Assembly (NCBI GenBank): GCA_003599865.1
Contig: QZKS01000039.1
Coordinates: 1 to 33,545 of the forward strand
Direction: 5' to 3'
Length of the DNA: 33,545 nucleotides
Source: Desulfobacteraceae bacterium
GTDB taxonomy: Bacteria; Desulfobacterota; Desulfobacteria; Desulfobacterales; SURF-7
Positions 1-33,545 of this stretch are shown one piece after another. Under the pieces are notes generated by a model. It searched no databases and was not told where the DNA came from. It was given only the letters and a program-made list of their open reading frames with translations. The position numbers were made by a program, and so were the translations under genes. Every line of letters begins with the position of its first letter. Within the stretch, counting starts at the first letter, position 1.

Positions 1-3000
1 TGGGCGAATCCGAGATGATCGGAATCACAATAATGCTCCTGTCGTCTTTCCGGCCTCTTCCAATATAGACGTTTCCCTGACGGACAATGATCCGTTTGGT
101 TCCCTTTAACCGGTTATCTGTTTCAATTCTTGACGGAATCGGCTTCAACACACCATCCTTGCGCAATACCGTTATTGTGGTTTTGTCCGTGGCTTCTCCC
201 AGCAGACTCAGGTTGTCTATTTTATACAAAATCGAGCCTTTGATCTCCGAAACGATCCCCTGCAGATTTTTGAGAACAATGACGTTGCGGTTGATCAGCC
301 TGGATACATTGATCTCATGGGCTGCAAGGGCATCGAACAGGATACCTTCGACCTTTTCACTGATTCTGCTGGTTCCGACCGTAACGGTCTTGGCCTGATG
401 TTTGATCGCATCGACCGGCCTTGCCATGCAGTTGATTGCCTCTCCCAGACAATGGAAAAAATCGTTCAGCATGTTCAGGGCGGTTCCCTTTTTACCAAAA
501 TCAAGCTCAAAATCGGAAACCGGCAACTTTCCGGTCAGATATTTCAACAGCAGTGTCAGATCGGATGCGGTGGTCAGTCCCAAAATGCCCGGGAATCGGT
601 TTTCGGATTTTTTCTGCCGGAATTCACTGTAAAAGGAGGCCACTTTTTCCTTAAAACTTTTCTCCAGTACAACCTCATACACATCCATTCCTTTGCCGGA
701 CGATGCATCGATATTCTGTTTGATTTCCTCCCTGGCCTGATGCAGGAACCGTGAACCGTCGTTGATGGCCAGCGCTGCGTAATACCCCCAGATATGACCC
801 ACCAGCGTATTCAGGATAGGGGCAAGATGTTCCGGGATGGCCGGTACATGAAAAACATCCTCGGCATAGGGTGCGAAGCGCTCTTCCCCTTCATCGGCAA
901 TCACGATGGGTGAAGCTTTGTGAGCCTTGAAAATGGCCGTATCTTTCACAATATCCCCGATCACATTTCCCCGGGTTCCCGCAGCGCATACAATGATCAG
1001 CGGTTCGGATGACAGGTCGATATGCTTCTTATCCTCCACAAAATCGGATGAAATGGTCTTGTAGCAAAGTTCGCTGAGTTTGATCCGGATCTCATCCGCT
1101 GATGCCTTGTTCGGTCCGCTTCCCACAGCCGCCCAGTAAGTCTTGGTGGTTGCCAGCCTTCTGGCGGAATCACCGATCTTACCCTTTTGTTCCAGAACCG
1201 TTTTCATGGCACCCGGCAAGTCCAGAAGCTGCCTGATTTCATGGGAAATAAAATTTTGATTGCGGCTTCCCTTCAATTTGACAAAAAACAGACCCAGCAG
1301 GGCTCCGGCAACGATCTGGGAATAAAACGCCTTGGTTGAGGCAACCGACATCTCGATATCCCGTCCGCTGCTGGTATACAGGACGCCGTCCACCTTGAAG
1401 GTGATGTGCGAATCCCGCCTGTTCACAATGGCAAGGGTAAGCCCTCCCCGCTCCCGAACCATGTCCACCGCGCGGTTGGTGTCGGTTGTAGTCCCGGACT
1501 GACTGATGGCAATCACCAGACTGTCTTCCATGGTCCGGCCCTGATCCAGCGCTGACAGCTTGAAGCCGGACAGTTCGGATGCCTTTAATGCGGAAATGAA
1601 CAATCCCGGATCATCCAGGTAGTAATCCAGGATATTGGCACATGCCTGTGCGGCAACGCCGGCAGTGCCCTGTCCCACAAAAAAGATTCTCCGGATACGA
1701 TTCTGCGTCCAGGCTTCGCGCACGCGCAGGGGCATGACCTTCTCGTCAAGGACAACCTCCAGGTTCCGATCATCCGTTTTGTCGATCTTCCATCGGTTTT
1801 GCAGCGTTTTTTCGACGGATACGGGCGCTTCCGAAATCTCCTTCAAAAAATAATGGGGAAATCCCTGCCGGTCGATATCCCGTGAGGTAATTTCCGTATG
1901 TTTGATATCATTCTCTGTAAGGGTTATGGGTGTTCCGTCATAATACAAAGCCTCTATCCCGGCAAGACCGCCTGAAGATTCCTGATCCAGGATGAAAATC
2001 TGCCCCTGGGTCCGGCCATTTTTCCCTTCTGCAATCTTTTCACCATCCATTTTCAGAAAAAAGGAAGTCTCTTCGACAAATCCGTAAACTTCGGATGTGG
2101 GCATATAATGTTCCGGGCCGATTCCGATAAAAACAGCCTGACCGCTCCCTTTCTGCGCCAGAAATATTTTTCCCGGAGCCAGATCCGTATGCATGGAGAT
2201 GGCATGAGAACCATGAAAATCATTGACGGCAAGACGGAATGCTTCCTGAATCGAATTGCCGGTCCTGAAGTATTTTTCAATCCGGATGGGAATAATCTTT
2301 GTATCCGTGGTGATTTCCCTGCTGATTTTCCCGCCTGTTCTCTCGTAATCCTCTTTCAGCTCCCGGTAATTGTCAATGTCCCCGTTCAGACAGATATGAA
2401 TCGTATGGCTTTGAGAAGAAAAGGCATCCATTGTCTTACTGTCTACCGGATGGCAGTTGGGCTGCGTGATTTCTCCCACAGATGCCCATCGGGTATGAGA
2501 GGTCACGGTATAATGAATGTTGTCAAGGCCGGTCACCAGACGCAGAACCGGATCATTTTCAATCTGTTCCCGCAAGTACCGGATATTGTCTCCCAGTGCG
2601 CCGATTTCTGCGGCAACCTTATAGACCATGGTAATGGCAATATGCTTGCCGCTCTTCTGCCCGGACAGATCATTGATGCTGATTCCCTGATTGACCAATG
2701 CATCCTGGTTCATCCGTGTGGCGATCATGTCTGCCAGCCGATGCTGATCCGCCATCTGGTTGAAACGGGAATAATCATCTCCGGAAAGCATAAACATCAG
2801 TGAAAGTCCGGCGGAATCCCTCCCGCGGACTTCAAGCCGGTCAATGCTGTTGAGCACTGCATTGATCTGTCGATACATCATAATGGTTTTCGGCGGAACG
2901 GTTCCCTCTACATTCTTCAAAAGGTCCTCCACCTTCCTGATATTATCGATCAGTTCCATCCGCAGGCACCAGTCAATGTCTTTCAGGTTTTCAATTCTCC

Positions 3001-3514
3001 TTGCGACAATCTCCGATTCAGCGGTATTCAGATACCCCATATTTTTTTTAAAGAATTCCGTCTCCGATTGCACGATCTTCCGCAGTGCGGACGAAATATC
3101 GGCAAGTTGGGTCTGGCATTTCCGATCCAGAAATATCCGGGCAAAATTCTCTCCTGTCTTCATTTCCTGGGATTGTTTTTTGATCTTTTCGATCAATTCA
3201 TCTCCGCCAAGGCAATTTTCATTAAAACATTGCTTCCGGGATGTCTTCCCCTTCAATGTATTTTCTTCAATGGTTCGGATCATGGCACTGATCCCGGCCA
3301 GGTCGACCGGCTTTTGTTTTGCATCACTTTTTTTAAAGCCGACGATACCGGCAAGCCCGCAGGCCAGACTTGTGGCCTGAACCGGAAACAGGACAACGGA
3401 ATCATCCGGCACCGTGCCAATGGATTTTCCGAAATATAACCGATATGACAAAAGATGATGGATGCGTTTATATATTTTATTATAAAATGACATTATATTG
3501 GAAAAAGTAATCAT
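1..3514 (-). CDS. Extended GlmS-like protein: glutaminase-like domain plus two SIS domains (partial, C-terminus off window)
   Basis: The frame is open for 1171 codons from an ATG at 3514 and runs off the left edge, so the protein is about twice the usual GlmS length (about 610 residues). The visible order is an N-terminal stretch with ACGLAGIVGF at residues 51-60, a mostly charged insertion of about 150 residues, then GlmS-type glutaminase motifs (RLEVRGRDSAG near 226-236, HTRWA, LNG, TTDT). A first SIS domain follows (GQGTAG, SQSGTTTDT, VASTKAF), then a second SIS domain and several hundred further residues I do not recognise. GlmS makes glucosamine-6-phosphate from fructose-6-phosphate and glutamine. 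The arginine, Asn-Gly and Asp of the glutamine site are kept, but the nucleophile Cys is either internal (Cys52) or replaced by Ala55, so activity is uncertain. The gene lies 51 bp after kdnB and may be co-transcribed. AAGGA sits directly against the ATG, so the start is uncertain. Confidence 0.85.
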   Translation of the reverse strand, partial: MITFSNIMSFYNKIYKRIHHLLSYRLYFGKSIGTVPDDSVVLFPVQATSLACGLAGIVGFKKSDAKQKPVDLAGISAMIRTIEENTLKGKTSRKQCFNENCLGGDELIEKIKKQSQEMKTGENFARIFLDRKCQTQLADISSALRKIVQSETEFFKKNMGYLNTAESEIVARRIENLKDIDWCLRMELIDNIRKVEDLLKNVEGTVPPKTIMMYRQINAVLNSIDRLEVRGRDSAGLSLMFMLSGDDYSRFNQMADQHRLADMIATRMNQDALVNQGISINDLSGQKSGKHIAITMVYKVAAEIGALGDNIRYLREQIENDPVLRLVTGLDNIHYTVTSHTRWASVGEITQPNCHPVDSKTMDAFSSQSHTIHICLNGDIDNYRELKEDYERTGGKISREITTDTKIIPIRIEKYFRTGNSIQEAFRLAVNDFHGSHAISMHTDLAPGKIFLAQKGSGQAVFIGIGPEHYMPTSEVYGFVEETSFFLKMDGEKIAEGKNGRTQGQIFILDQESSGGLAGIEALYYDGTPITLTENDIKHTEITSRDIDRQGFPHYFLKEISEAPVSVEKTLQNRWKIDKTDDRNLEVVLDEKVMPLRVREAWTQNRIRRIFFVGQGTAGVAAQACANILDYYLDDPGLFISALKASELSGFKLSALDQGRTMEDSLVIAISQSGTTTDTNRAVDMVRERGGLTLAIVNRRDSHITFKVDGVLYTSSGRDIEMSVASTKAFYSQIVAGALLGLFFVKLKGSRNQNFISHEIRQLLDLPGAMKTVLEQKGKIGDSARRLATTKTYWAAVGSGPNKASADEIRIKLSELCYKTISSDFVEDKKHIDLSSEPLIIVCAAGTRGNVIGDIVKDTAIFKAHKASPIVIADEGEERFAPYAEDVFHVPAIPEHLAPILNTLVGHIWGYYAALAINDGSRFLHQAREEIKQNIDASSGKGMDVYEVVLEKSFKEKVASFYSEFRQKKSENRFPGILGLTTASDLTLLLKYLTGKLPVSDFELDFGKKGTALNMLNDFFHCLGEAINCMARPVDAIKHQAKTVTVGTSRISEKVEGILFDALAAHEINVSRLINRNVIVLKNLQGIVSEIKGSILYKIDNLSLLGEATDKTTITVLRKDGVLKPIPSRIETDNRLKGTKRIIVRQGNVYIGRGRKDDRSIIVIPIISDSP

Positions 3515-3565
3515 TCCTTACCCCATGGATACAGTGTTTGTTGTTTGTGTGTTCCTTTTTTCAGG

Positions 3566-5828
<2,263 letters not shown>

Positions 5829-5858
5829 TGCATAACTCCCTGCGGTTCATTCAGAATT

Positions 5859-5924
5859 TTATATCAGGCGATTTTCTACATAGAGAGCAATCATTCTTTC
5901 AACATGCTGTATTCCGTTTTTCAT
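5859..5924 (-). CDS. Candidate 21-residue leader ORF upstream of kdnA
   Basis: A short reading frame beginning MKNGIQHVERM runs from an ATG at 5924 to a TAA ending at 5859. It is preceded by a good purine-rich ribosome binding site (AGGGGAG) 4-5 bases upstream. It ends 30 bases before kdnA, in the same direction. There is no similarity I recognise and no run of one amino acid that would suggest classical attenuation. It could be a small translated leader, or chance. Confidence 0.3.
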   Translation of the reverse strand: MKNGIQHVERMIALYVENRLI

Positions 5925-5995
5925 GGGTCTCCCCTGTATTGCACGGACAGGTTATGTGTTTCACAGGCGGGTTTTTGGTTCAATGTTTTAAAAGA

Positions 5996-7483
5996 TCAAA
6001 CCGTCTTGTCTTTTTTCCCTTTGCTCGTGTTTCGGGTATGCATTTCACGCTGTTCTTTGTCAAAGAGATGCTGAAAATATTGTTTGATGGCTGATCGTGC
6101 ATAGTAGGTCGATCTTTTCCCGATGTACTTTTCGTGGGCCACAACAACGGAAACCACCAGCTGTTCCGTACCCTTTTTCTCCTGTGCAAATCCGACAAAC
6201 CAGTCATATCGGACATTGGCGATCTCACGGCTTCCAATGGAACCTGTTTTCCCGCCGATCTCCAGCCTTGAAAGAATCTTGTCCCGGCCGGCTCCGCGAA
6301 AGGCCTTGCGGCTGGTTCCGTTCCGAACGGTAGCACACATCATTTCATAGACCGCTTTTGAAGCTCCGGCAGTTGCCACATAACTGATGATCCTCGGCTC
6401 ATTGGTGTAAACGATTTCCCCGTTTTCATTCCGTATCCGCTCGATGATTGTCGGCTCAACCAAACCGCCGTTGTTGACAATGGCTGCACTGATCAGCGCA
6501 CCATGAAGGGGCGTCATGACGGTTTCACGATTAAATCCGCTGGCGACCTCCGCCCATTGATAGGACCTGTCGGTTACATTCAACTGACTGGAGGACATGG
6601 GCAACTCAAAATCAATGGCACGGTTAAAACCGAAACTCTCCGCATAATCAACAAGGGCATCCCTGCCCAGATAATTTGCACCGATCTTTCCAAATACAGG
6701 ATTCACAGACTGGGCAAAAGAGTCCTGAAAGCTGATCTGATGCGTATAGCGGTTTTTTTGATCCTTGAGCTGTGATTTGTAAAGGGTGTGCTTTCCCCCA
6801 TTGAAGTCAAACCGCGATCCGGTGCTGAATCCGCATTTCTCGATTCCGGCTACTGCCGTTACAATTTTAAAAATACTGGCTGCCGGAAAGAGTCCTTCGG
6901 TACATGGGTTTTTTTTCGCTCCGGTCCTGTCAAACCCGGATAATGCATGAATTTTCCCTGTTTTGGGATCCATGAGAACAATCCCGATATTCCGTGCATA
7001 TTTTGTATCCAGCCGATCGGTCAGGAATTGCTGAAGGGAGGGGTCCAGGGTAGTTTCGACAAGGTAAGCGCGGTTATCCACATGAACGGTGAAACTGGTG
7101 CGGTCAAGCCCCAGAAGGTCGACATCTCCGATATATCCCTGCACGTCCTTTTTGGTAAGGAGAGCGGATTCTTCCTGTTCCGGCTTTTCTTTCGGGCTGT
7201 TGGACAGGATAACGGATGTTGCGAAAATCTGTTGGCAGGCGGTTCCGCTAAAACCGACTGCCAATCCATAAATCATGATGCTCAGGAGTGTTAATCCTGA
7301 GGAATATTTCAATATGGAACTTCTCAGTTTTCTGCTTGCATTTTTCCGCTGAAGGATAGACTGGTATTTTTTCCAGCTTTCTCCTGTCCGAATTGATCTG
7401 TTCATTCTATTCGGCATGTTGTTAATCGTTTTGGTTTCCTGTTGTGGATCTGAATCGTGTAAACCAGGTTTTGCCTGAAACAT
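5996..7483 (-). CDS. Penicillin-binding protein, transpeptidase domain only
   Basis: This 495-residue protein has a positively charged cytoplasmic tail of about 55 residues, one membrane segment near 60-80, a short linker and a penicillin-binding transpeptidase domain from about 160 to the end. The catalytic motifs are intact: SIFK (Ser203, Lys206), SVN (259-261) and KTG (412-414). It should crosslink peptidoglycan stem peptides in the periplasm and bind beta-lactams. It lacks the large N-terminal dimerisation domain of FtsI or PBP2 and any glycosyltransferase domain, so it is a minimal transpeptidase resembling the C-terminal half of class B enzymes. The true partner is unknown. ATG 7483 has no clear ribosome binding site, and a start at Met23 or Met27 is possible without affecting the membrane anchor. 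The gene stands alone, with 167 bp to kdnA and 144 bp to metG. Confidence 0.88.
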   Translation of the reverse strand: MFQAKPGLHDSDPQQETKTINNMPNRMNRSIRTGESWKKYQSILQRKNASRKLRSSILKYSSGLTLLSIMIYGLAVGFSGTACQQIFATSVILSNSPKEKPEQEESALLTKKDVQGYIGDVDLLGLDRTSFTVHVDNRAYLVETTLDPSLQQFLTDRLDTKYARNIGIVLMDPKTGKIHALSGFDRTGAKKNPCTEGLFPAASIFKIVTAVAGIEKCGFSTGSRFDFNGGKHTLYKSQLKDQKNRYTHQISFQDSFAQSVNPVFGKIGANYLGRDALVDYAESFGFNRAIDFELPMSSSQLNVTDRSYQWAEVASGFNRETVMTPLHGALISAAIVNNGGLVEPTIIERIRNENGEIVYTNEPRIISYVATAGASKAVYEMMCATVRNGTSRKAFRGAGRDKILSRLEIGGKTGSIGSREIANVRYDWFVGFAQEKKGTEQLVVSVVVAHEKYIGKRSTYYARSAIKQYFQHLFDKEQREMHTRNTSKGKKDKTV

Positions 7484-7627
7484 GATTACCGCTTTTTGTA
7501 ATCGTCAATCCGCTTTTCGCTTTCATCGCAGGCCACTATCCCATAAACAAAAAAATAAAATATATCAACCGAAAAACCTGTAAATTTGTTTGTTCTCCCG
7601 CGTTATCATCATGAAACCGTTATCAAG

Positions 7628-9550
7628 CTAGGAAAGCGGCGTGCCCGGCTTAACCACCTTGTCCATACCGGCAACCGTGCATTCCTTTTCATCAACCGCC
7701 GCCAGCACCATCCCGTTTGAGAGAACTCCCATCAATTTGGCAGGCTTCAGGTTTGCGACAATAATCACCTGCTTCCCGATCAGTTCTTCCGGTGAATAGC
7801 TGCCGGAAATGCCGGCAACAATCGTCCTGGTTTCTCCAATATCCACTTCCAGCTTCAATAGTTTTTTAGCCCTGGGAATGGTCTCTGCGGCAGTGATGGT
7901 GGCCACCCGCAGGTCCACTTTTGCGAACTCTTCCATGGAAATTTCCGGTTTCATCTTAAGCCTTGTCTGTATTTTCTGATCATCGTCATGGTCTGTTGTC
8001 TTCTCTTTTTTAACGTCAATCCTCGGAAACAATGTGACGGTTTTGGGAAGAACGGTTCCGGGCCGTATGATTCGCCATTTTCTCAAATAATCCAGCTCAT
8101 AAAAAGGAACTCCGGGATCATTCCCCAGATGTTTCTGCATTGTCCTTGCCGTATCCGGCATCACGGGATAGATCAGGCCGGAGATGACCCTGAGCCCTTC
8201 CAGAAGATTGTAAATAACCGCTTCCAGCTCCCTGATACCCGATTTTTTCTTCGCCAGTTCCCAGGGCGCCGTGATGTCGACATACTTATTCATTTTGCTG
8301 ATCAGTTCCCAGACAGCTGCAATAGCTCTGTGAAAAGCGAATTTATCCATACAGATCTCAAACTCGGTAACCGCTTCAGCCGCATCCTTTTCCAGGGAAA
8401 CGGAAAAGGAGTCATCGATCGTCGGATCGATCTGGGGGACACAGCCCTTGAAATACTTGTGAACCATTGCTAGGACCCGGGAAAACAGATTGCCCAGATC
8501 ATTGGCCAGATCCGAGTTGATCCGGTTTACCAGCGCATCTTCCGAAAAATTGGAATCCAGGCCGAACACCATATCCCGCATTAGGAAATAACGGAATGCA
8601 TCCAGGCCGTACTTGTTTTTCAGTGACAGGGGTTCGACAACATTTCCGAGACTTTTGGACATCTTGCTTTCATCAACATTCCAGTATCCGTGGACATTGA
8701 GATGCTGATACATTTCAATGCCGGCTGCTTTCAGCATGGTCGGCCAATAGATACCATGCGGCTTCAAAATATCTTTGGCAACGATATGCTGAACCGACGG
8801 CCAGAATTTGATAAACTTTTTTCCGTCCGGGTAATCGAGAGCCGAAACATAGTTCACCAGTGCATCAAACCATACATAGGTGACATAATTATTGTCAAAA
8901 GGAAGGGTGATCCCCCATTTTAATCTGGATTTCGGCCTGGAGATGCAGAGATCCTCCAACGGTTCTTTCAGGAATGACAGCACTTCGTTCCGATACCGTT
9001 CCGGACGGATAACATCAGGATATCTGTTGATATGCTCCACCAGCCAGTCCTGATACTTGCTCATCCGGAAAAAATAATTGGATTCCCTGATTCGCTCCGG
9101 TGCGGTTTGATGATCCGGGCATTTTCCGTCAACCAGTTCCTTTTCCGTATAGAAACGCTCACAGCCGAAGCAGTACAGCCCCTCATACTCACTGAAATAG
9201 ATATCACCCGCGTCATAAATATCCTGAAGAATTTTTTCTACGATCTGGATATGTTTTTTATCCGTCGTCCGGATAAAGTCATCGTTTGAAATACCGAGTT
9301 CCGGCCATAAATCACGAAAAAGCTTACTGATTCTATCGACATAGACTCTTGGTGTTGTATTCTCTCTTTCCGCCGCATCAACGATTTTGTCACCATGTTC
9401 GTCCGTCCCGGTCAGAAAGTAGGTTTCCGCTTTTCGCATTTTGTTGAATCGATTGACCACATCGGCAGCGATGGTGGTATACGCATGTCCGAGATGAGGT
9501 CTGGCATTAACATAATATATTGGAGTCGTAACATAAAAGGAACTGGGCAT
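7628..9550 (-). CDS. metG: Methionyl-tRNA synthetase with C-terminal tRNA-binding domain
   Basis: MetG charges tRNA-Met with methionine in the cytoplasm. The 640-residue protein shows the class I signature in HIGH-like form (HLGH at 19-22) and KMSKS at 296-300. A zinc-knuckle-like set is formed by Cys127, Cys130, Cys144 and His147. The C-terminal 105 or so residues (from about MEEFAKVDLRVATI) form an OB-fold tRNA-binding domain of the Trbp111/EMAPII type that also supports dimerisation. It is full length for the long bacterial form. The ATG at 9550 is preceded by AAAGGGA at suitable spacing. It follows ricT by 32 bp in the same direction and is probably the last gene of the HU-holB-ricT-metG transcript. 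I see no clear terminator hairpin in the 144 bp after it. Confidence 0.97.
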   Translation of the reverse strand: MPSSFYVTTPIYYVNARPHLGHAYTTIAADVVNRFNKMRKAETYFLTGTDEHGDKIVDAAERENTTPRVYVDRISKLFRDLWPELGISNDDFIRTTDKKHIQIVEKILQDIYDAGDIYFSEYEGLYCFGCERFYTEKELVDGKCPDHQTAPERIRESNYFFRMSKYQDWLVEHINRYPDVIRPERYRNEVLSFLKEPLEDLCISRPKSRLKWGITLPFDNNYVTYVWFDALVNYVSALDYPDGKKFIKFWPSVQHIVAKDILKPHGIYWPTMLKAAGIEMYQHLNVHGYWNVDESKMSKSLGNVVEPLSLKNKYGLDAFRYFLMRDMVFGLDSNFSEDALVNRINSDLANDLGNLFSRVLAMVHKYFKGCVPQIDPTIDDSFSVSLEKDAAEAVTEFEICMDKFAFHRAIAAVWELISKMNKYVDITAPWELAKKKSGIRELEAVIYNLLEGLRVISGLIYPVMPDTARTMQKHLGNDPGVPFYELDYLRKWRIIRPGTVLPKTVTLFPRIDVKKEKTTDHDDDQKIQTRLKMKPEISMEEFAKVDLRVATITAAETIPRAKKLLKLEVDIGETRTIVAGISGSYSPEELIGKQVIIVANLKPAKLMGVLSNGMVLAAVDEKECTVAGMDKVVKPGTPLS

Positions 9551-9582
9551 GGGATTTCCCTTTCTGGCTTATGGATAGCGAT

Positions 9583-10380
9583 TTATGATTCAATTTCATC
9601 AATTTTGACATCAATTTCCAGGTCATCGTCCTCCATCTTCATTGTGACCGTACCTCCGATTACATTCTGACGAACGATTTTTCCTTTCTTACCTTCGACC
9701 TCTACTGTTTTTCCAATCTTGGGTGCACTCTTTTTCAGGGTCTTATAGGTTTCATTCTCATAGGTAAGACAACACATCAGTCGCCCGCACTGGCCTGAAA
9801 TCTTTGTCGGATTCAGTGACAAACCCTGTTCTTTGGCCATGCGGATGGAGACCGGTTCAAACTTTGCCAGGAAAGAAGAGCAACAGATGATTCGCCCGCA
9901 CCGTCCGGTTCCACCGCACATTTTCGCCTGATTGCGTATACCGACCTGACGCATTTCTATACGGGTTCTGAACTGTTTTACCAGCTGTTTTACCAGCTGT
10001 CGGAAATCGACACGGCCGTCTGCGGTAAAGAAAAATGTTAGCTTTCCGGAGTCAAACGTGCTTTCAACAGAAAACAGGTTCATTTCCAGACCCAGACCCT
10101 TAACCTGTTCATTACAATAATCAAAGGCTTTTTTCTCGATTTCGACATTCTTTTCAATCCGTTGGAAATCATCCTCATTGGCGATTCGATAAATTTGCTT
10201 TAACGGTTTGTTGATATCGCGCTCATCAACAGGCCGCGGTGGATTGACCACAAATCCAAAACCAAGTCCCTGCTCGGTTTCAACAATAACGTGATCCCCT
10301 TTTTTTAACACAAAGGCACCACTATCAAAATCATATATTTTTCCAGCAGGTTTGAATCGTATACCGGCTATTTTTTTCAT
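9583..10380 (-). CDS. ricT: PSP1-domain protein RicT (YaaT)
   Basis: This 265-residue protein has the PSP1 C-terminal domain of RicT/YaaT. The diagnostic part is a cysteine-rich block at residues 155-204 (MCGGTGRCGRIICC, then GQCGRLMCC) with seven cysteines. In Bacillus, RicT with RicA and RicF binds two 4Fe-4S clusters and supports RNase Y-dependent mRNA processing. In Gram-negative lineages its role is not established, although the holB-ricT-metG order is a common arrangement. The start codon lies 3 bp after the holB stop, so translation is probably coupled. The 12-base direct repeat encoding LVKQLVKQ near residue 130 does not lengthen the family's usual sequence here. Confidence 0.92.
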   Translation of the reverse strand: MKKIAGIRFKPAGKIYDFDSGAFVLKKGDHVIVETEQGLGFGFVVNPPRPVDERDINKPLKQIYRIANEDDFQRIEKNVEIEKKAFDYCNEQVKGLGLEMNLFSVESTFDSGKLTFFFTADGRVDFRQLVKQLVKQFRTRIEMRQVGIRNQAKMCGGTGRCGRIICCSSFLAKFEPVSIRMAKEQGLSLNPTKISGQCGRLMCCLTYENETYKTLKKSAPKIGKTVEVEGKKGKIVRQNVIGGTVTMKMEDDDLEIDVKIDEIES

Positions 10381-10383
10381 CAG

Positions 10384-11460
10384 TTATCGTCCTGCCATTT
10401 TCATTGCTAAAATTTCCATGGAAAGTCTTGCATTTCCATTGGACTCGATTTTTTTCCGCACCTTGTAAATCAGATCAATCAGAGACAGCAAGGTTTTTGA
10501 ATCCGATTTTTGATATTCACCACGAATGGTCTCTTCAAGATCGGTATACATAATTCGATCCGGGGCATATCGGTAAACGATCAGATCCCGCAACCAGGTA
10601 ATACATACTTCCAGACATTCCGCCAGGACTTCCTTATCCTGGGATACCCTCTCTGCAAATACCATGACAAACCTGATGGATCCGGACCGGAGAGCGATCA
10701 GATCATGAATAAAATGATTCCGTCTGTCCAGCCAGCGACTGGTTTTCATGGAAACCGCCTTCACCAGACTTCCGGATGCCATTCTCGCCAAGGATGCTGC
10801 CTCATCCGGTACGACGCCATGCTCCTCTTCCAGTACATGGGCGATATATTCTTCCGGCAGAGGACTCAGGCGGATATGCATGCAACGGGATACAATTGTT
10901 GGAAGAAGATCGGAGACCTGCCCGGCAGTCAATACAATGGTTGTATGATCCGGAGGCTCCTCCAGAACCTTGAGCAGTGCATTGCCGGCTTCCGGATTCA
11001 TGGAATCTGCATCCGTAATAATGACAAACCGGTTTACCGCCTCATATGGCTTCAGGGAGAGCTTCTGAATAAGACCGCGGATCTGATCGATCTTTATAAT
11101 AGAGCCTGTGGGTCTGATGAGAAGGATATCAGGATGACTGCTGTTCAGAATTTTTTGGCATGATCGGCACTGCCCGCATGGCCGGATATTATTTTCCGCA
11201 TCTCCCGACTGTTCATCGGCTTCCGGTTCCGGCAAAACAGAACCCGCTCTTCCGGTACAATTACAGATCATGGAAAAAAGCTGTGCGGCCGCCTGTTTCC
11301 CAACTCCCTGCAACCCGGTAAAAAGAAGGGCATGCGACAAGGTATTTTCTGCAAAGGCCCTTGTCAAATAAAATAAAATCTTTCTATGGTATTTCAGGGA
11401 GTTAAATTCAAATGGCAGTTTATGCGCCGGCAAGTCAGCTTTTTCTGTTCTAATAGTCAA
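10384..11460 (-). CDS. holB: DNA polymerase III delta-prime subunit
   Basis: This 358-residue clamp-loader subunit has a Walker-A-like GLQGVGK (49-55) and a zinc module whose cysteines include Cys95, Cys98 and Cys101 (CGQCRSC). LLKVLEEPP and the SRC motif (VSRCM) are typical of delta-prime. It works with DnaX and delta to load the beta clamp on primed DNA. A poorly conserved insert (about residues 70-93) lies in the zinc region. The first in-frame start is TTG at 11460, which overlaps the stop of the upstream HU-like gene by 11 bases. There is little ribosome-binding sequence, which suggests translational coupling. ricT follows 3 bp after the stop. Confidence 0.93.
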   Translation of the reverse strand: MTIRTEKADLPAHKLPFEFNSLKYHRKILFYLTRAFAENTLSHALLFTGLQGVGKQAAAQLFSMICNCTGRAGSVLPEPEADEQSGDAENNIRPCGQCRSCQKILNSSHPDILLIRPTGSIIKIDQIRGLIQKLSLKPYEAVNRFVIITDADSMNPEAGNALLKVLEEPPDHTTIVLTAGQVSDLLPTIVSRCMHIRLSPLPEEYIAHVLEEEHGVVPDEAASLARMASGSLVKAVSMKTSRWLDRRNHFIHDLIALRSGSIRFVMVFAERVSQDKEVLAECLEVCITWLRDLIVYRYAPDRIMYTDLEETIRGEYQKSDSKTLLSLIDLIYKVRKKIESNGNARLSMEILAMKMAGR

Positions 11461-11725
11461 CCCGTTCTTTCAGTTCTTTTCCGCATTTGAAAAAAGGCAA
11501 TTTTTTGGGTTGTATGGTAACCTTGGCTCCGGTTTTTGGATTTCGGCCGGTATAACTTTTATAGTTTTTTACAAAAAAGCTGCACAGCCCTCTGATTTCA
11601 ACCCGTTCACCCTTTGCCATGGCATCGGCCATGGATCCGAAAAAAATCTGAATCACTTTTGCCGCATCTGATTTTGAAATATTGGCTTCATTCTTCAAAG
11701 CAGAGATCAACTCCAATTTGTTCAT
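11450..11725 (-). CDS. HU/IHF-family DNA-binding protein
   Basis: This 91-residue protein has the complete HU/IHF fold: N-terminal helices (MNKLELISALKNEANISKSDAAKVIQIFF), the GERVEIRGLCSFFVKNY strand region and the GRNPKTGAKVTIQPKK arm that inserts into the minor groove. It bends DNA as a homo- or heterodimer. IHF-like features (RNPKTG, the EIRG strand) do not by themselves separate HU from IHF-beta. It has a very strong ribosome binding site (AAGGAGG at 11730-11736) and probably its own promoter in the 82 bp upstream. Its stop overlaps the start of holB. A nucleoid protein directly upstream of a clamp-loader gene suggests a replication/chromosome operon. Confidence 0.94.
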   Translation of the reverse strand: MNKLELISALKNEANISKSDAAKVIQIFFGSMADAMAKGERVEIRGLCSFFVKNYKSYTGRNPKTGAKVTIQPKKLPFFKCGKELKERVDY

Positions 11726-11729
11726 ATAT

Positions 11730-11736
11730 CCTCCTT
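11730..11736 (-). promoter_or_regulatory. Strong ribosome binding site of the HU-like gene
   Basis: On the minus strand the sequence is AAGGAGG, a near-perfect anti-16S match, four bases upstream of the ATG at 11725. It fixes the start of the HU-like gene. Confidence 0.85.
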
Positions 11737-11773
11737 ATAATGGCAATCGAATATCACGTGCATGTAAGATTCA

Positions 11774-11803
11774 TTAATAAAACATAACCCAATGACAAGT
11801 CAA
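11774..11803 (-). promoter_or_regulatory. Candidate sigma-70-type promoter for HU-holB-ricT-metG
   Basis: On the minus strand a TTGACT (-35, 11798-11803) is followed after 18 bases by TATTAA (-10, 11774-11779). It sits in the 82 bp gap between the NusG-like gene and the HU-like gene. The -35 is good and the -10 is moderate. It would give a leader of roughly 40 bases. Confidence 0.45.
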
Positions 11804-11807
11804 GTAG

Positions 11808-12335
11808 TTATGAAAAAAACCGGGAGACCGGCTCAACATCGTCCTCATCCACATTTACGGCAGCGAACTGTCCCAGTGCATCAATATTGACAACAACCCG
11901 CCCCTGGCCCCTGTATTGGACGAATTGTCCAGTTATACCAGTAAACGGGCCGTTTACAACAACAATCTTATCACCTTCCTTAAAGCGGGTGCCGGTGATG
12001 ATCTCTTCCCCTCCCAGAACCATAATTTTCAAAGATTCAATGGTCTCTTCAAGCACAGGAAGCGGCCCTCCGGTATTCCCGATAAACCTGACCACTCCTG
12101 CGGTCTTCAGAATATCCAGATGCCGGGGTGGATTCAGATCGGTTCGAACAAACAAGTATCCGGGAAAAAGGGGAACCTGTATCATCAGCTTCCGGTCCCG
12201 CCTTTTGCTTTTCACCTTAATTTTGGGCAAAAACGCTTCGAAAGATTTCTTTTCCAGTCCGTCCCTTACAACATTCTCAAAGCGGCTCTTGGTATGCAAC
12301 ACATACCAGGCTGGTATCAGTAAATCAGAACTCAT
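11808..12335 (-). CDS. NusG-family transcription elongation/antitermination paralogue
   Basis: This 175-residue protein has a NusG N-terminal domain (about residues 7-110, with WYVLHTKSRFE and PLFPGYLFVR) and a KOW domain (about 115-150, GDKIVVVNGPFTGITGQF). Housekeeping nusG normally lies between secE and rplK. This copy sits 6 bp after lptD, and its sequence resembles the specialised RfaH/UpxY/LoaP group that prevents early termination of long envelope-polysaccharide operons. Its natural target is probably an LPS or surface glycan operon, but that is an inference from context. No ops-like recruitment site could be confirmed by eye. The start at 12335 has only a weak ribosome binding site, so translation may be coupled to lptD. 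Confidence 0.88.
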   Translation of the reverse strand: MSSDLLIPAWYVLHTKSRFENVVRDGLEKKSFEAFLPKIKVKSKRRDRKLMIQVPLFPGYLFVRTDLNPPRHLDILKTAGVVRFIGNTGGPLPVLEETIESLKIMVLGGEEIITGTRFKEGDKIVVVNGPFTGITGQFVQYRGQGRVVVNIDALGQFAAVNVDEDDVEPVSRFFS

Positions 12336-12341
12336 CTTATA

Positions 12342-14774
12342 TCATCGATTCATCTTTAAATTGTTTTCATCGTCGGGCCGTACGGAACGCCCAAAGCCAC
12401 CCAGCCCGAAAAGGCTTACCATTATGGAATATTTTATATTATCCTGGTTCTTTGAGATGCCGAAGTCGGCTGACCAGCATCCGGTCTTATAGAGCAGACT
12501 TGCTCTGGTTTCAATATATTTTTTTTCGACCAGGTCTCTATCCAGGTTAAGATATAGTGAAAACTGTTCCGTCAACACCAATGTTGAGTTGATATTCAAG
12601 GATTCGGTTGAGTTTCTGTTCAAACGATATCCGATATTGAATTGATCTCCCCGATTATCAATGAGCTCGATACCGATATTTCTTCTGGTCAGACGATTCA
12701 GATATGGATTCCATGCACCATCGGTATTCAATGAAACATAACGCCAAAGACTGAAGTTCAGCCTCCCGGTAACGGCAGAGAAAGGTTGCGGGTCCGATAC
12801 GTTCCGCTGATTGATATCATAGCTTTGGGATAATTCAAAGCGACAGAATTCCTTGTAGGCATATTCCGGCATGGCCTCTTCTTCCGTCTGCCCCGGTGTA
12901 TTGACCTGAAACCTTGAGGTAAATGTATTCACCAGCGAATAGGTGATCAGATGCGATCCGCCCAGCCTGTCGATGTAATCGAATACCGGGTATTCGGATT
13001 GATCCCAGTTCGGTCTATATTCATACACTACCTGCGGGGTAATGGCGTGCCGAAACCGTTCTACACTCTTCCAGCCCGGGCTATAGACACGATAGACCTC
13101 GGTAGACAGATCCAGCGTGAGATCATAAATTTCACGATTGAATGAAGTTTCAAGGTTTTCTTCATCGAATAAGGAGTCCGGAGACCCGCCGTTGTAGTCG
13201 GTCACATACCACAGAGTTTCCCGCACGCCGATAGACGGCTCAAATGAAAAATAATTTTTATACCGCATGGGCACATAAAAACGCGGATAAATATCCGTAC
13301 GATCACCACGTACACCATCAATCCGGTAAAAAAAGGCGGCCTGTGTGTCAAAACTCCAATAAAGCCATGACCGGTCCCACGCTTCCTGCTTGGAACCATT
13401 TAACTGAATTAACGGAAGCCGTTGGACCGTATTATCTGTTTGAGAAATATCCTGGATGAAATCTTCCGTTTCCGTTGTTCCTTCAACCAAAGCCTTTCCT
13501 TGGCGCTTCAACAGGTCATCCATCCACCTGCCTTCAACGCTCAAGCTGTATCGGTCCCAGCTTTTTCCGACAATTATTGTGTTTGTACGGGTTGTATCCG
13601 TATAATCATCAAGACCTCGTCCAAAATCTTTTTCATAATACCCTGCGGATTCATCAAATCCTGAATACCCATCACGAAATTCCGTCAGATAATCCTGATC
13701 GCTGACGACATCCAGGTCCAGCTTTCCAATGAACTGATACGGCATCAACCTTGTATCTTTCATCCGAAACCAATACCGTTCTGAATTAGTCCTCAGAATT
13801 TCAGACTTAACCTTGGAGCCCTGCAGCTTGACCGCATCATCATCATATCCCCATTGAACGCTTGAATCCTCTGTCCCGTCGTCTATCTTGTCATCCTTCA
13901 GATAATCCAGCATGACTGTGCCCTTTGAGGCACTGTTGATTACATAACGGTATTCCGTCCCGATCTTCTCACCCCGCTCTCCCATATGATCCCAGTAAAA
14001 GGTTGCGTCCGCCTGGTCGTTGATTGCCCAGAAATAAGGCTGCTCATACTCCGTACCCAACCGGTCCGAAAAAGAAAACCGCGGAGCCAGAAAGCCGGAC
14101 TGCCGTTTCTTCTTTGCCGGAAAAAACAAAAAAGGGCTGTAAATAACCGGTACTTCCCTGGCCCATAAGGTAGCATGCGTTACCGTTCCATATCCTTCAA
14201 TGGTCACTTCAGCCTCTGTTCCGGAAACCTTCCAGTCAGGCCGGTCGCCTTCGCAGGTTGTTACAACGGCATTTTCCGCGATATAGGTTCTTTCCCCTGT
14301 TTTTTGAATTTTATCCCCCCATATCCGATAATGACCTTCCCGGATAAACACGGTCCCCTGATAGGCGACACCGGTCTGGTTTTCCAGATCCAGGGTCATG
14401 CGTTCTCCCCGCAGAACATCTTCTCCGGCCGTCAAAATGACATTCCCCAGCGCATAGGCCTTTTTATTCTTTCTGTCATACCGGACATACTCGGCATTAA
14501 TTTTCTGTTCTTTTCCAATGATGACTACATCCCCCTCGGCGACATACTGATCATCCTGCCGGGAGAATTCGATTTTATCCGCAGTAATATGCCATGAATC
14601 CTGTGATTTGTCTTGGATACTGCCGAGGTTTGCAGGACCTGCCGATTGAGCGGTTGGCACACAGAAAAAGATGGCAATACAAAGCAGGTGCAGGATCTTT
14701 CTTTTCCCCGGAAAAGAACCCTGGTTTTTCAAAATAAATAAATGATATTTAGATGTTATATTTTTATAGGGCAT
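12342..14774 (-). CDS. lptD: LPS assembly outer-membrane protein LptD
   Basis: This 810-residue protein has an N-terminal signal peptide (charged KRK at 24-26, hydrophobic core 28-40, probable cleavage after AQSA near 45). An LptA/OstA-like periplasmic domain follows, with repeated strands such as YVAEGDVVIIGKEQKINAEYVRYDRKNKKAYALGN, shown only in part here. The remainder, from about residue 215, is a long beta-barrel with aromatic/hydrophobic alternation (FLAPRFSFSDRLG, YEQPYFWAIN). LptD with LptE inserts LPS into the outer leaflet. It is of typical length. Few cysteines are present and the E. coli disulfide pattern is not obvious. The ATG at 14774 lacks a clear ribosome binding site, and a later start close to the signal peptide is possible. 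The NusG-like gene follows after 6 bp. Confidence 0.93.
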   Translation of the reverse strand: MPYKNITSKYHLFILKNQGSFPGKRKILHLLCIAIFFCVPTAQSAGPANLGSIQDKSQDSWHITADKIEFSRQDDQYVAEGDVVIIGKEQKINAEYVRYDRKNKKAYALGNVILTAGEDVLRGERMTLDLENQTGVAYQGTVFIREGHYRIWGDKIQKTGERTYIAENAVVTTCEGDRPDWKVSGTEAEVTIEGYGTVTHATLWAREVPVIYSPFLFFPAKKKRQSGFLAPRFSFSDRLGTEYEQPYFWAINDQADATFYWDHMGERGEKIGTEYRYVINSASKGTVMLDYLKDDKIDDGTEDSSVQWGYDDDAVKLQGSKVKSEILRTNSERYWFRMKDTRLMPYQFIGKLDLDVVSDQDYLTEFRDGYSGFDESAGYYEKDFGRGLDDYTDTTRTNTIIVGKSWDRYSLSVEGRWMDDLLKRQGKALVEGTTETEDFIQDISQTDNTVQRLPLIQLNGSKQEAWDRSWLYWSFDTQAAFFYRIDGVRGDRTDIYPRFYVPMRYKNYFSFEPSIGVRETLWYVTDYNGGSPDSLFDEENLETSFNREIYDLTLDLSTEVYRVYSPGWKSVERFRHAITPQVVYEYRPNWDQSEYPVFDYIDRLGGSHLITYSLVNTFTSRFQVNTPGQTEEEAMPEYAYKEFCRFELSQSYDINQRNVSDPQPFSAVTGRLNFSLWRYVSLNTDGAWNPYLNRLTRRNIGIELIDNRGDQFNIGYRLNRNSTESLNINSTLVLTEQFSLYLNLDRDLVEKKYIETRASLLYKTGCWSADFGISKNQDNIKYSIMVSLFGLGGFGRSVRPDDENNLKMNR

Positions 14775-15122
14775 AAAGCCGACTTATATGAATACCATCA
14801 TCGTGTTCAAACCTTCCCCCAAAAGTCAAGCGGGTCACAACGGAAAAAACAATTCCCGGCAACCGGAGGATTTCCAAAGAATATTGAATTTAATAAAAAA
14901 AGCTCTTTCCCTTCCATACGGTCAAACTTCTTTCCTATAACAAAGTTCGTGGAGAATGGCTAAGAAAAATAAATCACAAAAACAAAAAGATTGTTTGCGT
15001 CAAAAAATATAGGCATTCCGCTCTTCTTGTAATTCCGGATTGAGTATGGTAGACCCGCACTGATCCGGATGAACTGAAGAATAACAATACTGATTTTCCG
15101 ATGGCGAGCGTTTTTCCCGGTT
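14775..15122. other. 348-bp divergent intergenic region between lptD and mobB
   Basis: No convincing gene was found. The region must hold the promoters for lptD (minus) and mobB (plus). It contains an extracytoplasmic-sigma-like promoter candidate facing lptD. It also holds an 18-codon, lysine- and glutamine-rich frame at 14956-15012, whose ribosome site is too close to its ATG to be persuasive. I saw no tRNA, riboswitch or strong terminator fold. Confidence 0.5.
14922..14948 (-). promoter_or_regulatory. Sigma-E-like promoter candidate facing lptD
   Basis: On the minus strand GAACTT (14943-14948) is followed after 15 bases by GTTTGA (14922-14927). This resembles the sigma-E pattern GGAACTT, about 15 bases, GTCTGA/GTCAAA. 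E. coli lptD is under sigma-E control. It would give a leader of about 140 bases. The motif is short and could be chance. Confidence 0.25.
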
Positions 15123-15650
15123 ATGAGAATAATCCATATTATTGGTCGACAAAAGAACGGCAAAACCACCTTGATCGTTGATCTGATCAGCGAATTCATA
15201 AAACGCGGTATCCGTGTCGGGACGCTGAAACACAGTAGTCATTCCCACGAGCTTGACAAGCCGGGAAAGGACTCCTATCTGCATCGCATCGCCGGTGCAT
15301 GCCCGGCGGCAATTGCCACAAAAGATCTGATGGCGGTATACCTTCCGAAAAAACCAGGAGCGAACCCATTTGACCAGCTGGAAATCCTGTTTGACAAAAC
15401 AGATCTGATCCTTGTGGAAGGTTATATCAGCGGACCGGGGAAAAAAATTGAAGTCTGGAGGAAGTCGGTTGGAACAGCTCCGCTTTTCATGGAGCGAAAT
15501 GACATTGAGGCTGTGATTACCAATGATGTTATTGCGACAACACTGCCGGTCTGGCCGAGAAAAGATATTGCCGATATCGCAGACAACATCATGAAACTGG
15601 TATCCATGCAGCAACTCATGAAAAACGATTTGCAGGGAGTCAAGTCATGA
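15123..15650 (+). CDS. mobB: MobB, molybdopterin-guanine dinucleotide biosynthesis adaptor protein
   Basis: This 175-residue P-loop GTP-binding protein of the MobB family has the Walker A GRQKNGKTT at residues 8-16, the TLKHSSHSHELD region and LILVEGY as the Walker B area. MobB helps MobA attach GMP to molybdopterin, which supports molybdenum or tungsten enzymes such as formate dehydrogenases. That fits an anaerobe. The ATG at 15123 has no clear ribosome binding site. Its stop overlaps the start of the following cupin gene by four bases (ATGA), so the pair is probably translated together. No mobA or moe gene is in the window. Confidence 0.88.
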   Translation: MRIIHIIGRQKNGKTTLIVDLISEFIKRGIRVGTLKHSSHSHELDKPGKDSYLHRIAGACPAAIATKDLMAVYLPKKPGANPFDQLEILFDKTDLILVEGYISGPGKKIEVWRKSVGTAPLFMERNDIEAVITNDVIATTLPVWPRKDIADIADNIMKLVSMQQLMKNDLQGVKS

Positions 15651-15997
15651 TCATAAAACATTATACGCAAATCAAGGCGGCACGGTTTGACGGAGATCTT
15701 GTTAAAGGTGTTGATGGACGGGTATTGATCGGAAAAGCGGATGGAGCGAAAAACTTCTGCATGAGAATGTTTGAGCTGGCCCCGGAAGGATTTTCCCCCA
15801 GACACTCCCATGAATGGGAACATGAAATTTTTGTCTATTCCGGTTCCGGAGCGGTATTCAAGGACGGAGACTGGGTCTCCCTGAAACCGGGCAATGCGGT
15901 GTTCATTCCCGGGAATGAAGAGCATCAGATGAAAAATACAGGCGAGATGCCTTTTGTATTCGTCTGCCTGATTCCCGACGGACCTCCGGAATTGTAG
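15647..15997 (+). CDS. Cupin-domain protein
   Basis: This is a 116-residue single-domain cupin. The first cupin motif is PRHSHEWEHEIFVYSGSG, with His53, His55, Glu60 and probably His59 as metal-ligand candidates. The second motif includes PGNAVFIPGNEEHQ with His93. Small cupins bind a divalent metal and serve as isomerases, dioxygenases or sensors, so the substrate cannot be told from sequence. The start overlaps the mobB stop and has GGGAG seven bases upstream, showing co-expression with mobB. A role linked to molybdenum-cofactor handling is only suggested by this context. Confidence 0.88.
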   Translation: MIIKHYTQIKAARFDGDLVKGVDGRVLIGKADGAKNFCMRMFELAPEGFSPRHSHEWEHEIFVYSGSGAVFKDGDWVSLKPGNAVFIPGNEEHQMKNTGEMPFVFVCLIPDGPPEL

Positions 15998-16074
15998 TCG
16001 GTTGGCCGGTTGCCGGTTTGGACGGTGGAAGAAATAGGTATGCATTCCGGCTATGCCGGGTTAGGAATAGCGTA

Positions 16075-16611
16075 ATGAGTGATTTGAAAGAGCAGATGGG
16101 AGAAAAGGTTCACACCCGCCATATCGAGATCGCAACCTATGAATGCAAAGAAGGTGGCATTATTGTCCAGGCCGAACTGAAAGACAACCGGTTACAGCCC
16201 TATTATAAATTCAATGGAGAAAAATCCTCCCCCCACCTGGTCCACCACATGATCATCCGGATGCATGTATACGGTCCGACGCTGTTGATCAAGGCGATTG
16301 AGGCTGAAATGCCGGGAATTCCCCGTGAGGACTGTATTCAAACCCGAAAAAGCCTTGATATTGTTACAGGGATGAGCATTGCACCGGGTTTTACGGCAAA
16401 AATCAAACAGACATTGGGCGGGGCCAATGGATGTTCCCATCTGACCACTTTGCTGCTTGCCATGGCACCGGCCGCCGTTCAGGGTTACTGGGCCCATTTT
16501 GCCCGCAAACCCTTGCCAAAGAAGCTCTCGCCTGATATCATGAACCAGTATCTGATCGATACCTGCTGGGTGTGGAGAAAGGACGGCAAGCTTGCCAAGG
16601 AATTTCTATAA
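16075..16611 (+). CDS. DUF2889-like protein
   Basis: This 178-residue protein of unknown function resembles the DUF2889 family. The key stretch is GGANGCSHLTTLLLAMAPAA followed by an aromatic VQGYW, typical of the family's C-terminal half. No enzyme motif or membrane segment is visible. I chose the ATG at 16075, preceded by TTAGGA at about nine bases. An upstream in-frame TTG at 16018 would add 19 residues that do not look conserved. It lies 77 bp after the cupin gene and 12 bp before the small membrane protein gene. Confidence 0.75.
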   Translation: MSDLKEQMGEKVHTRHIEIATYECKEGGIIVQAELKDNRLQPYYKFNGEKSSPHLVHHMIIRMHVYGPTLLIKAIEAEMPGIPREDCIQTRKSLDIVTGMSIAPGFTAKIKQTLGGANGCSHLTTLLLAMAPAAVQGYWAHFARKPLPKKLSPDIMNQYLIDTCWVWRKDGKLAKEFL

Positions 16612-16623
16612 TAAGGAGAAGCA

Positions 16624-16845
16624 ATGAGGCCGACAAAGGAAATGATTCTGGAAACCAAACAACTCGTCAATGAAACCGACCGGACGATCAAGCAGATCAT
16701 CAAGGAAAACGATCTTGAACTGCACACCATCCGAAACAAGGAAGAGGATGAAAAAACCATCCATATGATTCTCGTTTATGGTATTGCCATCATCATCGTC
16801 CTTATTCTGTCGTATCAGGCATACCGCTTCTTTTTTTCCGAATGA
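16624..16845 (+). CDS. Small coiled-coil protein with C-terminal membrane anchor
   Basis: This 73-residue protein has a charged helical segment (about residues 1-47, rich in K, E, T and heptad-like hydrophobics), one strong C-terminal membrane segment (about 48-68, HMILVYGIAIIIVLILSYQA) and a short tail. There is no homologue I recognise. The ribosome binding site AAGGAG lies five bases before the ATG. The stop overlaps the next gene's start (ATGA at 16842-16845), so it is co-translated with the GT-B-like gene and may anchor or scaffold it at the membrane. That last point is inference. Confidence 0.8.
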   Translation: MRPTKEMILETKQLVNETDRTIKQIIKENDLELHTIRNKEEDEKTIHMILVYGIAIIIVLILSYQAYRFFFSE

Positions 16846-17930
16846 CGACCTCCGGACCCCGTATCGCCTGTTTTGTTTCTTCCCACGGTTTCGGGCATGC
16901 GGCCCGCGCTTCAGCGATTATGGAAGCCGTGACGGACAAGAATCCATCGACCGGCTTTGATATCTTCACGACAACCCCTGAATGGTTTTTTCAGGAATCG
17001 TTATCCCAAACATTTTCCTACCATTTTGTACAAACAGATGTCGGTCTGGCTCAGACAACGCCCTTTCATACGGACCTGATCCTGACCATGGAACAGTTGA
17101 ACCGGTTTTATCCGTTTCAGGACCGGCTTGTTTCAGGGCTGGTCCGCCGGTTGAAAGACAATGAAATCACGATGGTGATCTGTGATATTTCTCCTCTTGG
17201 AATTGAAACGGCAAGACAGGCCGGTATCCCGTCCGTACTCATTGAAAACTTCACCTGGGACTGGATTTATGAAGAATACGAAAGATCCTTTCCACCGATC
17301 AAAACGCACATTCAATATCTGAAAACCCTGTTTCAAAGCGCTGATTTTCATATCCAGACAGAACCGGTCGGCTTCCGGCAGAATGCAGACCTGACCGCCA
17401 TGCCGGCCGGCAGAAAGCCCAAAAACACCCGGGCTGTAATCAGAAACCGGCTGGGTATTCAACCGGATGATAACATGATTCTGATCACGACCGGCGGGAT
17501 CAAACAACAGCTCGACTTTTCAGAAAAACTGAAAAAACAGAAAAAAATCACATTCGTGATTCCGGGAGGCGGCAACCATTTTGAAATTTCAGGCAATATC
17601 ATCCGGTTTTCCCACCATTCCGAATTTTACCACCCGGACCTGGTCAATGCGGCGGATGCCGTTGTCGGGAAAGCCGGTTACAGCACCATTGCGGAAGCAT
17701 ACCATGCACGCATACCATTCGGATATGTTTCCAGGCCGGATTTCCGGGAATCGGACAGGCTGGCGGAGTTTATTCAACAGGAAATGACCGGCCTGCCCAT
17801 TCCGGAACCCGAATTTCAGGACGGATCATGGGTTGACCGGATAGAAGAACTTCTTGCCCTGACGGTTTCCAGGCAGACCGCTCCAAACGGAGCGGATACC
17901 ATTGCCGACTTTCTTCTTCGTCTAATCTAA
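16842..17930 (+). CDS. GT-B-fold glycosyltransferase-like protein
   Basis: This 362-residue protein has a GT-B fold resembling MurG/UDP-glycosyltransferases and the N-terminal part of some arabinokinase-like proteins. The N-terminal loop [14 protein letters not shown] (10-23) and the C-terminal donor-site pattern [22 protein letters not shown] are the main evidence. Such enzymes move a sugar from an NDP-sugar to a lipid or small acceptor at the cytoplasmic membrane face. No acceptor can be assigned. Its start overlaps the stop of the small membrane-anchor gene by four bases. Its own stop overlaps, tail to tail, the end of pgi by four bases, so no terminator separates the two. Confidence 0.8.
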
Positions 17931-19588
17931 TCCGCTTCCCTCCTCATCTGCTTGTACATGTTGATCAGACGGTTGGTGGAAGAATCATGCGACCGGATTT
18001 CCCCGTCATCCTCCAGTTCCGGTAAAATTTTGCCGGCCAGTTGTTTGCCCAGCTCAACTCCCCATTGGTCAAAACTGTATATGTTCCAGATAATGCCCTG
18101 GACAAAAATTTTGTGCTCATACATGGCAATCAGGCTGCCGAGAGTTTCCGGCGTCAGTTTTTTGTATAATATGGAATTGGTGGGCTTGTTTCCCGGAAAA
18201 ACCTTGTAAGGCAAAAGCCTGTTGATCTCATCCTCCGGCAGGCCCGATGCGCTCAGCTCCTTCCAGACCTCGTCCCTGGTTTTCCCGTTCATCAGGGCCT
18301 CTGTCTGCGCAAAAAAATTGGAAAGAAGCATATGGTGATGGTTTGACAGAGCATGCAGGGGCTTTGCCGGCGCCAGAAAGTCGGCAGGTATCATTTTTGT
18401 TCCCTGATGAATCAATTGATAAAAAGCGTGCTGGCCATTGGTTCCCGGCTCTCCCCAGATGATGGGTCCGGTCTGATAGGTGACCGCCCTTCCCTGCCGG
18501 TCCGCATTCTTTCCATTGCTTTCCATATCTCCCTGCTGCAGATAGGCAGGCAACCTGTGCAGATATTGATCATAGGGCAGGATGGCCTGGGTTTCCGCCT
18601 GGAAAAAATTATTGTACCAGATGCCGATCAAGGCAAGTACTACCGGGATATTCTGCCGGAACGGCTCCTTCCGGAAATGTTCGTCCATGTCCCGGGCCCC
18701 CCTGAGCAGGCGGGAAAAATTCTCATATCCCACATAGCACGCAATGGACAATCCAATGGCGGACCACAAGGAATACCGTCCTCCGACAAAATCCCAGAAC
18801 CGGAACATATTGGCCGTATCAATCCCGAATCCGGCAACCTTTTCCGAATTGGTCGAAATGGCGACAAAATGTCCGGCGATCGCCGCCTCATTCCGGGATT
18901 TATCCAGAAACCACTTTTTGGCGGTTTGCGCATTGGTGATGGTTTCCTGGGTAGTAAAGGTCTTTGAGGCGATAATAAAAAGCGTGGTTTCCGCATCCAG
19001 GTTTTTCAGGGTTTCCGTGATGTGAGCTCCATCAATATTCGATACAAAATGAACGGAAAGCCTGTCACTTGCATAATGCTTCAACGCTTCGCATACCATG
19101 ACCGGTCCCAGATCCGATCCGCCGATTCCGATATTCACAATATCGGTGATGGGTCTGCCGGTGTATCCCTTCCAGACACCGGACCGGACCTGCTCTGAAA
19201 ACCGCTCCATCTGCTCAAGCACGGCATTCACTTCCGGCATCACATCCTGGCTTTCAAACAGAACGGGCCTGTCTGTTCGATTCCGAAGAGCAATATGAAG
19301 CACCGCCCGGTTTTCGGTTTCATTGATTTTTTCACCGGCAAACATCTTTTCCACAGCGTCTTTCAAATCTGTTTCCGCTGCCAGTCCCATCAGCAGATCC
19401 ATGGTTTCATCGGTGATGATGTTTTTGGAGTAGTCCAGAAAAATCTCCTGAAATTGGATCGAATAACGGACTGACCGTTCCGGATCTTTTTCAAACAGAT
19501 CTTTCATGTGAATGGCGGAGATCTGCTCGAAGTGTGTCCTGAGATTGTCCCAGCTCTTTGTTTTGGAAGGATTCATTTTTTTCAGCAT
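17927..19588 (-). CDS. pgi: Glucose-6-phosphate isomerase
   Basis: This 553-residue enzyme interconverts glucose-6-phosphate and fructose-6-phosphate. The SIS-domain signatures are present: [26 protein letters not shown]. So are the catalytic region [10 protein letters not shown] (the Glu base), the [15 protein letters not shown] block with the ring-opening His, and GKQLAGK near the C-terminus. It is of typical length for the E. coli-type enzyme. The ATG at 19588 follows GGGAG by six bases. It is a single gene, convergent with the GT-B gene (four-base overlap at the stops). Its upstream region carries a 16-base tandem repeat. Confidence 0.97.
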
Positions 19589-19605
19589 TGACGTCTCCCA
19601 TCAAT

Positions 19606-19637
19606 CAGATTTGTCATATGGCAGATTTGTCATATGG
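19606..19637. repeat. Perfect 16-bp tandem repeat upstream of pgi
   Basis: Two adjacent identical copies of CAGATTTGTCATATGG lie at 19606-19621 and 19622-19637, in the 199-bp region between the divergently transcribed pgi and the lipid kinase gene. Each copy includes the palindrome CATATG. It begins 18 bases upstream of the pgi start codon, where it would lie in the leader or over the promoter. It could be a recent slippage duplication or a pair of operators. Confidence 0.85.
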
Positions 19638-19787
19638 TTTGATTGTTACGGATAATGGATTTACGGAAAGAAGCAATGAAACGGATCATTGTTTGCACCT
19701 TAACCAAAATACTGCTATTTTTCAATCCATAGTGATAAAAAAAGCCATCCTATTTCAATGGAAAAATCATAACCGGGCATTTTGTCC

Positions 19788-20663
19788 ATGAAGAAGACCA
19801 CATATGCCATCCTTGTCAATCCGGCATCCGGGAAAACCGGTATAGACGGAAAACGCATCAGGCTGAATGCAGCCGCATCCATCCTGAAGGCAAACATACA
19901 CGGCCTGGATACCGGCTCGGCAGAAGACTTCAACCAATGTGCCCTGGAACTTGCCCCCCATTGTGATGTGCTGGTGGTGGCAGGCGGCGACGGTACATTT
20001 TCATCCGTGATCAATACCCTTGATACCGATATCAAAACGCTTGCCTACCTGCCCCTTGGCTCAGGCAATGCCCTGCAATATGCGCTGGGGTACCGGGGGA
20101 ACCTTGCCGATATTGCCGTACGCATTCAAACAGGACCGGTTCGGGAATACGACCTGATCCATTGTGATCAGAAAAAACGGGCATTCATGGTCTCTCTGGG
20201 TATTGAGGGCACGATACTCCGGTTCAGAGACCGGTTCCTCCGGCAGGGCCACGCCGGGTTCCATCCCTACCTGAAAGCTGTTTTTCTCTCTCTTTACAAG
20301 GCTTATACTCCCTTCCGGGCGCAAGCCCTTCTTGACGGAAAGCGGGTTGTCATTCAAAATCTGCTGAGCTTCATGGTCATGAAACAGCCGTATTACGGCT
20401 ATGGTATGAAGGTGGTTCCAAAAGCCGGATTTGATGACCGGCTGCTGCATGTCTTATGCTGCGAATTCCGTTATACGCAAATGGTCATCGCCGGACTGAC
20501 TTCATTCAGCATCGGAAACCGTGCCGGTCAATATCGGACCTGCAAAAGCCTGTCCGTTACGCTGAACAGACAGATGTCGGTCCAGATAGACGGAGATATC
20601 GCATGGAAGGCGGAAACATTCCATTTCAAAGTCCTGCCCGGAGCTCTGCAGATCAAGTGCTGA
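19788..20663 (+). CDS. Diacylglycerol/lipid kinase family protein
   Basis: This 291-residue protein of the DAGK catalytic family (YegS/DgkB/BmrU type) has the nucleotide-binding GGDGT at residues 66-70 within VLVVAGGDGTFSSVIN, followed by LPLGSGNALQYALG. Members phosphorylate diacylglycerol, phosphatidylglycerol or sphingoid-type lipids. The exact lipid cannot be read from sequence. I chose the ATG at 19788 over an in-frame TTG at 19782, because neither has a strong ribosome binding site and ATG is the usual choice. The next gene, panB, starts 255 bp downstream after an AT-rich stretch. Confidence 0.85.
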   Translation: MKKTTYAILVNPASGKTGIDGKRIRLNAAASILKANIHGLDTGSAEDFNQCALELAPHCDVLVVAGGDGTFSSVINTLDTDIKTLAYLPLGSGNALQYALGYRGNLADIAVRIQTGPVREYDLIHCDQKKRAFMVSLGIEGTILRFRDRFLRQGHAGFHPYLKAVFLSLYKAYTPFRAQALLDGKRVVIQNLLSFMVMKQPYYGYGMKVVPKAGFDDRLLHVLCCEFRYTQMVIAGLTSFSIGNRAGQYRTCKSLSVTLNRQMSVQIDGDIAWKAETFHFKVLPGALQIKC

Positions 20664-20904
20664 TATTTTAACCCTGCGCCGTGCCTCACCGGGAGTTCGA
20701 TGCTGTTTCTCCTGTCTCGACTTTTCATCTGTTTGTGTGTATGATAACAGGACAGCTGATTCAAGATATAATCGGTTCATTTATTCTGTCTTTCGCAATT
20801 TTTTGTTGCTTTTTTTTATTTTTTCGTATTTTTTATACAAAATTATTTATCAATATCACAAATAACCAATATTCTGTCTATTTTGATAGCAAACTGCCGC
20901 ATTC

Positions 20905-20912
20905 AAGGAGGT
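20905..20912 (+). promoter_or_regulatory. Ribosome binding site of panB
   Basis: AAGGAGGT ends six bases before the ATG at 20919. It decides the panB start against an upstream in-frame start at 20883 that would add twelve unconserved residues. Confidence 0.9.
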
Positions 20913-20918
20913 ATTGTC

Positions 20919-21707
20919 ATGAACCCGCAGATTACCCTGACCAAACTGTACCAGATGAAAAAAAATGGTGAAAAAATCGTTGCCCTGACAGCATATGACT
21001 ATCCTTTTGCCAAAATGGTGGATGAATCCGGAGTGCACATCATTCTGGTGGGTGATTCACTGGGAATGGTCGTACAGGGAGAAACCAGCACCCTGCCGGT
21101 AACCATGGATGAAATGATCTACCATACCCGGATTGTCGCAAGGGCCGTCAAAAATGCCATGGTGATCGGGGATATGCCGTTCCTGTCCTACCAGACCGGC
21201 ATAGAAACGGCGGTTCACAATGCCGGCCGGTTTCTCAAGGAAACGGGCGCCGCAGCCGTCAAGCTCGAAGGAGGAGCCGGTGTAAGCGATACCATCCGGG
21301 CGATCACAAAAGCCTCCATACCGGTTCAGGCGCATATCGGCCTGACACCGCAGTCGGTTCATCAGATGGGCGGATTCAAAGTTCAACGGGACGAGGATCG
21401 TCTCCTGGCTGATGCCAGGGAAGTGGAAGCAGCCGGTGCGTTTTCCGTTGTACTGGAAGGAATACCCGCGGATATTGCCAAAAAAATTACGGATGTCCTT
21501 TCAATTCCGACCATCGGAATCGGCGCAGGTCCGGATTGTGACGGCCAAATTCTTGTCCTGCATGACCTGCTCGGCCTGCATGACCGGCATCTTCCCAAAT
21601 TTGTAAAACAATATGCAGCCCTTGGAAAGGCTGCACGGGAGAGTATTGCAGAATACGCGGCCGAGGTGCAGAACGGAGAATTCCCGTCCAAAGAGCATTG
21701 CTATTGA
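20919..21707 (+). CDS. panB: 3-methyl-2-oxobutanoate hydroxymethyltransferase
   Basis: PanB makes ketopantoate from alpha-ketoisovalerate and methylene-tetrahydrofolate, the first step to pantothenate and CoA. The 262-residue protein has the Mg-binding motif VGDSLGMV (Asp46), EGG in [21 protein letters not shown] and [20 protein letters not shown], all typical of PanB. The start at 20919 is set by a strong AAGGAGGT. panC and panD are not in the window. The TIGR04282-like gene follows after 27 bp in the same direction. Confidence 0.96.
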
Positions 21708-21734
21708 TCCCCGACCAACGGCAGAATAAAGCTT

Positions 21735-22427
21735 ATGAGCATCCGCCCGCCGAAAAATTGCATTATCGTTTTCCTGCGTGCTCCGGAGTCCGGAAAGGTC
21801 AAGACACGCCTTTCCGGAGAACTCGGCTCCGAAGCCACCCTTGTTCTTTATCAAAACTTTGTGATGGATATCCTCCATACCGTACACAAAGCCAATACCG
21901 ACATTCTGATCTTTTTTTGCCCGGAGGAAGCAGAAGCCCTGGTTTCAAAATGGCTCGGGAATCATGATTCACTTCATCCGCAAGCTGGAGAAAATCTGGG
22001 GATCCGGATGGCCAACGCCTTTATCCATGCCTTCTCTTCGGGCTATGACCGGGCCGTTCTGATCGGAACAGACTGCCCGGAGATCACGGAAAAGATCCTG
22101 CGGGAGGCATTTTCCGAAATAGATGATACCGGATGCGTAATCGGACCGTCCATGGACGGCGGATATTATCTGATCGGTTTTAAAAAAAAAACGTTCACGG
22201 AAAAAGTGTTCCATGACGTAACCTGGGGAACCGGGGTTGTCTATGGGCAGACCCTTGAACGATGCGGACAAGCGGACATCCATCCGCATATTCTGCCCCG
22301 GCTGAACGACATCGACACCCTGGATGACCTGATACTGTTTTACAGGAAACATCCCGGCCACAAAATGTTCCGTTCCCATACCATCCGATGCATGATTGAA
22401 ACCCGTCTTTCCGGTGAATCAAAATAA
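21735..22427 (+). CDS. TIGR04282-type nucleotidyl/glycosyltransferase
   Basis: This 230-residue GT-A-fold protein belongs to the family named for arsenosugar gene neighbourhoods (TIGR04282, related to CofC/MobA). The diagnostic pattern is an N-terminal IVFLRAPESGKVKTRL (11-26), then GTDCPEI and GPSMDGGYYLIGF, followed by a late DIDTLDDL. The arsenic link is only a family name: no ArsM/ArsS gene is here. A TIGR04283-like GT2 lies about 290 bp beyond its stop on the opposite strand, the common genomic partner of this family. No strong ribosome binding site precedes the ATG. Confidence 0.85.
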   Translation: MSIRPPKNCIIVFLRAPESGKVKTRLSGELGSEATLVLYQNFVMDILHTVHKANTDILIFFCPEEAEALVSKWLGNHDSLHPQAGENLGIRMANAFIHAFSSGYDRAVLIGTDCPEITEKILREAFSEIDDTGCVIGPSMDGGYYLIGFKKKTFTEKVFHDVTWGTGVVYGQTLERCGQADIHPHILPRLNDIDTLDDLILFYRKHPGHKMFRSHTIRCMIETRLSGESK

Positions 22428-22471
22428 CAGGGTATGTAAAATCCCCTGAACGCAGGTCATGAAAGCCCGGA

Positions 22472-22675
22472 TCAGTTGTCGATATAAATAATCATGATGC
22501 CGGCGAGGAATCGTATCAGAACGGAAATCCAGAAATAAAACGGATTGTCCTTCCGCGTATACACCACATTTTTTTCAAAGCTCAATAAGCTGCTGTTGTA
22601 AGATGCGGTTCCCGATTTGATCGTATACATGCCCCAGACAATGAAAATCGCCCCCAGTACCGTTAACAGACTCAT
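22472..22675 (-). CDS. Small two-helix membrane protein
   Basis: This 67-residue protein has two membrane segments (about residues 3-19 and 47-64) separated by a polar loop with several Lys and Asn. I do not recognise the family. I chose the ATG at 22675, where AAGG lies five bases upstream; an upstream in-frame ATG at 22705 would add ten residues. It is the last gene of the glycosyltransferase/ABC run and follows the GT2 gene by 44 bp. It could be a membrane partner of that system, but nothing in it shows a function. Confidence 0.65.
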   Translation of the reverse strand: MSLLTVLGAIFIVWGMYTIKSGTASYNSSLLSFEKNVVYTRKDNPFYFWISVLIRFLAGIMIIYIDN

Positions 22676-22719
22676 GTGAACCTTATCCCCCTCAACAGCG
22701 GTCATTCCGGCTGTTCATT

Positions 22720-23421
22720 TCAAGTATAATATTTTGCCAGCCACGCTGGCGATACCCCGCAAAAAAACAGCATGATCAACAACCAGTTCCGGAATGTGCA
22801 GAAAAGAACCCCCTCTTTTTCCCATCTTCGTGAAGATGTCCGGACTTTTTCCGGGATGATACGGATCTTTCCGCCGGATCTTCCGACGCGCAGCATCAGA
22901 TCCACATCTTCCATGATCGGGAATGTGGAGAAACATCCGATTTTATGAAAATAACCGGATTTCATGAAAATCGCCTGATCACCGTATGGAATCCGGGTAA
23001 TTCGTGAACGAAAAGAGGAAACACGTTCGATGATACGAAAAATCAATTTCGGAGAGTCGATCCCCAGATCAAACGCCCCACCGACAACCTCCTTTTCCGA
23101 CCGGATCACGGATTCGATATCCTGAAACGCATTCGGATTCAATATGGTATCTGCATGCAGGAAAAGAAGAATTTTTCCGTCCGCATGGGCCGCCCCTGTA
23201 TTCATCTGGATGCCGCGTCCTTTGGGAGAAAGCAGTTTTTTGACAGGCATCCGCCATCCGATTTCATCAATGGCCTGAATCGTGTTTCCCGCAGGATTGC
23301 CGTCCACGACAATAATCTCGAAATCATACCCGGCGGATAAGACGGAAAGATGCCGGATCACTTGGTTGATCTGATCCATCTCGTTGAATACCGGTATGAT
23401 TATGGAAAAAAAGGGACTCAT
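22720..23421 (-). CDS. Glycosyltransferase family 2 protein (TIGR04283-like)
   Basis: This is a 233-residue GT-A glycosyltransferase. It has SIIIPVFNE near residues 6-14, a DxD-like FLHAD, YGDQAIFM and the MEDVDLMLRV segment seen in the TIGR04283 family. The sequence ends shortly after a hydrophobic stretch (LLIMLFFCGVSPAWL), which may touch the membrane. I chose the ATG at 23421, four bases after the stop of the upstream fusion gene, because the GT2 motif then begins at the usual distance. A start at 23457 would overlap that gene. It is a paralogue of the C-terminal half of its neighbour. The donor and acceptor are unknown. Confidence 0.85.
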   Translation of the reverse strand: MSPFFSIIIPVFNEMDQINQVIRHLSVLSAGYDFEIIVVDGNPAGNTIQAIDEIGWRMPVKKLLSPKGRGIQMNTGAAHADGKILLFLHADTILNPNAFQDIESVIRSEKEVVGGAFDLGIDSPKLIFRIIERVSSFRSRITRIPYGDQAIFMKSGYFHKIGCFSTFPIMEDVDLMLRVGRSGGKIRIIPEKVRTSSRRWEKEGVLFCTFRNWLLIMLFFCGVSPAWLAKYYT

Positions 23422-23425
23422 CCTA

Positions 23426-25537
23426 TCACCGCTTTCCGGAATCCGGATGATCCTCATTCAGATCAACCGGATAGTAGCTGCGGTACATGGATACCGTATC
23501 CGGCAGTCCGGACTTTCGTTTGCGTAAAAAAGCAACCATTCTTTTGACCACCGAAAAACCATTACGGATACCGGCGGCTTTCCATCTCCGCGATGAAATC
23601 CGGGCATTCCCGAACAGGTAGATCTGCCGCCCCGCCTGGTTCAGTCGAAGACTCAGTTCCACATCTTCCATCAGCGGAATATCCGGAAAAAGATCCTTTT
23701 CCACAACCGGCTGCTTCCGGAAAAACTGAATCTGATCTCCGAAACCGATGGAAAAAACCAGCGCCCGAAATTCATTCAGCCATTCCACAATCCGCAGCCG
23801 CCGGTCCGCATCATCAAAAACCCCGCCGACCGCACCGCCGATGATGTCCGGATTTTTTTCAAGAAGATTCCGGATCTCCGTAAAGGTGCTGCAAGCCGGC
23901 CGCACGTCCGCATGAACAACGGCAATGATATCCCCCTGTGCGGACAGGATTCCCCTGCGGATCTGCCCTCCCCTTCCGCCTCCCCGGCCGGGCGCATCAG
24001 GATGTTCGATTACGACAGCGCCCTCCTGCAAGGCAGCGGCAGCGGTGTTGTCGTCCGATCCGCCGTCAACCACAACAATCTCCCGGACACTCCGATCGCT
24101 CCGGATGCTCCGGATACAATCCCGGATATGGCTTTCCTCATTCTTTGCCGGGATGATCACCGATAGGGAGTGATGGAGCGATGCGCCGAACCGGGAACGC
24201 CCCCGTTGGAAGAGCAGATAACCCTCCCGGATCAACACCAGATAAAACGGCAGCCACACGAGAATCTGCGCCCATACCGGAAAATCCCGGATACCGGTTT
24301 GATCATCCATGCCGACAAAATAAAAGGAAATGCTTGCGCACAACACCAGCCACGCTTTTGACGGCCGGAACGGCAGCAGAGGAATGATCCATGTGATATA
24401 CCAGAAATGGACGGTCGGCATCAGCAACAAAACCGCTCCCAATGAAAAAAAGATTCCGGATAAAGGATCGTTCTGAAAACGGCTGTCGGTTTCCGGATGA
24501 AAATAACCAAGCCCGGAAACCAGCAACATGCATAACCCGATCTTGCAGATCATGGTAGCCGGTTGAATTTCGCCGAAAGCAGCTCTCAGCAGGCCGTGAA
24601 TCGAACCGTTGAAGGCATACTCTTCCCCGAACTTTTGGAGGCTGTAAAAAAAATCCGCAACGCCGGTGTCCGGTATCCCAAAAAAAGGCGCGGCAGCGGC
24701 AACCAGTGCAAAAACCGCAAACGGATAATTTCTTCGATTGACCAGAAACGGAATCGCAACTGCGGCAACATATTTTGACTGAACCGCAAGCCCGGCAAAA
24801 AGAAACATGGGTATCCAGCTTTTTTTTTCAAACCATACAAGGCTTCCGATGATAAAAAAATGCTGAATCACATCAAAATGCCCGTGAGCGGAAAAAGCGT
24901 ATAACACGACTGGGTTCAATGCATACAGCAATGACCATCTCATGCCCAGTCCGCGCTGTTGCAGCAATCGCAGGATCAGGAAGACAGTTCCCATGTCGAA
25001 CAGCAGAACAAGCGCTTTCACCGTGTACGGGCTGTAGCAGATCGATCCGGCAATGGAAAACAGAATCAGAATCAACGGCGGATAGGCCGCAGGAAGGTCC
25101 GGATGATTGATGCCTGCATGAAAAAAATCGCCGGCTGCCAGGTCCGACAGCACGGCATGGTCCGGAGCATGGGTGTAGGGGCTGATGCCCTGATGAATCA
25201 ATTTCCCTTCCCACAGATACCGGTTTACATCATCGGATGGCGCATGGGGCAGTAAAGCGACCCTTGCGAGCAATGACAGTACGAGAATCAGCAGCATGCC
25301 GTTCTTTACGGTAATTTCTTTGGGAAAAAAGAAAAACAGCAGCAGGCACAATATCCAGGTCGCCCCAAAAAGAAGGATAAATCCGCCGGCCGGAAAATGA
25401 ATGGGATGTTCTCCAATATATCCCCGGAATCCTCCCTGAACACACAGAAGAATCAACAGGAACGCAACAACAAAAAACGGAAATCGATTGTGATCGCAGC
25501 TTCTCTTTTCAGGAGAGTGAGATTCCGATGCTTTCAT
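23426..25537 (-). CDS. GT-C membrane glycosyltransferase fused to a GT2 domain
   Basis: This 703-residue two-part protein has a polytopic membrane portion over roughly residues 18-440 with many hydrophobic segments. A GT-C-like acidic motif SDDVNRYLWEG (Asp102, Asp103) stands after the second or third helix, as in polyprenyl-phosphate-sugar-using transferases. From about residue 455 a complete GT2 domain follows: SVIIPAKNEE, VVVDGGSDDN, the VVHAD metal motif near 540-544, GDQIQF and LMEDVELSLRL. The GT2 part is closely similar to the next gene. A plausible but unproven reading is that the GT2 domain loads a sugar onto a polyprenyl carrier and the GT-C domain uses it. Its start overlaps the stop of the upstream CESA-like gene by four bases. 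Confidence 0.85.
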   Translation of the reverse strand: MKASESHSPEKRSCDHNRFPFFVVAFLLILLCVQGGFRGYIGEHPIHFPAGGFILLFGATWILCLLLFFFFPKEITVKNGMLLILVLSLLARVALLPHAPSDDVNRYLWEGKLIHQGISPYTHAPDHAVLSDLAAGDFFHAGINHPDLPAAYPPLILILFSIAGSICYSPYTVKALVLLFDMGTVFLILRLLQQRGLGMRWSLLYALNPVVLYAFSAHGHFDVIQHFFIIGSLVWFEKKSWIPMFLFAGLAVQSKYVAAVAIPFLVNRRNYPFAVFALVAAAAPFFGIPDTGVADFFYSLQKFGEEYAFNGSIHGLLRAAFGEIQPATMICKIGLCMLLVSGLGYFHPETDSRFQNDPLSGIFFSLGAVLLLMPTVHFWYITWIIPLLPFRPSKAWLVLCASISFYFVGMDDQTGIRDFPVWAQILVWLPFYLVLIREGYLLFQRGRSRFGASLHHSLSVIIPAKNEESHIRDCIRSIRSDRSVREIVVVDGGSDDNTAAAALQEGAVVIEHPDAPGRGGGRGGQIRRGILSAQGDIIAVVHADVRPACSTFTEIRNLLEKNPDIIGGAVGGVFDDADRRLRIVEWLNEFRALVFSIGFGDQIQFFRKQPVVEKDLFPDIPLMEDVELSLRLNQAGRQIYLFGNARISSRRWKAAGIRNGFSVVKRMVAFLRKRKSGLPDTVSMYRSYYPVDLNEDHPDSGKR

Positions 25538-27015
25538 TTGCGAAAACCCGGAATCGACTGGGTAATGGAAAGAAGTCCGGTAAACAGAAATCCGAATGCA
25601 TATATCGAAAGAAAATAGCCGACCAGGTATTTTTCAGCAAAGAGATAATACCCGAATGACCATGTGCAGTAAACACCGACGATCATTTCCAGGGCACCGG
25701 TCCATGGGATCATGGTTTGATAACGGATAACCTCGATATCTCCTTTTTTGGGTGTCCGGAGAAATTCACTCTTCCAGCCAAGCAGGGCCTCCGCCACCGC
25801 TTTTGAATTGGAAACCGCGATCCCCACACCAACCATGACAAGAAACGGCAGAACCAATATGCGTTTTTTCCAGTCCGGGTAGGCGGCTCGTTGAGAGACA
25901 ACATAAAGGGTACCGGGAGCCGCCATCGAGACGGCAAGCATCCAGGCAAGGATAAAAAACAGCGTCGGACCGGGAGCATAATTTACAAACCGGATAACCG
26001 GAAAAGCCAGCAGGGAGAGGATCAGCATCATGGGATGGACCAGATAGTGGGTCAGGTGAAAAAAAGCTTCCACCTTTTTAAAGAAAGGCGCCGGCGACCG
26101 CAACAAACCCGGCAGCAGTTTGATTGCCGTCTGAATCGATCCCTTTGCCCATCTAAACTGCTGGCTCTTGAAGGCATTTATATTTTCGGGGATTTCCGCC
26201 GGTACGACCAGATCCGGCAGAAACATGGTTTTCCACCCGGCAAGCTGTACCCGATAGGAAAGATCCATATCCTCGGTCAGCGTATCCCAGGACCATCCCC
26301 CGCCGTCATGGATGGCGCTCTTTCTCCACATGCCCGCCGTACCGTTAAAATTCATGAACAGATTCCCCACATACCTTGCGGATTGTTCAATCATAAAATG
26401 CCCGTCGATTCCGATGGATTGGACACGGGTTAGCAGCGAACGCTTCCGGTTCAGATGCCCCCAGCGCGCCTGAACCAGACCAAGTTCCTGATCCATGAGG
26501 AAATACGGTACTACGGTGGACAAAAAATTTTCAGGGGGTACGAAATCCGCATCAAAAATGGCAATCAATTCTCCGGATGACTGCCTGAGGCCTTCCGCCA
26601 GGGCACCGGCTTTAAAACCCTCCCTTCTCTTTCTTTGGATGTGCCGGATATGGAATCCCTGTTTTTTCAATTCCTCCGTCAGCTCATGTGCAACATGAAC
26701 TGTTCCGTCCGTCGAATCATCCAGAATCTGAATTTCATGCTTTTCCAACGGATAATCCATACGGCATGCGGCGCGGACCACCCTCTCCACCACATTGAAT
26801 TCATTAAAAACCGGTATCTGGGTAGTCACAAAAGGCAGATCCGGATCAGCCAAAAACCGTCCGGCCATCCCGCTCACTTTTGTGCGATACTGCCGTGCAC
26901 GTTTTTGTCCCCGGAGATACAGATAAACCATGACATAACAGTTTATGCCGTAAATCATCAGAACAAATGCCGTACCGAAATACACAAACAACAGCAGTTT
27001 TTCAAGTATTTCCAT
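25534..27015 (-). CDS. Cellulose-synthase-like processive glycosyltransferase (GT2)
   Basis: This 493-residue membrane GT2 has an N-terminal membrane helix (about 8-33), a cytoplasmic GT-A domain with DDS (99-101), DAD (155-157), TED (247-249) and QQFRW (285-289), then about four C-terminal helices. This D,D,D,QxxRW layout is that of processive beta-glycan or glycolipid synthases (cellulose synthase, HasA, glucosylceramide- or glycosyl-diacylglycerol-type enzymes). It lacks a PilZ domain. A soluble acceptor is unlikely. It overlaps the downstream fusion gene by four bases and follows the ABC permease after 27 bp. Confidence 0.9.
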   Translation of the reverse strand: MEILEKLLLFVYFGTAFVLMIYGINCYVMVYLYLRGQKRARQYRTKVSGMAGRFLADPDLPFVTTQIPVFNEFNVVERVVRAACRMDYPLEKHEIQILDDSTDGTVHVAHELTEELKKQGFHIRHIQRKRREGFKAGALAEGLRQSSGELIAIFDADFVPPENFLSTVVPYFLMDQELGLVQARWGHLNRKRSLLTRVQSIGIDGHFMIEQSARYVGNLFMNFNGTAGMWRKSAIHDGGGWSWDTLTEDMDLSYRVQLAGWKTMFLPDLVVPAEIPENINAFKSQQFRWAKGSIQTAIKLLPGLLRSPAPFFKKVEAFFHLTHYLVHPMMLILSLLAFPVIRFVNYAPGPTLFFILAWMLAVSMAAPGTLYVVSQRAAYPDWKKRILVLPFLVMVGVGIAVSNSKAVAEALLGWKSEFLRTPKKGDIEVIRYQTMIPWTGALEMIVGVYCTWSFGYYLFAEKYLVGYFLSIYAFGFLFTGLLSITQSIPGFRK

Positions 27016-27042
27016 CGTAAATATCCGTTATAGATCAACGCA

Positions 27043-27867
27043 CTAATATTGCGTCAGAGAGCCGTTCATCTTTGCGATACGGATTGCATGGCGAAACATT
27101 CCGATGCTTGCCGGGATCATCACCAAACCAAAACCAAGAAGAGGACATATGGATGAAAAGAGTGCCCTTGTCGGATATCCTTGTAACAGCGCCAGCCGTA
27201 TCCCTTCCAGCGCGTGGGTGATCGGAAACAGATAAGAAATTTTTTGCAGCCATTCCGGAAGTACGGTAATGGGATAATAGATCCCGCCCAACAGCCAGGA
27301 AAGGCTGGTAAAAATCCAGTTGAACGGATCTCCCCTTTTCAAGATCAGAATGAAGCTTGCGGAAAGAATGCCGATGCTGCTGAAGCAGATGATCGTCAGG
27401 CATAAAATCAACAATGCCCCGGCATAATTCGCTTGCGAAAGATGAAGCCCGAATGCAAATGCACCAAATAAAAGGTAGATAAAAATCCGAACGGTTGTGG
27501 CCGCAAAACTGTAAATGGAGGAAAACAGGATAATAACCGGCGCACCGGTCCGGGTTGCCACCATTGCCTCAAGCGTTCCGGTAACCTGCGCTTCCCGGAT
27601 GCTTCCGGAAAATGTACCCAGTGCCACCTGCATATAACCGGCAAGAGCCACCCCGATAATGACAAAAGAAAAATAATCCCCGCCATAGGCGGACAGGTAA
27701 GGCTGTGCCGCATCACCGACCAGCCGTGACAGAAAAAACATGGAAAGGACGGAAAAGAGTATGCCTGCAAAATGGGAGACAAAAGAAAACTTGTAACTGG
27801 ACTCGTTCAGGAAATCTTTCCGGAGAAAGGCAACGGATTTTTGAAAAATGAACGGCAGATTATGCAT
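27043..27867 (-). CDS. ABC-2-type transporter permease
   Basis: This 274-residue integral membrane protein has about six hydrophobic segments and the ABC-2 permease pattern, including GGIYYPITVLPEWLQKISYLFPITHALEGIRLALLQG near the C-terminus (quoted here only as position about 206-243). It pairs with the ATPase encoded directly upstream, whose last eight bases overlap its start. Such exporters carry lipids, glycolipids or polysaccharides outward. The cargo is unknown, but the neighbouring glycosyltransferases make a glycolipid or glycan the natural candidate. Confidence 0.88.
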   Translation of the reverse strand: MHNLPFIFQKSVAFLRKDFLNESSYKFSFVSHFAGILFSVLSMFFLSRLVGDAAQPYLSAYGGDYFSFVIIGVALAGYMQVALGTFSGSIREAQVTGTLEAMVATRTGAPVIILFSSIYSFAATTVRIFIYLLFGAFAFGLHLSQANYAGALLILCLTIICFSSIGILSASFILILKRGDPFNWIFTSLSWLLGGIYYPITVLPEWLQKISYLFPITHALEGIRLALLQGYPTRALFSSICPLLGFGLVMIPASIGMFRHAIRIAKMNGSLTQY

Positions 27868-28879
27868 GAATACTTCTCATAAACAGTTCATCAAGGGGTA
27901 TCTGTCTGTGAATACAGGATTGAACTTTTATATTGGACTGCACCAGCCATTCGATAAATGAAGCAATATCCTGTTTTAGTGACCCCATCTCCAGGGTGAT
28001 CCGGACGGATTGGCCAAAGGGATGATCATGCTGAACATGGATCAGATTTTCCGAGAATAAGGAGCTACCGATTTTTCTCCGGATTTCCTCCATATCACCG
28101 GCAACCGTTATTTCAAAACGCCGATTTGCCTGAAACAGATTCCGGATCTCCAAAATGGTGCCGCTGTGCCTGATGATTCCGTTGTGAATAATGGCGAACC
28201 GGTCACAGATATCTTCGGCCTCCTTCATGTTATTGGTTGCCAGAAAAATCGTCTTGTTGGACCGCCGGACCAGAACATCCCTGATAAAATTCCGCAAGGT
28301 TGCGGAAACAGCAGGATCCAGACTGCGCGTCGGCTCGTCCATAAACAGGATTTCCGGATCTGTGAGAAGACCTCTTGCGATGGCCATCTTCTGCCGGGTT
28401 CCGGAAGAATACTCTTGAAACCGATGGTGAATCCGGTCCTCAAAACCGAGCAGTGATGCAATCTCCTGAATTCTCCTTTGCGCTTCCGCTCTGGGAATAT
28501 TATTCAGGGTTGCAAAAAAAGACAGGTTTTCCCTTCCGGTCAGCCGCCAATAAAAACTTCTTTCATCACTGACGACAACGCCGGTAATTGCTTTGATTTT
28601 CTTTTCCTGCCGGACGACATCCAGACCGTTGATCGCGGCATGGCCTGAAGTCGGAAGAATCAGTGTGGACAATATTTTCAGCAGGGTTGTTTTTCCGGAA
28701 CCGTTCGGTCCCAGCAGACCGAAAATTTCCCCTTTTTGAACACGGATCGAAACATTCTCAAGGGCGGTCTTCTCTTTTTTGACAAACGGTTGAAACAACA
28801 GCTCCCGATATCCTTTTGGAACAGGATATTTTTTACCCAGATTTCCGGTTTCGATAATCGAAGAGATTTTTTTCACCAT
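27860..28879 (-). CDS. ABC transporter ATP-binding protein with altered Q-loop and H-loop
   Basis: This 339-residue ATPase has Walker A GPNGSGKT (57-64), the signature SSGTRQK (158-164), Walker B ILFMDEP (Asp181, Glu182) and a C-terminal extension of about 100 residues. Two switch positions deviate. The Q-loop reads VVVSDERSFYWRLTGREN with no Gln. The H-loop reads FLATNNMKEAE, with Asn where the catalytic His usually stands. The DERSFYWRLT form is known to me from a subset of ABC-2 ATPases; the missing His is less usual. I chose the ATG at 28879; an in-frame TTG at 28915 would add twelve residues. It forms an exporter with the overlapping permease gene downstream. Confidence 0.88.
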   Translation of the reverse strand: MVKKISSIIETGNLGKKYPVPKGYRELLFQPFVKKEKTALENVSIRVQKGEIFGLLGPNGSGKTTLLKILSTLILPTSGHAAINGLDVVRQEKKIKAITGVVVSDERSFYWRLTGRENLSFFATLNNIPRAEAQRRIQEIASLLGFEDRIHHRFQEYSSGTRQKMAIARGLLTDPEILFMDEPTRSLDPAVSATLRNFIRDVLVRRSNKTIFLATNNMKEAEDICDRFAIIHNGIIRHSGTILEIRNLFQANRRFEITVAGDMEEIRRKIGSSLFSENLIHVQHDHPFGQSVRITLEMGSLKQDIASFIEWLVQSNIKVQSCIHRQIPLDELFMRSIHA

Positions 28880-28928
28880 ATGTGATTCAACCGGTCCGGC
28901 CGGTTCAATATTCAACCATCAAACCGGA

Positions 28929-29741
28929 TTAATCCATATCCGGAAATTCCGGTTTCTTTTTCATTAAAAAAGCGCCGATTCCATGAAGGCACTCTCCGGA
29001 TGAAATCAGTGAAATCGCCCGTTCGGCTTCAAACGCCAGGTTTTCCGCAAGGGTCAGGCCGGTGCTTTTGCGGATCACCTCCAAGGCATACCGGACGGAA
29101 CGCGGACCATTTTCAGCAATCATCCCTGCCATGGATTTTGCCTCATCCAGAACCTTGCCCGGAGGGCTGATCCGGTTGATGAATCCGATTTTTTCAGCCT
29201 CCCGGGCATCCATTTTCCTTGCGGTTAAAATCAGATCCGCTGCTTTTGCAGGTCCCAGCAGGGCCGCAAGTGTTGCGCCTCCTCCCCAGTCCGGCATCAA
29301 ACCCAATCGTACCTCGGCAAAACAGACTTCCGCATCCGGGTCCATTACCCGGATATCACAGCGTGAAGCCAGTTCTGCGCCGCCTCCATATGCTTTTCCG
29401 TCCAGTGCGGCGATGATAGGCACCGGCAGATTGATCAGGGCATCAATGATTCGTCTGAATTCATAAATGCAGTCTGCAACCGGGGCATGGTCACCGGACG
29501 CCAGGGCCTTGCTCAGCCGATCCACATAAGGGTTGTCCGGATTGACATCAAAGCCGGCACTGAATGTCCCTCCTGCACCCGCCAGGATCAGCACCCGGGG
29601 CAGATGTTTCTGCACTTCCTGAATGACCTTTTCCAGAGACGCAAACATCGTGGTATTAAATGTGTTCAGACGTTCAGGGCGGTTCATCGTAATGATGCCC
29701 AGATGACCTTCTCTCGTATAATCCACACCATATTCAGCCAT
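28929..29741 (-). CDS. Enoyl-CoA hydratase/isomerase (crotonase) family protein
   Basis: This 270-residue crotonase-fold protein has the oxyanion-hole segments AGAGGTFSAGFD (about 55-66) and GKAYGGGAELASRCD (about 113-127), and the AEVRLGLMP segment carrying the first active-site Glu. The position of the second Glu of hydratases appears to hold Asp (AADLILT), so hydratase activity is not assured. The reaction could be isomerisation, decarboxylation or thioester hydrolysis. The ATG at 29741 is supported by GGAG seven bases upstream; a GTG at 29747 is the alternative. It is divergent from the kor operon and lies 50 bp upstream of the ABC ATPase gene, heading that run. Confidence 0.87.
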   Translation of the reverse strand: MAEYGVDYTREGHLGIITMNRPERLNTFNTTMFASLEKVIQEVQKHLPRVLILAGAGGTFSAGFDVNPDNPYVDRLSKALASGDHAPVADCIYEFRRIIDALINLPVPIIAALDGKAYGGGAELASRCDIRVMDPDAEVCFAEVRLGLMPDWGGGATLAALLGPAKAADLILTARKMDAREAEKIGFINRISPPGKVLDEAKSMAGMIAENGPRSVRYALEVIRKSTGLTLAENLAFEAERAISLISSGECLHGIGAFLMKKKPEFPDMD

Positions 29742-29841
29742 ATTCACACTCCATTTTTATTTTTGTTATCGTTTTATACAGATACCGGATATTTATTCAA
29801 GTTCTATATTGAATATCCAATCAGGATTTTCGTATTTTTCA

Positions 29842-29869
29842 TTGACAAGAAAGCATAAGAGCGTCTAAT
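29842..29869 (+). promoter_or_regulatory. Sigma-70-type promoter of the kor operon
   Basis: A perfect TTGACA (-35, 29842-29847) is followed after 16 bases by TCTAAT (-10, 29864-29869; five of six matches). It lies in the divergent gap and points to korD, giving a leader of roughly 60 bases. Confidence 0.65.
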
Positions 29870-29936
29870 TTACCCGGTTCGTATACGGACCTGAAAATCC
29901 GGAAAGAAAACGGTTTGACGAAAGGGGCCCCTCCAT

Positions 29937-30155
29937 ATGGCTAAAAAAGGAAAAATCGAGGTGAGGATTGAACACTGCAAAGGCTGCGGGCTCTGCATCA
30001 CGGCCTGCAAACAGGAAGCGATTGCACTTTCACCTGCCGATGTAACCAATTCTTACGGTTATCCGTATCTCACGATGATCAATGAAAATTGTACCGGATG
30101 CACCATGTGCGCCATCATGTGTCCGGATCAGGCAATCGATGTGTATCGAGAATAG
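29937..30155 (+). CDS. korD: 2-oxoacid:ferredoxin oxidoreductase, ferredoxin-like delta subunit
   Basis: This 72-residue protein has two 4Fe-4S motifs: Cys14, 17, 20, 24 (CKGCGLCITAC) and Cys52, 55, 58, 62 (CTGCTMCAIMC). It is the electron-carrying small subunit that passes electrons from the catalytic KorAB core to ferredoxin. It is the first gene of a four-gene operon (D-A-B-C) and has AAAGGGG upstream of its ATG. The substrate (2-oxoglutarate, or branched-chain 2-oxoacids in the VorB type) cannot be fixed from this subunit. Confidence 0.92.
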   Translation: MAKKGKIEVRIEHCKGCGLCITACKQEAIALSPADVTNSYGYPYLTMINENCTGCTMCAIMCPDQAIDVYRE

Positions 30156-30167
30156 GAGCGTTCACTA

Positions 30168-31223
30168 ATGGGTGAAAAACAATTGATGAAAGGCAATGAG
30201 GCCATTGCGGAAGCTGCCATTCGTGCCGGGATGACCTGCTATTTTGGTTATCCGATCACACCGCAGAACGAGATACCGGCCTATATGGCAAAACATCTCC
30301 CCAAAAGAGGCGGTACGTTCATTCAGGCGGAATCCGAAATCGCGGCAATCAATATGGTGTATGGGGCTGCCTGTACCGGAGCAAGGGCAATGACCTCATC
30401 CTCCAGTCCCGGAATATCCCTGAAACAGGAAGGGATTTCCTACCTTGTCGGTGCACGCCTTCCGGCCGTAATCGTCAATATTGCACGAGGCGGCCCAGGC
30501 CTGGGCAATATCGCACCTTCCCAGGCGGATTATTTTCAGGCCGTGAAAGGCGGCGGGCATGGCGATTATCACATGGTCGTCTATACACCCGAAACGGTCC
30601 AGGAAGCAGCGGACCTGACCATGAAAGCATTTGATGTGGCGGATGAATATCGCAATCCGGTCCTGATCCTGGGTGATGCCATCCTCGGCCAGATGATGGA
30701 ACCGCTGATTTTCAAGGAACCTTCCGGCAGAAAATTTGACAAATCCTCCTGGATTCTCGGAAACCGAAAAGGAAGAAAATCCCATCTGATCAATTCCCTC
30801 TCCCTTTCGGAAGGCGTTGTTGAGCAGTGGAACTGGGAATTGAAAAAAAAGTTTGATCTCATGGCCGGGAAAGAAACCATGGTGGAGGAATACATGACGG
30901 AAGATGCGGACGTTATCTTTGTCGCCTACGGCACAAGCGCGCGCATCTGCCGATCCGTTGTGAATCAGGCCCGGAAACAGGGGATCAGAACCGGATTGAT
31001 CCGACCGATCACCGTCTGGCCGTTTCCTTCCGAAACCATTGCCGGACGGGCAAAAAAAACAAAACATTTCTTTGTTGTTGAAATGAGCCTCGGCCAGATG
31101 ATCGAGGATGTCCGGCTGGCTGTTCTGGGTAATGCAACGATTCATTTCCATGGAAGACCGGGCGGCGGCGTCCCGGCAGAACCGGACATCATGAAACAAC
31201 TGAAAGAAATCCTGCAATCATAG
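30168..31223 (+). CDS. korA: 2-oxoacid:ferredoxin oxidoreductase, alpha subunit
   Basis: This 351-residue subunit of the KorA/VorB type carries the pyrimidine-binding part of the thiamine diphosphate enzyme. Key segments are GNEAIAEAAIRAG, FGYPITPQNEIP, ESEIAAINMVYGA and SSSPGISLKQEG near the N-terminus. These match 2-oxoglutarate and 2-oxoisovalerate oxidoreductases. The enzyme oxidatively decarboxylates a 2-oxoacid to acyl-CoA, with ferredoxin as acceptor. The ribosome binding site GGAG is nine bases before the ATG, 12 bp after korD, and korB follows after 12 bp. Confidence 0.93.
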   Translation: MGEKQLMKGNEAIAEAAIRAGMTCYFGYPITPQNEIPAYMAKHLPKRGGTFIQAESEIAAINMVYGAACTGARAMTSSSSPGISLKQEGISYLVGARLPAVIVNIARGGPGLGNIAPSQADYFQAVKGGGHGDYHMVVYTPETVQEAADLTMKAFDVADEYRNPVLILGDAILGQMMEPLIFKEPSGRKFDKSSWILGNRKGRKSHLINSLSLSEGVVEQWNWELKKKFDLMAGKETMVEEYMTEDADVIFVAYGTSARICRSVVNQARKQGIRTGLIRPITVWPFPSETIAGRAKKTKHFFVVEMSLGQMIEDVRLAVLGNATIHFHGRPGGGVPAEPDIMKQLKEILQS

Positions 31224-31235
31224 GAGTGACCGGCC

Positions 31236-32000
31236 ATGAAAAAGGTTTACGAAAGAAACAATATCGCATTTGATATGCCCTCACCCTATTGCCCCGGGTG
31301 CGGCCATGGCGTCATTCACCGGCTGGTAATCGACGCCATCAAGGAAAACAGGCAGGAGGACAATACCATCTTTATGGCTCCGGTAGGATGTTCCATTCTG
31401 TCATATACCTACCTTGATCTGGATGTATGCCAGCCCGCACACGGCAGGACTCCTGCCGCAGCAACCGGCATCAAGAGAGCGCTCCCCGACTCGCTTGTCA
31501 TACTGTATCAGGGAGACGGCGATCTTGCCGCTATCGGGACCGCTGAAATCATCCATGCGGCAAACCGGGGCGAAAACATTACGGCTATTTTTGTCAACAA
31601 CGCCATTTACGGGATGACCGGCGGCCAGATGGCGCCCACCACCCTCGTAGGCCAGACAGCGACCACCTGCCCTTACGGGAGGAACCCCAAGGACGGGCAG
31701 GGTTATCCGATCCGGGTCTGTGAGCTTCTCCAATCCCTCGGCGGCGTAACCTATGCTGCCAGGACATCCGTGCACAGTGCGCCGAACGTCCTGAAAACCA
31801 AGAAGGCCATTCAGACAGGAATTGAGAACCAGATGGCGAAAAAAGGTTTTTCCATCATCGAAATTCTCTCCGCCTGCCCCGTAAACTGGGGAATGACGCC
31901 GGAAAAGGCCAATCAGTTTGTGGCCAATGAAATGATTGATTACTACCCATTGGGAGATTTTAAAAAAGACGGAAAAATCATTCAGCGATCAGACCATTGA
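31236..32000 (+). CDS. korB: 2-oxoacid:ferredoxin oxidoreductase, beta subunit (TPP-binding)
   Basis: This 254-residue thiamine diphosphate subunit has an N-terminal CPGC (Cys19, Cys22), the TPP/metal motif QGDGDLAAIG and FVNNAIYGMTGGQ. It forms the catalytic core with KorA, where the acyl-TPP intermediate forms. It is of usual length for the family. It lies 12 bp after korA. The gap to korC (169 bp) is unusually long for this operon and contains a palindromic repeat element. Confidence 0.94.
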   Translation: MKKVYERNNIAFDMPSPYCPGCGHGVIHRLVIDAIKENRQEDNTIFMAPVGCSILSYTYLDLDVCQPAHGRTPAAATGIKRALPDSLVILYQGDGDLAAIGTAEIIHAANRGENITAIFVNNAIYGMTGGQMAPTTLVGQTATTCPYGRNPKDGQGYPIRVCELLQSLGGVTYAARTSVHSAPNVLKTKKAIQTGIENQMAKKGFSIIEILSACPVNWGMTPEKANQFVANEMIDYYPLGDFKKDGKIIQRSDH

Positions 32001-32026
32001 TAAAACCATAAAAAGTCCCAATTCCC

Positions 32027-32095
32027 GTCACTCCGGTGAAAACCGGAGTCCAGAATCAATTAAAAATACTGGATTCCGGTTTTCACCGGAATGAC
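32027..32095. repeat. Palindromic intergenic repeat element (two inverted 27-bp arms)
   Basis: The arms are 32027-32053 and 32069-32095, separated by a 15-base A/T-rich spacer. They are reverse complements with only two mismatches. Each arm also holds its own small hairpin (CTCCGG-TGAAAA-CCGGAG in the left arm). The half-site pattern (GTCATTCCGG...CCGGAATCCAG) resembles repeats dispersed through many proteobacterial genomes. It sits between korB and korC in the same operon, where it could form a strong RNA structure. There is no poly-T, so it is not a classical terminator. Confidence 0.88.
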
Positions 32096-32169
32096 AAAAA
32101 AGGTGATTTTCGATTTTTTACGAGTTCATCAAATGTCTTGATCGCTCTCAATAGAAAAGGATACTCAGG

Positions 32170-32709
32170 ATGGAACATAAGATCATTTTTGCAGGATTCG
32201 GCGGACAGGGAGTCATTTCAATGGGAACGCTGATGGCCTATTCTGCAATGGCGGAAAATAAAAATGTCACTTTTTATCCGGCATACGGCATAGCCATGAG
32301 AGGCGGGACGGCAAACTGTTCCGTCATTATTTCCGATGAGCCGGTTGCCTCTCCGGTCATCGCCTGCCCGAATGTCCTGGTAGTCATGAACGAGCCTTCT
32401 CTGGATCTCTTTACGGCTAAACTTCAGGAAGGAGGAGCTCTTCTGGCCAACAGTTCGCTGATTCGGAAAAAAGCCGAGCGCAAGGATATCCGGTCGTACT
32501 ACATACCGGTCAATGACATCGCAGAGGAGCTTGGCAACGGCAAGATGGCGAATATGGCAATGACCGGTGCGCTGCTGAAAATCATGAATACCGTTTCCCT
32601 GGAAACCGTCTTTCAGACCATGAAAAAAACATTTTCTCCCAAGCTGCTAAAGGCTGTTGATATCAATCGGGAAGCTATGCAAAAAGGATTCGATGCGGTT
32701 CAACCGTGA
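32170..32709 (+). CDS. korC: 2-oxoacid:ferredoxin oxidoreductase, gamma subunit
   Basis: This 179-residue gamma subunit has GFGGQGVISMG near residues 9-19 and YGIAMRGGTANCSVIIS, both standard for this subunit, which contacts the alpha/beta core. It completes the D-A-B-C operon. The ribosome site AAGGA is eight bases before the ATG. It lies 169 bp after korB, against 12 bp for the other junctions, because of the inserted repeat. Its stop overlaps the convergent kinase gene by ten bases, so no terminator lies between them. Confidence 0.93.
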   Translation: MEHKIIFAGFGGQGVISMGTLMAYSAMAENKNVTFYPAYGIAMRGGTANCSVIISDEPVASPVIACPNVLVVMNEPSLDLFTAKLQEGGALLANSSLIRKKAERKDIRSYYIPVNDIAEELGNGKMANMAMTGALLKIMNTVSLETVFQTMKKTFSPKLLKAVDINREAMQKGFDAVQP

Positions 32710-33545
32710 GCCGCAGGAGCACATGGAAAGGTATATCTGAATGTCGCTCCTTTTCCTTCCTCGCTCTGCATGGAAATCTCCCCTCCGAAATCCCGGATAA
32801 TGCCATAAATAATCGACAATCCAAGGCCCATGCCTTCACCGACTTCCTTGGTGGTAAAGAAAGGTTCGAAAATTTTATTTTTAATGCTCTCCGGCACACC
32901 GGTTCCGGTATCGGAAATCGACAGACCGACCTTATCGCCTTCAGAACAGGTGCGGATGGTGATGACATGTTCCCGGCCGCCGGCATCTGTTTTTTTCTGT
33001 TTATTGATCGCATCACGGGCATTCATAATCAGGTTAAAGAGTATCTGTTCCATCCGGTTATGCTGTGCAAGGACAGGAGGCAGGCCGGATTCCAGATGCA
33101 GATCAACACGGATTCCTTCCAGGTTCAGCTGCTGGCCGATGATTTTCAGAACACCCCTTACCGGTTCATTGATATCCACAGGTTCTTTTGTAAATTCCGT
33201 TTTCCGTCCGAATGCCCGCAGCCGGTTGATGATATCGGATGCCCTGTCAACCTGATCATTCATTTCCGAGGCAATCTGCTGAATATCCCGGCCCCGCACC
33301 TGACCTTTTTTCTCGATCAGCATTTTCAGGTATTCATTCCCGATTTTAATCGTATTCAGCGGCTGGTTCAGTTCATGTGCCATTCCCGCGGACATCTCAC
33401 CCAATGTCGCCATTTTGCTTGCCTGAATGAGCTGGGCATCCTTTTCGATCAGCTCCGAAATATCCGTCCCGGCAAGAATGATGGCATCCCTTCCTTTATA
33501 GACGGTCGGACTCACCTTGATTCTGATATACAAGGTCCCTCCCCC
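32700..33545 (-). CDS. PAS/histidine kinase, C-terminal part (partial)
   Basis: The frame is open to the right edge, so the N-terminus is missing. Visible parts are the end of a PAS-like sensor domain (GTDISELIEKD), a linker and the H-box with its phospho-accepting His in GMAHELNQP. The ATPase domain follows with the N-box NLIMNARDAI, G1 DTGTGVP, F-box FEPFFTTK and G2 GMGLGLSI. It is a hybrid-free sensor kinase of the NtrB-like class at its C-terminal end; the signal and response regulator are unknown. The internal TTG at 33533 is not taken as the true start. It is convergent with korC. Confidence 0.92.
   Translation of the reverse strand, partial: GGGTLYIRIKVSPTVYKGRDAIILAGTDISELIEKDAQLIQASKMATLGEMSAGMAHELNQPLNTIKIGNEYLKMLIEKKGQVRGRDIQQIASEMNDQVDRASDIINRLRAFGRKTEFTKEPVDINEPVRGVLKIIGQQLNLEGIRVDLHLESGLPPVLAQHNRMEQILFNLIMNARDAINKQKKTDAGGREHVITIRTCSEGDKVGLSISDTGTGVPESIKNKIFEPFFTTKEVGEGMGLGLSIIYGIIRDFGGEISMQSEEGKGATFRYTFPCAPAAHG

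Follow-up and report, generated by a model that had tools for sequence, protein, structure and literature searches.

A double-size GlmS that appears to serve a sulfate-reducer-type group, with a leader that probably has to be cut off before its catalytic cysteine

Normally, GlmS is a conserved enzyme that counts about 600 residues and forms the entry to the amino sugars of the cell wall and lipopolysaccharides. Here, we describe how a sulfate-reducer-type group appears to make this first cell-wall amino-sugar building block with an enzyme of double size, whose catalytic cysteine is preceded by a leader that must probably be cut off. The gene lies at the start of the window (the whole analysed stretch of 33,545 nucleotides from a Desulfobacteraceae bacterium). 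It very probably encodes an active, divergent GlmS that would be activated by leader removal and takes the place of the canonical enzyme. Homology, residue conservation, model fold, gene context, and near mutual exclusivity with canonical GlmS across the sampled phylum were observed directly; from these we infer the cleavage, the activity, the substrate, and the role of the extra parts. In the part of the literature that we covered, judged by titles and the opening of abstracts, no paper had a long or propeptide-bearing GlmS as its subject.

Reading frame and overall architecture

The open reading frame runs from 3514 to 2 on the minus strand and counts 1171 codons. A preliminary description of the sequence had put it at over 1170 codons, which is real but incomplete, as the contig start cuts the frame short: contig C62 overlaps C53 by 99 identical bases and extends the protein to 1249 amino acids. 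The following parts can be distinguished.

2 to 3514, minus strand: long GlmS reading frame, covering residues 1-1171 of 1249 (contig C62 has the final 78)
3362 to 3514, minus strand: leader (putative propeptide), residues 1-51, with Pro at -8 (alignment, pN/pS, N-terminal classes)
3359 to 3361, minus strand: Cys52, presumed N-terminal nucleophile of the mature glutaminase (alignment)
2870 to 3328, minus strand: 153-residue insertion (63-215), predicted helical, in the glutaminase domain (alignment, model)
1835 to 2869, minus strand: remaining glutaminase domain with R230, R342, W343, N377, G378, and D404 (alignment, model)
770 to 1702, minus strand: two SIS (isomerase) domains with T617, Q672, S673, T676, K812, E815, and H831 (Pfam, alignment, model)
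419 to 769, minus strand: insertion (92 + 21 residues) from the last SIS helix to the catalytic tail (alignment)
368 to 406, minus strand: relocated catalytic tail IKHQAKTVTVGTS with Lys1042, equivalent to E. coli Lys603 (AKTVTVG identical in 96/96 rows)
2 to 355, minus strand: beginning of the C-terminal domain, which has about 200 residues and ends with 78 on C62 (alignment, PDB, Pfam)

A contig end that interrupts the gene could raise the suspicion of an assembly artefact, i.e., a chimera or a frameshift. The search for long homologues, which the preliminary description had proposed, refutes this: 56 of 59 genomes have the long form (counting the window's own, and with some copies partial or broken at contig ends), so the frame is not a chance product, and many other genomes hold long frames with the same order of parts, mostly of about 1130-1300 residues. 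We thus give an artefact practically no chance.

The combination of a glutaminase with two SIS domains, recognized from the start, is borne out by matches in Pfam (SIS), in GlmS models, and in solved GlmS structures. In the Pfam scan SIS scored above its cut-off, with two glutaminase models slightly below theirs. The NCBIfam model TIGR01135 gave 236.3 bits, below its cut-off of 418.05; as this is a curation threshold, we file the protein as a GlmS-type variant outside the curated family. Canonical GlmS/GFAT (TIGR01135; 1jxa, 2j6h) and the long form share their domain order, the residues we take to be catalytic, and the tail AK(S/T)VTV, with 27.8% identity to E. coli GlmS over 579 core positions. 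What sets the long form apart from GlmS/GFAT is its leader, a helical insertion of 153 residues accompanied by smaller ones, another 113 residues ahead of the tail and about 200 beyond it, and changes at some substrate-contact positions. With PurF and the large subunit of glutamate synthase it has the class-II glutaminase in common, but it has two SIS domains instead of a phosphoribosyltransferase or synthase part, and the PurF model TIGR01134 matches the window protein with 18.6 bits over residues 337-443 only. NagB-II and other SIS-only phosphosugar isomerases likewise possess two SIS domains (8fdb_A, Z 32.5, 320 residues aligned, rmsd 2.7), yet they have no glutaminase domain.

Structure modeling, for which the alignments comprised 73, 66, and 62 rows, agrees with this assignment. 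The mature-protein model of a close relative, L086 (pLDDT 83.6, pTM 0.72), aligned to E. coli GlmS 1jxa_A with Z 42.8 and rmsd 6.1. This match paired model 1..995 with chain 1..605 and covered 597/608 residues; other GlmS/GFAT rows tied with it. The glutaminase domain matched 1xff_B with Z 26.7 and rmsd 1.8 over 230 aligned residues. For the precursor model, the aligned range was 216..548, beginning past the Cys strand.

Catalytic cysteine, leader, and glutaminase

The preliminary description had placed an alanine at the nucleophile position, which turned out to be an error of register, as C52-G-L-A-G forms the class-II glutaminase motif and AGIVGF starts three residues past the cysteine. The Cys52 column holds a cysteine in all 93 aligned rows that reach it (out of 96, window included; three are truncated earlier), so a lost catalytic cysteine is ruled out by the alignment. 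The remaining residues point in the same direction. R230, R342, W343, N377, G378, and D404 are identical in 96/96 rows. Their E. coli counterparts (R26, R73, W74, N98, G99, and D123), which we take to be glutaminase residues, are matched identically in 58/58 long rows and, together with C1 and H86, are conserved in every row reaching the respective column. The insertion of about 150 residues was likewise correctly spotted, measuring 153 residues and following the first strand in the alignment; a further insertion in this domain lies at about 257-318.

Could the protein still be a glutaminase-dead paralogue, acting as a sugar-phosphate isomerase or regulator? Its low score against curated GlmS models would fit, as would changes at T76 (Ser in 58/58 long rows), H77 (Val, Asn, Met, or Ile), C300, and S303. 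On the other hand, C1, R26, R73, W74, N98, G99, and D123 are conserved, the genome search yields no second GlmS, and just 1/50 long-form genomes has canonical GlmS too. The loss of glutaminase activity that had been offered as an option is therefore not supported, and we regard a dead paralogue as very improbable.

In PurF and the large subunit of glutamate synthase, a propeptide is removed to expose the cysteine. A comparable maturation was the other option raised beforehand, and the sequences speak for it. The 112 long forms fall into two N-terminal classes that do not overlap: in 101, a leader precedes the cysteine, position -8 is Pro, and position -1 lacks a start codon; in 11, a Met/GTG codon stands immediately before the cysteine, as in every leaderless member seen. 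Leader codons -26..-1 show pN/pS values of 0.19-0.55 (ten pairs from five close sequences), indicating constraint at the protein level. What the sequences show is a conserved coding leader that would probably be cleaved as in PurF-type enzymes, with Cys52 presumably becoming N-terminal in the mature protein.

Alternatively, the start codon may have been misplaced, with translation beginning at or next to Cys52 and no leader to remove. The 11/112 long forms that begin directly with Met/GTG-Cys, as canonical GlmS does, lend this some color, and in 38/100 leader-bearing forms a start codon occurs among the 12 codons upstream of the cysteine, though never at -1. Position -1 itself holds a start codon in 0/101 leader-bearing forms (100 by script plus the window, where the codon is GCC), and both the proline at -8 in all 101 of them and the constraint on the last 26 leader codons argue against the idea, which we deem improbable.

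Isomerase domains, relocated tail, and C-terminal domain

T617, K812, E815, H831, and K1042 are identical in 96/96 rows and align with their E. coli counterparts (58 long rows). K485, E488, and H504 of the E. coli SIS domains, which together with Lys603 in the tail are presumably catalytic, are conserved in 58/58 long rows. Several substrate-contact positions differ from E. coli. In these 58 rows, C300 has become Gln (49) or His (9), S303 is Ala in all 58, and the S347 position holds Ser (39) or Thr (19). Within the tail, the S604 position is Thr in 58/58 and E608 is lost.

A loss of Lys603 was considered and rejected: the HMMER alignment ended at residue 916, and the tail was then located 113 inserted residues beyond. 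In the alignment, residues 1037-1047 (IKHQAKTVTVG) fall on PRNLAKSVTVE, the catalytic tail of GlmS; in the L086 model the residues holding the tail (991-1004) have pLDDT < 50. From there the polypeptide runs on for about 200 residues (1249 in total), unlike the GlmS of ~600 residues that ends at this point. The C-terminus had been called unrecognized as a whole, which holds for the part past the tail and not for residues 1037-1047. The C-terminal region gave no match to PDB sequences up to E 1 and weak, scattered ones to Pfam (best E 0.0061, the commonest in 4/62 members), and a plasmid search with that of L086 returned no match. The structure matches span model residues 1-997 only and so hardly reach the fold of this domain. 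Together with the helical insertion, it probably serves regulation or partner binding.

Taken together, an active GlmS could work as follows. A precursor would be made with its 51-residue leader, the removal of which (autocatalytic or by a protease) would expose Cys52. The freed cysteine would hydrolyze glutamine, and the ammonia would reach the isomerase site of the two SIS domains; there, K812, E815, and H831 with the relocated Lys1042 would act like their E. coli counterparts and convert fructose-6-phosphate to glucosamine-6-phosphate. In short, the preliminary observation is partly confirmed and its interpretation partly supported.

Distribution, gene context, and significance

Among 395 genomes (own included), 50 have the long form, 311 a canonical GlmS above the cut-off, and one both (G240). 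The exclusivity gives a Fisher p of 2e-38, with species that are not independent. Candidates were scored per genome as the best three in one search and up to five in the other, and since a C-terminal profile served to count the long form, forms lacking that end would be missed. The canonical model exceeds its cut-off in 14/14 control genomes. The window's own genome has no canonical GlmS, its sole match to both halves being the long form (227 bits, cut-off 418), and glmM is present (562 bits). Within genus g32, G034 and G423 have the long form only and G404 the canonical gene only (571 bits). Replacement in place was rejected for G404, where the canonical gene sits in another neighborhood, without the order's metG or iron alcohol dehydrogenase (Fe-ADH) genes. 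G241 has a weak GlmS match only (4.7e-50) without the long C-terminus. Both forms are missing from G031 and G051, which means that even a genome close to complete may be without either.

The neighborhood suggests another candidate function. Immediately upstream of the gene, the window contains genes for a DegT aminotransferase and an Fe-ADH, and within the fetched stretches of the best 80 of 134 loci Fe-ADH occurs at 21 and DegT at 16. With the substrate-site changes, this could befit a related amidotransferase making a different amino sugar, for instance for lipopolysaccharide. Outside the order, however, 0/19 long-form loci have DegT or Fe-ADH neighbors, while a GlmU-acetyltransferase-like gene is nearby in 11/19, with glmM also in 4/19; considering the near mutual exclusivity with canonical GlmS as well, we hold this function to be unlikely. 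The GlmU-like neighbors have hardly any Pfam match, and GlmU models match them weakly (best 35-57 bits each, far below cut-offs). Within the order, no glmM or GlmU-like gene was found near the long form at the 80 loci, 9 of which span < 5 kb.

Bifunctional GlmU scores above its cut-off in 4/50 long-form genomes (G129, G159, G365, and G383) against 195/395 overall; three more long-form genomes (G135, G190, and G161) give values between 4.8e-102 and 1.2e-104 or of 5.6e-101. Since it is missing by the same counts in 154/345 genomes without the long form, and its model exceeds the cut-off in 9/14 control genomes, the link between the long form and GlmU loss is an association only. A bolder reading, which we offer tentatively and consider rather doubtful, is that the leader acts as a switch for maturation, while the helical insertion and the C-terminal domain make up a new module for regulation or channeling. 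This module would link glucosamine-6-phosphate synthesis to a split UDP-GlcNAc pathway, in which separate uridylyltransferase and GlmU-acetyltransferase-like proteins would work alongside glmM. If so, the whole order would run wall-precursor synthesis through a rebuilt and differently controlled entry enzyme.

As the long form falls below the curated cut-off, automatic annotation may call the step missing or misname the gene. The relocated catalytic lysine offers a test of how the tail functions when it is not C-terminal, and a family with members both with and without a leader allows a direct test of whether a GlmS is activated by propeptide removal. Most members sampled in one order, as well as parts of the phylum's other families, apparently use the double-length form.

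The long frame and its distribution relative to ordinary GlmS

The assembly of the window genome comprises 5.0 Mb in 100 contigs, and window position 1 is also base 1 of contig C53, where the double-length glmS frame is cut. The first 99 bases of another contig of this genome (C62) are identical to the cut end, and continuing the frame into it yields 1249 residues followed by a stop. The features considered here are the following:

3514..2, minus strand: long GlmS frame, open at the contig end
3566-5828, minus strand: iron-containing alcohol dehydrogenase and DegT aminotransferase genes, adjacent, upstream of long glmS
5996-7483, minus strand: penicillin-binding-protein-like gene, 495 aa, below curated cut-offs

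Among the best 80 of 134 related loci, the titles of those bearing names mostly read Desulfobacterales, Desulfobacteraceae, or Deltaproteobacteria, and species names are loose because nearly all are metagenome bins. In one relative (G022, contig C371, 289-3596), the long gene occupies two overlapping frames, reflecting a frameshift or an assembly error.

In its own genome, the long gene reaches 227 bits with the GlmS model TIGR01135, thus missing this curated family's cut-off (418), which all 14 of the control genomes exceed. Behind it comes a match of 116 bits that is confined to the glutaminase half and lies in a 482-residue frame, the pattern expected of PurF; the remaining ones are weaker. 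GlmM scores over its cut-off. The long protein finds a match in 57 of 59 near genomes (own included), but as the match in G016 is its canonical GlmS, the long form is present in 56, being partial or split at contig ends in several (including G009, G011, G018, G030, and G049). Canonical GlmS occurs in just one of the 59, G016, where the long form is missing. Neither form was found in G031 and G051, though these genomes are 97 and 98% complete.

A phylum sample of 395 genomes (own included) gave the long form, counted by its C-terminal profile, in 50 and canonical GlmS over the cut-off in 311. Both occur together in a single sampled genome, G240 (loci L165, L175, and L177). In the other 49 long-form genomes, the best GlmS match is no better than 1e-73, with none at 1e-45 in G135; in G241, GlmS is matched weakly (4.7e-50) and the long C-terminus is missing. 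Testing one form against the other gives a Fisher p of 2e-38, to be read with the non-independence of related species in mind. Within one genus (g32), the long form stands alone in two genomes (G034 and G423), and a third (G404) carries the canonical gene only.

The cysteine and its leader

The preliminary description took AGIVGF as the mature start, but this register is wrong: the class-II glutaminase motif C-G-[IL]-x-G reads C52-G-L-A-G here. We aligned 96 distinct long frames, namely, the joined window protein and 95 others >1050 aa that remained once identical and shorter entries had been removed from 109 rows. Cysteine fills this column in 93, and the three gaps are rows truncated short of it.

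N-termini could be read in 112 long forms: 93, counting the window's own, come from the order of the window genome (below, the order), and the other 19 from loci outside it (L149-L167). Proline stands at -8 in 101, and in none of these is the -1 codon a start (100 checked by script; the window's codon is GCC). The 11 forms without this proline have ATG (10) or GTG (1) directly before the cysteine. Of 100 leader-bearing forms, 38 have a start codon at most 12 codons from the cysteine, and all 100 have one at least 31 codons upstream.

In a FastTree phylogeny with some weak nodes, all five members of the branch adjoining the root (L160-L164) have a start codon directly before the cysteine, and such forms recur at four further places (L110 with L028, L042 with L045, L073, and L158). 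L042 has no space for a leader because its methionine lies only a few bases after the preceding frame. The leader may have arisen a single time with several later losses, or its losses may include one at the root branch. Ten comparisons among five sequences (uncorrected proportions) gave pN/pS values of 0.19-0.55 for the last 26 leader codons and 0.22-0.84 for the codons ahead of them. We read the leader as translated and as probably needing removal.

Active-site residues, insertions, and predicted fold

E. coli GlmS (L172) was aligned with 58 long rows; the roles of the residues compared are those described for GlmS in the literature. C1 (C52) is the same in the 55 rows reaching its column, the other three being truncated short of it. 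Kept in all rows reaching them are R26 (R230), R73 (R342), W74 (W343), H86 (H355), N98 (N377), G99 (G378), D123 (D404), G301 (G616), T302 (T617), Q348 (Q672), S349 (S673), T352 (T676), V399 (V724), S401 (S726), K485 (K812), E488 (E815), H504 (H831), A602 (A1041), K603 (K1042), V605, T606, and V607. The long form differs from GlmS in substrate-site residues and in overall build. T76 is replaced by Ser, S303 by Ala, and S604 by Thr (58 rows each), H77 by Val (47), Asn (5), Met (3), or Ile (3), and C300 by Gln (49) or His (9). S347 is Ser (39) or Thr (19), and E608 is not retained. Core identity to E. coli GlmS is 27.8% over 579 positions, compared with 49.6% between the canonical enzymes of E. 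coli and G016.

Insertions of at least 8 residues relative to E. coli GlmS
Leader: 50 residues, the 51st facing the E. coli Met
At 63: 153 residues, in the glutaminase domain
At 257: 49
At 309: 10
At 357: 10
At 491: 12
At 582: 9
At 916: 92
At 1012: 21
From 1054: C-terminal extension of 196

The mature 1199-aa protein of L086, a close relative, was modeled from 73 aligned sequences (pLDDT 83.6 overall and <50 in the tail loop, pTM 0.72). With this model as query, each of the top 31 Foldseek rows is either E. coli GlmS or human GFAT. VIA-align matched 597 of 608 residues of 1jxa_A (Z 42.8, rmsd 6.1), and an isomerase domain alone gave Z 43.2 and rmsd 2.1. Because model residues 1..995 fall on chain residues 1..605, the first and last catalytic elements are co-placed to within 1-2 residues. 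In the precursor glutaminase-domain model (564 aa, pLDDT 85.3), the insertion is predicted as long helices and the leader as one helix and two short strands, with low confidence around the putative cleavage point. It matches 1xff_B over 230 residues (Z 26.7, rmsd 1.8); as the aligned range is model 216..548, the Cys strand lies outside it.

Genomic context and proposed function

Neighbors were counted in the stretch retrieved per locus, 9 of the best 80 of 134 order loci being under 5 kb. Among these 80, the long gene is accompanied by metG in 50 loci, by the penicillin-binding-protein-like gene in 43, by the alcohol dehydrogenase in 21, and by DegT in 16, the latter two together in 15; none of the four was found in the 19 loci elsewhere in the phylum. 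The dehydrogenase/DegT pair is reminiscent of KdnB/KdnA of the Kdo8N pathway, with no confirming match among family models.

Outside the order, the retrieved stretch holds a protein resembling the GlmU acetyltransferase half in 11 of 19 loci and glmM in 4; neither was found in the best 80 of 134 order loci. Six of these GlmU-like neighbors score at best 35-57 bits each against GlmU models, far below the cut-offs, and of five scanned against Pfam, four had no match at E 0.001 and one a hexapeptide-repeat match below the cut-off. Long glmS, the GlmU-like gene, and glmM lie head to tail in L159 and are divergent in L155. In the window genome (L173 602-3200 and L174; contigs C5 and C3), a 416-aa GlmU-acetyltransferase-like frame adjoins glmM, and another frame, of 258 residues and apart from it, resembles the uridylyltransferase half only, so GlmU appears to be split there. 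By inference, this neighborhood ties the long protein to UDP-GlcNAc synthesis.

Its putative catalytic residues, fold, and distribution suggest that the long protein functions like GlmS. In the likely chain of events, a precursor would be made and its leader removed, whereupon Cys52 would hydrolyze glutamine, the ammonia would be transferred, and fructose-6-phosphate would be aminated; the parts tested are sequence, model, distribution, and context. Considering these GlmS-like residues, fold, and distribution, yet also the low score, site changes, and different build, we file the protein as a putative variant GlmS.
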